From: Salinibacter ruber DSM 13855
GTDB taxonomy: Bacteria > Bacteroidota > Rhodothermia > Rhodothermales > Salinibacteraceae
DNA: 64,000 nt
Assembly: GCF_000013045.1 (NCBI RefSeq)
Contig: NC_007677.1
Location: forward strand, 1,798,001 to 1,862,000
Reading direction: 5' to 3'
Both the position numbers and the translations under genes were made by a program. Positions within the stretch are counted from its first letter, which is position 1. Each line of letters begins with the position of its first letter. The notes beneath the pieces were generated by a model, which saw only the letters and a program-made list of their open reading frames with translations, was not told the DNA's origin and did not search any database. Shown here one piece after another: positions 1-64,000 of the stretch.

Positions 1-843
1 GTCGGGGAGTACATGCCCGCCACGCGCACGACGTACCTCTTGGCGACCCTGGCGATCTCGGGAATTCCGCTGACCGCCGGGTTCTTCTCAAAGGACGAGA
101 TCTTGTTCAAGGCGTTCGAGTACGGCTACGACGGGTCCACCTACGCCATGGCGGTGTGGATTGTCGGGGTCGTGACGGCCGTGCTCACGGCGTTCTACAT
201 GATGCGCTCTTACATGCTTACCTTTGAGGGGGAGCCCCGGTGGCCGCTGCCGGATCAACTGAGCCCCCACGAGTCGCCGTCCACGATGACGGGGCCGCTC
301 TGGACGCTCGGCATTCTCTCCCTGGTCGGCGGCTTCATTGGGCTGCCCGCGGTCATCCAGGGGGGCGACCTCAACTGGATCCACCACTACCTCGGCGCGA
401 AGTACGGGGGGCCGGTGGCGGAGGCGTCGGTCCACGGCCACGTGCCGCTGGCGCTGGAGTGGGGGCTCATCCTGCTCAGCTCGGTTATCGCCCTTGGCAC
501 GGTCTACTACGCCTGGCGCGTCTACGGGACGCAGGGGCTGGAGTACGACGCCGCTCTCCAACGGCAGCTTCGGGGCGTTTACCAGACCTGGTCGGACAAG
601 TACTACTGGGACGAATTCTACGACGAAGTGGTCGTGGACTCCCTCATCAACGGCATTGCCCGCAAGGGCCTCGCGGCCTTCGATACGACCGTGGTGGACG
701 GGGCCGTCAACGGGGTGGCCGGCGCAGCTCAGAACGCGAGTGGCCTGCTGCGCCGGGTCCAGACGGGCCTGGTCCAGAACTACGCCCTGGCGCTGACCCT
801 TGGGGCCGCGCTCCTGGTCGGGCTGCTGATGTATGGGGTTTGA
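1..843 (+). CDS. nuoL: NADH-quinone oxidoreductase subunit L (NuoL), C-terminal part
   Basis: The gene enters from outside the window; the reading frame is open from base 1 and 280 residues are visible. NuoL is one of the antiporter-like proton-pumping subunits in the membrane arm of respiratory complex I. The visible part begins near the conserved GIPLTAGFFSKDEIL segment typical of this family. Several hydrophobic helices follow, including one at the extreme C-terminus that ends shortly before the stop. NuoM and NuoN follow on the same strand, as in standard nuo operons, which supports NuoL over an Mrp-type antiporter subunit. The internal ATG at 13 is not the true start because the homologous sequence continues upstream of it. 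Confidence 0.93.
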   Translation, partial: VGEYMPATRTTYLLATLAISGIPLTAGFFSKDEILFKAFEYGYDGSTYAMAVWIVGVVTAVLTAFYMMRSYMLTFEGEPRWPLPDQLSPHESPSTMTGPLWTLGILSLVGGFIGLPAVIQGGDLNWIHHYLGAKYGGPVAEASVHGHVPLALEWGLILLSSVIALGTVYYAWRVYGTQGLEYDAALQRQLRGVYQTWSDKYYWDEFYDEVVVDSLINGIARKGLAAFDTTVVDGAVNGVAGAAQNASGLLRRVQTGLVQNYALALTLGAALLVGLLMYGV

Positions 844-967
844 GCGGGCACTGTGATGTAGAACGGTTGCCTCGGGCCGGGCCTTACGATCCAACTGTGG
901 CGATCGTCACGTGAGTGCAGAGATCCCTGGTGATTCCTTGTTTGCCGATTAGGCACTGCTACAATTG

Positions 968-2602
968 ATGAACATTCCCTACCTCACATCCCTCGTCGTC
1001 TTCCTGCCGGCCGCCGGCGCGTTGCTGACGCTCTTCCTGCGGCGCGCCTCCGCCATTCGGTGGACGGCCCTGGCGACCACGACCGTCACGTTTGTGCTCT
1101 CGATCGGGCTCTTCGTGGGCTACGATCCATCGGTGAGCACGGCCCTGGGCCCGCAGCTGGCGGACGTATGGGCCGGGTGGCTGCCCGACGGCTATGACGT
1201 CAAGTACTTCGTGGGCGTCGACGGGCTGAGCCTGTTGCTCGTGATGCTGACGACGCTCCTGGGGCCCATCGTCGTGCTTTCGTCCTGGACCTACATCGGC
1301 GAGAAGCACAAGGGCTACTACGCGCTGCTCCTCCTGCTGCAGACGGGCATCACGGGGGTCTTCACGAGCTTCGACCTCCTCCTCTTCTACATTTTCTTTG
1401 AGCTCACCCTCATTCCGATGTACTTCATCATCGGGATCTGGGGCGGGAAGGAGCGCATCTACGCGGCGGTGAAGTTCGTCATCTACACGCTCGTGGGGTC
1501 GCTCCTGATGCTCGTCGGCATTCTGTACCTGGGGTACGCGGCGGGGGACGCTGTCAACAACGGCGTGTTTACGACCGACTGGTACACGCTGCTGGAGTAC
1601 AACATTCCGCTGGCGGTGCAGGGCTGGCTCTTCGCCGTCTTCGCCTTCTCGTTCGCGATCAAGGTGCCGCTCTTTCCGCTGCACACCTGGCTGCCGGACG
1701 CCCACGTGCAGGCCCCCACAGGGGGCTCGGTGATCCTGGCCGGGGTGCTGCTAAAGATGGGAACGTACGGCCTGCTGCGCTTCTGCCTGCCGCTTTTCCC
1801 GAACGTGGCGCAGAGCTACGCCGGCCTCTTCGCGGTGATCGCCATCATCGGCATCATCTACGGCGCGCTGGTGGCCCGCGTCCAGGACGACGCGAAGAGC
1901 CTCGTGGCGTACTCGTCCATCAGCCACCTCGGGTTCGTCGTGCTCGGGCTGTTCGCCTTCACGACAGAGGCGATGCAGGGGGCCATGATTCAGATGGTCA
2001 ACCACGGCCTCTCGACCGGGGCCCTCTTCTTGCTGGTGGGCATGCTCTACGAGCGGCGCCACACTCGCCTGATGGACGACTACGGGGGGCTGGCGACGTC
2101 CGTCCCGGTGCTCACCACCCTCATGGTGATTAGCGTGCTCGCCTCGGCCGGGCTGCCGGGCCTGAACGGATTCGTGGGCGAGTTTCTGATCCTACTCGGG
2201 TCCTTCAAAAGCACCGTGATCGACAGTCCGGTGCTCATCGCCTTCGCGACGACCGGCGTCATCCTGGCGGCGATGTACCTGCTCCACATGGTCTACCGCA
2301 CCTTCTTCGGCGAGCTCACCGACGCGGCGAACGCGCAGATGGCGGACCTGAACGCCCGCGAGTTCGGGCTGATGGTGCCGCTCATCGTGCTCATGTTCGT
2401 CCTGGGCTTCTACCCGGGCCCGTTCCTGCGACAGACGGCCCCGACCACCGAATTTCTCCTGGAGACGGTCGAGGAAAAACGGGCCGCGGTGGAGCGGATG
2501 GAGAACGAGGCCGCCGCCACGGCGGACGAGCCCACCCCGGTGCCGACCGCCCCGCCCGAGGCCGAAGACGTGTCCATCGACGTCCCGTCGATTTCCCCTT
2601 GA
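968..2602 (+). CDS. nuoM: NADH-quinone oxidoreductase subunit M (NuoM)
   Basis: This is an antiporter-like proton-channel subunit of complex I, 544 aa and highly hydrophobic throughout. The sequence shows the conserved glutamate of the fifth helix (FFELTLIPMYF, Glu145) and the block KVPLFPLHTWLPDAH with its channel lysine. The stretch after it, containing QAPTGGSVILAGVLLKMG, is diagnostic of NuoM. A TTG lies immediately before the chosen ATG at 968. The last 50 residues form an Ala/Pro/Glu-rich acidic tail beyond the usual end of the family, consistent with a halophilic proteome. The gene lies 121 bp after nuoL and before a pterin dehydratase gene and nuoN. Confidence 0.95.
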   Translation: MNIPYLTSLVVFLPAAGALLTLFLRRASAIRWTALATTTVTFVLSIGLFVGYDPSVSTALGPQLADVWAGWLPDGYDVKYFVGVDGLSLLLVMLTTLLGPIVVLSSWTYIGEKHKGYYALLLLLQTGITGVFTSFDLLLFYIFFELTLIPMYFIIGIWGGKERIYAAVKFVIYTLVGSLLMLVGILYLGYAAGDAVNNGVFTTDWYTLLEYNIPLAVQGWLFAVFAFSFAIKVPLFPLHTWLPDAHVQAPTGGSVILAGVLLKMGTYGLLRFCLPLFPNVAQSYAGLFAVIAIIGIIYGALVARVQDDAKSLVAYSSISHLGFVVLGLFAFTTEAMQGAMIQMVNHGLSTGALFLLVGMLYERRHTRLMDDYGGLATSVPVLTTLMVISVLASAGLPGLNGFVGEFLILLGSFKSTVIDSPVLIAFATTGVILAAMYLLHMVYRTFFGELTDAANAQMADLNAREFGLMVPLIVLMFVLGFYPGPFLRQTAPTTEFLLETVEEKRAAVERMENEAAATADEPTPVPTAPPEAEDVSIDVPSISP

Positions 2603-2694
2603 ACCGGTCGCGGCGGTCGTCCCGTTTACGACCCGACGCGCCCATTTTGGAATCCGGCTTTTCTAATTTCCTTTCGGAGCATCAGCCTGAACAT

Positions 2695-2985
2695 ATGCCT
2701 TCACGCGAGCCCCTTTCCGACGACGCAATCGACGACGCCCTGGCGGACCTGGACGGATGGTCTCACGCCGACGACAAACTCCACAAGACGTACGAGTTCT
2801 CCGACTTTCGGGAGGCCATCAGTTTCGTCGTGCGCCTCTCGTTCTACGCCGAGGAGATGATGCACCACCCCGAGCTGGAAAACGTCTACAACACCGTCTC
2901 CATCGCCCTCACGACCCACGATGCGGGGGGCAAAGTGACGGAGATGGACGTGGAGCTCGCCTCGCAGATCGAGGAGCTCGCGTAG
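2695..2985 (+). CDS. pterin-4a-carbinolamine dehydratase (PCD/PhhB family)
   Basis: This 96-aa protein matches 4a-hydroxytetrahydrobiopterin dehydratases in length and motif. It has HHPE at 57-60 followed by NVYNTVSIALTTHDAGG, giving the three catalytic histidines His57, His58 and His75. The family dehydrates the carbinolamine formed by pterin-dependent aromatic amino acid hydroxylases. Many bacterial copies lack a hydroxylase partner and may instead serve pterin or molybdopterin metabolism. The frame is open back to 2599, but the ATG at 2695 gives the family N-terminus, and the longer version adds an unconserved basic stretch. Its position between nuoM and nuoN is unusual. No hydroxylase gene is in the window. 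Confidence 0.9.
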   Translation: MPSREPLSDDAIDDALADLDGWSHADDKLHKTYEFSDFREAISFVVRLSFYAEEMMHHPELENVYNTVSIALTTHDAGGKVTEMDVELASQIEELA

Positions 2986-3070
2986 ACGGAGCGGCATCGG
3001 CGCGGGGCGAAAAGATCGCCGCGTGGGGGCGGCGGGCTATTTTTGCGTAACCAACGATTCGATTTGGGTT

Positions 3071-4570
3071 ATGGATTTGTCGACTGCATTCCCGACGCTC
3101 GTGACCGACCTGCCGGCCGCCTTTTCGATGTCGGTCGTGGGGGGGGTCGGGCTTGCGATGATTGTCCTCGATGCGTTCCGCAACGACCACCCGGCCATTC
3201 CCTGGCTCGGCGTGGCGGCGCTCGGCGTGTCTGCGGTCTGGGAGATCACGCATCTCGGGGCCCCTCCAAGCACGGTGTTCTTCGAAACCCTCCGAACCGG
3301 GGGCTTCGTGGCGTTCATCAACCTGATCATCCTGCTGACGGGCCTGGCCACGATCCTCCTGTCGGTGCCCTACCTGAACCAGCTGCGGTACGACTACGGG
3401 GAGGTGTACGCGCTGATCATGTTCTGCACGGTCGGCATGATCATGCTCGGCTCGGCCAACAACATGGTCAGCATTTTCCTCGGGCTCGAAACGATGTCGG
3501 TGTGCCTCTACGTCCTGACCGGGTTCATCCGGGAGGATGAAGGGGCGGTGGAGAGCGCGCTCAAGTATTTTCTGCTCGGGGCGTTCTCGACCGGCTTCTT
3601 CCTGTACGGCATCGCGCTCATGTACGGCGCCACGGGGACGATGGCCCTGCCGGCGATGGCGGCGGCGGAGCTTGGAACGCTCTCGACGCGGCTCCTCTTC
3701 TGGGGCGGGTTCGCGCTCTTCCTGGTGGGCTTCTTCTTCAAGGTGAGCGCGGCGCCCTTCCACATGTGGACCCCGGACGTGTATCAGGGGGCGCCCACGC
3801 CCCTCACCGGGTACATGTCGACGGCGACGAAGGCCGCCGCGTTCGCCGCCCTCATCCTGGTCCTCGTCCACGCGGTGCCGGGCGGGGAGTGGCAGCTGTC
3901 CGTGGCCGCGGTGGCGGTTCTGACGATGGTGATTGGAAACGTGATGGCGCTGGCCCAGACCAACGTCAAGCGCCTGCTCGCGTACTCGTCCATCGCGCAC
4001 GCCGGGTACCTGCTCGTCGGGCTCTCGGCGGGAACGTCGGCCGGATACGCCGGCGCCCTCTTCTACCTGCTGGTCTACGCGGTGATGAACATCGGGGCCT
4101 TCGGCGTGATGTCGATGCTGGAGTGGGACGGCAAGGAGGGGCGCGAACAGACGCTGTCCTCCCTGGCGGGCATCGCCAATGACCGCCCCGTCCTCGGCAG
4201 CACGATGGGCGTCTTCATGCTGAGCCTGATCGGGTTTCCGCCGCTCGGGGGCTTCATCGGCAAGTACCTCGTGTTCGCCCCGGCCGTCGACGCCGGGCTC
4301 ACCTGGCTCGTGGTGATCGGCGTGCTCATGAGCGCCCTGAGTGCCTACTACTACCTGCGCGTCGTGTACGTCTTCTGGATGCAGTCGGCCGACGAGGTGG
4401 CGGCGACCGATCCGGTGCGGGCGGCCGCGTTCCCCCGCGCCACGGTGGCGGCGACGGGCACGCTCGTGGTGTGTGCGGTGGCGCTCGTCGTGCTCGGGGT
4501 CTTCTTCGGCGGCGTCCTCGAGACCACGCTGGGCTTCTTCGAGACCACCGCGATGGCGACGGCGCCCTGA
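3071..4570 (+). CDS. nuoN: NADH-quinone oxidoreductase subunit N (NuoN)
   Basis: This is the third antiporter-like membrane subunit of complex I, 499 aa from the ATG at 3071. A GTG at 3023 would add 16 polar residues unlike the family. Family features include FLGLETMSVCLYVLTGF with its conserved glutamate, KVSAAPFHMWTPDVYQGAPTP, and a lysine-containing LLAYSSIAHAGYLL segment. The protein is hydrophobic throughout. It is co-oriented with nuoL, nuoM and the pterin dehydratase gene, and starts 85 bp after the latter. This is probably the last nuo gene of the operon, since the next gene is not a complex I component. Confidence 0.94.
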   Translation: MDLSTAFPTLVTDLPAAFSMSVVGGVGLAMIVLDAFRNDHPAIPWLGVAALGVSAVWEITHLGAPPSTVFFETLRTGGFVAFINLIILLTGLATILLSVPYLNQLRYDYGEVYALIMFCTVGMIMLGSANNMVSIFLGLETMSVCLYVLTGFIREDEGAVESALKYFLLGAFSTGFFLYGIALMYGATGTMALPAMAAAELGTLSTRLLFWGGFALFLVGFFFKVSAAPFHMWTPDVYQGAPTPLTGYMSTATKAAAFAALILVLVHAVPGGEWQLSVAAVAVLTMVIGNVMALAQTNVKRLLAYSSIAHAGYLLVGLSAGTSAGYAGALFYLLVYAVMNIGAFGVMSMLEWDGKEGREQTLSSLAGIANDRPVLGSTMGVFMLSLIGFPPLGGFIGKYLVFAPAVDAGLTWLVVIGVLMSALSAYYYLRVVYVFWMQSADEVAATDPVRAAAFPRATVAATGTLVVCAVALVVLGVFFGGVLETTLGFFETTAMATAP

Positions 4571-4627
4571 ACGACCGCGTCCCCCGGCCCGACCCGCTCG
4601 CACTTCTCCAATCCACATGCCCTGCGG

Positions 4628-5182
4628 ATGGAAGCGCTGCTCCGCGACCGGCTCCCTCATGCCCCGCAGATGGGGCTCTTCGTGACGCCGGACCTGCCGT
4701 CGGGGCGCCTCGACAACGCGCTCTCCGACTACGCGACCGAGGTGGGGCGGGGCGAGGTGCTGGCGCTGTACGACGCGACCCTGAGCGGCACAGGGGGCGA
4801 CGGGGCCGTCTTTGCCCCCGATCGGTTTGTCTTTCAGAACAACGACCTGCAGGCGACCCAGACGGTGCGCTACCCGGACCTCGTGGGGGTTGAGGCGCAC
4901 AGCCGCTGGTTCGGCCTGGGCGGCAAGGAAGTGGCCCTCACGGTCAACCGCGGGCGGGCCACCTTCGAGCTGACGATGGACTTTTCGGGCACGCCGAAGG
5001 CGGCCTCCTACGTCGCCGATTTTCTGGACGCGGCGATGGTGCGGGACATCGACTTCGCGCCGGCGGCGGAGCCGGACACGACGGACGTCGCGGCCGTGCG
5101 GGACGCCTTGGAGCGCCTGCGGGCCGAGCAGAAGCTGACGGAGGCGGACTTCGAGCGCCTCCTGGAGACGCTCAAGGACTAA
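4628..5182 (+). CDS. hypothetical protein with PH-like body and SHOCT-like tail
   Basis: I do not recognise a named family for this 184-aa protein. The central part, about residues 40-140, alternates short beta-type segments (for example RFVFQNNDLQATQTV and KEVALTVNRGRATFEL). This resembles bacterial PH-domain or YcxB-like proteins that sense or bind membranes. The last 25 residues (ERLRAEQKLTEADFERLLE) look like a SHOCT motif, a short helical tail found at the end of many oligomerising proteins. There is no signal peptide or membrane helix, so it is probably cytosolic. It starts 57 bp after nuoN and could be co-transcribed. It ends convergently with the response regulator gene. Confidence 0.6.
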   Translation: MEALLRDRLPHAPQMGLFVTPDLPSGRLDNALSDYATEVGRGEVLALYDATLSGTGGDGAVFAPDRFVFQNNDLQATQTVRYPDLVGVEAHSRWFGLGGKEVALTVNRGRATFELTMDFSGTPKAASYVADFLDAAMVRDIDFAPAAEPDTTDVAAVRDALERLRAEQKLTEADFERLLETLKD

Positions 5183-5185
5183 CCC

Positions 5186-5198
5186 GGGCGGGACGCCC
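5186..5198. terminator. small GC hairpin between convergent genes
   Basis: GGGCG-gga-CGCCC forms a short perfect stem in the 29-bp gap between two convergent stop codons. There is no T-tract on either strand, so a terminator role is only suggested by position. Confidence 0.3.
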
Positions 5199-5211
5199 TG
5201 CTCGGTCTCGA

Positions 5212-6891
5212 CTACTCGATGTTGTACTCGTCGAGGCGGCGGTACAGGGTGGCCCGACTGATGCCGAGCAGCTCGGCGGCCTCGGTGCGGTTGCCGTCGG
5301 TCTGTTCGAGGGCCGCCCGGATGCGCTCGGCCTCTTCGGGGGCCGACGATGCGGAGGCGGACGCCTCCCGAATCTCGGGCGGAAGGTCGTCTGCCCGGAG
5401 CACATCGCCGGACGCGCGGATGAGGGCCGCCTCCAGTGCATTTTTCAGCTCGCGCACGTTGCCCGGCCAGTCGTAGTTGAGCAGGCGGCGGAGGGCCTCG
5501 TCGCCGACGCGGTCGACGTCCGCCCCGGTGCGGGCCCGGATTTCGCGAAGGAAGGTGCGCACCAGGAGCGGCAGGTCCGACCGGCGCTCGCGGAGGGGCG
5601 GGAGGGCCACGCGGGCGATCCGAATCCGGTACAGCAGGTCTTGACGAAACCGGTCGGCCGCCACCTCTTCGTCCAGGCTTCGGTGGGTGGCGGCCACGAT
5701 GCGGACGTCGACCGGGCGGGCCTCCGTCTCCCCGAGCCGCGTGACGGCCTCCTCTTCGAGCACCCGCAGGAGCTGCCGCTGCACGTCGAGCGGGACGTCG
5801 CCGATCTCGTCGAGGAAAAGCGTGCCCCCGTCGGCCGCCTCGAAGTACCCCTCCCGGTCCTCGGTCGCTCCCGTAAAGGCGCCCGCCCGGTGCCCGAAGA
5901 GTCGGCTGCCGGCGAGGTCGGGGTTGAGGGCGGCGCAGTTGACGGTGACGAACGAGCCCTCCGACCGCGGGCTCTCGTCGTGGATGGCCCGGGCGGCGAG
6001 TTCCTTCCCGCTACCCGTCTCGCCCTGGATGAGTACCGTGGTTTTGACCTCGGCGACGGACCGAATCTGCTCGTAGGCGTCCTGCATCGGGGCGCTCTTG
6101 CCCACGAGGTCGTGGAACCGGGACCGGTCGTCGAGCATGCGCCGGAGCTCGTGGACCTCCGTCACGTCGTAGAAGACCAGGATGTGACGCTCGCTGTCGC
6201 GCGGGTCGTCGCGAACTTCAATCTCGACGCGGTACGACGGGCCGTCGTCGTGGGCGAGGGTGGCGGTGACGGGCCCGTCGGCGTCGGTCGTGCCGTCCAT
6301 TCGGGACTGGAGCGCCTCGAGAGCCTCGTCGTCGACGGGGAGGAGGTCGGCCCACGGCGTGCCGGTGGCGGCCTCGGACGCGACGTCGAGCAGGCGGGCG
6401 GCCGGGTCGCTTAGGAAGCGCAGGCGCCCGGTCCCGTCGGTGAGGGCCGTGCCCTGGCGGAGCCCATTCAGGAGCTGCCGGAGGTCGTCGCGGGCCCGCT
6501 CCACGCGGCGCTGCAGGGCGTGGGTCTGCAGCGCCACCTCCACCGCGGCGTAGATCTCCCGCTCGTTGAACGGCTTCACGACGTAGCCGAACGGCGTCGT
6601 GTCGGTCGCCCGCTGCAGCGTCTCGTCGTCGCTGTAGGCGGTCACGAAGACGACGGGGAGGGGATGATCCTCCCGAATGGTGCGGGCCGCCTCCACCCCG
6701 TCCATCGGGCCGTCGAGATGCACGTCCATTAGCACCAGGTCGAGATCGGCCCCTGCCGCCCGGTCGATTGCCGCGGCGCCGGTCATCACGTGGTCCACCA
6801 CGGTGTAGCCGAGTGCCCCCAGGTGATCCTCCAGCTCCATGGCGACGGCAAACTCGTCCTCCACGATCAAGATGCGGGGTGGGCGCGACAT
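5212..6891 (-). CDS. sigma-54-dependent response regulator (REC-PAS-AAA+-Fis HTH)
   Basis: This 559-aa regulator is of the NtrC type. A receiver domain (about 6-120) has the phosphoacceptor Asp56 in LVLMDVHL and the conserved lysine in VVKPF. A PAS-like segment (about 135-250) follows. The AAA+ domain (about 262-480) has Walker A GETGSGKE (290-297), the sigma-54 contact loop GAFTGA (337-342) and Walker B GGTLFLDE (355-362). A Fis-type helix-turn-helix ends the protein (NRTEAAELLGISRATLYRRL). It should activate sigma-54 promoters when phosphorylated. The upstream histidine kinase gene stops 3 bases before this start codon, so the pair is one operon. A receiver combined with PAS is less common than plain NtrC. 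Confidence 0.93.
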   Translation of the reverse strand: MSRPPRILIVEDEFAVAMELEDHLGALGYTVVDHVMTGAAAIDRAAGADLDLVLMDVHLDGPMDGVEAARTIREDHPLPVVFVTAYSDDETLQRATDTTPFGYVVKPFNEREIYAAVEVALQTHALQRRVERARDDLRQLLNGLRQGTALTDGTGRLRFLSDPAARLLDVASEAATGTPWADLLPVDDEALEALQSRMDGTTDADGPVTATLAHDDGPSYRVEIEVRDDPRDSERHILVFYDVTEVHELRRMLDDRSRFHDLVGKSAPMQDAYEQIRSVAEVKTTVLIQGETGSGKELAARAIHDESPRSEGSFVTVNCAALNPDLAGSRLFGHRAGAFTGATEDREGYFEAADGGTLFLDEIGDVPLDVQRQLLRVLEEEAVTRLGETEARPVDVRIVAATHRSLDEEVAADRFRQDLLYRIRIARVALPPLRERRSDLPLLVRTFLREIRARTGADVDRVGDEALRRLLNYDWPGNVRELKNALEAALIRASGDVLRADDLPPEIREASASASSAPEEAERIRAALEQTDGNRTEAAELLGISRATLYRRLDEYNIE

Positions 6892-6894
6892 GGA

Positions 6895-8232
6895 CTAGCT
6901 GGATGGGTTCGTGGGGAACGCGATCGTGACGGTCACCCCGTCGTCGAGGTCGGTGGAGAAGGTGCCCCGAAGCTGGCGCGTCAGCCCCCGGACCAGCCGA
7001 AGCCCGAGGCTTCCGTTCCCGCCGAGCCCGTCCGCGCCGCGGCCATCGTCCGCCACGGTGAGGCGTGCGGTCCCCTCGTCGGCATGGAACGTAACGGCGA
7101 CGGTGCCGGACCGGCCCTCCGGAAAGGCGTGTTCGAGGGCGTTCGTGACGAGTTCGTTCACGATGAGGCCCGCGGGGATGGCCTGATCCACGGAGAGCGG
7201 CTGGGCGTCCGCCTCCAAGGTTCGGCCGATGTGGGCGGTTCGGTGCGACCGGAAGAGGTCATCCAGGAGGCCCTCCAGGTACGCGTCGAATTCGATTCGC
7301 GACAGGTCGTCGGTCTGGTAGAGCTGCTCGTGGATGGACGCCATGGAGCGGATGCGGTCCTGCGTCTCCGTGAATCGATCCTCGACTGCAGGACTCTCTA
7401 CGTCGCGGGCCTGGGCGTTCAGCAGGCTCGAAATGACCTGCAGGTTGTTCTTGACGCGGTGGTGGATCTCGCGGAGGAGAACCTCTTTTTCCTCCAGGGA
7501 GCGCCGCAGCTTCTCCTCGGCGGCCTTCCGCTCCGAGATGTCCTGCGCCACGCACACGAGCGTGCCCTGCGTGGCGTCGGCCCGCTCCAGCGCCGACCGC
7601 GAGACGAGCACGGGCCGCTCGGGGCCGTCCGTGGGGGTGAGGGTGCATTCGACCGTCCCCTCCCCCGAAGAGGCCAACGGGTCGGCGTCGAAGTGATCGT
7701 CGAGCGCCGTTCCGCGCAGGGCCGATGCCGAGCGGCCAAGGGCCTGTGCAGCCGCCGCGTTGGCCCGGCGGACGCGCCCGTCGGCGTCGACCACGAACAG
7801 CAGCTCCGCCATGGAGTCGAGCACGGCCTGGAGGTAGCTCCGCGAGACGGTCTGCTGACTGAGCGTGGTGGTCATCCGGTTCAGGGCCTGGGCCAGTCGC
7901 CGGAGCTCATCGTCTGGGTTTACTGAGACCTGGGCGTCGAGGCGACCGGTGCGGACCTGCTCCACGGCGTCCTGGAGCACCTGGAGGGACTGCCGGAACG
8001 ACACGAGCAGCCACCGCCCGGCGAGTGCGGCCCCGAGCGCGAGGGCGCCCGTGACGGCGCCGACGAGCCAGAGGCCCCGGTAGAGCAGGGCGTCGAGCTG
8101 AGGCGCCTCCGCCAGGAAGGGGGCGGCCCCGACCCGCACATACCAGAGGGTCAGCCCCGCGACGCCCCCCGTGACGACGGCCCCGAGGGCGAGTCCAAAC
8201 ACCACCAGTAAAATCTTGCGCCGGAGCGACAT
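6895..8232 (-). CDS. membrane histidine kinase, HisKA_2 type, with HAMP and PAS domains
   Basis: This is a sensor kinase of 445 aa starting at MSLRRKILL. A longer frame reaches 8412, but its extra 60 residues are Cys/Arg-rich and not protein-like. Two membrane helices (about 7-31 and 53-75) enclose only a short periplasmic loop. A HAMP-like linker and a PAS domain (about 135-235, ending in VCVAQDISERKAAEEKL) follow. The phosphoacceptor helix EIHHRVKNNLQVISSLLN (His257 or the adjacent His258) is the HisKA_2 signature. The HATPase domain shows GLIVNELVTNALEHAFPEG and DDGRGADGLGG. With almost no periplasmic domain, the signal is probably membrane-borne or cytosolic. Its partner is the sigma-54 regulator 3 bases downstream. 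Confidence 0.93.
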   Translation of the reverse strand: MSLRRKILLVVFGLALGAVVTGGVAGLTLWYVRVGAAPFLAEAPQLDALLYRGLWLVGAVTGALALGAALAGRWLLVSFRQSLQVLQDAVEQVRTGRLDAQVSVNPDDELRRLAQALNRMTTTLSQQTVSRSYLQAVLDSMAELLFVVDADGRVRRANAAAAQALGRSASALRGTALDDHFDADPLASSGEGTVECTLTPTDGPERPVLVSRSALERADATQGTLVCVAQDISERKAAEEKLRRSLEEKEVLLREIHHRVKNNLQVISSLLNAQARDVESPAVEDRFTETQDRIRSMASIHEQLYQTDDLSRIEFDAYLEGLLDDLFRSHRTAHIGRTLEADAQPLSVDQAIPAGLIVNELVTNALEHAFPEGRSGTVAVTFHADEGTARLTVADDGRGADGLGGNGSLGLRLVRGLTRQLRGTFSTDLDDGVTVTIAFPTNPSS

Positions 8233-8599
8233 GTCGGGGAATGAGTTGGATTGAACGGCGACGATTCTATTCAATCTGCAGCACAGTTGGTCCGCCCGCA
8301 TCCTGGTCGAGCGGCACCCGGGACAGGAGAAATGGACGCACCGTCCATACACCCGAGCGAGGTGTCTCACGAGACACACCGGTGAAATACAACCCGCCCG
8401 CCGCCGACACACATTCGCTCTCCATGCCGAACAAATTCACGACCTCACCTGCGCTACATCGGCCCCAATCACTCTTTCTGTAGGGTTTTCATGAACAAAA
8501 ATAAAGAAAGAGCAAAGTGGCGCGAGACTTGATCTTGCTATAGAACGCGCTTGCAAAAGCGCGCTCCACGATTCAGCCAATCACGTTAAGGTCTTGCCT
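8233..8599. promoter_or_regulatory. divergent intergenic region between kinase and lipoprotein genes
   Basis: This is 367 bp without a gene. It holds an A-rich stretch near 8485-8515. A weak sigma-54-like element lies on the plus strand at 8518-8532 (TGGCGC-N5-TTGA; the -24 GG is intact, the -12 GC reads GA). A small palindrome, CGCGCTT-gcaa-AAGCGCG, lies near 8547-8564. Transcription diverges from here to the two-component operon and to the lipoprotein gene. The sigma-54 assignment is tentative. Confidence 0.35.
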
Positions 8600-10201
8600 A
8601 TGTCTCTGCGTTGCTTGTATTCCAACGAGTCCCTTTTCGATGTGCTGCGCCCCCTCGGTGGACTTCTGGTCCTTGGTGGGCTCGTGCTGGGCCTCACGGC
8701 CTGCGACGGAAGCACCGTGGCGGGGCCGGACGGGGCCGAGGCCGACGCGCCCGTCTCAATGGCTTTCTCGGCCGCGTCTGCGCCTGAAGGCACTGCGTCT
8801 GGGGGCACCGCGTCCACCAGCAAGGCCGCATCGGGCCCGCGCACCCTTATCGATCCGGACGGGAATCAGCTTCGGCTCGACCGGGTGCAGATGGTCGTCC
8901 GTGAGATTGAGCTGGACCGCGCCACCGGCGACGAGAACTGCTCGCCGGAGGATAGGCCCGACGCGGAGGAAGACGACTGCGCCGAAGTCGAGTCCGGTCC
9001 CGTCCTCGTCTCGCTTCCGTTGGACGGAGATGCGCCCGCCGTGGTTGTCGATACGACGCTGCCCACCGGACGCTGGGACGAGGTCGAGTTTGAGGTGCAC
9101 AAGCCCGAGGCCGAGTCTTCCACGCCCGATTTTCTGGAGGCGACGGACTTTCCGCTGGCGACGAGCATCCGGGTTCAGGGACGCTATACGCCGGCCGGCG
9201 GGGCGGCCCAAGACTTTACATACACGAGCGATCTCAACGCCGAGCGCGAAATTGAGTTTGAGCCGCCCTTGGAGGTGACTGCGGACAACACCAACAACGT
9301 CACGTTTTCGGTCAACGTCGACGCCTGGTTTCGACGCGCCGATAGTACCCTTGTGAACCCGGCCCGGGTGACGGAGGGGGGCGCCTTCGAAGACCGTGTC
9401 GAGGAGAACATCGAGTCCTCCATCGAGGGCTTCGAGGACGATGACCGAGACGGGAGGGACGATGAGGAAGAAGAAGACGAGGAAGAGGAAGACGAGGAAG
9501 ACGAAAATGAGATTGAAATTGAGAAGGCCCTGGAGAACGTCGGTCCGGACTCGGACGCTTCCGGCGAAGTGGAATTTGAAAAGGAAGCCGACGAGACGGA
9601 GTTCAAGGTGGCGGTTGAAGACCTGGCGGCAGGCACCTACGACGTCGTCATCGCCGATACGACGCGCGGGGAGCTCGACGTGACGGGCGACGAGGGCGAG
9701 GCGGAGATCGAGTTCCGCCGACCATCGGAGGAGGGCCATCCGCTGCTCGACTTCGACCCGCGGAGCCAGCGCGTGGAGGTGCAGCAGGGGGGCACCTCGT
9801 ATCTGGAAACAGACGTCCCGACCTCCGGAAACGAAAACGAGGAGGATGAAGAGGAGGACGAAGAAGAGGTCGAGATCGAAATTGACCTTAACAACACCGG
9901 TCCGGACTCGGATGCCACCGGCGAAGTGGAGTTCGAGAAGGAGGCCGACAAGGCGGTCTTCGCGGTGGAGGTTGAAGACCTGACGATGGGGACCTACGAG
10001 GTCGTGGTTGCCGACACGGCGCGCGGCGAGCTCGACGTGACGGGCGACGAGGGCGAGGCGGAGATCGGGTTCCGCCGACCGTCGGAGGAGGGCCATCCCC
10101 CGCTCGACTTCGACCCGCGTGGTCAGCCCGTCGCGGTGCAACGGGACGGCACCCCGTACCTGGAGGCGACCCTGCCGACCACGGGCGATCGGGACGAGTA
10201 G
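8600..10201 (+). CDS. acidic lipoprotein with tandemly duplicated C-terminal domain
   Basis: The ATG at 8600 gives a 533-aa lipoprotein with a hydrophobic signal ending in the lipobox LTAC (Cys35). Residues about 55-200 (starting LIDPDGNQLRLDRVQMVVRE) resemble the DUF4382-type beta domain of secreted Bacteroidota proteins. Then come two copies of a domain of about 110 residues (starting IEIEKALENVGPDSDASGEV and IEIDLNNTGPDSDATGEVEF). Each is preceded by an Asp/Glu-only linker. The copies are offset by exactly 357 bp at DNA level and are nearly identical over their central part, so the duplication looks recent. The function is unknown. The location is probably the outer membrane. A DUF4382 assignment is moderate. 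Confidence 0.75.
   Translation: MSLRCLYSNESLFDVLRPLGGLLVLGGLVLGLTACDGSTVAGPDGAEADAPVSMAFSAASAPEGTASGGTASTSKAASGPRTLIDPDGNQLRLDRVQMVVREIELDRATGDENCSPEDRPDAEEDDCAEVESGPVLVSLPLDGDAPAVVVDTTLPTGRWDEVEFEVHKPEAESSTPDFLEATDFPLATSIRVQGRYTPAGGAAQDFTYTSDLNAEREIEFEPPLEVTADNTNNVTFSVNVDAWFRRADSTLVNPARVTEGGAFEDRVEENIESSIEGFEDDDRDGRDDEEEEDEEEEDEEDENEIEIEKALENVGPDSDASGEVEFEKEADETEFKVAVEDLAAGTYDVVIADTTRGELDVTGDEGEAEIEFRRPSEEGHPLLDFDPRSQRVEVQQGGTSYLETDVPTSGNENEEDEEEDEEEVEIEIDLNNTGPDSDATGEVEFEKEADKAVFAVEVEDLTMGTYEVVVADTARGELDVTGDEGEAEIGFRRPSEEGHPPLDFDPRGQPVAVQRDGTPYLEATLPTTGDRDE
9520..10189 (+). repeat. intragenic tandem duplication, 357-bp period
   Basis: Two copies encode the duplicated domain of the lipoprotein. 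The bases beginning at 9664 and at 10021 are nearly identical for more than 70 bases (encoding RGELDVTGDEGEAEI). The offset of 357 bp is 119 codons, so the frame is kept. The copies diverge more at their edges, especially in the acidic linkers. Outer boundaries are approximate. Confidence 0.8.
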
Positions 10202-10222
10202 GCGGACCAGGCATCAAGGACT

Positions 10223-10264
10223 GGGCCTCCTCCCGAAAAGGGGCTTCTGGCAGGGAGGAGGCCC
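10223..10264 (+). terminator. 12-bp perfect stem-loop after the lipoprotein gene
   Basis: GGGCCTCCTCCC at 10223-10234 is exactly complementary to GGGAGGAGGCCC at 10253-10264, with an 18-base loop. It lies 21 bp after the stop codon. No T-tract follows, so it may be a factor-assisted terminator or an mRNA 3' stabiliser. Confidence 0.5.
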
Positions 10265-10372
10265 TCGGGCCGCTTCACAGATCCGCACTGCGGGGGTGCA
10301 ACCCGCCCCCGCGGTGTCCTGTATAGGCCCATGGTTCGCTCGAAGTGCTTTCCGGCTTTCTCAACTGAATGC

Positions 10373-10921
10373 ATGCGCTGGATCGGTTTGCTCCCTGCCT
10401 TGGGTTGGCTGATCGTGGGAGGGGGGCTGTTTCTGGGCAGTGCGTCTGTGGTCCACGCCCAGACGCCAACCTCTTGCGAGACGAGTTTCGCGCAGGCGCA
10501 GAAGGCCTACTACGCCGCGGACTTCGAGATGGCCGTGGACCAGTTGCGCCCCTGTGCACAGGAGCCGACGCTCCCGGACTCGGTTCGGGCCCGCATGTAC
10601 CGGCTGCTTAGTTTCGTCCGCCTCGGCCAGAACGACGAGGCGGCGGCCCGCCGGGCCGTCGAAAGCCTGCTCGACCTGCGCCCGGACTTCATGCCGGACC
10701 CATCGGAAGACCGCCCCGATTTTGTTGCCCTCGTGGAGAAGGCGAAGACGCAGCGGCGGGCCCGGGCCGAGGCCGAAGAGGACGAGGGACGCCACTGGCT
10801 CCGGTGGACGCTCGGGGCGGCCGCCGCCGCCCTTGGCACGGCCGCGGTGCTCCTGCTCGGAGGGGGCGACTCCGGCGATGGGGCTGAGCTTCCACGTCCG
10901 CCGTCGCCCCAACCGGAGTAG
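10373..10921 (+). CDS. secreted or anchored TPR-like protein, unknown function
   Basis: This protein is 182 aa from the ATG at 10373. An ATG at 10331 would add 14 residues in front of the signal. The N-terminus is a signal peptide ending near VVHAQ. Residues about 30-115 form helical repeats of the kind seen at the start of Bacteroidota gliding or PEGA-type envelope proteins (ETSFAQAQKAYYAADFEMAV). Then come a charged linker and a second hydrophobic helix near the C-terminus (TLGAAAAALGTAAVLLLGG), followed by a Pro-rich tail. This layout fits a periplasmic TPR protein anchored at its C-terminus. It lies 47 bp before the T9SS cargo gene and could be co-expressed. No enzymatic motif is visible. 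Confidence 0.6.
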   Translation: MRWIGLLPALGWLIVGGGLFLGSASVVHAQTPTSCETSFAQAQKAYYAADFEMAVDQLRPCAQEPTLPDSVRARMYRLLSFVRLGQNDEAAARRAVESLLDLRPDFMPDPSEDRPDFVALVEKAKTQRRARAEAEEDEGRHWLRWTLGAAAAALGTAAVLLLGGGDSGDGAELPRPPSPQPE

Positions 10922-10968
10922 GTCCGCCAATTGAGTCGCACGCCCTAGGGCCAAGTTCTAAATCGTCG

Positions 10969-12978
10969 ATGACGAGTCGGTTGCTCCTCCTTCTTGGGCT
11001 CCTTCTTCCGCTCGGGGCTGTGGCGCAGGAGCCCCAGAACCTCGATGCCGTTCCCGGGAACCAGGAGAACACGTTGACCTGGGACGCCCCGACGGTAGAC
11101 GACGATAAGACGGTGGTGTGTTATGGGGTGTACCGGGACACCGAAGCAATCGGGTCGAACGATCCTGAGGATCAGTCTGAGAAGCGGATCGAAGGGGTCG
11201 AAGCCGCCGAGGGAACGGCCCCCGTGTATACCGACCGTGACCTATCCGCCGGCGAAACGTACTATTATCGGGTGGGGGCCGAGGTTGCCGAGACGGAAGA
11301 TCTTCCCGCTTCGTGCGGGGATGCGGGTACGCAGGTTTCGTCGCTCTCGAAGCCAGTATCGGCCACCCCGCTGTTCCTCAAAATTACCGAGCCGTCACCT
11401 CCGTCGCCTGACCCGGTCGATGTAGGAACGGCCGTCGACGTGACGGCCGACGTAAGAAGCCTCCCGCCCGGGGCGGAGGTGCTGCTTCGGTATCGAGAGG
11501 GGGGAGAGTCGACGTTTGAAGAGGAGGAGGGGGACGGCGGGGGAGAGCTTCGCAAGACCATTCCGGGCGCCCGCGTTACCCTTCGTGGCGTCGAATACGT
11601 CGTTGAGGTTCGGGACGAAGACGAGACCCTGGCACAGGCCCCGTCCGACGGCACGGCGTCGATTCGGACGGAGGGGCCGGTGAGTCCTCCCCGGCAGCCG
11701 GGCGATACGTACCGAATCGTGTCCTTCCCTACTGAACTTGACGATCCGGAACTGTCGAACATATTCGAGCCGCTTGGCTCATACGACTCGTTGGAGTGGC
11801 GGCTCTTTTCGATCGGTCCCAGTGGACTCACGGCGGATGGGGGGTACGTGGAGCAAAACGAGTTGGAGGGGGCGTCCCTGAGTGCCGGCCGGGCGTTGTG
11901 GTTTATCCGCCGGAATGGCGGGGCACTGGACCCGGTAGAGGGCACGTCGATTCCCGTAGACCAGCCCTACGAGATACAACTGGACGAGGGGTGGAACCTC
12001 ATCGGCAACCCGTTTGCGTTCGACGTGCCGCTGAGCCAAGTTCGGGTGGAGAACACGGCCGGCTCCCTGCAGGACGTGTTTGGCTACAACGGCAGTTTCG
12101 TCAATCAGGCGGGCGGCGCGCTTGAGCCCTACCGGGGCTACCTTGTCTACCTCTCCGGTGGGCAGAACGGAACGCTTGTCGTTGACCCGAGCCCGGAGGA
12201 AGCGTCCGCCACCACCTCGTCGGCCCGCGCCCCGGATGCCCGGTGGGCGGTCGACCTGTCGGCCCGGGTGGGGCAGGCGCGCGATCCGATGAACACGCTC
12301 GGGACGGCCCCGAACGCCACGGACGGCGTAGAGGCGGCGGACGGCCGAGAGCCCCCGCCCATCGGCGATTACGTCTCCCTCAGCTTCCGTGCCCCCTCGC
12401 AGGACAGGGGGCTCTGGCGCGACATGCGCTCGACGGGCGGCGGCCTCCGCACCTGGACGGCCGAGGTGCGGACCAACGTGTCCGGACTGGTCACCGTAAA
12501 TGCATCGGACATCTCGTCGGTGCCCGACGACCAGTCGGTATGGCTCGTAGACCCGGTCCTGGACCAGACGCAAAATTTGCGGGAGACGCCGACGTACCAG
12601 TTCCCGGCGTCCGAGGCGACCGACGCCCGCTCTCTGCGAATCCTCGTCGGGCCCTCCGCGGCGGTCCAGCGCCGACTGGGTCGAGATGCGGATCGGCCGG
12701 AGCGCGTTGAGCTCCTGCCCAGCGTGCCCAACCCGGTGCGCAGCCACGCCACCTTCCGGTACCGGGTCCCCGAGCGCACCCGAGCCACCCTGGAGTTGTA
12801 CGACCTGCTGGGCCGGCGCGTGGCTACGCTCGTCGACGACGAGTCCGTCGGCCCCGGCACCCACACCTACGCCTGGACCCGCCAGAACACCGGAGGCACC
12901 CTTTCCAGTGGGGCCTACCTGCTTCGCCTGCAGGCCGGGGACGTCACGCGGACCCGCCGCCTCGTCATCATGCAGTAG
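10969..12978 (+). CDS. secreted protein with fibronectin III domain and T9SS type A sorting domain
   Basis: This 669-aa exported protein starts with a signal peptide (MTSRLLLLLGLLLPLGAVAQ). A fibronectin type III module follows (about 22-130; NTLTWDAPTVDDDKTVVCYG, then GETYYYRVGAEV). A middle region of unknown fold includes EGWNLIGNPF, a segment common in Bacteroidota surface proteins. The last 90 residues are a T9SS type A sorting domain (PNPVRSHATFRYRVPE, YDLLGRRVATLV, SGAYLLRLQAGDVTRTRRLV), which directs export through the type IX system and surface attachment. It is preceded by the TPR-like gene. It ends 19 bp from the convergent kinase gene. Its ligand or enzymatic activity is not visible. 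Confidence 0.85.
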   Translation: MTSRLLLLLGLLLPLGAVAQEPQNLDAVPGNQENTLTWDAPTVDDDKTVVCYGVYRDTEAIGSNDPEDQSEKRIEGVEAAEGTAPVYTDRDLSAGETYYYRVGAEVAETEDLPASCGDAGTQVSSLSKPVSATPLFLKITEPSPPSPDPVDVGTAVDVTADVRSLPPGAEVLLRYREGGESTFEEEEGDGGGELRKTIPGARVTLRGVEYVVEVRDEDETLAQAPSDGTASIRTEGPVSPPRQPGDTYRIVSFPTELDDPELSNIFEPLGSYDSLEWRLFSIGPSGLTADGGYVEQNELEGASLSAGRALWFIRRNGGALDPVEGTSIPVDQPYEIQLDEGWNLIGNPFAFDVPLSQVRVENTAGSLQDVFGYNGSFVNQAGGALEPYRGYLVYLSGGQNGTLVVDPSPEEASATTSSARAPDARWAVDLSARVGQARDPMNTLGTAPNATDGVEAADGREPPPIGDYVSLSFRAPSQDRGLWRDMRSTGGGLRTWTAEVRTNVSGLVTVNASDISSVPDDQSVWLVDPVLDQTQNLRETPTYQFPASEATDARSLRILVGPSAAVQRRLGRDADRPERVELLPSVPNPVRSHATFRYRVPERTRATLELYDLLGRRVATLVDDESVGPGTHTYAWTRQNTGGTLSSGAYLLRLQAGDVTRTRRLVIMQ

Positions 12979-12997
12979 CCGCGGGGAAAGGGGCGAC

Positions 12998-14980
12998 TCA
13001 GTCGGGCTCCGGGGCGAGCTCAAACACGAGCGGCGTGTCCATGCCCGGTTCCACCCGGACCGTGCGTTCGGCCGGGGCGTGGTCCTCCTTCGCGACGCGG
13101 ATGGTGCGCTCCCCCACCTGTAGCGTCAGGCGCTGCGGGGTATACCCGACCGTGTCGTCGTCCACCGTGACGGTGGCGTTGGGGAGCGGAGTGCCGTCCG
13201 GCGCGCGGGCCGTGACCGCGCTCTCGACGCGCTCGGTGAAGTCGATCGTGCGCTCGTACGTCTCTCCTGGGTCGAGTGTCATCTCCATTTCCCAGCGGCC
13301 AAGGGCGGACGTGAATACGACCGTGTGCGAGCCCGGGGACAGCGAGTCGACGACGAGCCCGTCCGCTGTGGGGGAGCGTGAGGCCCCATCGATGTGCACC
13401 TCGCCGTCGGGACGGGCGCCCAGCCGCACCACGGCGGGCCGCGGCAGAAGCGTCGGCGAGACGACGGCGGTGTCGGCCCCCGCCACGGACACGGTCGCCT
13501 CCCGGGCGCGGTGGTCGTCCCGGTCCAGAAGGAGCCGATACGTGCCGGGCTTCAGGTCCCCAATCGTCAGCGGCGTGCGCCCGATGGGCCGCTCGTTGAG
13601 GCGTACGGTCGCCCCGCCCGGGTCCGACCGGACCGTAACAGCCCCCGTCGCCGGTTCGGACGAGGGGGACGGCTCGTCGGGGGCGGACGCTGCGGAAGAT
13701 GCTGTTCTGGACGTGCCGTCGGACGAAGCGGCCGGGGGCGGGGAGTCCTCCGATGAAGCGTCCGCGCTGGGGGGCGGCTCATCCGACGGGGCTTCGTCGC
13801 CGGGCGATGCATCGGCGGGCGGTGACGCTTCTGCCGGGGACCCTTTCTCCTCGCGAGAAGAGAGCCCTGCGTCGTCCGCCACCGGCGGGCTCGTCTGCTC
13901 TTGTGCGGAAGGGCCGGCTGGGGCCGCCGCCGTCCGGGTCGTTTCTGGGGGCGCCGGGCCCGCGGCGGAGAGAACCGGCAGGCCGAGGGTGGCCCGCACC
14001 CCGGCGTAGGTGCCCATCAGCACCAGGAGGGTCCCTGCCGCCAGGCCGGCCCACTGCCAGGGCGTGAAGCCAGCGTCGGGGGAGACTGGGGCATCCGGCG
14101 TGAGGAGCGGCTCCTCGTCTGCGGCCTCCGGGGCGGGAAGCCGGTCCAGGGCGGCCCGGGCATCGGGCGGGCGAGCGGCCGGGTCTTTCGACAACAAGTC
14201 GAGCACCACCTGTTCCACCGCCGGGGGCACCTCCGGCGCGTGGGTGGACGGGGGCGGAAACGAGGCGTCCACGATCGCCCGTTGGACGACGAAGTCACTC
14301 CCGGACCGGTCGAAGGGGAGCCGTCCGGTCAGCACCTCGTAGGCGAGGAGGCCGACGGCGAAGAGGTCGCTGGCCGCATCCACGTTCTGGAGGCCCTTCA
14401 CCTGCTCCGGCGACATGTACGCGACGGTGCCGAGCTGGTCGTGCGTCGCCGTCAGGTCGGCGTCGGACGCCAGAATTTTGGCCAGCCCGAAGTCTGTGAT
14501 CACCGCCTGCCCGTCGGCGTCAATGAGGATGTTGCTGGGCTTCAGGTCGCGGTGCAGCACCCCCGAGGCGTGGGCGTGCCCCACGGCGGTGAGCACCTGT
14601 CGGAGGAGCGACAGGGCCTGTGGGGGCTCCAGTTGGCCCCGCCGCCGCAACACGGTCTCCAGTGAAGGGCCCTCGACGTGCTCCATTACAAAAAACAGGG
14701 CCTCCTCCGTCTCGCGGAGGGTGTACACGTCGACAATTCCGTCCGCATCCAGGCGGGCCAGTGCCTTGGCCTCCTCCCGGAACCGGCGCACGAAGGTGTC
14801 GTCGTCGGCCAGGTGGGGCGCGATGACCTTGAGGGCGACGGTTTTTTCGAGGGCCTGGTCTGTGGCCCGGTACACGGTGCCCATGCCGCCCCGGCCAATG
14901 ACCGCGTCCAGGCGGTAGCCATCCAGGATGTCGCCGGCGTCGGGCATGAAGACGTGAAGAGAGAAGGGATCGAGAGACAC
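12998..14980 (-). CDS. membrane Ser/Thr protein kinase with extracytoplasmic PEGA repeats
   Basis: This 660-aa Hanks-type kinase has the glycine loop GRGGMGTVYRA, Lys51, the catalytic loop HRDLKPSN (143-150) and DFG (163-165), followed by SPEQVKG. The kinase domain spans about 21-282. One membrane helix lies at 308-331. An Ala/Pro/Ser/Glu-rich linker (about 340-445) then leads to a C-terminal part. This part begins with a clear PEGA repeat (SDPGGATVRLNERPIGRTPL) and continues with two more divergent beta repeats. The kinase is cytoplasmic and the PEGA region outside. PEGA domains are thought to bind envelope polymers. MPDAGDILDGYRL at 14947 is an alternative start. Substrates are unknown. Confidence 0.9.
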   Translation of the reverse strand: MSLDPFSLHVFMPDAGDILDGYRLDAVIGRGGMGTVYRATDQALEKTVALKVIAPHLADDDTFVRRFREEAKALARLDADGIVDVYTLRETEEALFFVMEHVEGPSLETVLRRRGQLEPPQALSLLRQVLTAVGHAHASGVLHRDLKPSNILIDADGQAVITDFGLAKILASDADLTATHDQLGTVAYMSPEQVKGLQNVDAASDLFAVGLLAYEVLTGRLPFDRSGSDFVVQRAIVDASFPPPSTHAPEVPPAVEQVVLDLLSKDPAARPPDARAALDRLPAPEAADEEPLLTPDAPVSPDAGFTPWQWAGLAAGTLLVLMGTYAGVRATLGLPVLSAAGPAPPETTRTAAAPAGPSAQEQTSPPVADDAGLSSREEKGSPAEASPPADASPGDEAPSDEPPPSADASSEDSPPPAASSDGTSRTASSAASAPDEPSPSSEPATGAVTVRSDPGGATVRLNERPIGRTPLTIGDLKPGTYRLLLDRDDHRAREATVSVAGADTAVVSPTLLPRPAVVRLGARPDGEVHIDGASRSPTADGLVVDSLSPGSHTVVFTSALGRWEMEMTLDPGETYERTIDFTERVESAVTARAPDGTPLPNATVTVDDDTVGYTPQRLTLQVGERTIRVAKEDHAPAERTVRVEPGMDTPLVFELAPEPD

Positions 14981-15039
14981 TCATCCATACGGCCCCACGG
15001 GAGAATCGATCGCCGCTTCCCCGCTGAGCGGAAGGCCCT

Positions 15040-16494
15040 TTAGGGCCCGGAGAAGTACCGGAGCAGGGCCGCCAAGAAGCTCTCTTTGCGATCCGTGAAG
15101 GGGGGAAGGACGGCCTGCACGAGCGACGCCCCGTACCGGCGCCGCAAGACCGAACGCTCGTTCGAGAAGGCCCGAAAGCCGGCCTCGCCGTGCCCCCGCC
15201 CGATGCCGCTGTGCCCGGCCCCGCCGAAGGGAAGGTCGGGGTTGGCGTAGTGGAAAAAGCCCTCGTTGATGCACGTGCTTCCGGCCGTGGTGCGCCCCAG
15301 AACGGTGTCGACCATCGCGTCGCGTTCGCTAAAGAGGTACATCGACAGCGGGTTGGGCCGATCGTTGACGATGCCCACCGCCTGGTTCAGCGACGAGATC
15401 GGAATGATGGGCAGCAGGGGGCCGAAGATTTCGGCCTGCATGACGGCGGTGTCCAGGGGCACGTCCGTCAGGATCGTGGGACTCACGTACCGGGTCTCGG
15501 CGTTGGTCTGCCCGCCGAAGGCCACGGTGGCCCCGTCCGCGACGGCCTCCTCCAGGAGCCCCACGACACGGTCCCAGTGGCCGTCGTCGATGAGGCGGGC
15601 GTAGTCGTCGCTGCCCCGTCGCATCGCCGCCGTCGCGCCGTAGAAGTGTTCTATGGTGTCGATGAGGCGGGCGACCAGGGCGTCGTGCACCGGGGCGTCG
15701 ACGAGCACGTAGTCCGGGGCGATGCAGGTCTGCCCCGCGTTTGTGAACTTCGACCAGGCGATGCGCTCCGCCGCGAGGTCGAGGTCGGCGGTCTCGTCGA
15801 CGATCGCCGGCGACTTGCCCCCGAGCTCCAGTGTTACGGACGCCAGGTGGTCCGCCGCGTCCTTCATCACGAGCCGGCCGACCCGCGGGCTGCCGGTGAA
15901 GTACACGTGGTCGTACGGCTGCTCCAGGAGGCCCTGCGCCACCTCCTTCGCGCCGGTCAGCAGGGCGACCTCCCGCTCCTCGTACAAGTCGCCGATCAGC
16001 TTTTTGAGGACGATGTTCGTGTGGGGCGTCTTCTCGGAAGGCTTCAGTGTCACGCAGTTGCCCGCCGCGAGGGCGCCGATCAGCGGGCCGAGCGTGAGCG
16101 TGAGGGGGTAGTTCCAGGGGGCGAGAATCAGCGCGACCCCCTTCGGCTCGTAGTGGATCTCCGAGCGGGTGCCCGCAAAGAAGGCGGGGTGGCTGCGCCG
16201 GTCCGGGGCCATCCAGTCGTCGAGGTGGCTGATCGCGAACTGGGCCTCGTCCAGTAGGGGCTTCATCTCTGTCAGGTCCACCTCCGCCGGTGCCTTCCGG
16301 AAGTCGGCGTGGATGGCGTCCTGAAAGTCGGTCCGGTGCGCCCGGAGGCCGTCGCAGAGCCGCCGCAGCTTGTCCCGGCGCCGGTCGACCGACGCGGCCC
16401 GGACCGCCGGGGCGTGGGCCTGCTGGGCGGCAAACACGCGTTCGATCTCGTCGGCACTGGCGGGGGCCGGAGGCGGAGAAAGGGAATCGGGCAT
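15040..16494 (-). CDS. aldehyde dehydrogenase (class 3-like, fatty or aromatic aldehydes)
   Basis: This 484-aa enzyme starts at ATG 16494. The frame is open to 16689, but the upstream residues are not family-like. It oxidises aldehydes to carboxylates with NAD(P). Visible elements are the Rossmann segment APWNYPLTLTLGP, the glutamate motif LELGGKSPA (Glu223) and the catalytic cysteine in NAGQTCIAPDYVL (Cys257). The short length and the C-terminal hydrophobic/basic end (LLRYFSGP) match the ALDH3 group, which acts on medium- and long-chain aldehydes. Neighbouring beta-oxidation genes make a fatty aldehyde substrate plausible but unproven. It is divergent from the nicotinamidase gene. Confidence 0.9.
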   Translation of the reverse strand: MPDSLSPPPAPASADEIERVFAAQQAHAPAVRAASVDRRRDKLRRLCDGLRAHRTDFQDAIHADFRKAPAEVDLTEMKPLLDEAQFAISHLDDWMAPDRRSHPAFFAGTRSEIHYEPKGVALILAPWNYPLTLTLGPLIGALAAGNCVTLKPSEKTPHTNIVLKKLIGDLYEEREVALLTGAKEVAQGLLEQPYDHVYFTGSPRVGRLVMKDAADHLASVTLELGGKSPAIVDETADLDLAAERIAWSKFTNAGQTCIAPDYVLVDAPVHDALVARLIDTIEHFYGATAAMRRGSDDYARLIDDGHWDRVVGLLEEAVADGATVAFGGQTNAETRYVSPTILTDVPLDTAVMQAEIFGPLLPIIPISSLNQAVGIVNDRPNPLSMYLFSERDAMVDTVLGRTTAGSTCINEGFFHYANPDLPFGGAGHSGIGRGHGEAGFRAFSNERSVLRRRYGASLVQAVLPPFTDRKESFLAALLRYFSGP

Positions 16495-16672
16495 CGTGGG
16501 AACCGGGCGTCGTTCGAGGGAGGAGGGGTCGAACCTGTCTCCCGAGGGCCATGATCCGCGGCCGGGCCGGCAACAATGCAGTCCGGCTGGGATTTGAGTG
16601 GGCCCCGCTAGGAACCTACCGCTCCCACCACCTACAGGCGGACACTCTCGAATTGATACGGCTCCGTTCTCC

Positions 16673-17299
16673 ATGGACGCACTCCTCATCGTCGACCTTC
16701 AAAACGACTTTTGTCCCGGCGGCGCCCTGGCGGTGCCGGAGGGGGACACCATCGTCCCGACCGTGAATGCGATGGCCGCCCGGTTCGACCACGTCATCCA
16801 GACCCAGGACTGGCACCCGGCCGGCCACCAGTCGTTCGCCTCGTCGCACCCGGACCACGCCCCGATGGACGTGATTGAGGTGGACTACGGCGAGCAGGTG
16901 CTGTGGCCGGACCACTGCGTCCAGGGCACCGAGGGGGCCGAGTTTCACCCGGACCTCGACACCGCCCCGTCGGAGCTGATCCTCCGCAAGGGGTTCCGGC
17001 CCGGAATCGACTCCTACTCCGCCTTCTACGAAAACGACGGCACAACGCCGACCGGACTGACGGGCTACCTGCGGGAGCGGGGCATCGACACGCTCTACTT
17101 GTGCGGCCTCGCCACGGACTTCTGCGTGAAGTGGTCGGCCGTCGACGGGCGCGAAGAGGGGTTCGACGTGTACGTGATCGAAGACGCGACCCGTGGCATC
17201 GACCAGGACGGCTCGCTGGCGCAGGCCTGGGACGAGATGAACGAGGCGGGCGTCCAGGTCATTTCCTCGGAAGCCGCGCTCGACCTGGCCGCAGCGTGA
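16673..17299 (+). CDS. pncA: nicotinamidase (PncA)
   Basis: This is a 208-aa isochorismatase-fold amidase converting nicotinamide to nicotinate for NAD salvage. The catalytic triad is visible as Asp8 (LIVDLQNDFCPGG), Lys106 (LRKGF) and Cys151 (CGLATDFCVKWSA). The metal-binding residues are Asp46, His48 and His52 (QDWHPAGHQSFAS). The length matches bacterial PncA. The ATG at 16673 fits the conserved N-terminus, and the longer frame from 16598 adds unrelated residues. It is divergent from the aldehyde dehydrogenase and convergent with the downstream kinase gene. Confidence 0.93.
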   Translation: MDALLIVDLQNDFCPGGALAVPEGDTIVPTVNAMAARFDHVIQTQDWHPAGHQSFASSHPDHAPMDVIEVDYGEQVLWPDHCVQGTEGAEFHPDLDTAPSELILRKGFRPGIDSYSAFYENDGTTPTGLTGYLRERGIDTLYLCGLATDFCVKWSAVDGREEGFDVYVIEDATRGIDQDGSLAQAWDEMNEAGVQVISSEAALDLAAA

Positions 17300-17334
17300 C
17301 TGCGGCCGAGTCCTTCGAGCAGCTGCGGATTGCC

Positions 17335-18924
17335 TCAGTCCGCCAGCCGAATTAGCGTCTTCAGGATGTCGAGCGTGGTCTGCTCGGGGGCGCCCTCGGT
17401 CCCGATTCGCACGTGGCGCGGGTCCTCCAGGGCGTTGGGCGCCTCGTAGCGGTCCGTGAGCATCTCGAAGTCGGTGGCCCGGGCATCAGAAGCCGTGGCG
17501 TCCTCGGCGGAGCGCTCGCGCAGCCGCTTCTTGAGGGCTGCGTCCCCGGCGGTCACCTCCACGAACACGTACGGCACGTCCGCCGCGCGGAGGGCGGCCC
17601 GGAGCCTATCGCGCTGCGCCTCGCGGCTGAACGTGGCGTCGAGCACCGTGCTTTGGTGGCGGCGGGCCCGCTCTAGGGCGCGGGTACGGAGCGTGGCGTA
17701 GGTGGCCTCCGTCGTGCGGTCGGCGTAGAGGCGCTTGCGGGTGGCGGCGTCGGGCCGTTCGTGGAGCGGAATGCCCGCGTGGGTCTTGCGGATGCGGTCG
17801 GAGGCGAGGTGGGGCCACCCGAGGGCGCGGGCCACCGCCTCGGCCTGCGTGCTCTTGCCGGTGCCGGGGCGCCCCATGACCACCACCACGAGCGGCCCGG
17901 CCCCCGCCACGGCGTAGTGGAGGGCCAGCTGGTAGTAGTGCCGGGCCTGGGCGCGGCTGCGATCCTGCTCGGCGGCGGAGATCTCTTCCGCAGCGGCCCG
18001 CAGCCCGTGCACCTTCCCTCGCACCTGAGCGCGCTGGCTCTTGTAGAAGGGAATCACCGCATGGAGGCCCGGATCGTCCAACCCCTCTGCCATCCGGTCC
18101 ACGAAGCGGCGGGCCAGGCCCGGGCGCCCCTTCCGGTCGAGGTCCATGGCCAGGAAGGCCACGTCGTTCGCCACGTCGAGGTGCCGAAACTCGTCGTTGA
18201 ACTCCACGCAGTCGAAGATGGCGACGCGGTCGTCGGTGAGGTGGACGTGCTCCAGCCGCAGGTCGCCGTGGCCCTCCACGATGCATCCCCCGGCCCGGCG
18301 TCGGTGGAGGCGGGTGGCGTGCTGATCGTAGAAGCGGTCGGCGTAGAAGCGGAGCGCCTCGTGCGCTGGGCGCGAGAGCAGGTGGCCGACGTGCCCCTCC
18401 GCCTCCGCGAAATTCCCCTCGGTCACCGCCCGCAAGCGGTCGATCCGCCCCGCCTCGGCTACCTCGGGCGTCGAGGGGCGTGACTCGTAGAAGGCGCAAA
18501 GCGTCCGCGCAACCCGGTCGATCTCGGCCGCCGAGGCCGCCCCGCGGGCCAATCGCGCCTCGAGAAACTGATCCGGGTCCAGGTAGCGCATCGCCACGGC
18601 CACCTCCACGACGGGCCCTGCGTCCGGGGCGCCGTCTACGCGGAGGCCGTCGTCGGTATCGACGATGGGCACCACGCCCTCGTACGTGTCGGGGGCGAGG
18701 CGGCGGTTCAGGCGGACCTCCTGCTCGCAGAAGTGCCGCCGCCGCTCCAGGGTCGAAAAATCGAGGTACTTAAGCGAGACCGGCTTCTTGATCTTGTACA
18801 CCCGGGGCGGGACGAGGGCGACCAGGGAGATGTGGGTCTGCTCGAAATCAATCCGATCCGGGTCGTGCGGGTAGGCGGCGGGAGCAGAGAGGGCGTCCTT
18901 GAGGTCGGAGATGGAAGGCGCCAT
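17335..18924 (-). CDS. two-domain kinase: phosphotransferase-fold plus P-loop (zeta-toxin/gluconokinase-like)
   Basis: This protein is 529 aa from ATG 18924. The N-terminal half resembles the COG2187 aminoglycoside-phosphotransferase-fold family, with KIKKPVSLKYLDFSTLERR and a catalytic-loop-like VEGHGDLRLEHV followed by IFDCVEFNDEFR. The C-terminal half (from about 330) is a P-loop kinase with Walker A MGRPGTGKST. It belongs to the group sometimes annotated as gluconate-kinase or zeta-toxin-like. Such fusions are widespread and biochemically uncharacterised. The gene starts only 4 bp after the stop of fadJ on the same strand, so it is probably the third gene of the beta-oxidation operon. No substrate can be named. 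Confidence 0.75.
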   Translation of the reverse strand: MAPSISDLKDALSAPAAYPHDPDRIDFEQTHISLVALVPPRVYKIKKPVSLKYLDFSTLERRRHFCEQEVRLNRRLAPDTYEGVVPIVDTDDGLRVDGAPDAGPVVEVAVAMRYLDPDQFLEARLARGAASAAEIDRVARTLCAFYESRPSTPEVAEAGRIDRLRAVTEGNFAEAEGHVGHLLSRPAHEALRFYADRFYDQHATRLHRRRAGGCIVEGHGDLRLEHVHLTDDRVAIFDCVEFNDEFRHLDVANDVAFLAMDLDRKGRPGLARRFVDRMAEGLDDPGLHAVIPFYKSQRAQVRGKVHGLRAAAEEISAAEQDRSRAQARHYYQLALHYAVAGAGPLVVVVMGRPGTGKSTQAEAVARALGWPHLASDRIRKTHAGIPLHERPDAATRKRLYADRTTEATYATLRTRALERARRHQSTVLDATFSREAQRDRLRAALRAADVPYVFVEVTAGDAALKKRLRERSAEDATASDARATDFEMLTDRYEAPNALEDPRHVRIGTEGAPEQTTLDILKTLIRLAD

Positions 18925-18928
18925 GCGC

Positions 18929-21088
18929 TTACGAGTGAAAGGTGGTGTCCTGAGCGGCGTGGGTCTGGAGGCGGTCGGCCGGGGCAAAGCGAGGGCCGTG
19001 CCGATCGGCCAGGCGCTGGAGGGTGTCCACGATGGAGGCGGCCCCTGCACGGTCGGCATGGCGGAAGGGCCCGCCGAGGAACGGCGGAAAGCCGAGCCCA
19101 AACACGGCCCCGAGGTCGCCGTCGATGGGGGCGCGGAGCACCTCGTCTTCGAGGCACCGGACGGCCTCGTTGACCATCATGAGAAGCAGGCGGTCCTGGA
19201 TCGCGCCGGCGGGCGGGGTCGATCGGGACGAGGCATCGCGGTGCCGGTACACGGCGTCGTTGACGCCCTGCGGGTCCTTGTCGTCGGCGTCGTCGTCCGC
19301 GTCGTACTCGTAGAAGCCGCGGTTGGTCTTTTGGCCCAGCAGGTCGGCCTCCGCGAGCCGGCCGGCCCGGTCGCTGATGTCGACGCGTTCCGGCGAGAGG
19401 GCCTCGCCCATCACGTCCGTAATTTTGGCCGCCACGTCCAGGCCCACCAGGTCGAACAGCTCGAACGGGCCCATCGGGAACCCGGCGTCCATCATCGCCT
19501 CGTCGACCGCCTCGATCTCGGCCCCGGCCTCGAAGAGCAGCAGGGCCTCGTTCATGTAGAGGGCGAGGATGCGAGTGGTGTAAAAGCCCGGGCCGTCGTT
19601 CACCACGATGACGGTCTTGTCCTGCGCGAGGCCGGCGGCGTAGGCGGTGGCCAGTGCCTCGTCGGAGGTCTCCTCGGTGACGACGATCTCCAGCAGTGGG
19701 ATGTCGGGGACGGGGGAGAAGTAGTGCATCCCGAGCACGCGGGACGGGTCGTCCACGCCCTCGGCGATCGTCGAGATGGGGAGGGCGGAGGTGTTGGAGG
19801 CCAGCACCGTGTCCGCGTCGACGACCGTCTCTACCTCCGACAGCACCGCGTGCTTGATCGACAGGTCCTCCGGCACGGCTTCAATCACGACGTCGGCCGC
19901 CTGGAGGGGCGCATAGTCGGCGGTGGGGGCGACCCGCTCTACAATCTGGTCTCGCGTAAACGTGTTGATGATGCCCTTGTCCTCCTGCTCGGTCACCGCG
20001 GACCAGATGGCCTTCTTCCCCTCGGCCGCGAGCGCCAGTGACTGGTCCGTAAGCACGACGTCGAGCCCGTTCTGGGCCGACACCTGCGCGATGCCACTGC
20101 CCATGAGGCCCGCCCCGAGCACGCCCACGGTGTCGACCGGGCGCGCCTGTTCGGGCTGCGGGTTCGTCTCCGCGTCCCGCTTGGCAAAGAAGATCGACAC
20201 GAGGGCCTGCGACTCGGGCGTGAACACGAGCTCGCCGAAGTGCTGCCGCTCCGTGTCGAGCCCCGCCTCCAGGCCCTCCTCCATCCCCGTGCGCACCGCG
20301 TCGATGATGCGGGGCGGGGCGGGGTAGTTGCCCCGGGTGCGGCGCTCGGTCCGTGTGCGGGCCTGCCGGTAGATGACGCGCCGACTGACGGGGTTGCCCT
20401 CCAGCAGGCGGTCCCCGAGCGACTGCTCGGCACGCTCGACGGTGCGGGTGCCCGCCGCCAGCTCACGGGCCGCCCGCCGCGCCGCATGGCGGAGGCCGGG
20501 CGGGTGGATGAGGGCGTCGACCAGGCCGATGCGCCGCGCCTTGTCCGGGTACGTGTTTTTTCCGGTCAGCATGAGCCTGAGGGCCTGCTGCACGCCCACG
20601 AGGCGCGGCAGCAGCTGGGTGCCGCCCCCGCCGGGCAGAAGGCCGAGCTGCACCTCGGGTAGGGCCATCTTGGTCGCGTCGGCGGTGGAGGCGACGCGGT
20701 AGTCGCAGTTGAGCGCCAGCTCCAGGCCGCCCCCCATCACCGGGCCGTGGAGGGCGGCCACGGTCGGGACCGGGAGGCTTCGGACCCGCTCCCCGAGGGC
20801 GTGGGCCTCGCGGCTCAGGCGCCGCGCCTCCGCCGGGATCTCGAACGTTTGCAGCATCGCCAGGTCGGCCCCGACGATGAACGAGTCCGGCTTGCCGCTG
20901 GCGATCACCAGCCCGGACAGGTCGGCGTGGGTCTCAACCACATCCAGGGCGTCGGAAAACGCGTTCAGGGTGTCCCAAGAGATCTTGTTGACCGACGCGT
21001 CGGGGGCATCCAGCGCGAGCGTGGCCACTCCGGTCTCGTCGACCGTCAGGGTCAGGAGGTCCGTGGGCACAGAGAGGGCGTTCGGCAT
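18929..21088 (-). CDS. fadJ: fused enoyl-CoA hydratase / 3-hydroxyacyl-CoA dehydrogenase (FadJ/FadB-like)
   Basis: This is a 719-aa multifunctional beta-oxidation protein. The N-terminal hydratase has the oxyanion and catalytic region GGGLELALNCDYRV and ALPEVQLGLLPGGGGTQ. Both catalytic glutamates, the one in GGGLELA and the one in LPEVQLG, are present. The C-terminal part has the NAD-binding GVLGAGLMGSGIAQVSAQ and the dehydrogenase motif HYFSPVPDIPLLEIV. The frame continues upstream to 22513 without a stop, overlapping the thiolase gene in another frame. The ATG at 21088 (MPNALSVPTDLL) is where homology begins. It lies 47 bp after the thiolase stop, forming a fadI-fadJ operon. Confidence 0.93.
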   Translation of the reverse strand: MPNALSVPTDLLTLTVDETGVATLALDAPDASVNKISWDTLNAFSDALDVVETHADLSGLVIASGKPDSFIVGADLAMLQTFEIPAEARRLSREAHALGERVRSLPVPTVAALHGPVMGGGLELALNCDYRVASTADATKMALPEVQLGLLPGGGGTQLLPRLVGVQQALRLMLTGKNTYPDKARRIGLVDALIHPPGLRHAARRAARELAAGTRTVERAEQSLGDRLLEGNPVSRRVIYRQARTRTERRTRGNYPAPPRIIDAVRTGMEEGLEAGLDTERQHFGELVFTPESQALVSIFFAKRDAETNPQPEQARPVDTVGVLGAGLMGSGIAQVSAQNGLDVVLTDQSLALAAEGKKAIWSAVTEQEDKGIINTFTRDQIVERVAPTADYAPLQAADVVIEAVPEDLSIKHAVLSEVETVVDADTVLASNTSALPISTIAEGVDDPSRVLGMHYFSPVPDIPLLEIVVTEETSDEALATAYAAGLAQDKTVIVVNDGPGFYTTRILALYMNEALLLFEAGAEIEAVDEAMMDAGFPMGPFELFDLVGLDVAAKITDVMGEALSPERVDISDRAGRLAEADLLGQKTNRGFYEYDADDDADDKDPQGVNDAVYRHRDASSRSTPPAGAIQDRLLLMMVNEAVRCLEDEVLRAPIDGDLGAVFGLGFPPFLGGPFRHADRAGAASIVDTLQRLADRHGPRFAPADRLQTHAAQDTTFHS

Positions 21089-21135
21089 GGGGGGAGGGGC
21101 GTTGAAGACAGAAGGAGGGGAACGCTGGGGACGGA

Positions 21136-22437
21136 CTACGAGGGCCGCCGCTCGAGGAGGAGGGCGTGGCCCTGGCCGCCGGCGGCGCAGGCCGAGACGA
21201 GGGCCCAGCGGCCGTCCTCGTCGTGAAGCCGGTTCACCGCGCTCATCACGAGGCGCGCCCCGGTTGCCCCGAACGGGTGCCCCAGCGACAGGGAGCCGCC
21301 CCGGGTGTTGAGGCGATCCATCTCGACCGCGCCGACCGCCTCGGTTCGGTTCAGGTGCTCCGCGGCGAACGTGTCGGAGCGGAGCGCTTCGAGGACCGCC
21401 AGCACCTGGCCGGCAAAGGCCTCGTGGAGCTCGATCACGTCGATGTCGTCGAGCGTGAGGCCGGCCTCGTCGAGCACCTCGGGGATGGCGTACGCCGGCC
21501 CCAGGAGCAATTCCATTTCGGGGTCCTGCGCGACGTAGGTATAGGTGCGGAGGGCGGCGCGCGGCGCAACGCCCTCGGCTTCGGCCACCTCCTCCGCCAT
21601 CAGAAGCGTCGCCGAAGCGCCGTCCGTGAGGGCCGACGAGCTGCCGGCGGTGATGGTCCCGAAGGGCTCGACGAACGCGGGCGGCAGGTCGCGGAGCTGC
21701 TCCAATGAAGTGTCGTCCCGGATCACGTTGTCGGTCGTGATCGGATCGAATGCCGGCGGAACGGTTGCGGGGGCGAGCTCCTCGTCGAGGCGCCCGTCGT
21801 CCCGGGCCGCGGCGGCCTTCTCGTGCGAGCGGAGGGCGTACCGGTCCTGGTCCTCGCGCGAGATGCCGAACATTGCGGCGAGCCGGTCGGCGCTCTCGCC
21901 CATCACCTCGCCGGTCGAGAACTCGGCGATGGCCGGCGTCTCGGGCAGGAGGTCGCCGGGGCTGAGGCCGTCCAGCAGGTCCAGGTAGTCGCCCGTGCTC
22001 TTGGCCTTGCGGGCCTGAAAGAGCCGCTTCCGGACGGGGCGCTTCAGCCGGACGGGCGGGTCGCTCAGGGTTTCGGTGCCGCCCGCGATCATGACGTCCG
22101 CCTGTCCGGTGCGCAGGAGGTCGACGCCACTGGTGACGGCCTGGTTGCTGGAGATGCAGGCCATCGTCACCGTGAAGGCGGGCACGTGGTTCGGAATGCC
22201 GGCGGCGAGGGCCGACTCCCGAGCCACGTTGCTCGTGTTGACGTCCTGCACCACCGTGCCCATCACGACGCGCTCCACCCGGTCGGGGGGCAGGCCGGTC
22301 CGGGTGAGAAGGTGCCGAAGGACCATGCGGCCCATGTCGTAGGCCATCAGGTCGGCGTACCCGGTGCCGGCCCGTTGGAACGGAAGCCGACAGCCGTCGA
22401 CGAAGACCGCGGTGCGGCCGGGGGAGGAGACAGGCAT
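21136..22437 (-). CDS. fadI: acetyl-CoA C-acyltransferase (thiolase, FadI-like)
   Basis: This 433-aa thiolase performs the last step of fatty acid beta-oxidation. The nucleophilic cysteine is Cys94 in FTVTMACISSNQA. The C-terminal catalytic elements are SLGHPFGATGARL and VSACAAGGQGHALLLE. The length of about 430 aa and the pairing with a FadJ-type partner favour FadI over FadA (about 390 aa). The start at 22437 (MPVSSPGRTAVFVDG) fits the family; the frame extends 27 residues further upstream without homology. It is the first gene of a leftward operon fadI-fadJ-kinase. Confidence 0.92.
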   Translation of the reverse strand: MPVSSPGRTAVFVDGCRLPFQRAGTGYADLMAYDMGRMVLRHLLTRTGLPPDRVERVVMGTVVQDVNTSNVARESALAAGIPNHVPAFTVTMACISSNQAVTSGVDLLRTGQADVMIAGGTETLSDPPVRLKRPVRKRLFQARKAKSTGDYLDLLDGLSPGDLLPETPAIAEFSTGEVMGESADRLAAMFGISREDQDRYALRSHEKAAAARDDGRLDEELAPATVPPAFDPITTDNVIRDDTSLEQLRDLPPAFVEPFGTITAGSSSALTDGASATLLMAEEVAEAEGVAPRAALRTYTYVAQDPEMELLLGPAYAIPEVLDEAGLTLDDIDVIELHEAFAGQVLAVLEALRSDTFAAEHLNRTEAVGAVEMDRLNTRGGSLSLGHPFGATGARLVMSAVNRLHDEDGRWALVSACAAGGQGHALLLERRPS

Positions 22438-22638
22438 TGAGCTGAGGTGTTGGGAAAGAAGAGAATAGCCATACGTGCAGCCGGGAGACCCGTTCGGCCC
22501 GACGCGAAAACACCCCAAAGAGTCGAGCAGAGCCCGAACTACGTCCTGTGTCCGCTGTTGCGTGTCGGGGAGTAGGGCCTGGCGGGGGGCTCGTCTCTTT
22601 TCACCTGTCTTCCCGCACCAACCGTTCCCGACCCGAAC

Positions 22639-23400
22639 ATGAGCACGTCAGACACCTCTACCCTCATCGGCCGCGGCCCGGTCCTGGAAGCCCTGAAGCG
22701 GGACGACCTCGGCATCGAAAAGGTGATGCTGAAGCAGGACGTGAGCGGCGCCCAGATCGGGGCCATTCGGTCGATCGCCGACGACCGCGGGACCCCGGTC
22801 CAGTACGTCCCCGAGGCCCGGCTGCGGCACGAGTCCGACGGGGCCACGCATCAGGGCGTCGTGGCCATTACGGCCCCCATCCGGTACCGGGAGGTGGACG
22901 CAATGCTCTCCGACATCGCGCCCACCTGGGACGCGGTGCAGACCGCCCAGCCGATGCTCCTCGTCGTCGATCGGGTAACGGACCCCCGCAACTTTGGCGC
23001 GATGCTGCGGAGCGCGGTGGCGGCCGGGACCGACGGCGTCATTGTGCCGACCCGCGAGATGGCCCCGTTGAACGCCGCCGCGATCAAAGCGAGCGCCGGC
23101 ACGGCGCCCCGGATCCCCATCGCACGGACCGACGACCTGCCCCGCGTGTTGACCCAGCTCAAGGAACGGGGCTACTTTGTCTACGGCGCGGAGGGCACCG
23201 CCGAGACTCCGCTCTGGGACGCCGACTGGGACCGGCCCGTGGCGGTGGTGCTCGGAAGCGAAGGACAGGGCCTGGCGCCCGAGGTGGCGGAGGCGTGCGA
23301 CGAGCTCCTTTCCATTCCCATGCGCGGGCCGGCCGAGTCGCTCAATGTCTCCGTGGCGACGGGCCTGCTCGTCTTCGAGGCCGCCCGGTCGCGCACGTAG
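22639..23400 (+). CDS. rlmB: TrmH/SpoU-family RNA 2'-O-methyltransferase, RlmB-like
   Basis: This 253-aa SPOUT methyltransferase has an N-terminal substrate-binding domain starting LIGRGPVLEALKRDD, typical of RlmB. The knotted C-terminal domain shows DRVTDPRNFGAMLRSAVAAG, VVLGSEGQGLAPEV and SIPMRGPAESLNVSVA. RlmB methylates the 2'-O of a conserved guanosine in domain V of 23S rRNA. Other members of the family modify tRNA, so the exact target is inferred. The ATG at 22639 follows a 200-bp gap from the divergent thiolase gene. The stop codon lies inside a large stem-loop. Confidence 0.88.
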   Translation: MSTSDTSTLIGRGPVLEALKRDDLGIEKVMLKQDVSGAQIGAIRSIADDRGTPVQYVPEARLRHESDGATHQGVVAITAPIRYREVDAMLSDIAPTWDAVQTAQPMLLVVDRVTDPRNFGAMLRSAVAAGTDGVIVPTREMAPLNAAAIKASAGTAPRIPIARTDDLPRVLTQLKERGYFVYGAEGTAETPLWDADWDRPVAVVLGSEGQGLAPEVAEACDELLSIPMRGPAESLNVSVATGLLVFEAARSRT

Positions 23401-23454
23401 CGGAGGCAAGCCGTCCCCGAAGGGCAGTGCCCCCGGAGGGCACTCCCTCCGCTA
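23398..23454 (+). terminator. branched stem-loop overlapping the rlmB stop codon
   Basis: TAGCGGAGG (23398-23406, including the stop codon) pairs exactly with CCTCCGCTA (23446-23454). Inside it, AGTGCCC (23426-23432) pairs with GGGCACT (23438-23444). No T-tract follows. It may block 3' exonucleases or assist termination before the stronger hairpin downstream. Confidence 0.5.
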
Positions 23455-23485
23455 ACCTCGTGCAACCATGCGACGTGGACTTGGT

Positions 23486-23524
23486 CAACGCCCGTTCCAT
23501 CTCGGGAGCGGGCGTTTTTTATTT
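23486..23524 (+). terminator. Rho-independent terminator
   Basis: CGCCCGTTCC pairs with GGAGCGGGCG (one bulge) around a short loop and is followed directly by a run of six T residues and TATTTT. This is the clearest intrinsic terminator in the window and ends rlmB transcription. Confidence 0.8.
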
Positions 23525-23853
23525 TGGCGGAGGCGGGAGAGAGAACCTGGGGGGCATTGACGGCGGCTCACGACGGGACCCGGTGCTGGCTCCCGGGGCC
23601 GCCTGTAGATGAGAGACGTGATGGGGCCCTGTGTACCAGTGCGGCCGAAGACGCGCACATGGGTGGAAGTGACACTCTTGTAATGCGCGGCTTTGCCGAA
23701 ATAAATATGAAGTGAGCTGCCGATAATAAACAGTGAAGTCATAAAGACCACTCTGCCGCACGCACTCCCCGCCAAGCAACGACGTCCCGGATTGTCCCGC
23801 CGAGTCCTTGAGGCTACAGGGAGGACGGACAGTGTCCAGGCGTCCCAACCGCT
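23525..23853. other. non-coding stretch upstream of the chemotaxis transducer gene
   Basis: No gene is supported here. The right half (about 23685-23755) is clearly AT-rich compared with its surroundings (AAATAAATATGAAG, GATAATAAACAG) and probably contains the promoter of the following gene. No convincing box pair can be fixed by eye. Confidence 0.4.
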
Positions 23854-25803
23854 ATGCAACGCCGAGCCGCACAGAAAGAAAAGAAAGAAACGAGTCCGAC
23901 CATCGACGAGCAGGCCCTCCAGGAGCGAATGCTGCAGTACCTCCGCGCAGGCTGGAGGGCCACCAGCCGGAAATTTGCCGGGCTTTTGGTGGCGCAATGG
24001 ATCCTGTCGATTGTCTTGGCCAGTGTGGCCTCCGCGGAGGCGTGGGCCGGGGCGGAGAGTGCGGTCGGTGGGTACGTGCTGACCGCCTTGTTGCTTGGTG
24101 GGCTAATTTCCATTCCTCCAGCTATCATGGGCTGGGTCCGGCCCTCCTCGGGGGTCACTCGTAACCTCATAGGTGCCGCCCAACTTTTGATGTCCGGCCT
24201 TTTGATTTACCTGGTGGCCGGGCGCATCGCGATGCACTTCCACATTTTCGTGTCCTTGGCCTTCCTGGGGCTCTACTACGACTGGAAGGTATTGGTCACT
24301 GCAAGCGTCGTGACGGCCATCGACCACTTTGTCCGTGGCATTGTTGCTCCGATGTCGATGTTTGGGGTGACCTATTCGGCCCCCTGGATGGCGGCGGAGC
24401 ATACCGCCTGGGTCATCTTCGAGGTCGGCTTCCTGACGCTCGGGTGCCTGCAGGCGATCCGGGCACAGCGAAACCGGGCCCGGACCGAGCTCGAAAACGA
24501 GGCGCAGAACGAGGAGCTCGAGACGCTCCTCGCCGACCTCGAGGAGGCGCAGGAGGAGGCCCAAGAGAAGAAAGAAGAGGCGACGCGTCTCGCGGAGTCT
24601 GCCGAAGAGGTGAACAGCTTCCTTCGCCTGGAGATTGAGGACCTGGACGGCCGCCTCGAACGGCTCGAAGACGGCGACCTGACCGTGTCGTTCGCCGGCG
24701 AGGCCCCGACGACCCCGAACGAGAACACGGAGCAGGCCGCCGAAATGACCGGCCAACTCCGCACGAAACTGGAGGGCGCGGTCGCGTCGATCCGGTCGAC
24801 CCTGCAGGAGGTGATGAGCGCGACGAGCAGGGCCAACAGGTCCGCCGACGAGATTAGCACGTCGTCCGACCAGATGGCCGCCAGTGCCGAGGAGCAGTCC
24901 GCGCAGGCCGAGGAGGTGGCCGCGGCGGTGGAGGAGTTGAACCAGACGATCAACGAAAATGCGCGCAGCGTCCAGTCCGTGGCCCAGTCCGCCCAGGACG
25001 GGGGCCGGGAGGCGCGCGAGGGGCAGGAGGTGGTCTCGGAGGCGACCGGCAAGATGAAGGACATCGCCCGGGAAGTGCAGGGCACCGCCGACACCATTGA
25101 CCGCCTCCAGGCCTCCAGTGAAGAAATCAGCCAGGTCGTCGAGACCATCGACGAGATTGCGAACCAGACCAATCTGTTGGCGCTGAACGCGGCGATTGAG
25201 GCGGCCCGAGCCGGCGGGGACGGCACCGGTTCCGAGACGGGCCAGGGGTTCGCCGTGGTGGCCGAGGAGGTGCGGGAGCTTGCCGACGAGACCGACCAGG
25301 CGACCTCCGAGATCGCCGACATCATCGGCGAGGTGCAGTCGGAGATCGACCAGGCCGTGGAGGCGGCCCAGCGGAGCAGTCGCAACGCCGAGGAGGGCAT
25401 CGAGCTGTCGGAGAAGGCGAGCGAGGCGCTTCGCCAGATCGTCGCCTCGATCGAGGAGGTGGAGGCGAAGGCCGACGAGATTGCGGCGGCCTCCGAGGAG
25501 CAGTCCACCACCAGCCAAGAGATCGCCCGGAGCGTGCAGTCGATCTCGACGGCCGCCCAGGAGTCGGCGGCGGGCGTGACGGAGGTGTCCGACATCGCGA
25601 CGACCCTGGACCGCGTCACCGAAAACCTGGAAACCCGGCTCCGTCAGTTTGCCCTGGAACAGACCCGCCCCGCAGCGGCCGAGACGGCCTCCCCCGCGGG
25701 GGAGGGGGCCCCAGACCCCGACCGGACCAACGGCCGCTCGGCCCAGAGTCCGGGCGGACCGGGAAATCCTGAGGTGGCGGGGGACGGAGCCATGACGGGA
25801 TAG
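23854..25803 (+). CDS. methyl-accepting chemotaxis protein with polytopic membrane sensor
   Basis: This 649-aa transducer has a membrane region of about six hydrophobic segments (residues about 40-205). It carries a distinctive motif with His128 and His130 ([18 protein letters not shown]) and, about 28 residues later, Asp157-His158 (AIDHFVRG). A coiled coil (about 205-260) leads to a HAMP-like segment and the MCP signalling hairpin. The hairpin tip reads [17 protein letters not shown], then ten residues (455-464), then [13 protein letters not shown]. Typical transducers have four residues there. The periplasmic domain is minimal, so the stimulus is probably sensed within the membrane. The Pro/Gly-rich tail lacks a CheR-docking pentapeptide. 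No che genes are nearby. Confidence 0.9.
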
Positions 25804-25880
25804 GGGGGACTGGCCCGGCGAACTGCCCCGCGCACGAGGTCGACCGCCTCTGGTCCCGTCCCGTACGTGACGCCGGTTCC

Positions 25881-27455
25881 CTACGCGGGGATGGACGGCA
25901 TCAGGTAGTTGCGGGCCACCTCGGTAAAGGCCTCGACCTGATCGTCGACCCAGGAGGGGGGCAGGTCCCGTTCTTCGGCCATCAACTCGGCGACCCGGGG
26001 CGCCACGTCGATGCTCGCCTGGGCGTCGAGCAGCAGGCATCGGGTGCGGCGGGCCAGGACGTCCTCTACCGTACGGGCCATCTCATGCCGGGCGGCCCAC
26101 ACCACCTGTCCGGCCCGGATGGGAAGCCGCTCGTCGAGAGGGGTCTGGAGGTGGGGGTGCTCCTCCATCAGGCCGCCCAGCGCTTCGGCGTCGGCGCCAT
26201 AGAGGGCGAGGTCGCCAAACTGCTCCGGGTTTTGGTGCCAGCCGTGCAGGCGGAGGTCGTCCGTTTGGGACGGCCGGCGGGCAAGCTCTGCGTGGCGGGC
26301 CGCCCGGTCGATGGTGTCCTCCGCCATCTTGCGGTAGGTGGTCCACTTGCCCCCCGAAATGGTGACGAGGCCGCTGTCGGACACGTTGAGCTGGTGCTCG
26401 CGGGAGATGTCCGAGGTGTCCCCGTTGCTTCCAGGGGGGGCCACCAGGGGACGAATGCCGGCATACACGCTTCGCACATCCTCCGGGCCCGGGTCCTTCG
26501 CGAGGTACCGCTGGGCGTGGGTGAGGAGGAAGTCCAGCTCCTCGTGCCCGGGTGTGGGCTCCATGCTCACCTCGTCGACCTCCGCCTCGGTCGTGCCGAC
26601 GACGACCCGGTCGTGCCACGGGATGGCGAAGAGGACGCGGCCGTCGTCCGTCTTTGGCACCATGATCGCGCTGTCGCCCGGCAGGAACGACTTGTCCAGG
26701 ACGATGTGGGTCCCGCGGCTGGGGCGCAGCGTGGTGCCGGCCGACGGGTCGTCCATCTGGCGGATGGTGTCGGTGAAGATGCCGGTGGCGTTGATCACCG
26801 ACCGGGCCTCGATGTCGAACGTGGCGCCGGTTTCCTGGCACTCGGCGACCACGCCGTCCACGGCCCCATTCGTCTTTTTGAGGTCCGTCGCCTTCATGTA
26901 GTTGAGCAGCACGCCGCCCTGCTCGTCGGCCGTCTGGGCCATGTTGACGGCCAGCCGGGTGTCGTCGAACTGCCCGTCGAAGTACAGAATGCCGCCGCGC
27001 AGGCCGTCGGTCTCCACGGTGGGAAGGCGCTCAATCGTCTGGTTTCGATCGAGGTACTGCGACCGGCCAAAGTTTTGGCTGCCTGCGAGCAGGTCGTACA
27101 CCTTCATCCCGATTCCGTAGTAGGGCGCCTCCCACCACTTGTAGCTCGGCACCACGAAGGGGAGGTTGCTCACGAGGTGGGGGGCATTGTCCTGAAGCCG
27201 CTCCCGTTCCTTCAGCGCCTCGAAGACGAGGGACACGTTGCCCTGCTCCAGGTACCGGACGCCGCCGTGCACGAGCTTCGTCGAGCGGCTGGAGGTCGCC
27301 TTCGCGAAGTCGTGCATCTCGAGCAGGAGCGTATCGTAGCCCCGGGCCGCGGCGTCCACGGCACAGCCGAGCCCGGTGGCCCCACCGCCGATGATGACGA
27401 AGTCCCAGGGCGTCTGGCGGGATTGAAGTGCCTCGATGCCTTGTGTGCGGTCCAT
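25881..27455 (-). CDS. glpD: aerobic glycerol-3-phosphate dehydrogenase (GlpD)
   Basis: This 524-aa FAD enzyme oxidises G3P to DHAP at the cytoplasmic membrane and passes electrons to quinone. It has the dinucleotide motif IIGGGATGLGCAVDAAARG and the family segments SSRSTKLVHGGVRYLEQG, GTHIVLDKSFLPGD and SISGGKWTTYRKMAEDTID-like (VTISGGKWTTYRKMAE). The C-terminal DAO_C domain is present. The length matches GlpD. It is the last gene of the leftward unit glpV-porin-glpD, separated from the barrel gene by 225 bp containing a strong stem-loop. It converges on the chemotaxis gene. Confidence 0.94.
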   Translation of the reverse strand: MDRTQGIEALQSRQTPWDFVIIGGGATGLGCAVDAAARGYDTLLLEMHDFAKATSSRSTKLVHGGVRYLEQGNVSLVFEALKERERLQDNAPHLVSNLPFVVPSYKWWEAPYYGIGMKVYDLLAGSQNFGRSQYLDRNQTIERLPTVETDGLRGGILYFDGQFDDTRLAVNMAQTADEQGGVLLNYMKATDLKKTNGAVDGVVAECQETGATFDIEARSVINATGIFTDTIRQMDDPSAGTTLRPSRGTHIVLDKSFLPGDSAIMVPKTDDGRVLFAIPWHDRVVVGTTEAEVDEVSMEPTPGHEELDFLLTHAQRYLAKDPGPEDVRSVYAGIRPLVAPPGSNGDTSDISREHQLNVSDSGLVTISGGKWTTYRKMAEDTIDRAARHAELARRPSQTDDLRLHGWHQNPEQFGDLALYGADAEALGGLMEEHPHLQTPLDERLPIRAGQVVWAARHEMARTVEDVLARRTRCLLLDAQASIDVAPRVAELMAEERDLPPSWVDDQVEAFTEVARNYLMPSIPA

Positions 27456-27590
27456 GAGATCAATTGCAAAACCAACAGAGTAAACGAGTCCGTTCCCGGC
27501 GGCCGCCGCCTCCTGGACGCAGTGCGGCGGAACGGCCCCGCGACGGGGAAGGGCCCGGGCGCACCCGAGCCGAACGAGGGCGTGAACGCG

Positions 27591-27622
27591 CTGGGGCCCC
27601 CACCGGCAGGTGGCGGCCCCAG
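27591..27622 (-). promoter_or_regulatory. intercistronic stem-loop between barrel gene and glpD
   Basis: CTGGGGCC-c-CCACC pairs with GGTGG-c-GGCCCCAG around a GGCA loop, giving 13 base pairs with one mismatch. There is no T-tract on the minus strand. It could partly terminate transcription or protect the upstream mRNA from 3' decay. Confidence 0.55.
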
Positions 27623-27680
27623 GCCGACTGAGCTCTTACATCGTACTCAGCACGCTCACTGATGTACCTACCGCACGCTG

Positions 27681-28892
27681 TTAAAAGCTGAAGGAGAGCT
27701 CCGTCAGGACCCCGGAAAAGCTGTCGGCGGGCGCCGGACGGGTAACGGGGGTCCCCTGAGCAGAGTTGAAGCTATCCCCGTGGCTCTGCGTGACACCGGA
27801 CACCTTCAGGAGAGCGTGGTCGTAAAGCTCCACCCCAATTCCTCCCTCGAAACGGGTAAGGTTGCCGTCCGGATCGCCGGAGGCATTGTCGATGGCGTCG
27901 CCCTGGTCACTGACGATCACAAAGCGACCAGCGAGGTAGAAGCTTTCCGTGATGTCGACTTTCGCACCGAGACCACCGAAGGCCGCGGCAGCATCATTCG
28001 TGCCGTCCACCTCGCTGTCTTGTGCGTAGCCGCCCCAAAGGTCAATGTCCAGGGGGCTCGGGGTGATCTTGGCGTCCACCTGCGTGATCCATCCGCCGTT
28101 CGGAAGGGCCGCGTGGGTGTTTTTGGACTGGTCAGCAAACCCACCATTTGGGTTTTGCTGCTCGGGGTTCAGGTTGATGTTTTCGCGGTCCCCCCGGGCA
28201 AAGTCCATGGTCTCTTGGCCCGTTGCGCCCGCAAGTCCAGCCCCGACCTGGAGCACGTCGGAGACAGCGTATGTGGCATTTCCAATCAACCACACTCCGG
28301 TGGAGCCTTCACCCAACGTGGTCAGGTTCTCTCCGAAGGTCTTCGCCGCGGTCAGGTCGAATCCAAATCCTCCGTACGATCCAATCAACTTCACGCCCTG
28401 ACCGGCAGTGATGATGTCGGCCGGTGAGTTTCCGATGAGAGGGTTTCCCTGAACCACGGGGCCATCCGAGAATCCGCGGAAGTGCATGAGGCCGGTGACG
28501 GGCGTTCCTGCCTGGACCGTCAGCCCCTCACTGACCTGCATATTCATCACCATGAAGTCGACCGATGGCCCGAGTCCAAACTGACCGCCAAAGTCGTTCG
28601 GCTCTTGTTCCAGCATGAGTAGCCCGCTCACGTTTTCGGAGAACTGGACGCTGGCATTCAGGCCGGCGCGAGCACGATGGAAGCCGGTCACCGCTCCGGG
28701 GAAGCCGTCCACAGAAATGGACTGAGCGGACTGCATGAGGTTGACGGCGAAGTCAATCTCCGGCAGCTCGCCATCCTCCATCTGCGCCTGCGCCGGCACC
28801 GCCGTCGCCATGAGGAGCAGAAGGGCAAAGACGCTAGCGGTCAGCCATTGAAAAAAGGCGTTTGAGGGCTCTGAAATCGTAAATTGAGACAT
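27681..28892 (-). CDS. outer-membrane beta-barrel protein, putative porin of the glycerol cluster
   Basis: This 403-aa protein starts at ATG 28892 with a signal peptide (hydrophobic SVFALLLLMATAVPAQA, cleavage near AQA-Q). The mature part is a series of amphipathic beta strands with alternating hydrophobic residues and Gly/Asn/Asp-rich turns. It ends in LTELSFSF, with the terminal aromatic residue expected of outer-membrane barrels. I do not recognise a named porin family. Its place between the glycerol-binding protein gene and glpD suggests a channel for glycerol or a related solute. The frame is open upstream to 29141, overlapping glpV, but homology-like sequence begins at the signal peptide. 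Confidence 0.75.
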   Translation of the reverse strand: MSQFTISEPSNAFFQWLTASVFALLLLMATAVPAQAQMEDGELPEIDFAVNLMQSAQSISVDGFPGAVTGFHRARAGLNASVQFSENVSGLLMLEQEPNDFGGQFGLGPSVDFMVMNMQVSEGLTVQAGTPVTGLMHFRGFSDGPVVQGNPLIGNSPADIITAGQGVKLIGSYGGFGFDLTAAKTFGENLTTLGEGSTGVWLIGNATYAVSDVLQVGAGLAGATGQETMDFARGDRENINLNPEQQNPNGGFADQSKNTHAALPNGGWITQVDAKITPSPLDIDLWGGYAQDSEVDGTNDAAAAFGGLGAKVDITESFYLAGRFVIVSDQGDAIDNASGDPDGNLTRFEGGIGVELYDHALLKVSGVTQSHGDSFNSAQGTPVTRPAPADSFSGVLTELSFSF

Positions 28893-29056
28893 AAGAGGTG
28901 TTGTGGGTTGGTCGTTGTTCGTGAAAACGGGCGTAGACAAAGTCCCCATCGAAGGGAACTCCAGTCGCCCGACCCTGCTGTTGGCCTCTCCAAAAAGAAC
29001 CGATACCGACGCCCGGAGAGGCGCGTCGAAATGCTCGTCGTAATGCCGGAAGGTCC

Positions 29057-29103
29057 CCGGCCGCAGCGCGAGCCCGAGGGCTCGGGAGGCGCACTGCGGC
29101 CGG
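29057..29103 (-). promoter_or_regulatory. large intercistronic stem-loop between glpV and barrel gene
   Basis: CCGGCCGCAG (29057-29066) pairs with CTGCGGCCGG (29094-29103). Inside it, CGAGCCC (29069-29075) pairs with GGGCTCG (29078-29084) around a two-base gap that would open to a larger loop. No T-tract follows on the minus strand. It lies directly after the glpV stop. Confidence 0.55.
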
Positions 29104-29125
29104 AGTCTGGTCCGGCCGGAAAGGG

Positions 29126-30961
29126 CTACTCCCCCTCCCACTGCTTCAGGAGTTCATCGTACGGCACCGTCTCCGGCTCTTCCGGGGACCGCTCAGCCTT
29201 CGGGGCGCCCGGCTGGTTGAGCCAGTACTCCCGGGTGCGCTCTTCGTTGAGCTCGGGGGAGTACTGTGCCATCCGCAGGCGGTCCATGAGCGAGTTCTGA
29301 ATGCTCGCCAGGTCGTTCATCGCCTGCTTGACGGTCTTCTCGCCGGTCACGGCGCTGGCCACCTGCTTCCACCACTGCTCGGCCAGGAGGGGGTAGTGGG
29401 GGACGTTCTTGCCTGAGTCCGTCCACTGGTCCTCCACCGGGGAGGTGTAGAAGGAGATCAGGCCGCCGAGGTCGCCCTCGCGCTCCTGCCAGTACTCGGA
29501 GTTGACCGTGGAGCTTCGGACGGGCGTCCGGCCCACGTTAAACTTGTTGAGCGAGACCGTCTTGGAGGAGGCAAACTGGGCCCACATCCAGGCGGCGTGC
29601 CGCTTGTCGCCGGTGGTCTGCTTCGGGATGGTCCAGCTCCCGGCGTCCTGGTAGCCGACCTTCATGCCTTCGTCCCAGTACCGGCCGTGGGGCGTGGGGG
29701 CCACGCGCCACTTGGGGTTGCCCTCGTCGTCCGTCACGGCCGACTCCGGCGAGGTAAAGGGCTCGGCCGAGAGGAAGGTGATGTACTGGAAGACGCGCTG
29801 CGCCACGCTGCCGCGAGAGGGCACGGGGCCCGCCTCCGACCAACTCATGGACGGGGCGTAGGGCGGGGCGTAGTCGTTCAGCCAATTCACGTACTTGCGG
29901 GTGGCGTAGTAGGCCGCGGGGCTGTTTGTCGCACCGCCACGGTCCACCGAGGAGCCAACCGGGATGCGGTCCTCCACGCGGATGCCCCACTCGTCGACGG
30001 GACGGCCGTTCGGAAGGCCCTTGTCGCCGGCGCCCGCAATCGAGAGCCAGGCGTCCGTGAAGCGCCATCCCAGCGAGGGGCCTCGGCGCCCGTAGTCCAT
30101 GTGGCCGTACACACCGTCCGTCTCGGCGCCCACGTCGGAGGGGGACACCGACTCGGTGAAGAACTCGGCGATGTCTTCGTAGGCGGCCCAGTTGCGGGGC
30201 ACGCCCAGCTCATAGCCGTACTCGTTCCGAAACTGCTCCTTGATCTCCGGGTCGTTGAACCAGTCGTACCGAAACCAATAGAGGTTCGCGAACTGCTGGT
30301 CCGGCAGCTGAAGCTGCTCGCCCTCAAAATTCTGGCCGAACTCCGGGTTCATCCAGTCGTCCAGGTCGAGCGTCGGGTTTGTAAACTCGCTGCCCGCCCC
30401 GTTCATGTAGTCGGTCAGGTTGACCGCGCTCTGAAGGCGGATGTGGGTGCCGATGAGGTCGGCGTCGTTGACGTAGATGTCGTAGACGCTCCGGCCGGAC
30501 GCGAGCTGCGTCTGGAGCTTCTCGACCAGGTCGCCCTCACCGATAATGTTGTGGGTCACGTTAATGCCCGTGATCTCGGTAAAGGCTTGGGCGAGCGTCT
30601 CCGATTCCCACGTGTGGGTCTTAATCGTCTCGGCCACCGACTCGACGTCGGTGCCGCGGAGCTGCTCGGCATTTTCCGCGAACCACATCAGCTCGTCGAT
30701 CTGCTCCTTCAGCGTGAGGACCGACGGCTGAAACTCCATCGCGTACTTGACGGCGGCCCGCTTGCGGTCGTTCATGGGGCCGTACTCGTTCTGGGCGTAC
30801 TCCCGGGCTTCCTCCCGCGTGATGTCGGGATAGTTGGGCTCATCGGGAAAGTCCTGCGCCTGCGCGGACGCGAGGGGTTGGAGGAGGAGGGCCGCGACGC
30901 AGAGGGCGACTGGCATCAGCCAGCCGCGGCGCGGCGCATGGGGTTGGTAAGAGGTGCTCAT
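29126..30961 (-). CDS. glpV: glycerol ABC transporter, substrate-binding protein (GlpV-like)
   Basis: This 611-aa periplasmic binding protein has a signal peptide ending near SAQAQ. The family is the one encoded with the glpSTPQU importer of Rhizobium, in which GlpV captures glycerol. Matching features include the long N-terminal helical part (YAMEFQPSVLTLKEQIDELM) and central aromatic binding-type segments (FANLYWFRYDWF, WAAYEDIAEFF). It is somewhat longer than typical members. It has its own promoter module upstream, nearly identical to that of glpK, and leads the unit glpV-porin-glpD. This separates the binding protein from the permease genes, unlike the single Rhizobium operon. Confidence 0.88.
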   Translation of the reverse strand: MSTSYQPHAPRRGWLMPVALCVAALLLQPLASAQAQDFPDEPNYPDITREEAREYAQNEYGPMNDRKRAAVKYAMEFQPSVLTLKEQIDELMWFAENAEQLRGTDVESVAETIKTHTWESETLAQAFTEITGINVTHNIIGEGDLVEKLQTQLASGRSVYDIYVNDADLIGTHIRLQSAVNLTDYMNGAGSEFTNPTLDLDDWMNPEFGQNFEGEQLQLPDQQFANLYWFRYDWFNDPEIKEQFRNEYGYELGVPRNWAAYEDIAEFFTESVSPSDVGAETDGVYGHMDYGRRGPSLGWRFTDAWLSIAGAGDKGLPNGRPVDEWGIRVEDRIPVGSSVDRGGATNSPAAYYATRKYVNWLNDYAPPYAPSMSWSEAGPVPSRGSVAQRVFQYITFLSAEPFTSPESAVTDDEGNPKWRVAPTPHGRYWDEGMKVGYQDAGSWTIPKQTTGDKRHAAWMWAQFASSKTVSLNKFNVGRTPVRSSTVNSEYWQEREGDLGGLISFYTSPVEDQWTDSGKNVPHYPLLAEQWWKQVASAVTGEKTVKQAMNDLASIQNSLMDRLRMAQYSPELNEERTREYWLNQPGAPKAERSPEEPETVPYDELLKQWEGE

Positions 30962-31062
30962 AGCAAAGCCACCGTTGGTAATGAAAGAAGTCGTTGAGGA
31001 CGATCAGGCGTCGAAGAACAAAGGAGCGCCCCAGTGGACACGACCCGTCTCGAGGGCCCCGT

Positions 31063-31070
31063 AAGCGCTT
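31063..31070. promoter_or_regulatory. AAGCGCTT palindrome in the glpV leader
   Basis: The sequence reads GTAAGCGCTTCCG. It lies downstream of the predicted glpV start of transcription, and its centre is 65 bp from the palindrome in the promoter. It could be an auxiliary operator for a LacI-type repressor. Confidence 0.5.
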
Positions 31071-31119
31071 CCGTAGCCCTGGAGGGACGGTCGCGGCTGC
31101 CTTCATTAGTCTAGAGGGC

Positions 31120-31185
31120 AGTATAGAAAGCGCTTTTCTTCATCGATAGTCTAATCTTCCGAGAAAATGATTCCATCTTCCCAAA
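31120..31185 (-). promoter_or_regulatory. glpV promoter module (AraC-type repeats, palindrome, -10)
   Basis: Read on the minus strand, it contains two GGAAGAT direct repeats exactly 21 bp apart (plus-strand ATCTTCC at 31154-31160 and 31175-31181). A 10-bp palindrome AAAGCGCTTT (31127-31136) and a TATACT -10 hexamer (31120-31125) follow. A 65-bp block (31121-31185) matches the block in front of glpK (37558-37622) without gaps. The proximal repeat ends next to the poor -35 position (TATCGA), as in class II activation. The start codon of glpV lies about 160 bases downstream. Confidence 0.75.
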
Positions 31186-31420
31186 GTGGCGCCGCCGTCT
31201 AACGAGGCACGAGGGGACGGCCGGTTGGCCGACGCAGTGTCGACCGCGCGGCCCGACGGCCCTGTTTGCCCGCGATGGGAATTGCGGCCGTGAGGGAAGC
31301 CGTGCGTCTTCGGGCCATGCGGGGCACGACCGTGAGGGCTAGGCCATTAGCGCCGTCCCCCCGGCGGGCCCCAGGGGCCGGATGTCCGGGGGAGGAATCA
31401 CCAATCCGCCCGGCGCCGGC

Positions 31421-31711
31421 CTAGAAAAAGTTGATGGTGCCGATAATGGACAGCGCCCCGAGGAGGAGCACCGCCCACACGGCCGTCGGCCCCACCAGGT
31501 AGAGCCACAGGCAAAAGAGGGCGCCCGTCATCAGCAGGCCCATGAAGAAGCGATCGCCCCGGGTGGTCTCGATGGGGAGGAGCCCCTGGCGTGCCCATCC
31601 GGGCTCCTTCATGTCCCAGATCGTCAGGCTGATGAGCAGCAGAATGATCGACCCGAGGAAGATGAGGGTGGGGGACGTCCAGTTCATCCAGTCGGGGGGA
31701 AGAGAGAGCAT
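31421..31711 (-). CDS. glpU: small membrane protein of the glycerol importer (GlpU-like, DUF2160)
   Basis: This 96-aa protein has three predicted membrane helices (TLIFLGSIILLLISLTIW, then RFFMGLLMTGALFCLWLYLV and a C-terminal helix). The motif WDMKEPGWARQGLLPI matches the DUF2160 family encoded in glpSTPQUV operons. Its exact role in glycerol uptake is not established. It starts 51 bp after the glpQ stop and is the last gene of the unit glpK-S-T-P-Q-U. It is short but very well supported by context and length. Confidence 0.88.
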   Translation of the reverse strand: MLSLPPDWMNWTSPTLIFLGSIILLLISLTIWDMKEPGWARQGLLPIETTRGDRFFMGLLMTGALFCLWLYLVGPTAVWAVLLLGALSIIGTINFF

Positions 31712-31762
31712 GGGGACCAGTGGGGTGGAGTGAGGCAGGGGGCGGGAGGGGCGGCAACGCCG

Positions 31763-32557
31763 CTACACGCGGCCCATGGAGAAGCCCGTGGCCAGGAGGT
31801 CGCGGACGAGGTACACGATGATGGCCCCGGGAATCATGGCGATCACACCCGCCGCGGCCAGCACGCCCCAGTCCCAGCCGCCGGCGCCGAGGCTCCGGGT
31901 CAGGGTAACGGTAATCGGCTGTGCGGCCTCGTTGGTGAGGGTGCGGGCGAGAAGCAGCTCAACCCAGGAGAACATGAACGTCAGAAACGCCGTCACCGCG
32001 ATGCCGGGCTTGATCAACGGGAGGAAGATGTTCCAGCAGAAGCTGGTGAAGCTGTGCCCGTCGATAAAGGCCATCTCGTCGATCTCCTTCGGGATGCCGG
32101 ACATGAACCCCTCCAGAATCCAGATGGCCAGCGGCAGGTTGAACAGGCAGTGTGCCAGCGCGACCGCCCAGTAGGTGTCGATCAGGTTTAGGTTCGAGTA
32201 GAGGATGAAGAACGGCACCATGAAGGCCGCCGGGGGCGCCATCCGGTTCGTCAGGAACCAGAAGAACAGGTGCTTGTCGCCCCGAAAGTCCCAGCGCGAA
32301 AAGGCGTAGGCGGCGGGGAGGGCCGCGATGGTCACGAACACCACGTTCATGGAGGCCATGATGATGGAGTTGATGTACCCGGCCCGCCAAAACTCCGAGG
32401 TCAGAATCTCCTCGTAGTTCGCGAGCGTGAACTCGTGCGGATACAGCGTCAGCCGACTCAGAATCTCGGAGTTCGGCTTGAACGACATGTTGACCATCCA
32501 GTAGATTGGTATCAGGATGAATACCAAAAACAGGATGAGATAATACTTTTTATTCAT
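31763..32557 (-). CDS. glpQ: glycerol ABC transporter permease (GlpQ-like)
   Basis: This 264-aa inner-membrane permease of the MalG/carbohydrate-uptake group has about six membrane helices. The EAA loop that couples to the ATPase is visible as EIDEMAFIDGHSFTSFCWNIF followed by LPLIKPGI. Its start codon overlaps the stop codon of the preceding permease gene by four bases, indicating translational coupling. Together with the partner permease it should form the heterodimeric channel for glycerol. Confidence 0.92.
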   Translation of the reverse strand: MNKKYYLILFLVFILIPIYWMVNMSFKPNSEILSRLTLYPHEFTLANYEEILTSEFWRAGYINSIIMASMNVVFVTIAALPAAYAFSRWDFRGDKHLFFWFLTNRMAPPAAFMVPFFILYSNLNLIDTYWAVALAHCLFNLPLAIWILEGFMSGIPKEIDEMAFIDGHSFTSFCWNIFLPLIKPGIAVTAFLTFMFSWVELLLARTLTNEAAQPITVTLTRSLGAGGWDWGVLAAAGVIAMIPGAIIVYLVRDLLATGFSMGRV

Positions 32558-33420
32558 TGGTCACCACCTGCACCTTGTCCGAGGTTAAGCATGACGATGT
32601 AAATCACGAAGGAGATAAGGATCACGATGAAGAAGTAGATCAGCGACGTCGCCGCGCCTCTTCCCATCTGAAATCCCCCAATGGCCATTCGTGAGGTGTA
32701 CGTGCTGAGGAAGGTCGTGGAGCTTCCCGGGCCGCCGCCCGTGAGCACGAACGGTTCGGCGTAGATCTTAAACGAGTCCATCAGCCGCAGCAGGACGGCG
32801 ATGATGAGAACGCCTCGCAGGTTCGGCAGCGTAACGTACCGGAACGTCTTCCAGGGCGAGGCCCGGTCGATCTTGGCGGCCATGTAGTATTCCTCGGGGA
32901 TGGCCTGAATGCCGGCGTAGCAGATGAGGACCACCAAGGGGGTCCAGTGCCAGATGTCCATGGCCAATACCGTCCACCAGGCGTCAAAGGTGGAGCTGCT
33001 AATCTCGTAGGAGTACCCGAACCAGTTGAAGGCGGCGGGAAGGACCCCGATGTCCGACCGGGTGAACACGCGCCAGATGATGCCGACGACGTTCCAGGGA
33101 ATCAGCAGCGGGATGCCCAGGAGGACGAGGCTGACGCCGACGCCGGGGCCCTCTTTGGGCATGCAGAGGGCCAGCCCCAGCCCGAGCGGGATTTCCGTGA
33201 TGAGCACGAGGAAGCTGAAGACGAATTGCCGGGCCAGCGCCCCCCGAAACGCCTCGTCCTCGAGGATGGCAACGAAGTTCTCCAACCCTGAAAAGTAGGG
33301 CTCGGTGCCCGGAAGCAGGGTCAGTTGGGAGTAGTTCATCACCGTGATGAGCGGGATGAAGGCACTGATCGAGACCAGGAGCAGTGCCGGCAGCAGAAAG
33401 AGCCAGGGACGTTGTTTCAT
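32554..33420 (-). CDS. glpP: glycerol ABC transporter permease (GlpP-like)
   Basis: This 288-aa inner-membrane permease of the MalF/UgpA-like group has six hydrophobic segments. Its EAA loop reads EYYMAAKIDRASPWKTFRYV followed by TLPNLRG. It lies 44 bp after the second ATPase gene and overlaps glpQ by four bases. The identity as the glycerol permease rests on the complete glpSTPQU gene order around it, since the sequence alone would only give a sugar-type permease. Confidence 0.92.
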   Translation of the reverse strand: MKQRPWLFLLPALLLVSISAFIPLITVMNYSQLTLLPGTEPYFSGLENFVAILEDEAFRGALARQFVFSFLVLITEIPLGLGLALCMPKEGPGVGVSLVLLGIPLLIPWNVVGIIWRVFTRSDIGVLPAAFNWFGYSYEISSSTFDAWWTVLAMDIWHWTPLVVLICYAGIQAIPEEYYMAAKIDRASPWKTFRYVTLPNLRGVLIIAVLLRLMDSFKIYAEPFVLTGGGPGSSTTFLSTYTSRMAIGGFQMGRGAATSLIYFFIVILISFVIYIVMLNLGQGAGGDQ

Positions 33421-33464
33421 GGGAGTACAGAGGGCCTAACGGGGAGTGCGGGAGCGGGGCGTGC

Positions 33465-34583
33465 CTACTGGGCGTGCACGGCCTGTTTCTCGTGGAAAAA
33501 CTGGACCGTGTCGGGGGGAAAGTTGAGCCAGATCGAGGCGCCCTCTTCGATCATAAAGTCGTGGGCCACGCGGGCCTTCACCTCCACCTCGGTGTCGTCG
33601 AGGCGCGTCGTCAGGATCTGGTAGCCGCCGACCATCTCCACCTGATCGACGGTCGCGGGAATGTAGTCCGTGTCCTCTTTCGGGTCGGCCACCTGGACGG
33701 TCACGGAGCTGGGGCGGATGCCGATCTGGCAGTCGGTCCAACTCAGGTCGATTTCGTCGTGGATGTCCGCGGAGACGGAAATCGTGTGCGGCCCGATTTG
33801 CGCGTGCGGCGCCGCGTCGTTTTCCGTCACGCCGCACTCGAGCAGGTTCATGCCGGGGCTCCCGATGAAGTGGCCGATGAAGGTGTTGACCGGGTTCTCG
33901 TAGAGGGTCTCGCCGCTGTCGTACTGCACGAGACGCCCGTCCCGCATGATGGCCACCTGCTCGGCGAAGGTGAGCGCCTCGTGCTGGTCGTGCGTCACGT
34001 AGAGCGCCGTGATTTCGAACTCCTGCTGGGCCTCCTTCACGCGCCGGCGGATGGTGAGCTTCCGGGCGGGCTCCACGTCCGTCATCGGCTCGTCGAAGAG
34101 GATGGCGGAGGTGTCCGCGCGGATGATGCCGCGCCCCAGGGCGACCAGCTGGTTCAGCTCGGGCCCGAGGTTCGAGGGGCTGCTGTGCAGAATGTCGTTG
34201 AGCTCCAGCAGGTCGGCAATCTTCTGGACGCGCTCTTCGATTTCGTTCTCCGGCGTGCCGCCATTCCGCAGGGGAAACGCGAGGTTGCCGTAGACGTCCA
34301 TCGAGTCGTAGATGACCGGAAACTGAAAGACCTGTGCGATGTCGCGCTCGGCCGGGGGCTTCTCGGTCACGTCCTCGCCGTCGATGAGCACCTGTCCCTC
34401 GGTGGGCTGGAGGAGCCCGGAGATGATCTGAAGGAGGGTGGTCTTGCCGCACCCCGACGGGCCCAGCAGCGCGTTGGCGGTGCCGTCCTGCAGGGTCAGG
34501 TCTACGTGGTCGATGGCCACCGTCTCGTCCGCGGTGCCCGCATCGTAGACGTGTCGTATGTCACGAACTTCGATCTCAGCCAT
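33465..34583 (-). CDS. glpT: glycerol ABC transporter ATPase with degenerate signature (GlpT-like)
   Basis: This 372-aa ATPase has Walker A GPSGCGKTT, Q-loop VFQFPVIYDSMD, Walker B ILFDEPMTD and a proper H-loop (ALYVTHDQHEAL). Its ABC signature is degenerate: LGPELNQLVALGRG instead of the usual LSGGQ form. This is a known trait of GlpT proteins. The C-terminal part is a TOBE/MOP-type regulatory domain. The partner ATPase upstream has the opposite defect, so the two probably build one good composite ATP site. Start ATG 34583 lies 15 bp after the partner's stop. Confidence 0.9.
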   Translation of the reverse strand: MAEIEVRDIRHVYDAGTADETVAIDHVDLTLQDGTANALLGPSGCGKTTLLQIISGLLQPTEGQVLIDGEDVTEKPPAERDIAQVFQFPVIYDSMDVYGNLAFPLRNGGTPENEIEERVQKIADLLELNDILHSSPSNLGPELNQLVALGRGIIRADTSAILFDEPMTDVEPARKLTIRRRVKEAQQEFEITALYVTHDQHEALTFAEQVAIMRDGRLVQYDSGETLYENPVNTFIGHFIGSPGMNLLECGVTENDAAPHAQIGPHTISVSADIHDEIDLSWTDCQIGIRPSSVTVQVADPKEDTDYIPATVDQVEMVGGYQILTTRLDDTEVEVKARVAHDFMIEEGASIWLNFPPDTVQFFHEKQAVHAQ

Positions 34584-34598
34584 GTACCAGCGTCGACG

Positions 34599-35714
34599 TT
34601 ATGAGAAGGAGGGAATTTTGTCGCCCGCGGCGATCAGGTCGCCCGCCTCGGGATCGTAGACGTAGAACTTCTTGGGATCGAGCGCAAACGAGATCGACGC
34701 GCCGGTCTCCAGGTGCAGCGGGTTGGGGTGCAGCGCGTAGATCTCCCGCCCCTGAAAGTCCATGTGGAGGGTGCTGGTGGAGCCGACCGTCTCCACGAAC
34801 GAGAGGGTGGGGGTGATGGAGGCCTCGGCCCCGTTCTCCGTGAGGGTCATGTCCTGCGGGCGGAAGCCGAGATGATAGGTTTCGCCGGGGGAGAGGGCGT
34901 CGAAGCCCGTGGCCGGGATGCGCGTGTCGTCGTCCACCTCGAAGTAGCGGTCGGTGGATGTCGGCTCCTGGACGAGCGTGACCGGCACGATGTTCATGGG
35001 GGGCTCGCCCAGGTACTCGGCCACCGGGAGGTAGCGCGGCCGGTAGTAAATCTCGTCGCGCAGCGCCTTCTGGATGATGTTGCCGTCGTGGAGAAAGCCG
35101 ATGTGCGTCGACATCGCGAGCGCGTCCCCGGCCTGGGGGGTCGCGTAGATAACTGTCGTGTCCTCCTCGGAGAACAGGCGCTCGAAGTCACTGCGCAGCT
35201 GCTCGCGTAGTTTGTAGTCGAGGTTGGCCAGCGGCTCGTCCATGAAGAGGTAGTCGGGCTCTTTGATGAGGGCCCGGGAAATGGCCGTCCGCTGGGCCTC
35301 GCCGCCGCTGACCTCCTCCGGCAGGTTGTTGAGAATGTGGTCGATTTTCAGCATTTCGGCAGTTTCCTGCACGCGCCGCTCGATCTCCTCTGCCGAGTAA
35401 TTCTCGTCGCTGACCTGGAGGGGCGAGGCGAGGTTTTCGCGGACGGTGAGGGAGGGGTAGTTGATAAATTCCTGGTAGACCATGCCGACGCTGCGGTCCT
35501 GAACGGCCACGTCGGTCATCTCCTCGCCGTCGTAGTGGACGGTGCCCGCGTCGGCGGACTCGATCCCGGCCATGATGCGGAGCAGGGTGGTCTTGCCGGC
35601 GCCCGTGGGGGCCACCACGCTGAAGAAGCTCCGGTCGGGGATGTCCAGGGTGATCCCGTCCAGCACCTGCTCGGTCCCAAACGACTTGTGGAGGTTTTCG
35701 ACACGAATGCCCAT
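34599..35714 (-). CDS. glpS: glycerol ABC transporter ATPase lacking the H-loop histidine (GlpS-like)
   Basis: This protein is 371 aa from ATG 35714 (MGIRVENLHKSFG). An upstream TTG at 35759 would add 15 residues without homology. It has Walker A APTGAGKTT, Q-loop YQEFINYPSL, signature SGGEAQRTAISRAL and Walker B YLFMDEPLANLD. The switch region reads VIYATPQAGDALAMS, without the usual histidine. This matches GlpS proteins of the glpSTPQUV importer, which also diverge here. A C-terminal TOBE-like domain follows. It lies 60 bp after glpK in the same leftward unit. Confidence 0.9.
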   Translation of the reverse strand: MGIRVENLHKSFGTEQVLDGITLDIPDRSFFSVVAPTGAGKTTLLRIMAGIESADAGTVHYDGEEMTDVAVQDRSVGMVYQEFINYPSLTVRENLASPLQVSDENYSAEEIERRVQETAEMLKIDHILNNLPEEVSGGEAQRTAISRALIKEPDYLFMDEPLANLDYKLREQLRSDFERLFSEEDTTVIYATPQAGDALAMSTHIGFLHDGNIIQKALRDEIYYRPRYLPVAEYLGEPPMNIVPVTLVQEPTSTDRYFEVDDDTRIPATGFDALSPGETYHLGFRPQDMTLTENGAEASITPTLSFVETVGSTSTLHMDFQGREIYALHPNPLHLETGASISFALDPKKFYVYDPEAGDLIAAGDKIPSFS

Positions 35715-35774
35715 GGGGCGGATCAACGGAATTCTGAGAGAGAAGGCCCGCGGCGGCAAGGACCGGCGGAGGGG

Positions 35775-37355
<1,581 letters not shown>

Positions 37356-37371
37356 TGGTTGGATTGACGTC

Positions 37372-37403
37372 TTTGGAAGTCAGCCCGTTTGGAAGTCAGC
37401 CCG
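37372..37403 (-). repeat. 16-bp perfect tandem repeat in the glpK leader
   Basis: TTTGGAAGTCAGCCCG occurs twice head to tail (37372-37387 and 37388-37403), just upstream of the glpK start codon at 37355. It lies in the probable 5' untranslated region. Confidence 0.85.
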
Positions 37404-37556
37404 GTGCGGGAGAATCTGCGCGCTGCGGCGCTGGCGCCATGCGCCGGGCTCCGACGGCACGGTGGAAGGGCTTTCGGCATAGAGGGCCCCGAATGGGGGG
37501 AACTGTTACGATTCGGGACATGCTTGGCGCCGTCCCCACCATTTCGTCGCAAACGA

Positions 37557-37622
37557 AGTATAGGAAGCGCTTTTTTGAGTCGGTAGTGTGATCTTCCGAG
37601 AAAATGCTTCCATCTTCCCAAA
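37557..37622 (-). promoter_or_regulatory. glpK promoter module (AraC-type repeats, palindrome, -10)
   Basis: On the minus strand it contains two GGAAGAT repeats 21 bp apart (plus-strand ATCTTCC at 37591-37597 and 37612-37618). Then come a weak -35 (TACCGA), AAGCGCTT (37565-37572) inside the -35/-10 spacer, and TATACT (37557-37562). A 65-bp block (37558-37622) aligns without gaps to the glpV module. The spacing fits an AraC-family activator bound next to RNA polymerase plus a repressor operator between the promoter boxes. Confidence 0.78.
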
Positions 37623-37799
37623 TCCTCGCCCCCTCTGGTTTTTGTCCGACGGGTCCATATATCTTCCACTCTCCATCGGACGTACATCGGCATCCCCATC
37701 GGACTGTTCACCCGACGGGTCGGACGAGGCGCTGATTAACGACTTGGGCTCCACACCACGAACTGGTGTTCGCGACTGTACTCATGCACCTCCAGGCTC

Positions 37800-38711
37800 A
37801 TGTCCCGATCCTTTCGGCCAACCCCGTACGGAGAGGCGTCCGAATCCCTCGTCAACTACCGACTGGGCGTAGGCGGAGACGACGCACGGCTTTCCTTCTA
37901 TGCCGTCGAGGAGTCGGCCCGCGGCGTGTCCCTCCGGGCCCCGCACCTGACGTACTACGGGCTGGTCGACGGCACGGCACGGGTCGACGTGGAAGGCGAA
38001 GAAGGGCTTGCCGTCGAGGCGGGCGAGTCGCTGGTCGTGCCCCCGCTGCAGACGATCACGGTCGACTTCCCTGCGGCGCACGAGGACCCGGCCCGGTACG
38101 TGGTGCTGCGGATCGACCGGTCGCAGGTTCGCTCCATTCTCGATCGTGTCGCGAGCGACGTGCCGTCGGGCCCCGCGGTACAGGACGGGGGGAGGGACGA
38201 CCCCGCCTACTTTCACGTGCCGGAAAATGAAGGGATCGCCCGCGTGCTGAACATGGTCGCGTACCTGTTTCGGGAGGACCCCCCGAACCGCGACCGCCTG
38301 ATCGACCTCAACGCGATGGAGCTGCTCATTCAGATGCTTCAGACCGCGTCGCGCCCCCTTCTCGTCGGGGAGCTCCCCCGGAACACCTCCGCCGGCGGAT
38401 TGGCCGCGGCCGTGCAGTACATCCAGGACAACCTCGACCGTCACATTTCGATCGACGAACTGGTCGAGGAGGCCTGCATGAGCAAGTCCAGCTTCTACCG
38501 GCACTTCAGCGACGAATTCGAGATGTCCCCACTGGAGTACATCACGCGGGAGCGGGTCGTCCGGGCGCGGGAGCTGTTGGCGGATTCGGACAACACCGTC
38601 ACCAACGTGAGCCACGCCCTGGGCTTCAGTAGCACCAGTCATTTCATCGATATGTTTAAAGAGCATGAGGGCGTGACGCCCAAGCAGTATCAGATGGACC
38701 TCCTGGACTAG
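37800..38711 (+). CDS. AraC-family transcriptional regulator, probable glycerol regulator
   Basis: This 303-aa regulator has an N-terminal cupin-like sensing domain (about 15-130, with APHLTYYGLVDGTARVDVEG). The C-terminal AraC DNA-binding domain (about 200-300) has two helix-turn-helix units: ISIDELVEEACMSKSSFYRHF and VTNVSHALGFSSTSHFIDMF, followed by KEHEGVTPKQYQ. It is divergent from glpK. The direct repeats 21 bp apart in the glpK and glpV promoters have the spacing this family uses, so it is the best candidate to control both units. The inducer (glycerol, G3P or another compound) cannot be read from sequence. Rhizobium uses a different (DeoR-type) regulator for its glp operon. Confidence 0.88.
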   Translation: MSRSFRPTPYGEASESLVNYRLGVGGDDARLSFYAVEESARGVSLRAPHLTYYGLVDGTARVDVEGEEGLAVEAGESLVVPPLQTITVDFPAAHEDPARYVVLRIDRSQVRSILDRVASDVPSGPAVQDGGRDDPAYFHVPENEGIARVLNMVAYLFREDPPNRDRLIDLNAMELLIQMLQTASRPLLVGELPRNTSAGGLAAAVQYIQDNLDRHISIDELVEEACMSKSSFYRHFSDEFEMSPLEYITRERVVRARELLADSDNTVTNVSHALGFSSTSHFIDMFKEHEGVTPKQYQMDLLD

Positions 38712-38725
38712 CGTTGCGTCCATTA

Positions 38726-38737
38726 GGAAGCGCTTCC
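38726..38737. promoter_or_regulatory. perfect 12-bp palindrome upstream of gpsA
   Basis: GGAAGCGCTTCC lies 15 bp after the regulator stop and 53 bp before the gpsA start codon. It is the same core as in the glpK and glpV promoters, but no ATCTTCC repeats accompany it. It suggests that gpsA shares one of two regulators with the glycerol genes. Confidence 0.6.
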
Positions 38738-38790
38738 GTCGTCCCTCACCTGGGGGCGTTCAGACCACATCACCCGTTCGTTCCTGATCT

Positions 38791-39816
38791 ATGTCCTCCA
38801 TTACACTGTTCGGTGCCGGAAGCTGGGGCACAGCCATGTCCGTACATCTCGCGTCGGCGGGGCGGGACGTTGTGCTGTGGGCACGCCGTCCGGAGGTGGC
38901 CGACGAAATTCGTCGCACCTCCCACAACCCCACGTACCTACCGGAGCTGCTCATCCCGTCTTCCGTGTACATCACGACGGACTTGGAGAAGGCCGCGGAG
39001 GCGTCCGACCTGTGGGGCATGGCCGTGCCGTCCCAGCAGCTTCGGGGGCGGGCCGAGCACCTCCGCCCGCACGCCCACTCGGGCGTCCGGCTCGTGGCCC
39101 TGTCGAAGGGCATCGAGAACGAGACATTGCTCACCATGTCGCAGGTCCTCGACGATGTTTTCGAGTCGGTGCCGTCGGACCAGATCGGGGCGCTGTACGG
39201 CCCGAGCCACGCCGAGGAGGTCGCCGAGGGGCGCCCCACGGCCGTCGTGGCGGCGGCCCCCGATGAGGGGGAGGCCCGGCACATCCAGAAGGTGTTCATG
39301 ACCGAGCGCCTGCGCGTCTACATGAACACAGACGTGCTCGGGGTCGAAATCGGGGGCTCTGCCAAAAACGTCCTCGCCATCGCGGCGGGGATTGCCGACG
39401 GGGTGAGCTACGGGGACAACGCCAAGGCCGCCCTCGTCACGCGCGGCCTGGCCGAGATCCGACGCCTGGGACAGGCCCTCGGGGCCGACCCGCAAACCTT
39501 TGCGGGCCTGGCGGGCATTGGCGACCTCGTGGTGACCTGCATGAGTCCGCACAGCCGCAACCGGTACCTGGGGGAGCAGATCAGTACGGGCAAGAGCCTC
39601 GACGAAGTCCTCAATGACATGGCGATGGTTGCGGAGGGGGTGCGCACGACCCGCTCCGTCTACAACCTGGCGAAGCACCACGGGGTGGAGATGCCCATCA
39701 CGGAGGCCGTTCACGCCATTCTCTTCGACGACAAGAGCCCCCGGAAGATGGTCAAGCGCCTCATGACCCGTTCGGCCAAGCACGAGAACTGGCTTCCGAC
39801 CACCCTGCAGCAGTAG
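38791..39816 (+). CDS. gpsA: NAD(P)-dependent glycerol-3-phosphate dehydrogenase (GpsA), glycerol-cluster copy
   Basis: This 341-aa soluble enzyme interconverts DHAP and G3P for phospholipid synthesis. It has the nucleotide motif LFGAGSWGTAMSVHLA, the LYGPSHAEEVAEG segment, and the catalytic region GGSAKNVLAIAAGIADG with its lysine. SPHSRNRYLGEQIS is also present. A close paralogue is present at 47780-48814. This copy follows the AraC regulator gene and has the AAGCGCTT palindrome upstream, so it is probably regulated with glycerol use. It could route excess G3P or DHAP when external glycerol is present. Confidence 0.93.
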   Translation: MSSITLFGAGSWGTAMSVHLASAGRDVVLWARRPEVADEIRRTSHNPTYLPELLIPSSVYITTDLEKAAEASDLWGMAVPSQQLRGRAEHLRPHAHSGVRLVALSKGIENETLLTMSQVLDDVFESVPSDQIGALYGPSHAEEVAEGRPTAVVAAAPDEGEARHIQKVFMTERLRVYMNTDVLGVEIGGSAKNVLAIAAGIADGVSYGDNAKAALVTRGLAEIRRLGQALGADPQTFAGLAGIGDLVVTCMSPHSRNRYLGEQISTGKSLDEVLNDMAMVAEGVRTTRSVYNLAKHHGVEMPITEAVHAILFDDKSPRKMVKRLMTRSAKHENWLPTTLQQ

Positions 39817-39884
39817 GGGCCCGTGCCGCCGGCCCGGCGGCCGCTCCCGAGCCCACGTCCTTCCTGGTACAGATCGTTCATCTC

Positions 39885-40955
39885 ATGTCGCATGCCCTGT
39901 CCGACGGCCCGGCCCCGTCTGGTGCCCTGGAGTCGGTCATGACGCTCGAGCAGTTCATCCTGGACCGCCGCGGGCGCTTCCCGCAGTCTACCGGGGCCTT
40001 TTCGCGGCTCCTGCGCGACGTGAGCGTAGCGGCGAAGATCATCAACCACAACATCCGGCGGGCGGGCATCCTTGACGTGATGGGGGAGAGCGGAACCGTC
40101 AACGTGCAGGACGAGAAGCAGAAGAAGCTCGACGAGATTGCCGATCGGGAGCTCGAACGTGCCCTGCGTCGGGGCGGGGAGTGTTGCCTGGTCGGCTCGG
40201 AGGAGCAGGCGGACACGATCTCCCTCTCCCCGCGGGGGGACTTTCAGGAGCGCTTTGCGGTGTTCTTCGACCCGCTCGACGGGTCGAGCAACACGGACGT
40301 CAACGCATCGGTGGGCACGATCTTCAGCGTCTACACCCTGCCCGAGGGCGCGGACGAGGGCGACGCCCTGGACGTGGCCCTCCGGCCCGGGGCCGAGCAG
40401 GTGGCGGCGGGGTACGTGGCCTACGGCTCGTCCACCATGTTTGTCTTTACGACCGGCAACGGCGTCAACGGCTTCACCTTGGATCCGGGGATCGGGGAGT
40501 TTTTGTTGACGCACCCCGACCTCCAGATTCCCCAGGCGCCGGCGATGTATTCGATCAACGAGGCCGACATTGAGGACTTCTCGCCGGAGCTTCGCGCGTT
40601 TCTGCAGTGGCTCAAGACCAAAGATCCGGACACGGGACATCGCATCCGCGCCCGCTACATCGGCTCCTTCGTCTCCGACTTCCACCGAAATCTGCTAACG
40701 GGTGGATTGTACATGTACCCGGCCACTTCGGACCATCCGGACGGAAAGCTGCGCCTGATGTACGAGGCCAATCCCATGGCCTTTCTCGTGGAGCAGGCCG
40801 GCGGACGGGCGTCCACGGGCCACCAGCGCATTCTCGACCTTCAGCCCGAGGGCCTGCACGAACGCACGCCACTGTTTATTGGCAGCGCCCCGCTGGTGAA
40901 GGCGGCGGAGGCGTACCTGCAGGGCCGTGGGGCGGAGGCGGTCGGTGGGGCCTGA
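39885..40955 (+). CDS. fbp: class I fructose-1,6-bisphosphatase
   Basis: This 356-aa enzyme hydrolyses fructose-1,6-bisphosphate in gluconeogenesis. The metal and substrate site FFDPLDGSSNTDVN is diagnostic of class I. EEQADTISLSP, YGSSTMFVFTTGNGVNGF and RYIGSFVSDFHRNLLTGGLY are also typical. The first 18 residues precede the family start; MTLEQFIL (Met19) is an alternative start. It follows gpsA by 68 bp on the same strand. Glycerol enters metabolism as triose phosphate, so this phosphatase gives the cluster a route to hexoses. Confidence 0.94.
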   Translation: MSHALSDGPAPSGALESVMTLEQFILDRRGRFPQSTGAFSRLLRDVSVAAKIINHNIRRAGILDVMGESGTVNVQDEKQKKLDEIADRELERALRRGGECCLVGSEEQADTISLSPRGDFQERFAVFFDPLDGSSNTDVNASVGTIFSVYTLPEGADEGDALDVALRPGAEQVAAGYVAYGSSTMFVFTTGNGVNGFTLDPGIGEFLLTHPDLQIPQAPAMYSINEADIEDFSPELRAFLQWLKTKDPDTGHRIRARYIGSFVSDFHRNLLTGGLYMYPATSDHPDGKLRLMYEANPMAFLVEQAGGRASTGHQRILDLQPEGLHERTPLFIGSAPLVKAAEAYLQGRGAEAVGGA

Positions 40956-41018
40956 ACGTTGGCCGTCACGGGGCGTAGGAGCACCACGTTTTTGCCCCAC
41001 GACTCTGCCCCACACCGC

Positions 41019-41783
41019 ATGCCCGACGAGCCGTCAACCACGGCAATCGACCCGCCGCAGAAGTCCCTCGATTCCATGCGTCGCCCCGATGCCCTCGACC
41101 GGTCGTTCGAGGGCTGGTCCGAGGAGGTCTTCGCAATGCTGGATCGGCTCCGGGCCGAGCCGCACATCGACCAGTACAAAAAAGAAAAGCCGGAGGTCAC
41201 CGAGTATCTGAAGGACCCGTTCCGTCGCTACCGCGATGATCTGGTGGTGAACTGGGTGCTTCCGAATCGGCTCGGGTTCGAGACCGAGAAGTACGTTTTC
41301 AGTCGCCTGCTCAAGAACGACTTTGGCGCCGGCGGCTGCAACGACAACCTGTGGATGTCATTTTACCGGCCGGAGACACGCCGCCTCGAAGACGTCCAAA
41401 TCACCCATCGCGTGTCCCCGGACGGATTCGCGGTCGGCATCTACGTCGGGTCCCACGCCACGGACCTGCTGGCCCAGGCGAAGTCGCGGATCCAGGATGC
41501 CCCTGCCACTTACCTCGATCTTGTAAACCCGTTATTGCAAAGAAAAAATTGGCGATTCTACACACACGGCAGGTCGGGCGGCAGCAAGACGAAAACCGAG
41601 TTTGACGTGCCTCTCGACCACATTCCGGACTGTGTAGAGGGGGCGAACGGAATCTACGTGCGCCACTACATCGGTCGCGAGGAGACGCTCAATCTTGGGG
41701 CGAACCTGGTTGACCGTGCGCTCGATCTGGTCTTCGACGTGTGGCCGATCTACCGGTTTTACCTGGCCGACGCGTTCGCATAG
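41019..41783 (+). CDS. hypothetical protein, possibly DUF2461-like
   Basis: This 254-aa protein starts at ATG 41019; a TTG at 40959 would add 20 unlikely residues. I do not recognise it with confidence. The layout (an N-terminal helical part GWSEEVFAMLDRLRAEPHID, then a mixed core with DNLWMSFYRPETRRLEDVQI and GFAVGIYVGSHATDLLAQAK) slightly recalls DUF2461. No catalytic motif, signal or membrane helix is visible. It lies 63 bp after the fructose bisphosphatase gene. A GTTATTGCAA copy sits inside it (41531-41540). Confidence 0.55.
   Translation: MPDEPSTTAIDPPQKSLDSMRRPDALDRSFEGWSEEVFAMLDRLRAEPHIDQYKKEKPEVTEYLKDPFRRYRDDLVVNWVLPNRLGFETEKYVFSRLLKNDFGAGGCNDNLWMSFYRPETRRLEDVQITHRVSPDGFAVGIYVGSHATDLLAQAKSRIQDAPATYLDLVNPLLQRKNWRFYTHGRSGGSKTKTEFDVPLDHIPDCVEGANGIYVRHYIGREETLNLGANLVDRALDLVFDVWPIYRFYLADAFA
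41529..41542 (+). repeat. GTTATTGCAA element, copy 1 (inside a gene)
   Basis: CCGTTATTGCAAAG, identical over 14 bases to 42169-42182 although the two are read in different frames. Other copies of the 10-base core lie at 49650-49659 and 60678-60687. Confidence 0.5.
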
Positions 41784-41870
41784 CCCAACGTCTCTCTTTA
41801 GGCAGAAGAGGTGTTGGGCAGAGCATCTCCCCCCGCTGCCGCATCACTCCACAACAGCCGCTTCGTACGA

Positions 41871-42665
41871 ATGTCTGACCTCGTCCAGACCTCAACCGAG
41901 GGTTCGGTCTGCACTCTTCGCCTCAATCGCCCCGACAAGCGCAACGCTTTAAACGCCGACCTTGTGACGGCCCTGAAGGGGGCCCTCGATGCCGCGGAGG
42001 ACGACGACTCTCTTCGCGCCGTTGTTCTCACAGGGACCGGCTCGGCCTTTTCGGCCGGGGCGGACCTATCCTCGCTTCGGGCCATGCGCGAGGCGGGGCC
42101 GACGGAGAACCAGACGGACTCTCGCCACCTGGCGGAGCTCTTCCGCCGGATTTACCAGTCGTCAATGCCCGTTATTGCAAAGGTAAACGGCCACGCAATT
42201 GGGGGCGGGTGCGGCCTCGCGTCCGTCTGTGACTTTGCGTACGTGTCGGGCGGCGCCAAGCTCGGATTCACGGAGGTGCGCATCGGGTTTGTGCCCGCCA
42301 TCGTCATGGTGTTTCTGCGGCGCAAACTGGGGGAGACGCAGACCCGAGACCTACTGCTTCGGGGGCGTCTGGTGGATGCATCCCGGGCCGCGGAGATGGG
42401 GCTCGTGACCCGCGTCGTCCCCGAGGACGACCTCGACGAGGCGGTGGACGCCCTGGCCCGCGAACTGGCGCGCGAGACGAGCGGCTCGGCGGTGGCGCTT
42501 ACGAAGCAGATGCTGGCGCGGGTGCCGGGAATGGGGCTCGACGAGGCACTCGACTACGCGGTGCAGATGAACGCCTTTGCTCGGGGTACGGAGGATTGTC
42601 AGGCGGGCATCGACGCCTTCCTCAACGACGAGGATCCGCCCTGGAAACAGGGCGCCCGCGGGTGA
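41871..42665 (+). CDS. enoyl-CoA hydratase family, methylglutaconyl-CoA hydratase-like
   Basis: This 264-aa crotonase-fold enzyme starts at ATG 41871. The oxyanion segment GSAFSAGADLSSL and the second site NGHAIGGGCGLASVCD are clear. One of the two usual catalytic glutamates is replaced by glycine (Gly115 in GGGCGLA). The other is kept (Glu135 in FTEVRIGFVPAIV). The combination of a non-Glu residue here with a following S/TEVRIG-PA segment is what I know from bacterial methylglutaconyl-CoA hydratases of leucine breakdown (LiuC group). The subfamily assignment is moderate. No other leucine genes are in the window. Confidence 0.82.
   Translation: MSDLVQTSTEGSVCTLRLNRPDKRNALNADLVTALKGALDAAEDDDSLRAVVLTGTGSAFSAGADLSSLRAMREAGPTENQTDSRHLAELFRRIYQSSMPVIAKVNGHAIGGGCGLASVCDFAYVSGGAKLGFTEVRIGFVPAIVMVFLRRKLGETQTRDLLLRGRLVDASRAAEMGLVTRVVPEDDLDEAVDALARELARETSGSAVALTKQMLARVPGMGLDEALDYAVQMNAFARGTEDCQAGIDAFLNDEDPPWKQGARG
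42169..42182 (+). repeat. GTTATTGCAA element, copy 2 (inside the enoyl-CoA hydratase gene)
   Basis: CCGTTATTGCAAAG, encoding part of PVIAK here, while copy 1 encodes part of PLLQR. Confidence 0.5.
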
Positions 42666-42845
42666 GGAACGGGCCACCGGCCGACAGGTACGTATTCATC
42701 CAGCTTCGAAAGCATCTCGGGGCGGGCACATAGTTTTTTTAAGTGCCGAGGTACGAACTTTGGGAGGGAAGCATTACCTTCGGGCACAAGAAGGGGTCGA
42801 CCCGTTGATCCGTGACTACTTTGCTTGACCACTACTTTCAGACTT

Positions 42846-44822
42846 ATGGGTAAAAACGTTGCAGAGAAACTCATTGACAGCCATCTCGCCGATGGACGCT
42901 TCGAGGACGTGGAGGTGGGGAAGGAGATCGACCTCGAAATGGACCAGACCCTCACCCAGGACGCCACCGGTACGATGGTGATGCTGGAGTTTGAGGCGAT
43001 GGGCATTCCCCGCGTCCAGACTGAGCTCTCGGCGCAGTACGTTGATCACAACCTGATTCAGTCCGACTTCAAGAACCCGGACGACCACCTCTTTCTGCGC
43101 AGCGCCTGCAAGAAGTTTGGCGCGTGGTACAGCCGGCCGGGGAACGGCGTGAGCCACCCGGTGCATCAGGAGCGGTTCGGGGAGCCGGGCAAGACGCTGA
43201 TTGGGTCCGACAGCCACTCGCCGGCTGCGGGCGCCATCGGCATGCTCGCCATCGGGGCCGGCGGTCTCGACGTCGCCATGGCGATGGCCGGCAAGCCGTA
43301 CACGATTAATATGCCGGAGGTGTGGGGCGTCAAGCTCACCGGGGAGCTGCCCGACTGGGTGAGCGCGAAGGACGTCATCCTCACCATGCTGGAGCGCCAC
43401 GACGTGGATGGGGGCGTGGGCCAGATCATTGAGTACTACGGCCCGGGCCTCGACAGCCTCAGCTGCATGGACCGCCACGTCATTGCCAACATGGGCACGG
43501 AGCTGGGCGCTACCAGCACCGTCTTCCCGAGCGACGACGAAGTGCGGGCGTTCCTCCGCCGTCAGGGCCGCGAAGAGGTCTTTGAGGAGATCAAGGCCGA
43601 CGAGGACGCCGACTACGACGAGTACGAAGAGATCAACCTTTCGGAGCTGGAGCCGAAGATCGCGAAGCCCAGCAGCCCGGGCAACGTCGTGCCGGTGCGG
43701 GAGGTTGAGGGCCAGGAGATTTACCAGAGCTACGTCGGCTCCTCGGCCAACCCCGGCTTCCGCGACTTCGCCAGCGCCGCCGAGATTGTGGACGGCCGCC
43801 AGGTGCACGACCGCGTCTCGTTCGACGTGAACCCGACCTCGCGGCAGATCCTGGAGAACCTGATGAACTCCGGGCACCTCCAGATGCTCACCCGCGCCGG
43901 CGCTCGCATCCACCAGGCCGGCTGCAACGGCTGCATCGGCATGGGCCAGGCGCCCGCCACCGGCCAGATTTCGGTGCGCACGGTGCCCCGCAACTTCCCG
44001 GGCCGCTCCGGCACGAAGGAAGACGCGGTATACCTCGTTAGCCCCGAGACGGCCGCCGCCTCGGCACTCACCGGCGAGATCACCGACCCGCGCGACTTGG
44101 CGGACCTCTACGACATGGAGTACCCGAACGCGGAGACGCCGGATCAGATCAGCGTCAACACCGACCAACTCGTGGAGCCGCTCAGCGCAGAGGAGGCGAA
44201 GAACGTCGACCTTGAGAAGGGCCCGAACGTCGTCTCGCTCCCTGAGTTTGAGCCGCTCCAGAATTCGTTCGACCTGCCGGTCCTCCTGAAGGTGGGCGAC
44301 GACATCTCCACCGACGAGATCATGCCGGCCGGCTCGCGCATTCTGCCCTACCGCTCCAACATCCCGAAGATCTCGGAGTTCGTCTTCGAGCAGGTCGACG
44401 AGAGCTTCTTCGACCGCGCCATGGAGCATCAGGACAACGGCTTCGCCGTCGTCGGCGGCACGAACTACGGGCAGGGATCGAGCCGGGAGCACGCCGCCAT
44501 CGCGCCGCGGTGGCTCGGCACCCGCGTCAAGATCGCCAAGAGTTACGCCCGGATTCACCGGCAAAACCTGGCGAACTTCGGCATCCTGCCGCTCCTGTTC
44601 AAGGACGACGAGTCCTACGACAGCATCGACCAGGGCGACACCCTGCAGTTCCGCAACCTGCGCGAACAGGTGCAGTCCGGAACGGACGTGGAGCTCACGA
44701 ACGCAGACAAGGACGAGACCTACGTCGTGGAGCACGACCTGTCGGACCGAGAGCTCAAGATGGTGCTCGAGGGCAGCCAGATTAGCGTGGTGAAGAAAGA
44801 GTTTGCCGGCGTGGAGGCGTAA
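42846..44822 (+). CDS. acn: aconitate hydratase, short Aquifex-type
   Basis: This 658-aa protein is shorter than AcnA or AcnB and fits the Aquifex-type aconitase group. It should interconvert citrate and isocitrate. It has LIGSDSHSPAAGAIGML, HVIANMGTELGATSTVFPSD and the C-terminal swivel segments (VGGTNYGQGSSREHAAIAPR). The CxxC pair of the [4Fe-4S] site is Cys360/Cys363 (AGCNGCIGMGQAP). The third ligand position, normally Cys in GSCTN, reads GSSANPG (Ser299-Ser300). A 10-bp palindrome GGGTCGACCC lies 43 bp before the start codon. Confidence 0.88.
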   Translation: MGKNVAEKLIDSHLADGRFEDVEVGKEIDLEMDQTLTQDATGTMVMLEFEAMGIPRVQTELSAQYVDHNLIQSDFKNPDDHLFLRSACKKFGAWYSRPGNGVSHPVHQERFGEPGKTLIGSDSHSPAAGAIGMLAIGAGGLDVAMAMAGKPYTINMPEVWGVKLTGELPDWVSAKDVILTMLERHDVDGGVGQIIEYYGPGLDSLSCMDRHVIANMGTELGATSTVFPSDDEVRAFLRRQGREEVFEEIKADEDADYDEYEEINLSELEPKIAKPSSPGNVVPVREVEGQEIYQSYVGSSANPGFRDFASAAEIVDGRQVHDRVSFDVNPTSRQILENLMNSGHLQMLTRAGARIHQAGCNGCIGMGQAPATGQISVRTVPRNFPGRSGTKEDAVYLVSPETAAASALTGEITDPRDLADLYDMEYPNAETPDQISVNTDQLVEPLSAEEAKNVDLEKGPNVVSLPEFEPLQNSFDLPVLLKVGDDISTDEIMPAGSRILPYRSNIPKISEFVFEQVDESFFDRAMEHQDNGFAVVGGTNYGQGSSREHAAIAPRWLGTRVKIAKSYARIHRQNLANFGILPLLFKDDESYDSIDQGDTLQFRNLREQVQSGTDVELTNADKDETYVVEHDLSDRELKMVLEGSQISVVKKEFAGVEA

Positions 44823-44845
44823 CGTCGTTTTGACTTAGCCGTGAG

Positions 44846-44882
44846 ACGGACGGGGGAGCCCGCAGTGGCTTCCCCGTTCCGT
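44846..44882 (+). terminator. stem-loop terminator after aconitase
   Basis: ACGGA-CGGGGGAGCC pairs with GGCTTCCCCG-T-TCCGT, with one bulge and one G-T pair, around a short loop. ATTT follows. It lies 24 bp after the stop codon. Confidence 0.6.
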
Positions 44883-44934
44883 ATTTGGGGGGCTCCGATC
44901 GCGCACTTTAATCTGACGGGCTTTCTGGTTTTGA

Positions 44935-45744
44935 ATGGGTGACGAGCATAAAACGGACTTGCCCCGCCCGTTTTACGACGACTGGTCCCGGCGCCGCCGC
45001 CCTGCGGCACAGGCGCTCTGGCACTGGCACTCGGCCCTCAAGAGCCCGGCGGTGCCGAAGGGCGAAGACGTGACGGCGTATTTCGACGAGGAGCGGGCAC
45101 GGGCCGAGTCGGGCCGACCGCTCCGGGGGATGCCCGAAGAGACTGCGTCTGCCGCCTACGAGGCGTGCGAGACCCACGGCCTGACCCTGGACTGGCTCGG
45201 GACGCAGGTCGAAGCGGCACGGCTATTCGTGGGGGAAACCCGCTTCGAAGATGCCGATCAGTTGGAAACCTTCGTTCGGCTCTGGGCCGTGCCCCACGCC
45301 CGTCTCCTCGCACACCTGGCGGGCCTGACCAATTCCGTTCAGATCGGCTGGGTCGACGAGCTGGCTCGCGGCTTCTTCCACCTGGCGCACCTGCTCCGGC
45401 TGCCTGCCGATCTGGCGCGGGGCCGTCTCTTCGTGCCGCTGGACGAGCTTCGCCAGTACGAGGTTTCGGCGAAGCAGCTTCGAACGGGCCCGGCCACAGA
45501 AGGGGCCCGCCGCCTGCTCTGGAAGCAGAGCGTTCGGGCGCGCGACGCCCTGCAGCGAGGCCGATCGCTGGCCGACGACCTTGGACTCCGAAAGCGCTAC
45601 GCCCTGCTTCGGTACTGGCACGGGGCCCTCGCCTTGCTAAACGAACTCGATCGGCGCGACTACGACCTCTGGGCGGCCCCCATCGAACTGTCGCGACTCC
45701 GCCGGCTGGAGGTGTACTTGCTCATGCTCTTCGGTCGCCGGTAG
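44935..45744 (+). CDS. degenerate squalene/phytoene synthase homologue
   Basis: This 269-aa protein follows the squalene/phytoene synthase fold over its length. FYDDWSRRRRPAAQAL corresponds to the family start. FEDADQLETFVRLWAVPHARL corresponds to the helix usually reading FEDLERYCYRVAG. ARGRLFVPLDELRQYEVS matches ARRGRIYLP-type sequence. Both Asp-rich metal motifs are gone: the first site reads WHWHSALK (29-36) instead of a DDxxD form, and the second reads RLPADLARGR (155-164) instead of DxxEDARRGR. It is therefore unlikely to make C-C bonds between prenyl diphosphates. It may be a scaffold or regulatory subunit, or a repurposed binding protein. No other isoprenoid gene is nearby. Confidence 0.72.
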   Translation: MGDEHKTDLPRPFYDDWSRRRRPAAQALWHWHSALKSPAVPKGEDVTAYFDEERARAESGRPLRGMPEETASAAYEACETHGLTLDWLGTQVEAARLFVGETRFEDADQLETFVRLWAVPHARLLAHLAGLTNSVQIGWVDELARGFFHLAHLLRLPADLARGRLFVPLDELRQYEVSAKQLRTGPATEGARRLLWKQSVRARDALQRGRSLADDLGLRKRYALLRYWHGALALLNELDRRDYDLWAAPIELSRLRRLEVYLLMLFGRR

Positions 45745-45787
45745 GCCCGATCACCCGCGGTCCTTTTAAATTGCAGCGCGTACAATT

Positions 45788-46801
45788 ATGACAACCTACA
45801 AGGAAGCCGGCGTTGACGTTGAAGCCGGGGAGGAAACGGTCGACCGCATCCGGTCGAACGTGCAGGAAACCTTTACGCCCGGCGTACTCGCCGACATCGG
45901 GGCCTTCGGGTCGTTCTTCGAGCCGGACCTGGAGGGCATGGACGAGCCGGTGCTCGTGTCGTCCATCGATGGGGTGGGCACCAAGTTGAAGGTGGCGTCC
46001 CGCGCCGAGCGCTACGACACGGTGGGGCAGGACCTGGTGAACCACTGCGTAACCGATGTGGCCGTGTGTGGGGCGCGGCCCCTGTACTTTCTCGACTATT
46101 ACGGGGTGGGCACCCTTGAGCCCGACACGGCGGAGGCCGTCGTAGAGGGCTTCGCGACCGCCTGCGACGACAACGACTGTGCGCTGGTCGGGGGCGAGAT
46201 TGCAGAAATGCCGGACGTGTACGGGGAGGGCGATTTCGACCTGGTGGGCACGGTCGTCGGGCTCGTGGACAAGGGCACGATCGTGACGGGAGACGAAGTC
46301 CGTCCCGGGGACGTGCTCCTCGGGCTGCCCTCGACTGGCATCCACACCAACGGCTACACCCTCGCCCGGAGCGTCCTTTTCGACGCGTACACTGTGGACG
46401 ATTGCCCCTCCGAACTGGGGGGCGCATCGGTGGGGGAGGCGCTGCTTCGGGTTCACCGGTCGTACCTGCGCCCGATTCGAACGCTCGTAGAGGCCGATCT
46501 TGCCCGAGGGCTCGCCCACATCACCGGCGGGGGGCTTCCGAACAACCTCGGCCGGGTGGTGCCGGAGGGGTGTACGGCGGCGGTCGATTACGACGCTTGG
46601 GACCGCCCGCCGATCTTCTCGTTGATCCAGGAGCGGGGGGACGTGCCGGAAGAGGACATGCGGCAGACCTTTAACCTCGGCATCGGGATGGTGGCCGTGG
46701 TGCGGGCGGAGGAGGCCGCCCGGGCGGTCGACCAGCTGGAGGCTGTTGGCGAATCCCCGATCCGGATGGGGCGGATCGAGGCCGCAGGGGCGTCCCACTA
46801 G
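45788..46801 (+). CDS. purM: phosphoribosylformylglycinamidine cyclo-ligase (AIR synthetase)
   Basis: This 337-aa enzyme closes the imidazole ring in purine biosynthesis using ATP. It shows the PurM signature segments YKEAGVDVEAGEETVDRI, SIDGVGTKLKVA, QDLVNHCVTDVAVCGARPLY, LVGGEIAEMPDVYGEGDFDL and GLPSTGIHTNGYTLAR. The length fits. The ATG at 45788 is 43 bp after the preceding stop. No other pur gene lies in the window, so the pathway is dispersed in this genome. Confidence 0.95.
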   Translation: MTTYKEAGVDVEAGEETVDRIRSNVQETFTPGVLADIGAFGSFFEPDLEGMDEPVLVSSIDGVGTKLKVASRAERYDTVGQDLVNHCVTDVAVCGARPLYFLDYYGVGTLEPDTAEAVVEGFATACDDNDCALVGGEIAEMPDVYGEGDFDLVGTVVGLVDKGTIVTGDEVRPGDVLLGLPSTGIHTNGYTLARSVLFDAYTVDDCPSELGGASVGEALLRVHRSYLRPIRTLVEADLARGLAHITGGGLPNNLGRVVPEGCTAAVDYDAWDRPPIFSLIQERGDVPEEDMRQTFNLGIGMVAVVRAEEAARAVDQLEAVGESPIRMGRIEAAGASH

Positions 46802-46964
46802 CTGTTTTGAAGGGGGGAACGGCGGGGGCTGCGCAGGGCTCCCCGGAACATTTGACGTCAAATAAGAGGTACGATAGGCACCAAATTCTGAAGGCGCGTT
46901 CACGTGTCCTCGTCTTGCCTTCGCGCCGTGCTCTCAATTCACTCACCGCTGCTGGGGTGTCGAC

Positions 46965-47654
46965 ATGTGGTCGCTGACCGTCATACTGCTCATCAGCTAT
47001 TTCCTCGGGTCCATTCCCGGCGCGCTGTGGTCGAGCAAGGCCCTGCATGGGGTCGACATCCGCAATCACGGAAGTCACAACTGTGGGGCCACCAATGCCT
47101 TTCGGGTCGTGGGGTGGCAGGCGGGCGCGCTGGCGACGGTCGTTGATTTTGGGAAGGGCTTTCTCGCGGCGGGCGTCGTGGCGTCGGTGATTCGCATCGA
47201 TCCCATTCCGTCCGGCCTCTCACTGTTTGGGGGGGACCCGTTCGTGGTCCTGGGGCTTCTTGCTGGAGTGGGGGCGGTGATCGGTCACATGTATCCGATT
47301 TTTGCGCGGTTTGAGGGAGGAAAGGGCGTAAACACCGCCGCCGGGATGCTCTTTGCACTCACGCCCCTCACCATGGCGATCACGCTCGCGGTTTTCGTGG
47401 CGGTGTTGCTGTCCTCCCGGTATGTGTCCCTGTCTTCCATTACCGCCGCCGTGGCGTTCCCCACCATCGTCGCCCTGCGCCGCTTCGGATTCGGGGCCGA
47501 TCTCGACCCGAGCCTGCTCGTCTTCGGGGGGCTCCTCGCGCTGTCTATCGTGGTGGCGCACCGGTCTAACATTCAGCGCCTCCTAAACGGCACCGAAAGC
47601 CAGATTAGCTCCTTCGAGCCGGCCCAGGGCATGCTGGGGCGTGGCGAACTCTGA
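46965..47654 (+). CDS. plsY: acyl-phosphate:glycerol-3-phosphate acyltransferase (PlsY)
   Basis: This 229-aa integral membrane acyltransferase makes lysophosphatidic acid from acyl-phosphate and G3P, the first step of phospholipid synthesis. It has the conserved motifs GSIPGALWSSKALHGVDIRNHGSHNCGA (positions about 12-40; key residues S, G, N), GHMYPIFARFEGGKGVNTAAG and a C-terminal AHRSNIQRLLNGTE. Four or more helices are visible. It lies just upstream of gpsA copy 2, giving a common plsY-gpsA pair that supplies and uses G3P. Confidence 0.93.
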   Translation: MWSLTVILLISYFLGSIPGALWSSKALHGVDIRNHGSHNCGATNAFRVVGWQAGALATVVDFGKGFLAAGVVASVIRIDPIPSGLSLFGGDPFVVLGLLAGVGAVIGHMYPIFARFEGGKGVNTAAGMLFALTPLTMAITLAVFVAVLLSSRYVSLSSITAAVAFPTIVALRRFGFGADLDPSLLVFGGLLALSIVVAHRSNIQRLLNGTESQISSFEPAQGMLGRGEL

Positions 47655-47779
47655 CGGAGATGCTGGGGCCTTCCTGGCGAACGATCTGCCGCACGTGTGG
47701 GGCCCCTGCCTGGGGGACGCCCCCGGCGGCTGAGGGCCGTCGGCCCGGCGCCCGATTCTTTGCATCCAGACGATTTCTC

Positions 47780-48814
47780 ATGTCGACATCGATTACGCTC
47801 TTCGGAGCCGGAAGCTGGGGAACGGCCCTTGCCGTCCACCTGGCCGCCGCGGGGCGCGACGTAACCCTCTGGGCCCGCCGCGACGAGGCGGTCGAGCGGA
47901 TGCGGACAACGCACCGCAACCCCACGTACCTCTCGGACATCGAGATCCCGCCCTCCGTGCACGTGACATCGGACCTTGAGGCCGCTGCGGGGGCCTCGTC
48001 CCTCTGGGCCGTGGCGGTGCCCTCGCAGAACCTGCGTAGCGTGGCGACCCGCATCGCGCCGCTCACCCGCCCGGGGACGACCGTGGTGTCGCTGGCGAAA
48101 GGAATCGAAAACGAGACCCTGCAGACGATGTCGCAGGTGCTGGCCGATGAGCTGGGAGGGATGGAGGCGCAACAGATCGGGGTGCTTTACGGGCCCAGTC
48201 ACGCGGAGGAGGTCGCCGAAAATCAGCCGACCACACTGGTCGCGGCCGCCCCCACCGAGCCGCGGGCCGAGTGGGTCCAAGACGCCTTCATGACCGAGCG
48301 GCTCCGTGTCTACGTGAACACCGATGTGGTCGGCGTGGAGATTGGGGGCTCCGCGAAGAATGTCCTCGCGATTGCGGCGGGAATTGGGGACGGCGTGGGG
48401 TACGGAGACAACGCCAAGGCGGCCCTCGTTACCCGTGGCCTTGCCGAGATTCGGCGCCTCGGGATCGCGATGGGCGCCAAGCCCCGAACGTTCGCCGGCC
48501 TCGCGGGCATCGGCGACCTGCTCGTGACCTGCATGAGTCCGCACAGCCGCAACCGATACCTGGGGGAGCAGATTGGGAACGGCATGACGCTCGAAGAGAT
48601 CGAGTCGGAAATGGATATGGTTGCGGAGGGCGTTCGGACGACCCAGTCGGTTCAAGACCTAGCGCGCCACCATGACATCGAGATGCCCGTCACGGAGGCG
48701 GTGCACCGTGTCCTGTTCGAGAACCGGCGCCCCGAAGACATGGTTGACGAGCTTATGACGCGCTCGGCCAAGCGGGAGCACTGGCTGCCGCAGGGCCTCC
48801 GGAACGTTTCCTAA
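47780..48814 (+). CDS. gpsA: NAD(P)-dependent glycerol-3-phosphate dehydrogenase (GpsA), plsY-linked copy
   Basis: This 344-aa enzyme starts at ATG 47780 (MSTSITLFGAGSWGTALAVH). The frame is open to 47660, but the upstream part is not family-like. It shares nearly all catalytic segments with the glycerol-cluster copy, for example GGSAKNVLAIAAG and MSPHSRNRYLGEQI. The two are obvious paralogues. Its linkage to plsY suggests that this is the housekeeping copy for membrane lipid synthesis. It has no AAGCGCTT palindrome upstream. Confidence 0.93.
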   Translation: MSTSITLFGAGSWGTALAVHLAAAGRDVTLWARRDEAVERMRTTHRNPTYLSDIEIPPSVHVTSDLEAAAGASSLWAVAVPSQNLRSVATRIAPLTRPGTTVVSLAKGIENETLQTMSQVLADELGGMEAQQIGVLYGPSHAEEVAENQPTTLVAAAPTEPRAEWVQDAFMTERLRVYVNTDVVGVEIGGSAKNVLAIAAGIGDGVGYGDNAKAALVTRGLAEIRRLGIAMGAKPRTFAGLAGIGDLLVTCMSPHSRNRYLGEQIGNGMTLEEIESEMDMVAEGVRTTQSVQDLARHHDIEMPVTEAVHRVLFENRRPEDMVDELMTRSAKREHWLPQGLRNVS

Positions 48815-48929
48815 TGCCCGGGCGCGTCTTCGGTTGCTGTCTCCCATTCGCCCCGTCGCCGAGGGCTGCTGATTGGTTTTGTCTCCCCGGCCCGGCTGTA
48901 CCTACTCATTGTTCGCTTGCACGACCGGT

Positions 48930-49580
48930 ATGACGCGTCGAGAACTAGAACAGCTCGTCGACCTGGGGGAGGGAATCAGTGTGGAGTTCAAGCGCCGGGC
49001 GCCCCGGCCCGAGCGCATCGCGAAGGAGGCGGTTGCGCTGGCAAACACCAACGGCGGGCGCATCGTGCTCGGCGTCAACGACGACGGAACCATCATGGGG
49101 GTCGAGCACACGTCCGAACAAGAGTTTCTCCTTCGTCAGGCCGTAAACGCCCACTCCCGGCCCGTTGTGGAGTATCAAACGGAGCGCATTGTGGTGGAGC
49201 CCCGCTGCGACGTGCTCGTGGTAACGATCCCCGAGAGCAGCACCAAGCCCCACGTCGTCGTGCCCGACGAGGAGGCCCGCGACGACGAGGGCCAGACGTA
49301 CGTTCGGGTCGAGGCCAGTAGCGTTGAGGCCAGCCCCGAGACCATCCAGGAGCTGCGCAACCAGGAGGACCATGCAGGTGTGACCTTCGAATTCGGGGAG
49401 ACGGAGTCGTTGCTCATGCGCTACCTGGACGACTACGGTCGCATCTCCGTCTCACAGCTGGCTCAGCTGGCCGACATTCCGCCGGAGCGGGCGTCCCAGA
49501 CGCTGTTGCGTCTTACGGAGGCCGACCTGCTGCACCTCCATCCCGATGAGGACGGCGATTACTTTACGTTAAACTACTGA
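48930..49580 (+). CDS. AlbA_2 (Schlafen-type) domain protein with C-terminal winged-helix-like part
   Basis: This 216-aa protein starts at ATG 48930. Residues 1-115 form an AlbA_2 domain (LGEGISVEFKRRAP, AVALANTNGGRIVLGVNDDG). The C-terminal 65 residues (LMRYLDDYGRISVSQLAQLA, ASQTLLRLTEADLLHLH) look like a winged helix. Such proteins are usually annotated as putative DNA-binding transcriptional regulators. It is smaller than ATP-dependent helicase relatives. It lies upstream of the type IIA topoisomerase genes, separated by a 332-bp non-coding region. Its target is not visible. Confidence 0.8.
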   Translation: MTRRELEQLVDLGEGISVEFKRRAPRPERIAKEAVALANTNGGRIVLGVNDDGTIMGVEHTSEQEFLLRQAVNAHSRPVVEYQTERIVVEPRCDVLVVTIPESSTKPHVVVPDEEARDDEGQTYVRVEASSVEASPETIQELRNQEDHAGVTFEFGETESLLMRYLDDYGRISVSQLAQLADIPPERASQTLLRLTEADLLHLHPDEDGDYFTLNY

Positions 49581-49912
49581 TCGGGACGGCAACCGACCTT
49601 GCGCCACTGCACATGAAGCCCCGCCGCCGGATCTCATGTGTTAGTTTCTGTTATTGCAAGATAAAATAATAATTTTTGCACGCGTCTAGAAGACCCTCTT
49701 GGTTCGCCTCAGCACGTGTCGGTTGAAAAAGCGATCGGGGAAGCGAAGGCCTGCCCAGGTGCTCGTCGCCCGCGCAGGGATGGGCGTGAGCCGCGGCGGC
49801 CCAATGGAAAACGGTCAAATCTTCCGAAACGCCAGTCAGTGACAGTTGTAACTCCGAAAACGTGTGAGTAAACTATGTGTGCGCCGTCAACATCCGTTAT
49901 TGAACGCCGCTG
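49581..49912. other. non-coding region upstream of the topoisomerase genes
   Basis: This is 332 bp without a gene. It has a strikingly AT-rich segment at about 49641-49680 that starts with TTTCTGTTATTGCAAG (49645-49660). The same 16 bases recur at 60673-60688. The segment probably belongs to the promoter of the downstream topoisomerase operon. A single ATCTTCC lies at 49819-49825. Confidence 0.5.
49645..49660 (+). repeat. GTTATTGCAA element, copy 3 (intergenic)
   Basis: TTTCTGTTATTGCAAG, identical to 60673-60688 and followed by an A/T-only stretch upstream of the topoisomerase genes. Confidence 0.5.
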
Positions 49913-52246
49913 ATGCCTGTTACCGAAACGATCCCGCTTCACGAGACCGCCCGCGAGCGGTACCTGAACTATGCCCTGTCCGTCATTACCAGCCGGGCCC
50001 TTCCGGACATCCGCGACGGCCTGAAGCCGGTGCAGCGTCGCATCCTCTTTGCGATGTTTGACAGCCTGAACCTGTACCCGTCCAAGCGGCACCGCAAGAG
50101 CGCGACGGTCGTGGGGGAGACGATGGGAAAGTACCACCCCCACGGCGACAAGGCCATCTACGACGCCATGGTGCGCATGGCGCAGTCGTTTTCGTTGCGG
50201 GCGCCGCTGGTCGACGGACACGGCAACTTCGGGTCGCTCGACGGTGACAGCGCGGCGGCGATGCGCTACACGGAGGCCAAGCTGCAGCCCCTGGCCATGG
50301 AGATGCTGGAGGGGCTCCGCGACGAGACGGTCGACTACCGCGACAACTTTGACGGCTCGCTGGAAGAGCCGGTCGTGCTCCCTGCCCGCGTCCCCAATCT
50401 CCTGGTGAACGGGGCGAGCGGCATTGCCGTCGGCATGGCGACAAACATCCCGCCGCACAATCTCGGCGAGGTGGTCGACGCGGCCCTCCACATGATTGAA
50501 GAGCCCGAGGTAGACACCTCGACCCTCGTCCGCGATCACATTCAGGGCCCGGACTTTCCGACCGGGGGGCGCATCCTAAACACGCAGGACGAACTTGCGG
50601 AGATCTACGAAACGGGCTCCGGGACGATCGAGATGCGCGGGGCGTACCGGACGAAGGGGAAGACCCGTGCCATCATCGAGTCGGTGCCCTACGGCGTGGA
50701 CAAGAGCAAAATCGTCGAGGAGATTGCCGACCACATCGCCGAAGAGAACGTCCCGCAGCTGTCGAACGTGCGCGACGAGTCGACCGACGACGTGCGCATC
50801 GTGTTGGAGCTGAAGCGGGGCTCCGACACGGAGGCGGCGATGGCCTACCTGTTCAAGCACACGAAGCTCCAGAAACGATTCCACGTCAACCTCACCTGCC
50901 TCGTGCCGACCGAGAGCACGGACGTGAAGGCCCCGAAGCAGGTGGATCTCCGTACCATTCTCCGGTACTTCCTCGACTTCCGACTGGACGTCGTGACCCG
51001 GCGTCTGCAGAACGAGCTGGCGGAGCTGGAGGCGCGGATTCACATCTTAGAGGGCTTCGAGACGATCTTCGACGCCCTCGACGAGGCCATCGAGATCATC
51101 CGGGCCTCGAAGAACAAAGCCGACGCCGCCCAGCGGCTCATGCACCGCTTCCAGCTCGACGAAGAGCAGACCGACGCGATTCTGGAGACGCAGCTCTACA
51201 AGCTCTCGCAGATGGAGATTGAGGCGATCCGGGACGAACTCGGGGAGAAGCGGGCCCGGGCGGAGGGAATCCGTCGCCTGCTCGACGACGAGGACGCGCG
51301 CTGGGGCATTGTCAAGGACGAGCTTCAGGACATCCGCGACGAGTACACGGACGAGCGCCGCAGTACGCTCGTCGGGCCGGGGGCGGACATGGAGTACACC
51401 GAAGAGGATTACATCGTCGACGAGGACGTCCACGTCATTGTCACGCGGGACGGTTGGGTGAAGCGGCAGGGAACGTATTCGGACCTCGACGCCATCCGGA
51501 CGCGCGACGGAGACGAGGTGGGGTGGGCCCTGGCCGGGTCGACCCGCGCCACCGTCGGCTTTTTTACGAACTACGGCACCTGCTACACCACCCGCATCAC
51601 GGAAATCCCCAGCACGACCGGGTACGGCGATCCGGTGCAAAAGCTGTTCTCGTTCGACGACGGAGAGCACGTGGTCGGTGTCGTCAGCTTCGACGACCGC
51701 GCCCTTCCGGACCCGGTGCCGGCCGAGCCGAGTGAGCAGGGCGAGCTCTTCGACCCGGACGATCCCGACGCGCCGGACCAGCCGTACGTCGTCGCCATCA
51801 GCAAGGGCGGGCAGGCCACCCGCTTCACCCTGGACGGCTACCTGGAGCCCTCGATCAGCACGGGCCGTAAGTACATGCGACTGGAGGACGGGGACGAGGT
51901 GGCACGCGTCCACCTCGCCCGGGGCGACGAAAACATCTGCCTTGCCTCCCACGACGGGCGGGCGTTGGTCTTCCCCGTGCATCAGGTATCGGTGTATAAG
52001 GGGCCCGCCAAAGGCGTGCGCGCCATCCGGCTTGAGGACAACGACCGCGTGCTCGACTTTGCCCTAAGCACTCGGGCCCGCGACGGGCTCACGGTCGAGA
52101 CGAACAACGGACGGGAAGAGATCGTGCGCACGACGAAGTTCGACGCGACGAACCGGGGGGCGAAGGGCACCCTCGTGATCAAGCGGGGCTACTTCGCGGA
52201 GGTCTTCCCGGAGCCTGTGGAAGTGCCCCTGCACGAAGCCGCGTAG
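49913..52246 (+). CDS. type IIA topoisomerase subunit A (ParC/GyrA-like)
   Basis: This 777-aa DNA-cleaving subunit has the breakage domain start [24 protein letters not shown], and the catalytic tyrosine is Tyr119 in [15 protein letters not shown]. At the residue equivalent to E. coli GyrA Ser83 it carries Lys80 (HGDKAIYD); the Asp87 equivalent (Asp84) is kept. The C-terminal beta-propeller begins with [16 protein letters not shown], where the GyrA box QRRGGKG of true gyrases is absent. It therefore more likely relaxes or decatenates DNA (topoisomerase IV-like) than supercoils it. The B subunit gene follows 56 bp later. Confidence 0.88.
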
Positions 52247-52299
52247 TCGGAGGACCTACGATCGCGAGACATCCACTTACGCAGAACGACGATTTCTGA

Positions 52300-54234
<1,935 letters not shown>

Positions 54235-54406
54235 CGCCCCCGAGGCCCGCTGTGGGGCGGGCGCAGGGCGGACTGGTTGGCCGCTCCCGCGCGGACGGCG
54301 CGATGCTGTGAAGCCCAGTGGAAAGTTGCGTGTGGCGCCCCTGCACGGGACGATCCGCCGAACTTTCCGCGTGGCACGAAGTATCCACGCATCGGAAATT
54401 CCCGAT

Positions 54407-54483
54407 AGGCTCGTAGCTCAACCTGGTAGAGCAACGGACTCTTAATCCGTGAGCTGGGGGTTCGAATCCCCCCGGGCCTACCA
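54407..54483 (+). tRNA. tRNA-Lys (anticodon CTT)
   Basis: Acceptor AGGCTCG pairs with CGGGCCT, discriminator A, and CCA is encoded (54481-54483). The D arm is GCTC/GAGC, and the T arm is GGGGG-TTCGAAT-CCCCC. The anticodon stem ACGGA/TCCGT encloses the loop CTCTTAA, so the anticodon is CTT at 54441-54443, reading AAG. It lies 172 bp after the topoisomerase operon and marks the border to a sparse region. Confidence 0.95.
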
Positions 54484-54782
54484 CTCGCGCGAAGATCGAA
54501 TCGGTCCCAGCATGGCGTCGTCGCCGTCTCGGAAGGCCCCGAGGCGGTTTTCGTGTTGACTGCTGGCGGTGAAGACCTGCCGGAGGGCATCGTCGATCCA
54601 TCGACGGCACGCGCCTTCGCGGGACAGGCCGAGGCCAGAGTGGTCCGTGGTCCACGATGAAAAGCCCCCGTTGATAACGCCTGGGCCGCGACTCTGTCCA
54701 TCAATGTTACGGGCCCACGAGACCAATTTCGTCTCGGGCCCGTGAGATAGATACAGCGTTCTTGTCACAATCCCCAAGCCAC
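54484..54782. other. non-coding region after tRNA-Lys
   Basis: This is about 300 bp with no supported gene. It contains a long stem-loop at 54709-54743: ACGGGCCC-ac-GAGAC pairs with GTCTC-GGGCCCGT around CAATTTC. There is no T-tract. No repeat of the tRNA 3' end was found by eye elsewhere in the window. Confidence 0.45.
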
Positions 54783-55130
54783 ATGCGAAACAGGTCTGCA
54801 CGAGCGCACACCGACGAAAAATTCAGCAGCAGTAAGGACAAGTCCCTCCGCGAATACGGAGGGTTCTACACCGGGATGGCGACCACCTTCGCCGGGGCGC
54901 TGGAGACCTCCCGCGACGCCATCGTCGAAGCCGTGGATGGCTCCGACCCCGTCGAGACGTTCATCTCGGTCAACGGCAACAGAGGGACCGATGCACCTGG
55001 GGGCAGCACGAACCGAATCAAGTCCGACGAGCACGACCTGACGGGCGTGGATCGGGTGTTCATCGCCGTTACCAAGGAGCAGTTCGAGGCCCTCGCGGAG
55101 CGGGTCGGGGCCGACGTGAACATCGAGTAG
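54783..55130 (+). CDS. small hypothetical protein
   Basis: This protein is 115 aa from ATG 54783; a TTG at 54762 would add 7 residues. I do not recognise it. It is polar, starts basic (MRNRSARAHTDEKF) and becomes acidic, with TGMATTFAGALETSRDAIVE and a C-terminal half containing DRVFIAVTKEQFEALAERV. There is no signal or membrane helix. The codon usage looks like the rest of the genome and no competing frame is convincing. It stands alone between two non-coding stretches. Confidence 0.45.
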   Translation: MRNRSARAHTDEKFSSSKDKSLREYGGFYTGMATTFAGALETSRDAIVEAVDGSDPVETFISVNGNRGTDAPGGSTNRIKSDEHDLTGVDRVFIAVTKEQFEALAERVGADVNIE

Positions 55131-55602
55131 ACTGGTGTCTCTGAGAATCGGGTAGCATCCCCCTCAGGAGGAGATTCCCTGCATCCCCATGGTCGATGTC
55201 GAGAAGTCGACCACCCCGTTTCTCTTCACGAGAGACGATGGAGCCCCTACACGATTTCTCTGCGTTCAGAAGCAGATCGTGTCCGACGATCCTCGGGTGC
55301 ACTGCAAGGGTGCGGTGATGTGTTTTGCCTCCGTCCCTGACCGGCGGGTGATTCCATGAGCATGTGTTAGCGGTCACAGTACTGTCCGCCCTGTGGACGC
55401 TGAACGGATTGCTCACCGGGCGTGCTAGAAGGGCTTGTGCCGACTGGGAAATTGGTGCCTGAGGTCCTGTCATGCAGATCCTTCCTGCGCTACCAACCTC
55501 CCTGCGCTACTAGAGAGCGGAGAAGTGTGGGTGCGTGATTCGGGCGTCATTTCCCAAAACCCCTCTCTAATCCACCGCATTTTGCTTCGCCAATACCGAG
55601 CT
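55131..55602. other. non-coding stretch
   Basis: This is 472 bp in which no gene, RNA or clear repeat could be supported. Open frames here are short or antisense to the pilin-like gene that follows. Composition is less GC-rich than the core genes around it. Confidence 0.4.
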
Positions 55603-56217
55603 CTAGTTTTGAGCAGGGGTGTAGGGGAACGCTACCATGCGGTGGACCTCCTTGACGCCGCTTTTGCTGTTCCTGTAGGGGGAGATGACCGAAAAATGAA
55701 CCCGGAGCGCTTCGATTTGATCTGTGTTAGCCCGGGGGGCGGAAATGGCCGCGGCCGTCCGATCCAGAAATTGAACGTCAATGTAGCCGAGCATTTCCGG
55801 GGTTCGACCGGCGCTTGCCCCGCCCTTGGTCCGTGACAGTTGATACAAGGTGCGGTCTTTCCCTTCAACCCTGTCAGTTTTCACCGCCGACACGTCGTAC
55901 TGAACGGTCTGGACGGCGCCGCCGGCATTCTCTTTGTACTGGAACGAGAGGCCCGTTAAGACCGAGTCCGTCGGGGACGCCTCGTTTTTTGTCCGCGACA
56001 GTCCCCCGAACACGGTGTCGGTCGTCATGATGTGACGCCCCATGCTCTCCAGATCCTCCTCCATCCAGGTCGCAATCTCCTCCGACTGGGTGAGGGCCGC
56101 TTCCTGGCCAGAGGCTGCTGTACTAAGCTCCATGGCTCGCAGTTGAAGACTTGCCAGGATGAGTAGCACTGTCGTCCCGACCACGACTGCCGTTAAGTTG
56201 TCGTAGAGAAACGCCAT
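55603..56217 (-). CDS. PilW-like minor pilin-type protein
   Basis: This 204-aa protein has one N-terminal hydrophobic helix (LTAVVVGTTVLLILASLQLRAMELS). A helical spine follows (EEIATWMEEDLESMGRHI) that corresponds well to the ARDLRMAGY-type segment of PilW. The rest is a soluble beta-rich domain. The normal prepilin leader with GFTLIE is absent. The gene is third in a leftward triad after PilX-like and PilV-like genes, the order seen in minor pilin operons. It is probably anchored in the inner membrane and may prime a pilus- or pseudopilus-like assembly. The assignment is by N-terminal pattern and context. Confidence 0.55.
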   Translation of the reverse strand: MAFLYDNLTAVVVGTTVLLILASLQLRAMELSTAASGQEAALTQSEEIATWMEEDLESMGRHIMTTDTVFGGLSRTKNEASPTDSVLTGLSFQYKENAGGAVQTVQYDVSAVKTDRVEGKDRTLYQLSRTKGGASAGRTPEMLGYIDVQFLDRTAAAISAPRANTDQIEALRVHFSVISPYRNSKSGVKEVHRMVAFPYTPAQN

Positions 56218-56269
56218 GGCAACACGCTATTTTCCGTAGATGCGGTGAGAGTGAGGTGTCAGTCTCCCT

Positions 56270-56806
56270 TTACGGGTAGGCAAGCACCTCTGAGTACCGG
56301 ATGGGCTCAGGAAGCGCTGCGGATTGGCCGCTCGGAGCCACGTCTTGTACGAATACACTGACCTTTTTCCGACCGGTCGGCCCACTGCATGGCTGAAGAT
56401 CTGCGCACACGTACTGTACCTCCACCTCCACCTCAAACTTTAGCGAATCGTCCGCCAGGGGAAAGGGCACCGTCCCGGTCGTCTCGTTAAACTCTCCGAT
56501 CGCCTGACAATCCTGGACGGTTCCGTTGTCCTGGCTTGGATGGAGCCGGCAGTCCTTGCTCAAGCCAGTGGGAATGTCCGAGAAGGAAGAGGGATCGAGA
56601 ACAACGTCCTCACCGGTTCCTATGACCGCACTGTCGAATGCCCGGGCCCGCACCACCTCGATTGTCTGCATTCCAACGCCCAGGGCCATCTGCTCGATTT
56701 CCCCCCGAACAGACTGGTCTTGAAACCGGAGGCTCGACTGCATCTGGCCAAAGGACAAGAACATGGACACCAACAGCGCCAGAAGCGCAAGGAGCGTCTG
56801 TTGCAT
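56270..56806 (-). CDS. PilV-like minor pilin-type protein
   Basis: This 178-aa protein starts with a hydrophobic helix at the very N-terminus (QQTLLALLALLVSMFLSFG). A helical segment ending in GVGMQTIEVVRARAFDSAVI resembles the PilV-type spine (a Glu-containing helix followed by RA-AF). The soluble domain has four cysteines, in SKDCRLHPSQDNGTVQDCQ and VQYVCADLQPCSGP, probably two disulfides. There is no GFTLIE-type cleavage site. It lies 45 bp after the PilX-like gene and 52 bp before the PilW-like gene. Function is inferred from layout. Confidence 0.5.
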   Translation of the reverse strand: MQQTLLALLALLVSMFLSFGQMQSSLRFQDQSVRGEIEQMALGVGMQTIEVVRARAFDSAVIGTGEDVVLDPSSFSDIPTGLSKDCRLHPSQDNGTVQDCQAIGEFNETTGTVPFPLADDSLKFEVEVEVQYVCADLQPCSGPTGRKKVSVFVQDVAPSGQSAALPEPIRYSEVLAYP

Positions 56807-56851
56807 AATGGCCTAGTAGCGTCGAGTCAAAAGAGAGAACGATCGTGTGGC

Positions 56852-57916
56852 TTATTCCCCTTTCTGAAGCAGCCGGCTGGTCCGATCGGTGACTACAGTC
56901 GTCGTGGATTCGATGGAGGGGAGGGTATCGATGTACTTCAGCAGTTGGTCGGAATTGAATTGGACGGCATTTCCGCCATTCATGCTGAACTCGTCGTCTT
57001 TATTTTTCTGCTCGTACGTGGCCCAATCCTGCAGCACCAGCCCGCCGTTGATATTGCGCGAGTCTCCGCCTCCGTTAAATCGGATTGTCCCTCCGTTGGC
57101 CACAAACACAAGTCCGTTCCACTGTCGGTCCCCGCTCACCGTGAACTCCCCATTGGTGACGTAGAGGATGCCGTCGTTTTGCGAATCACTGAAGTTCTTT
57201 AGATCGCAGCCAGTACACTCGGTCACGTCGGGGTTTCCGTCCGCAATGGCGTCCTGGATGGTCTGGCTCATCTGGTCCATCTGGTTCTCGACCCAGTCAT
57301 CGTGGGCCGACGTTCGGACCTGGACATCGCACCCTCCACTGGTACCCTCAACGTTGGTGGCCGTGTTGCTGTCGTAGCCTCCCCCGTGGAACTCGTCACA
57401 GACGGCTTCGGCATCCTCGCCGTGTGGCAGCGTGATGCCGTGCCGATTGGTTCGTCCCCCCGCGTCGAGCCCCGATACGCACGGGCCTCCACTGCAGCCT
57501 CCCCCTTGCACGGAGAAGTTCACGGGGGTGCTCGCAGTCACGGCGTTGAGCACCGAACTGACGGTCGTGTCTTTGCGCACGGTCGCCTGAATTTGGTACG
57601 TGTGCTCCCCATACGTACCCTCGGCGGTGAGGTCCACGGTCTTCCCGCCCGCAACAGAGGCGGCGTCAAGTTGCAGCCGGTAGGTTCCCTGTTCGTGGGT
57701 GCCCTCCTCTACCTTGTCCCCGACCGTGTCGAACGTGCGCTGTACCTCACTGACGCCGTCGTTAAACACCGAGCGAGCAATCTGGCGGGCCAGGACGACG
57801 CCCTGCCGTTCGCTCCGCTCGGCGCTGGAGTCTTGGGCGGAGCTGTTCGATTCGGCCCCCAATGCAGCGAGGCCGGCCGCCGCGGCAAATACGATTAGGA
57901 TTATGTACTTTCCCAT
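56852..57916 (-). CDS. PilX-like protein with beta-solenoid-type domain
   Basis: This 354-aa protein has an N-terminal helix (GKYIILIVFAAAAGLAALGA) followed by a helical spine (ERQGVVLARQIARSVFNDGV), as in PilX proteins. The C-terminal half has short repeated strands (GILYVTNGEFTVSGDRQWNG, LVFVANGGTIRFNGGGDSRN, INGGLVLQD), typical of a right-handed solenoid. Six cysteines lie in the middle. A paralogue is encoded divergently at 58622. It is the first gene of the pilin-like triad. No prepilin peptidase motif is present apart from Gly2-Lys3, which is only speculative. Confidence 0.55.
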   Translation of the reverse strand: MGKYIILIVFAAAAGLAALGAESNSSAQDSSAERSERQGVVLARQIARSVFNDGVSEVQRTFDTVGDKVEEGTHEQGTYRLQLDAASVAGGKTVDLTAEGTYGEHTYQIQATVRKDTTVSSVLNAVTASTPVNFSVQGGGCSGGPCVSGLDAGGRTNRHGITLPHGEDAEAVCDEFHGGGYDSNTATNVEGTSGGCDVQVRTSAHDDWVENQMDQMSQTIQDAIADGNPDVTECTGCDLKNFSDSQNDGILYVTNGEFTVSGDRQWNGLVFVANGGTIRFNGGGDSRNINGGLVLQDWATYEQKNKDDEFSMNGGNAVQFNSDQLLKYIDTLPSIESTTTVVTDRTSRLLQKGE

Positions 57917-58621
57917 GGGACTGAATTTTTTGATGAAGGGGGTCTACCCCGTAAACACCGAAGAACTCATCTGATCTCTCATTTGGAATGACCAATACAA
58001 TAGAAAGAGAAAACCGAATTACTGCAATAACAACGTGACTCAAGATGGCACAAAAAAAGTGCCGCCCAAAATGCGATCTTGTGGCCGGGTGTGTGGGGAA
58101 GCGGTCTGATAATTTTTACCGGGCACGTACATTTTGACCAGGGATCATGGGCCTGTCGCGAGACTTCCCGTCAGCATTTGTCGGCTCGTCGGACTGCTGG
58201 AATCTTTCGCTAAAGACGCTGCAGTCCGAGCTGTTTTGCTTTGTACACAGAGGTGCGCACAAGCTGACAAGCAGGTACAGGAATTTGACACTCGATCGGA
58301 CAAATCAGTCGAAGACCGACAGAGTGCGGTGACAATCATCGTCCGTGCGCATCGCACCGCTACTTAGTTAAAAAGAATAAAAAGCGGAGTCGCAGCGATG
58401 CCCCCTGCTGCGGCTCGGTGGTAGAATGCCTTGCTCATGCCCAAGTGCGAATGCTGCGCTCACGTGGAGGACTCCAAATTTTGCTTAGCGACCTGTCACC
58501 GACTCCGTGGGGAATGGGTCATGTAGGTAACATGTAGTTCCCGCACGGCTAAGACTTCGTAGCTGGCATATGAATTGCCCTGTTACAACGCCTAACTCCT
58601 TGTCAGATCCCCTGAAGGATC
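57917..58621. other. 705-bp non-coding region between divergent PilX-like paralogues
   Basis: No gene could be supported; short open frames here do not look like proteins. It should contain both promoters. A GTTATTGCAG copy lies on the minus strand at 58022-58031. The base composition is visibly lower in G+C than in the core regions, for example around 58005-58030 and 58365-58385. Confidence 0.45.
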
Positions 58622-59776
58622 ATGGGAAAGTATATTCTACTGATTACGCTCAGCGTCTCGGCAGCACTGAGCATGTATGCCGGCCAGTTCCAGAGTGCCC
58701 AGGTTGATGCGAGAAGTGAACTGGCGGAACGGCAGAAACTCATCATCGCCCGCCAGATGGCACGATCGGCGTACGCGTCGGGGGTGAGCGAGGTGAAGCG
58801 ACAGCTTAACGTCAGCCTGAATCAGTGCGAGCAGCTTGAGGGGGGAACCTTTGAACTCACCACGAGTCCGCTGTTGGGAGACACCGTTCAGGTCCGTGCA
58901 GTCGGCCGATACGGGGGAGATGGGTGCAGTTGTGCGGAGTGCCCGCAGTACGCCATTAGCGGAGAAGCGACGCTAGAACCCAATGGGTCGTTCAGTGCCC
59001 TCACGTTCGACGGGTCCCTCGCGTCGGTCAACCTTTCAGGTGGGGGAAAGGGGCCGGTTATCTCCGGAAACGATGCGGCCGGGAAGCAGGATCGAAATGG
59101 AGTAAGCCTGTCTGAGTCCAGGGACAGGGCAACGATGAGAAATGAGTTTTGCGGACGCTCAGGGTCGGACGTTCAGGGCATCGGAGGAGACTGTGATGTC
59201 GTTCATGATCCAGGCATCGACCTCAAGCCGCTGGACGCAGAGCTCTCAGATCTTGTTCAAAACGAAGCGACCCACAAAGAGAGTGACCTCTGCGGGGGCG
59301 GCAAGGGAAGGGGACGGAAAGGGAAGCGAAAGGGGCCCGGCGGAGGCCCGGTAGGGAGTTCTGAAAGCCTCGCGGTCGTGAACGTAGAGGGCGACTGCAG
59401 ACTGTCTGGGAATTCGGGAGGAATGGGAATCATTTACGTGGACGGGGGGGCCCTTACCATGACGGGGAACTCCGAGTGGAAGGGGATGGTCTTCGTGACC
59501 GGGGAAGGGAGCTTCAAGGCCAGCAAGGGAACGCCCAACATCAGTGGAAGCGTGGCCTTCTATGATGGTGGGTCCCTCGACATGAGAGGAACCGCCAGCA
59601 TCCAGTACAACTCGGATCAGATGCGTCGGCTACGGGAAGAGTTCGGAATCGGTGCTTTGAAGGAGCTCATTGATTCCCCCGCTGGAGATGCGGTGCGCAT
59701 GACCAATCGAAGTCAGGGGGCTGTGGGACCGGGGGAGGCGCCCGCAGGCCAGGGGAGAGGCGGGGCCCAAAATTGA
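58622..59776 (+). CDS. PilX-like paralogue with Gly/Lys/Arg-rich insert
   Basis: This 384-aa protein starts MGKYILLI, as the paralogue at 56852-57916 starts MGKYIILI. The spine matches (ERQKLIIARQMARSAYASGV) and so does the solenoid part (MGIIYVDGGALTMTGNSEWK, then GMVFVTGEGSFKASKG and IQYNSDQMRRL). Unlike its relative it has an insert of about 20 residues around 222-245 containing GKGRGRKGKRKGPGGG, strongly basic in an otherwise acidic proteome. A good Shine-Dalgarno-like AAGGA lies 4 bases before the ATG. It is transcribed alone, away from the triad. Confidence 0.55.
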   Translation: MGKYILLITLSVSAALSMYAGQFQSAQVDARSELAERQKLIIARQMARSAYASGVSEVKRQLNVSLNQCEQLEGGTFELTTSPLLGDTVQVRAVGRYGGDGCSCAECPQYAISGEATLEPNGSFSALTFDGSLASVNLSGGGKGPVISGNDAAGKQDRNGVSLSESRDRATMRNEFCGRSGSDVQGIGGDCDVVHDPGIDLKPLDAELSDLVQNEATHKESDLCGGGKGRGRKGKRKGPGGGPVGSSESLAVVNVEGDCRLSGNSGGMGIIYVDGGALTMTGNSEWKGMVFVTGEGSFKASKGTPNISGSVAFYDGGSLDMRGTASIQYNSDQMRRLREEFGIGALKELIDSPAGDAVRMTNRSQGAVGPGEAPAGQGRGGAQN

Positions 59777-60196
59777 GTAGTTGGTTGACGAGCCGCCGCC
59801 ATTCTGAGCCGCAACATTCCTGCGACCGCCCGGTGATTCCCGTGACTCCAATTCTACTCGGTCACAAAGGAACCGCAATCGGCTTTCGGAAACTCCATTC
59901 CCGTCTGGTACAGGACGTGAGGAATCCCGAGACGCAGTTTTCTGGTCTGTCTGCTCCGATGCCGTCAGGCTCTAATTCTTCGAACCGTCGTCCAATGTGA
60001 CGGCCTCTTCTGTCTGCAGAAGGATCAATCACGGTGTACAACCTCACCGTCCGCCGACGTGGAATGAGCCAGAATCAACCTAACTCTTGTTTCGAGTCCG
60101 AGAGGCGAGGCGGAGAAAGTACAGTAAGGGGGGGGCTGTCGGATTGATCAATCGAGGCTGTTCGCACTGGGTGCTGTGTGCGGTCCCGACCCGGCC
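59777..60196. other. non-coding stretch
   Basis: This is 420 bp without a supported gene, regulatory site or repeat. Frames of up to about 75 codons exist but show no protein character. Confidence 0.4.
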
Positions 60197-60373
60197 TCAC
60201 GTATCCCGTTCGTCCTCGTGGTAGAGTTCGTTTAGCATCGTAGCCCACTGGTGAAGGCGATGAATCTGGCCCTGCTCCGCGCCCTGATCGAGCGCGCGCT
60301 GGATGCTCTCTTGAGCGGCTGATCGTGCGGATCGGGATGACTCGATGGCGGCGTTCTTGTCAGTCGCTTTCAT
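60197..60373 (-). CDS. possible small helical protein, 58 aa
   Basis: From ATG 60373, a 58-residue, charged, fully helical-looking protein is encoded (SARSAAQESIQRALDQGAEQ, then IHRLHQWATMLNELYHEDER). The frame is open to 60649, but the upstream residues are Pro/Arg/Thr-rich and not convincing. There is no clear ribosome binding site. It could be a real small protein or a chance frame. It has no recognised relatives. Confidence 0.3.
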   Translation of the reverse strand: MKATDKNAAIESSRSARSAAQESIQRALDQGAEQGQIHRLHQWATMLNELYHEDERDT

Positions 60374-60831
60374 TTCGGTGGTTCGTATGCGTGGCAAAAT
60401 AGCGGGGAGGAATCGCGGATGCCGTGCCTTCACGGACCCAACCAATTGGTGCATCCGGAGGCGAGTTGTGACCCTAGAGTCATGTAAACGCTTCCTGCGA
60501 GGGGATTTCACGTGAGGGTCCACCTCCCTGAGTGGCGGCACGACAGCCGGTGCCAGCTCAGGATGACAAAGCGCCGCCGGAGGAAATGTAGTTCGGGATC
60601 GGCGTTGTGTGGTCGTCAACGGGAATTGCCCGTTTGGTTGCCCAATCATGCCGTGCGGGATCTGCCCGCCATTTTCTGTTATTGCAAGTAAACCGTAAAT
60701 TTCAGCTCAGATCTCGCGTACCATCGCCGCTGCCTAGACGAAGCGAGGAGCGCCCAGTACAGCTGAATGTCAGCCTGCTCCTCCTGTGCCACGCACTCTG
60801 CGCCGCACACCGACCGCTACGGTCCCGTTGA
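60374..60831. other. non-coding stretch with repeated TTTCTGTTATTGCAAG
   Basis: No gene is supported. The 16-base sequence TTTCTGTTATTGCAAG lies at 60673-60688, identical to 49645-49660, and is again followed by an A-rich stretch. Confidence 0.45.
60673..60688 (+). repeat. GTTATTGCAA element, copy 4 (intergenic)
   Basis: TTTCTGTTATTGCAAG, identical to 49645-49660, followed by TAAACCGTAAA. Confidence 0.5.
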
Positions 60832-61614
60832 TCACACGCGTTCAATTAGCTCTGATATCGACTCGACCACATTGTTCGGGCGGTAGGCGAAGTCCGAAAT
60901 CTCCTCTCGCCGCGTCGAGCCGGACAGCACAAGATGGGTGGTCAGGCCGGCCTCCATGCCGGCCATGACGTCCGTGTCCATGCGGTCGCCCGCCATGGCC
61001 GTGGTTGCCGAGTGCGCCTCGATTTGGTTCAACGCACTCCGGATCATGATCGGGTTGGGTTTGCCAACGAAGTATGGCTTCTGGCCGGTGGCCTCGCGGA
61101 TGAGGGCCGCCACGGAGCCGGTGGCCGGGAGCGGCCCGTCCGGCGACGGGCCCGTGACATCCGGGTTCGTGGCGATAAAACGGGCCCCTTGTTCGATGAG
61201 CCGGACGGCCGCCGTGATGTGTTGGAACGAATACGTACGGGTCTCGCCCAGGACCACGAAGTCGGGGTCGGCGTCCGTGAGCGTGTAGCCCACCTCGTGA
61301 AGCGCCGTGGTAAGCCCAGCCTCCCCGACGGCGTACGCCGATGCCTCGGGGGCCTGGTTGGAAAGAAACTGCGCGGTGGCCACGGCCGAGGTCCAGATCT
61401 TCGCCTCCGGGACGTCCAGTCCGGCGCGGGCGAGCCGGGCCGATAGGTCGCGCCGGGTATAGATGGAATTGTTGGTGAGCACGAGAAAGGGCAGCTCTTT
61501 TTCCCGAAGGCGTTCGATAAACTCTTGGGCCCCGGGGAGGACGACCTCCTCATGTACCAGTACGCCGTCCATGTCGAGAAGCCATGCGTGTGTTGCGTCC
61601 TGCTCGTCTGCCAT
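60832..61614 (-). CDS. HAD-superfamily phosphatase, NagD-like
   Basis: This 260-aa enzyme is of the HAD subfamily IIA. It has motif I LLDMDGVLVHEE (Asp14 nucleophile, Asp16), motif II with VLTNNS, the lysine motif YFVGKPNPIMI and motif IV MAGDRMDTDVMAGMEAG. The family dephosphorylates small metabolites such as phosphoglycolate, nucleotides, G3P or 4-nitrophenyl phosphate. The exact substrate cannot be read. Some relatives act on G3P, which would fit the glycerol-rich physiology, but the gene is not near the cluster. Confidence 0.88.
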   Translation of the reverse strand: MADEQDATHAWLLDMDGVLVHEEVVLPGAQEFIERLREKELPFLVLTNNSIYTRRDLSARLARAGLDVPEAKIWTSAVATAQFLSNQAPEASAYAVGEAGLTTALHEVGYTLTDADPDFVVLGETRTYSFQHITAAVRLIEQGARFIATNPDVTGPSPDGPLPATGSVAALIREATGQKPYFVGKPNPIMIRSALNQIEAHSATTAMAGDRMDTDVMAGMEAGLTTHLVLSGSTRREEISDFAYRPNNVVESISELIERV

Positions 61615-61687
61615 ACTATCGGAACTGTGAGGGGAGAAGTCATGATGTCGCGCAGGGCGTACCGATCAACCCACGCTGGGGTGGCCG

Positions 61688-62062
61688 TTACGAGAGGTCG
61701 TCATATCCCTGAACCGCGACGACCGATCGAAAGTCGACCGCAACAAAGCCTTCGGGTTGAGGGGGCGCGTCGTTCGCCGCGCCCCGTGCCTGTTGGTCCT
61801 GAGCGTCGCCGTCTGTTCGGTCGGCGGTCTCAGACGAGGAGTCGCTTAGAGCGTACTCGTAGGTTGTGCAGGGGACGGCCTCCTCGGCGGCTTCCGGGGT
61901 CGACGCGTTCGCGAACGACTCAAAGTCGTTCGCGATCTGGCGGGCGGTTTCTTCCGGGACGTGGTACAGCGTCTGCTTGTGGAACCCGGAGCCGGTTTCT
62001 GGAAGGGCGTGCGTGATGATCAACGTCATCGGGAGGCTGCGTGAATGAAACTGCAATGGCAT
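61688..62062 (-). CDS. small acidic hypothetical protein
   Basis: This is a 124-aa frame; an internal ATG at 62029 (MTLIITHALPETGSG) gives 113 aa and may be the real start. It is not recognised. There is a folded-looking N-terminal half (YHVPEETARQIANDFESFAN). A low-complexity acidic Ser/Asp/Glu/Ala stretch follows (SDSSSETADRTDGDAQDQQA). The C-terminus is short and hydrophobic (GFVAVDFRSVVAVQG). No signal peptide is present. It is on the same strand as, and 73 bp upstream of, the NagD-like phosphatase gene, so it may be in its operon. Confidence 0.5.
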   Translation of the reverse strand: MPLQFHSRSLPMTLIITHALPETGSGFHKQTLYHVPEETARQIANDFESFANASTPEAAEEAVPCTTYEYALSDSSSETADRTDGDAQDQQARGAANDAPPQPEGFVAVDFRSVVAVQGYDDLS

Positions 62063-62339
62063 CAGGGATCTCTTACGGGATCACCGGGGAAGATATCCTA
62101 GCGATACGCGTGGGGGGCACGTCCAGGTGTGAAGGGCGTCGTGTGGAGGGCGAGGCCGGGGTGCGCGTGGGCGCTCCATTTTGTGTCGTCCCGCTGGCCT
62201 ACTAAGTCAGGGTCAAGCCTGCTGGTATAGGAGGCTGGAGGGATCAACCAGCTGGACTCGTCGTAGCACGTTAGCACTATATCCTCCAGGCCACCGCTGG
62301 AGGCCTCGTGTGTCTTCTTCAAGGAATGAGTGCTCCCCC

Positions 62340-62852
62340 ATGCCGTACCCCAAGCAGATGGTTGAGCCGATGCGCAAGGAATTGACCCAGCTCGGTGTCG
62401 AGGAATTGCGTACGCCCGACGAGGTCGATGCCGCCTTCGATCAGGCGGAAGACGAAACGATGCTGCTCGTGATCAACTCGGTTTGCGGCTGCGCCGCGGG
62501 CAATGCACGCCCGGCCGTAGCCAAGGCGAAAGACGCGACCGATCACCATCCGGACCGTTACCTCACGGTGTTCGCCGGGCAGGACCTCGAGGCCACGGAG
62601 CGGACCCGAGAGTATCTTGCCGGCATCCCGCCTTCTTCGCCCTTCTTCGCCCTCTTCCGAGACGGCCAGCCCGTGTACGTGGTGGAACGGAAGCACATTG
62701 AGGGGCGGAATGCCGACGTGATCGCTCGGGATCTCGTGGAGGCATTTGAGGCGTACTGTGGCGATGAGGAGCCCCCTGCCGATGCCCCCTCGCGTCCCGA
62801 CCCCTCAAGTTCGGGAGAAGGACTTCCGTCTACCTTTCAGTCCATCACGTAG
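62340..62852 (+). CDS. bacilliredoxin (BrxA/BrxB, YphP/YqiW family)
   Basis: This 170-aa thiol protein has the active-site CGC motif (Cys49-Gly-Cys51 in INSVCGCAAGNARPA), where BrxA/BrxB have CGC. The N-terminus MPYPKQMVEPMRKEL and the segments TVFAGQDLEATERTREYLAG and PSSPFFALFRDG are typical. Bacilliredoxins remove bacillithiol from mixed disulfides on proteins. Presence of the family implies a bacillithiol-type redox system, which is not otherwise visible here. The last 25 residues form a Pro/Ser-rich extension. Start ATG 62340 fits the family. Confidence 0.9.
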   Translation: MPYPKQMVEPMRKELTQLGVEELRTPDEVDAAFDQAEDETMLLVINSVCGCAAGNARPAVAKAKDATDHHPDRYLTVFAGQDLEATERTREYLAGIPPSSPFFALFRDGQPVYVVERKHIEGRNADVIARDLVEAFEAYCGDEEPPADAPSRPDPSSSGEGLPSTFQSIT

Positions 62853-62910
62853 GAAATACGGGTTGGGGAGAACCGAGAACGCATTCTGTCTGGTCGACTT
62901 GCCGTAGCTT

Positions 62911-63657
62911 ATGCCCGACGATGCGTCTCCAGAATCACCGGAGGCCCCGGCGCACAGCCCCGACCGCCCGGCCAAGGCGAACGATCATACGCTCGTGGAG
63001 GCCGCGGAGGCGATCCTGTTCGCCGCCGATGAGCCCGTGTCGGCCTCCCGCATCGCGACGATCGTGGGCGACGTGACGGGGCGCTCTGAGCCGTCCGAGG
63101 ACGACGTCGCCGCGGCCCTCGACCGGCTCAACACCACGTACGAGGAGCACGATCGGGCCTTTGAGGTGAAATCCTGGGCGGGTGGATATCGGATGGTCAC
63201 CCGGGCGCCTCTCTCGCCCTACGCCAAGACCTTCTACGTCGAGGAGCAGGAGACCACCCTCTCGCGTTCCTTGATGGAAACCCTGGCGGTGATTGCCTAC
63301 CGTCAGCCGGTCACCCGGCCGGAGGTCGACTTTGTGCGCGGCGTCAACTCGGACTACGCGATTCGGAAGCTGCTGGAGATGGACCTGGCGAGCGTCGAGG
63401 GCCGGGCGGAGTCAGTCGGGCGCCCCCTGCTCTACGGCACCACCGACCGCTTTCTCGAGCAGTTCGGCCTGGACGCCCTGGACGACCTGCCGACCCTACG
63501 AGAGGTGGAAGACCTGCTCGACGACCCGGCCTTCGACGACGAGCGGGCCAAACTCCTCCAACTCGATCGGGAGGAGGGCATTTCAGTCGACATGCTGGAC
63601 GCCGAAACTGGCGATTCCCCAAATGGCGACTCCCCAAACCAACGCCCGACCGAGTAG
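62911..63657 (+). CDS. scpB: segregation and condensation protein B (ScpB)
   Basis: This 248-aa winged-helix kleisin-partner protein of the SMC-ScpAB complex helps chromosome segregation. It has LVEAAEAILFAADEPVSASR, FEVKSWAGGYRMVTR, LMETLAVIAYRQPVTRPEVD and a GRPLLYGTTDRFLEQFGL end, all typical ScpB blocks. The C-terminal tail of about 50 residues is acidic and low complexity, ending in repeated GDSPN. scpA is not adjacent. It is 58 bp after the bacilliredoxin gene and 45 bp before a pseudouridine synthase gene, the usual scpB-rluB neighbourhood. Confidence 0.93.
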   Translation: MPDDASPESPEAPAHSPDRPAKANDHTLVEAAEAILFAADEPVSASRIATIVGDVTGRSEPSEDDVAAALDRLNTTYEEHDRAFEVKSWAGGYRMVTRAPLSPYAKTFYVEEQETTLSRSLMETLAVIAYRQPVTRPEVDFVRGVNSDYAIRKLLEMDLASVEGRAESVGRPLLYGTTDRFLEQFGLDALDDLPTLREVEDLLDDPAFDDERAKLLQLDREEGISVDMLDAETGDSPNGDSPNQRPTE

Positions 63658-63702
63658 ACGCGACGCCCGTCCCTTCACCCCGTACGAATCAGCCTGTTCC
63701 CT

Positions 63703-64000
63703 ATGGCCACCGAGTCCTCCGACCGAGAAGGCATGCGGATCAACAAATACATTGCGCACGCGGGGGTCTGCTCGCGTCGGGATGCGGACGATCTGGTGGA
63801 GCAGGGACGGGTGCACATTGATGGGGAGCGGGTGGACCAGCACGGCACCTGTGTGCGGGAGGGACAGACCGTGACGGTGGACGGGGAGGAGGTGTACCCG
63901 CTCGAATTTGAGTATCTCCTTCTCAACAAGCCGAAGGACACGATAAGTACCACCGACGACCCGAAGGACCGCCGAACGGTTCTTGACGCGATCGGCGTTC
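63703..64000 (+). CDS. pseudouridine synthase (RluB/RsuA family), N-terminal part
   Basis: The gene runs past the window end; 99 complete codons are seen. The start is an S4 RNA-binding domain (MRINKYIAHAGVCSRRDADD, VHIDGERVDQHGT). The catalytic domain begins with YLLLNKPKDTISTTDDPKDR. The family converts a specific uridine in rRNA to pseudouridine. The scpB neighbour favours RluB (23S rRNA), but the catalytic Asp motif is not in the window, so RsuA or RluF remain possible. Confidence 0.9.
   Translation, partial: MATESSDREGMRINKYIAHAGVCSRRDADDLVEQGRVHIDGERVDQHGTCVREGQTVTVDGEEVYPLEFEYLLLNKPKDTISTTDDPKDRRTVLDAIGV

Follow-up and report, generated by a model that had tools for sequence, protein, structure and literature searches.

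The 64,000-nt stretch of the Salinibacter ruber DSM 13855 chromosome analysed here (the window) contains two glycerol transcription units, each preceded by a copy of the same promoter module, with a gene for an AraC-family regulator diverging from the first of them. Downstream of the first module lie glpK, two MalK/UgpC-type ATPase genes, two permease genes and a small ORF; downstream of the second lie the genes for a large solute-binding protein, a putative outer-membrane protein and glpD. The araC gene is followed by gpsA and then fbp. The features are as follows:

25881–27455, minus strand: glpD-like FAD glycerol-3-phosphate dehydrogenase (Pfam DAO and DAO_C)
27681–29141, minus strand: putative outer-membrane protein of 486 aa, in the glpD unit
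29126–30961, minus strand: extracellular solute-binding protein of 611 aa (SBP_bac_1)
31063–31070: predicted auxiliary operator GTAAGCGCTTCC, which follows the palindrome of the second module at a distance of 65 bp and lies in the presumed 5′ UTR
31120–31185, minus strand: second module copy, ahead of the substrate-binding protein, outer-membrane protein and glpD genes (plus strand: AGTATA at 31120–31125, ATCTTCC at 31154–31160 and 31175–31181, CCCAAA ending at 31185)
31128–31135: predicted LacI-type operator AAGCGCTT of the second module
31398–31712, minus strand: small ORF with no Pfam match, at the same place in four relatives (43–83% identity)
31763–33420, minus strand: two ABC permeases (32554–33420 and 31763–32557)
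33465–34583, minus strand: ABC transporter ATPase 2 (MalK/UgpC type)
34599–35714, minus strand: ABC transporter ATPase 1 (MalK/UgpC type)
35775–37355, minus strand: glpK, glycerol kinase (TIGR01311, above cut-off)
37557–37622, minus strand: promoter module of the glpK operon, with two GGAAGAT direct repeats, a predicted LacI-type operator in the spacer and a TATACT -10 (plus strand: ATCTTCC at 37591–37597 and 37612–37618, CCCAAA ending at 37622)
37557–37562, minus strand: -10 hexamer TATACT (plus strand AGTATA)
37565–37572: predicted LacI-type operator AAGCGCTT, located within the spacer and separated from the -10 by 2 bp
37580–37585, minus strand: -35 position for a 17-bp spacer, with the non-consensus TACCGA
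37591–37597, minus strand: proximal AraC-type repeat GGAAGAT, 21 bp downstream of the distal repeat
37612–37618, minus strand: distal AraC-type repeat GGAAGAT, within the conserved TTTGGGAAGATGGAA.CATTTT
37800–38711, plus strand: divergent AraC-family regulator of 303 aa (HTH_18, AraC_N)
38726–38737: perfect predicted operator GGAAGCGCTTCC (core AAGCGCTT at 38728–38735), between araC and gpsA-fbp, kept in three relatives

The expectation that both transcription units are concerned with glycerol held up, glpK being identified through TIGR01311 and glpD through Pfam DAO/DAO_C, with the glpD-like protein falling below the curated NCBIfam glpD cut-offs. Both ATPases stayed below the cut-off for UgpC (NF008653, 251 and 276 bits against 432), and it is from its genomic place that we infer that the ABC system transports glycerol. 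The ORF at 27681–29141 gave no match in Pfam or NCBIfam, and its product is perhaps an outer-membrane channel for glycerol. This ORF evolves fast, being 37% identical in the relative G008. In the same genome the permease gene and the second module are separated by roughly 3 kb of additional sequence (L035:8557–11712).

Read on the coding strand, the module consists of TTTGGGAAGATGGAANCATTTTCTCGGAAGAT, about 20 bases, and AAAAGCGCTTYCTATACT. As originally predicted, the two 65-bp blocks align without gaps and carry their parts in the same spacing; they are identical at 56 of 65 positions, against 33 of 65 for the next-best match to the first block in the window and a mean of 15.6 (SD 3.4) at other positions on both strands. 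The modules are as that prediction described them, apart from a shift in position, with AGTATA beginning at 37557 and 31120 rather than at 37558 and 31121. Its AraC-like arrangement, in which the direct repeats are spaced by 21 bp and adjoin a divergent AraC gene, was likewise located. In the 30-bp flanks of the two modules 8–12 of 30 positions are identical, which is background. Allowing up to two mismatches, 0.21 occurrences of ATCTTCC-N14-ATCTTCC would be expected in the window, where two exact copies are present. Genome-wide, the only exact copies of GGAAGAT-N14-GGAAGAT are those of the two modules, and matches with one mismatch have spacers unrelated to the module. A scan of the glycerol region for consensus sigma-70 promoters found none, and in the glpK module the 21-bp unit of the proximal repeat overlaps the expected -35, lying over TACCGA, as in a class II-type AraC promoter. 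An Rfam search of 25–42 kb of the window gave no matches, and thus no known riboswitch or leader is found there.

Both modules occur at the same places in G010, G003, G006, G004 and G008, and the glpK copy is present in G002 and G005, whose contigs end beyond it and leave one place available. The repeats are therefore conserved in related genomes, as the original prediction demanded. In G001 and G012 the palindrome and TATACT are exact, the repeats are degenerate and the AraC protein is about 53% identical; here glpK adjoins glpD and the ABC genes are absent. When 84,980 species genomes, a set that may exclude the window's own genome, were scanned for the exact pattern, the module appeared in five records, all of Salinibacter type. 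Two copies identical at 56 of 65 positions in one genome could be alike merely through a recent segmental duplication, with no regulatory role. We consider this highly improbable, as both copies are retained in place even in relatives in which AraC identity has fallen to about 60%, and the alignment columns outside the module are random among relatives while the module and its spacing are kept.

The product of the divergent gene has the C-terminal double helix-turn-helix of the AraC/XylS family (PF12833, 84.5 bits; PF00165, 62.1 bits; both above cut-off), and the AraC proteins beside glycerol genes form one supported clade (100/98). The repeats occur only where this glycerol-type subclade occurs and degrade where the AraC protein diverges; in G007 and G009, which belong to the same genus and have no AraC protein of the glycerol type, the operator is present at glpK and the repeats are missing. 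As a predicted site, the ATCTTCC pair suits the AraC protein encoded next to it. In other genera, related AraC proteins are encoded beside an aldehyde dehydrogenase gene, usually accompanied by genes for an alcohol dehydrogenase and for a small protein, taken here for DUF779, and these loci probably form an alcohol/aldehyde regulon. AraC relatives at such loci (L040, L042, L049, L321 and others) also have promoters with AAGCGCTT. Both AraC types are present in G012 and G005, with the glycerol type alone in S. ruber, and because the two types occur together, duplication is the simplest origin for the glycerol type; it appears that Salinibacter acquired its AraC protein as a duplicate of an aldehyde-dehydrogenase regulator. 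As the promoter of the AraC-linked aldehyde dehydrogenase gene in G015 has the same GGAAGCGCTTCCTATACT arrangement, this type of promoter may have arrived together with the AraC gene.

The palindrome AAGCGCTT is present in four copies in the window (0.56 expected), all in the glycerol region, those at 31063–31070 and 38728–38735 being absent from the original prediction. The auxiliary copy lies at the same place in four relatives, at a distance of 64–65 bp. Its sequence, GTAAGCGCTTCC, is a hybrid of one half that resembles a LacI-2 site (see below) and one that resembles the global site, and this is kept in several relatives. Among genomes of the order, AAGCGCTT is found upstream of PEPCK in 21 of 30 and of glpK in 22 of 29, and eleven composition-matched control palindromes gave a single match in total upstream of these two genes. 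The perfect 12-mer GGAAGCGCTTCC occurs 234 times in 60 genomes, compared with 68 times for its reversed control (17 of them in one genome). Genome-wide, AAGCGCTT is not over-represented (52 copies, 64 for the reversed control), and we therefore leave abundance aside and base the case on position and conservation. Intergenic copies in S. ruber lie ahead of the genes for PPDK, PEPCK, glutamate synthase (two copies), HPPD, a dehydrogenase E1, methylmalonyl-CoA mutase and argG, and at a divergent epimerase/Lrp pair. Many of the S. ruber sites are conserved in G003 or G006, and conserved operators are present at PPDK, PEPCK, HPPD, methylmalonyl-CoA mutase, argG and other genes. S. ruber has two PEPCK genes that are about 52% identical (G000:C1:2269476 and 2950330), and the operator was examined ahead of the first only. 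The two copies at glutamate synthase are 30 bp apart (L070:2998–3005 and 3028–3035), between an amidohydrolase gene and that of the synthase, which hints that nitrogen assimilation may be under carbon control.

With its symmetry, its central CG and its conservation at several targets, AAGCGCTT has the marks of a LacI-type operator (GGAAGCGCTTCC), which we predict to be common to the order and not specific to glycerol. The palindrome had originally been regarded as part of a private glycerol code, a view that we abandon, given its presence at PEPCK, PPDK and other genes and at glpK promoters that have no AraC module. The proposal of a compact regulon with its own operator code is retained for the repeat pair, which is specific to glycerol, and not for the palindrome, which is shared across the order: since AAGCGCTT also marks PEPCK, PPDK and other central-metabolism genes, the glycerol-specific code is the repeat pair alone. 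The palindrome would instead tie the glycerol regulon to general carbon control. The original reading, in which the AraC protein alone binds the whole 65-bp module, palindrome included, would account for the fixed distance between palindrome and repeats, and for the occurrence of AAGCGCTT in other genera ahead of aldehyde dehydrogenase genes that adjoin those of related AraC proteins. It is nevertheless improbable, as the palindrome is present at PEPCK, PPDK and many other genes, is of LacI type in its symmetry and central CG, and is found at glpK of G024, a genome in which no AraC relative was found.

Four LacI proteins are encoded in S. ruber, two of which deserve attention as candidate owners of the operator, LacI-1 (chromosomal position 1,881,385) and LacI-2 (483,035). 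LacI-1 is present in nearly all genomes of the order, its recognition helix VAISTVSRV is identical in 24 of the 25 best matches, and its closest solved protein is CcpA. Assignment of LacI-1 to CcpA itself was rejected at 157.9 bits (TIGR01481, cut-off 442.35), as was assignment to Cra/FruR at 67.6 bits (NF008452, cut-off 385). Some genomes (G032, G034, G037 and G041) encode a LacI-1 relative and have no operator at glpK. LacI-2, a sugar-locus regulator, would be the alternative: its relatives across the order have palindromes of the TGTAAGCGCTTACA type just upstream of their own genes in most genomes tested, and their helix (STATVSRV or SIATVSRV) resembles the SMATVSRV of CcpA, whose cre sites contain AAGCG. 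LacI-2 itself has an AAGCGCTT operator of this type and could bind the module sites. The outer bases, however, are GT..AC at the LacI-2 sites against GG..CC in the shared operator, and G008 and G024 have the operators with LacI-1 as the only LacI relative found (in genomes that are 83–85% complete). For these two reasons we favor LacI-1, with some reserve, as the likeliest owner of GGAAGCGCTTCC, and regard LacI-2 as a possible but rather unlikely one. The palindrome upstream of LacI-2 (G000:C1:483035, L106; relatives L301–L319) is cre-like, and in S. ruber a SusC-type gene adjoins that of LacI-2.

In G014, G015, G020, G021 and G024, glpK is preceded by TTGACA, a 17-bp spacer that starts with AAAGCGCTTCC, and a TAT-type -10; the operator lies within that spacer and the repeats are absent. 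We read this glpK promoter of other genera as an ordinary promoter with a predicted operator in its spacer. In the Salinibacter module 2 bp separate the operator from the -10, and the AraC repeats extend across the -35 position, which is TACCGA in S. ruber. The anatomy of the module, its conservation, its co-occurrence with one AraC subclade and the sharing of the operator together make it probable, in our judgment, that AraC activation of a promoter without a -35 is combined here with LacI-type repression from the -35/-10 spacer; the binding events, the direction of control, the inducer, the transcription start and the identity of the LacI protein are what we infer from them. We suggest that the divergently encoded AraC protein binds both GGAAGAT repeats, 21 bp apart, directly upstream of and overlapping a promoter with TATACT and no proper -35, and that the bound protein would recruit RNA polymerase, presumably when glycerol or a glycerol product is present. 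A LacI-family repressor would bind AAGCGCTT in the spacer and thereby block the promoter, aided at the binding-protein promoter by the auxiliary downstream operator. The sign of this LacI-type control is uncertain, because some LacI-type regulators also activate. The operator would be part of an order-wide carbon-control system that marks PEPCK, PPDK, gpsA-fbp and other genes.

On a larger scale, we lean, by a little, towards a scenario with three parts: a LacI-type regulon common to the Rhodothermales (GGAAGCGCTTCC; PEPCK, PPDK, glycerol and amino-acid catabolism), as a counterpart of those of CcpA and Cra; a takeover of the Salinibacter glycerol genes by an AraC regulator duplicated from the aldehyde-dehydrogenase locus; and a switch of the glpK promoter from a TTGACA-driven, repressed form to an activator-dependent one.

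A literature search covering a Salinibacter LacI regulon, an AraC-controlled glycerol ABC transporter, catabolite control in Rhodothermus, the S. ruber transcriptome and constitutive glycerol kinase returned nothing on these promoters or this operator; most subscription papers lay outside its scope, which makes it weak evidence. In the searchable papers, neither an AraC-type "on" switch nor a LacI-type "off" switch is described for the group. Glycerol from the alga Dunaliella is one of the main sources of carbon in saltern brines, in which Salinibacter is abundant, and a glycerol promoter with a named activator and a predicted operator opens its glycerol control to direct testing. The shared operator furthermore points to an undescribed global carbon regulator across a whole order, and the module may offer a clear case of promoter rewiring in which simple repression gave way to a combination of activation and repression.

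A close parallel to the module is araBAD of E. coli, where AraC binds at I1-I2, direct repeats 21 bp apart of which the proximal one overlaps a poor -35, and where the regulator gene is divergent. The module shares the AraC-family protein, the 21-bp direct repeats, the proximal repeat over a poor -35 and the divergent regulator, but differs in the repeat sequence, in having a LacI-type operator in the spacer where araBAD has an upstream CRP site, and in serving glycerol genes. In the E. coli glp regulon, the GlpR repressor is of the DeoR family, there is no AraC activator and glycerol enters through a facilitator. Regulated glycerol uptake, glpK and glpD are common to both organisms, whereas Salinibacter would use another repressor family and operator, an AraC protein and ABC uptake. 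The rhizobial glycerol ABC transporter of the GlpSTPQV type has two ATPases, two permeases and a large binding protein together with glycerol genes, and so does Salinibacter, except that the gene for its binding protein shares a separate unit with that of the putative outer-membrane protein.

For the operator, a close comparison is CcpA of the Firmicutes, a LacI-family protein with many central-metabolism targets and a cre palindrome built on AAGCG. The Salinibacter system resembles it in its LacI-family candidate, its AAGCG-built palindrome and its many central-metabolism targets, and differs in that LacI-1 is below the CcpA cut-off and that the outer operator bases are GG..CC. The bifidobacterial paralogues AraQ and MalR1, which regulate central carbon metabolism and are of LacI type, recognise nearly the same operator, and at some targets their site overlaps the -35/-10 region (PMC6882875). 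Unlike the Salinibacter system, they have an operator core of GAGC/GCTC and bifid-shunt targets, and belong to another phylum (PMC6882875).
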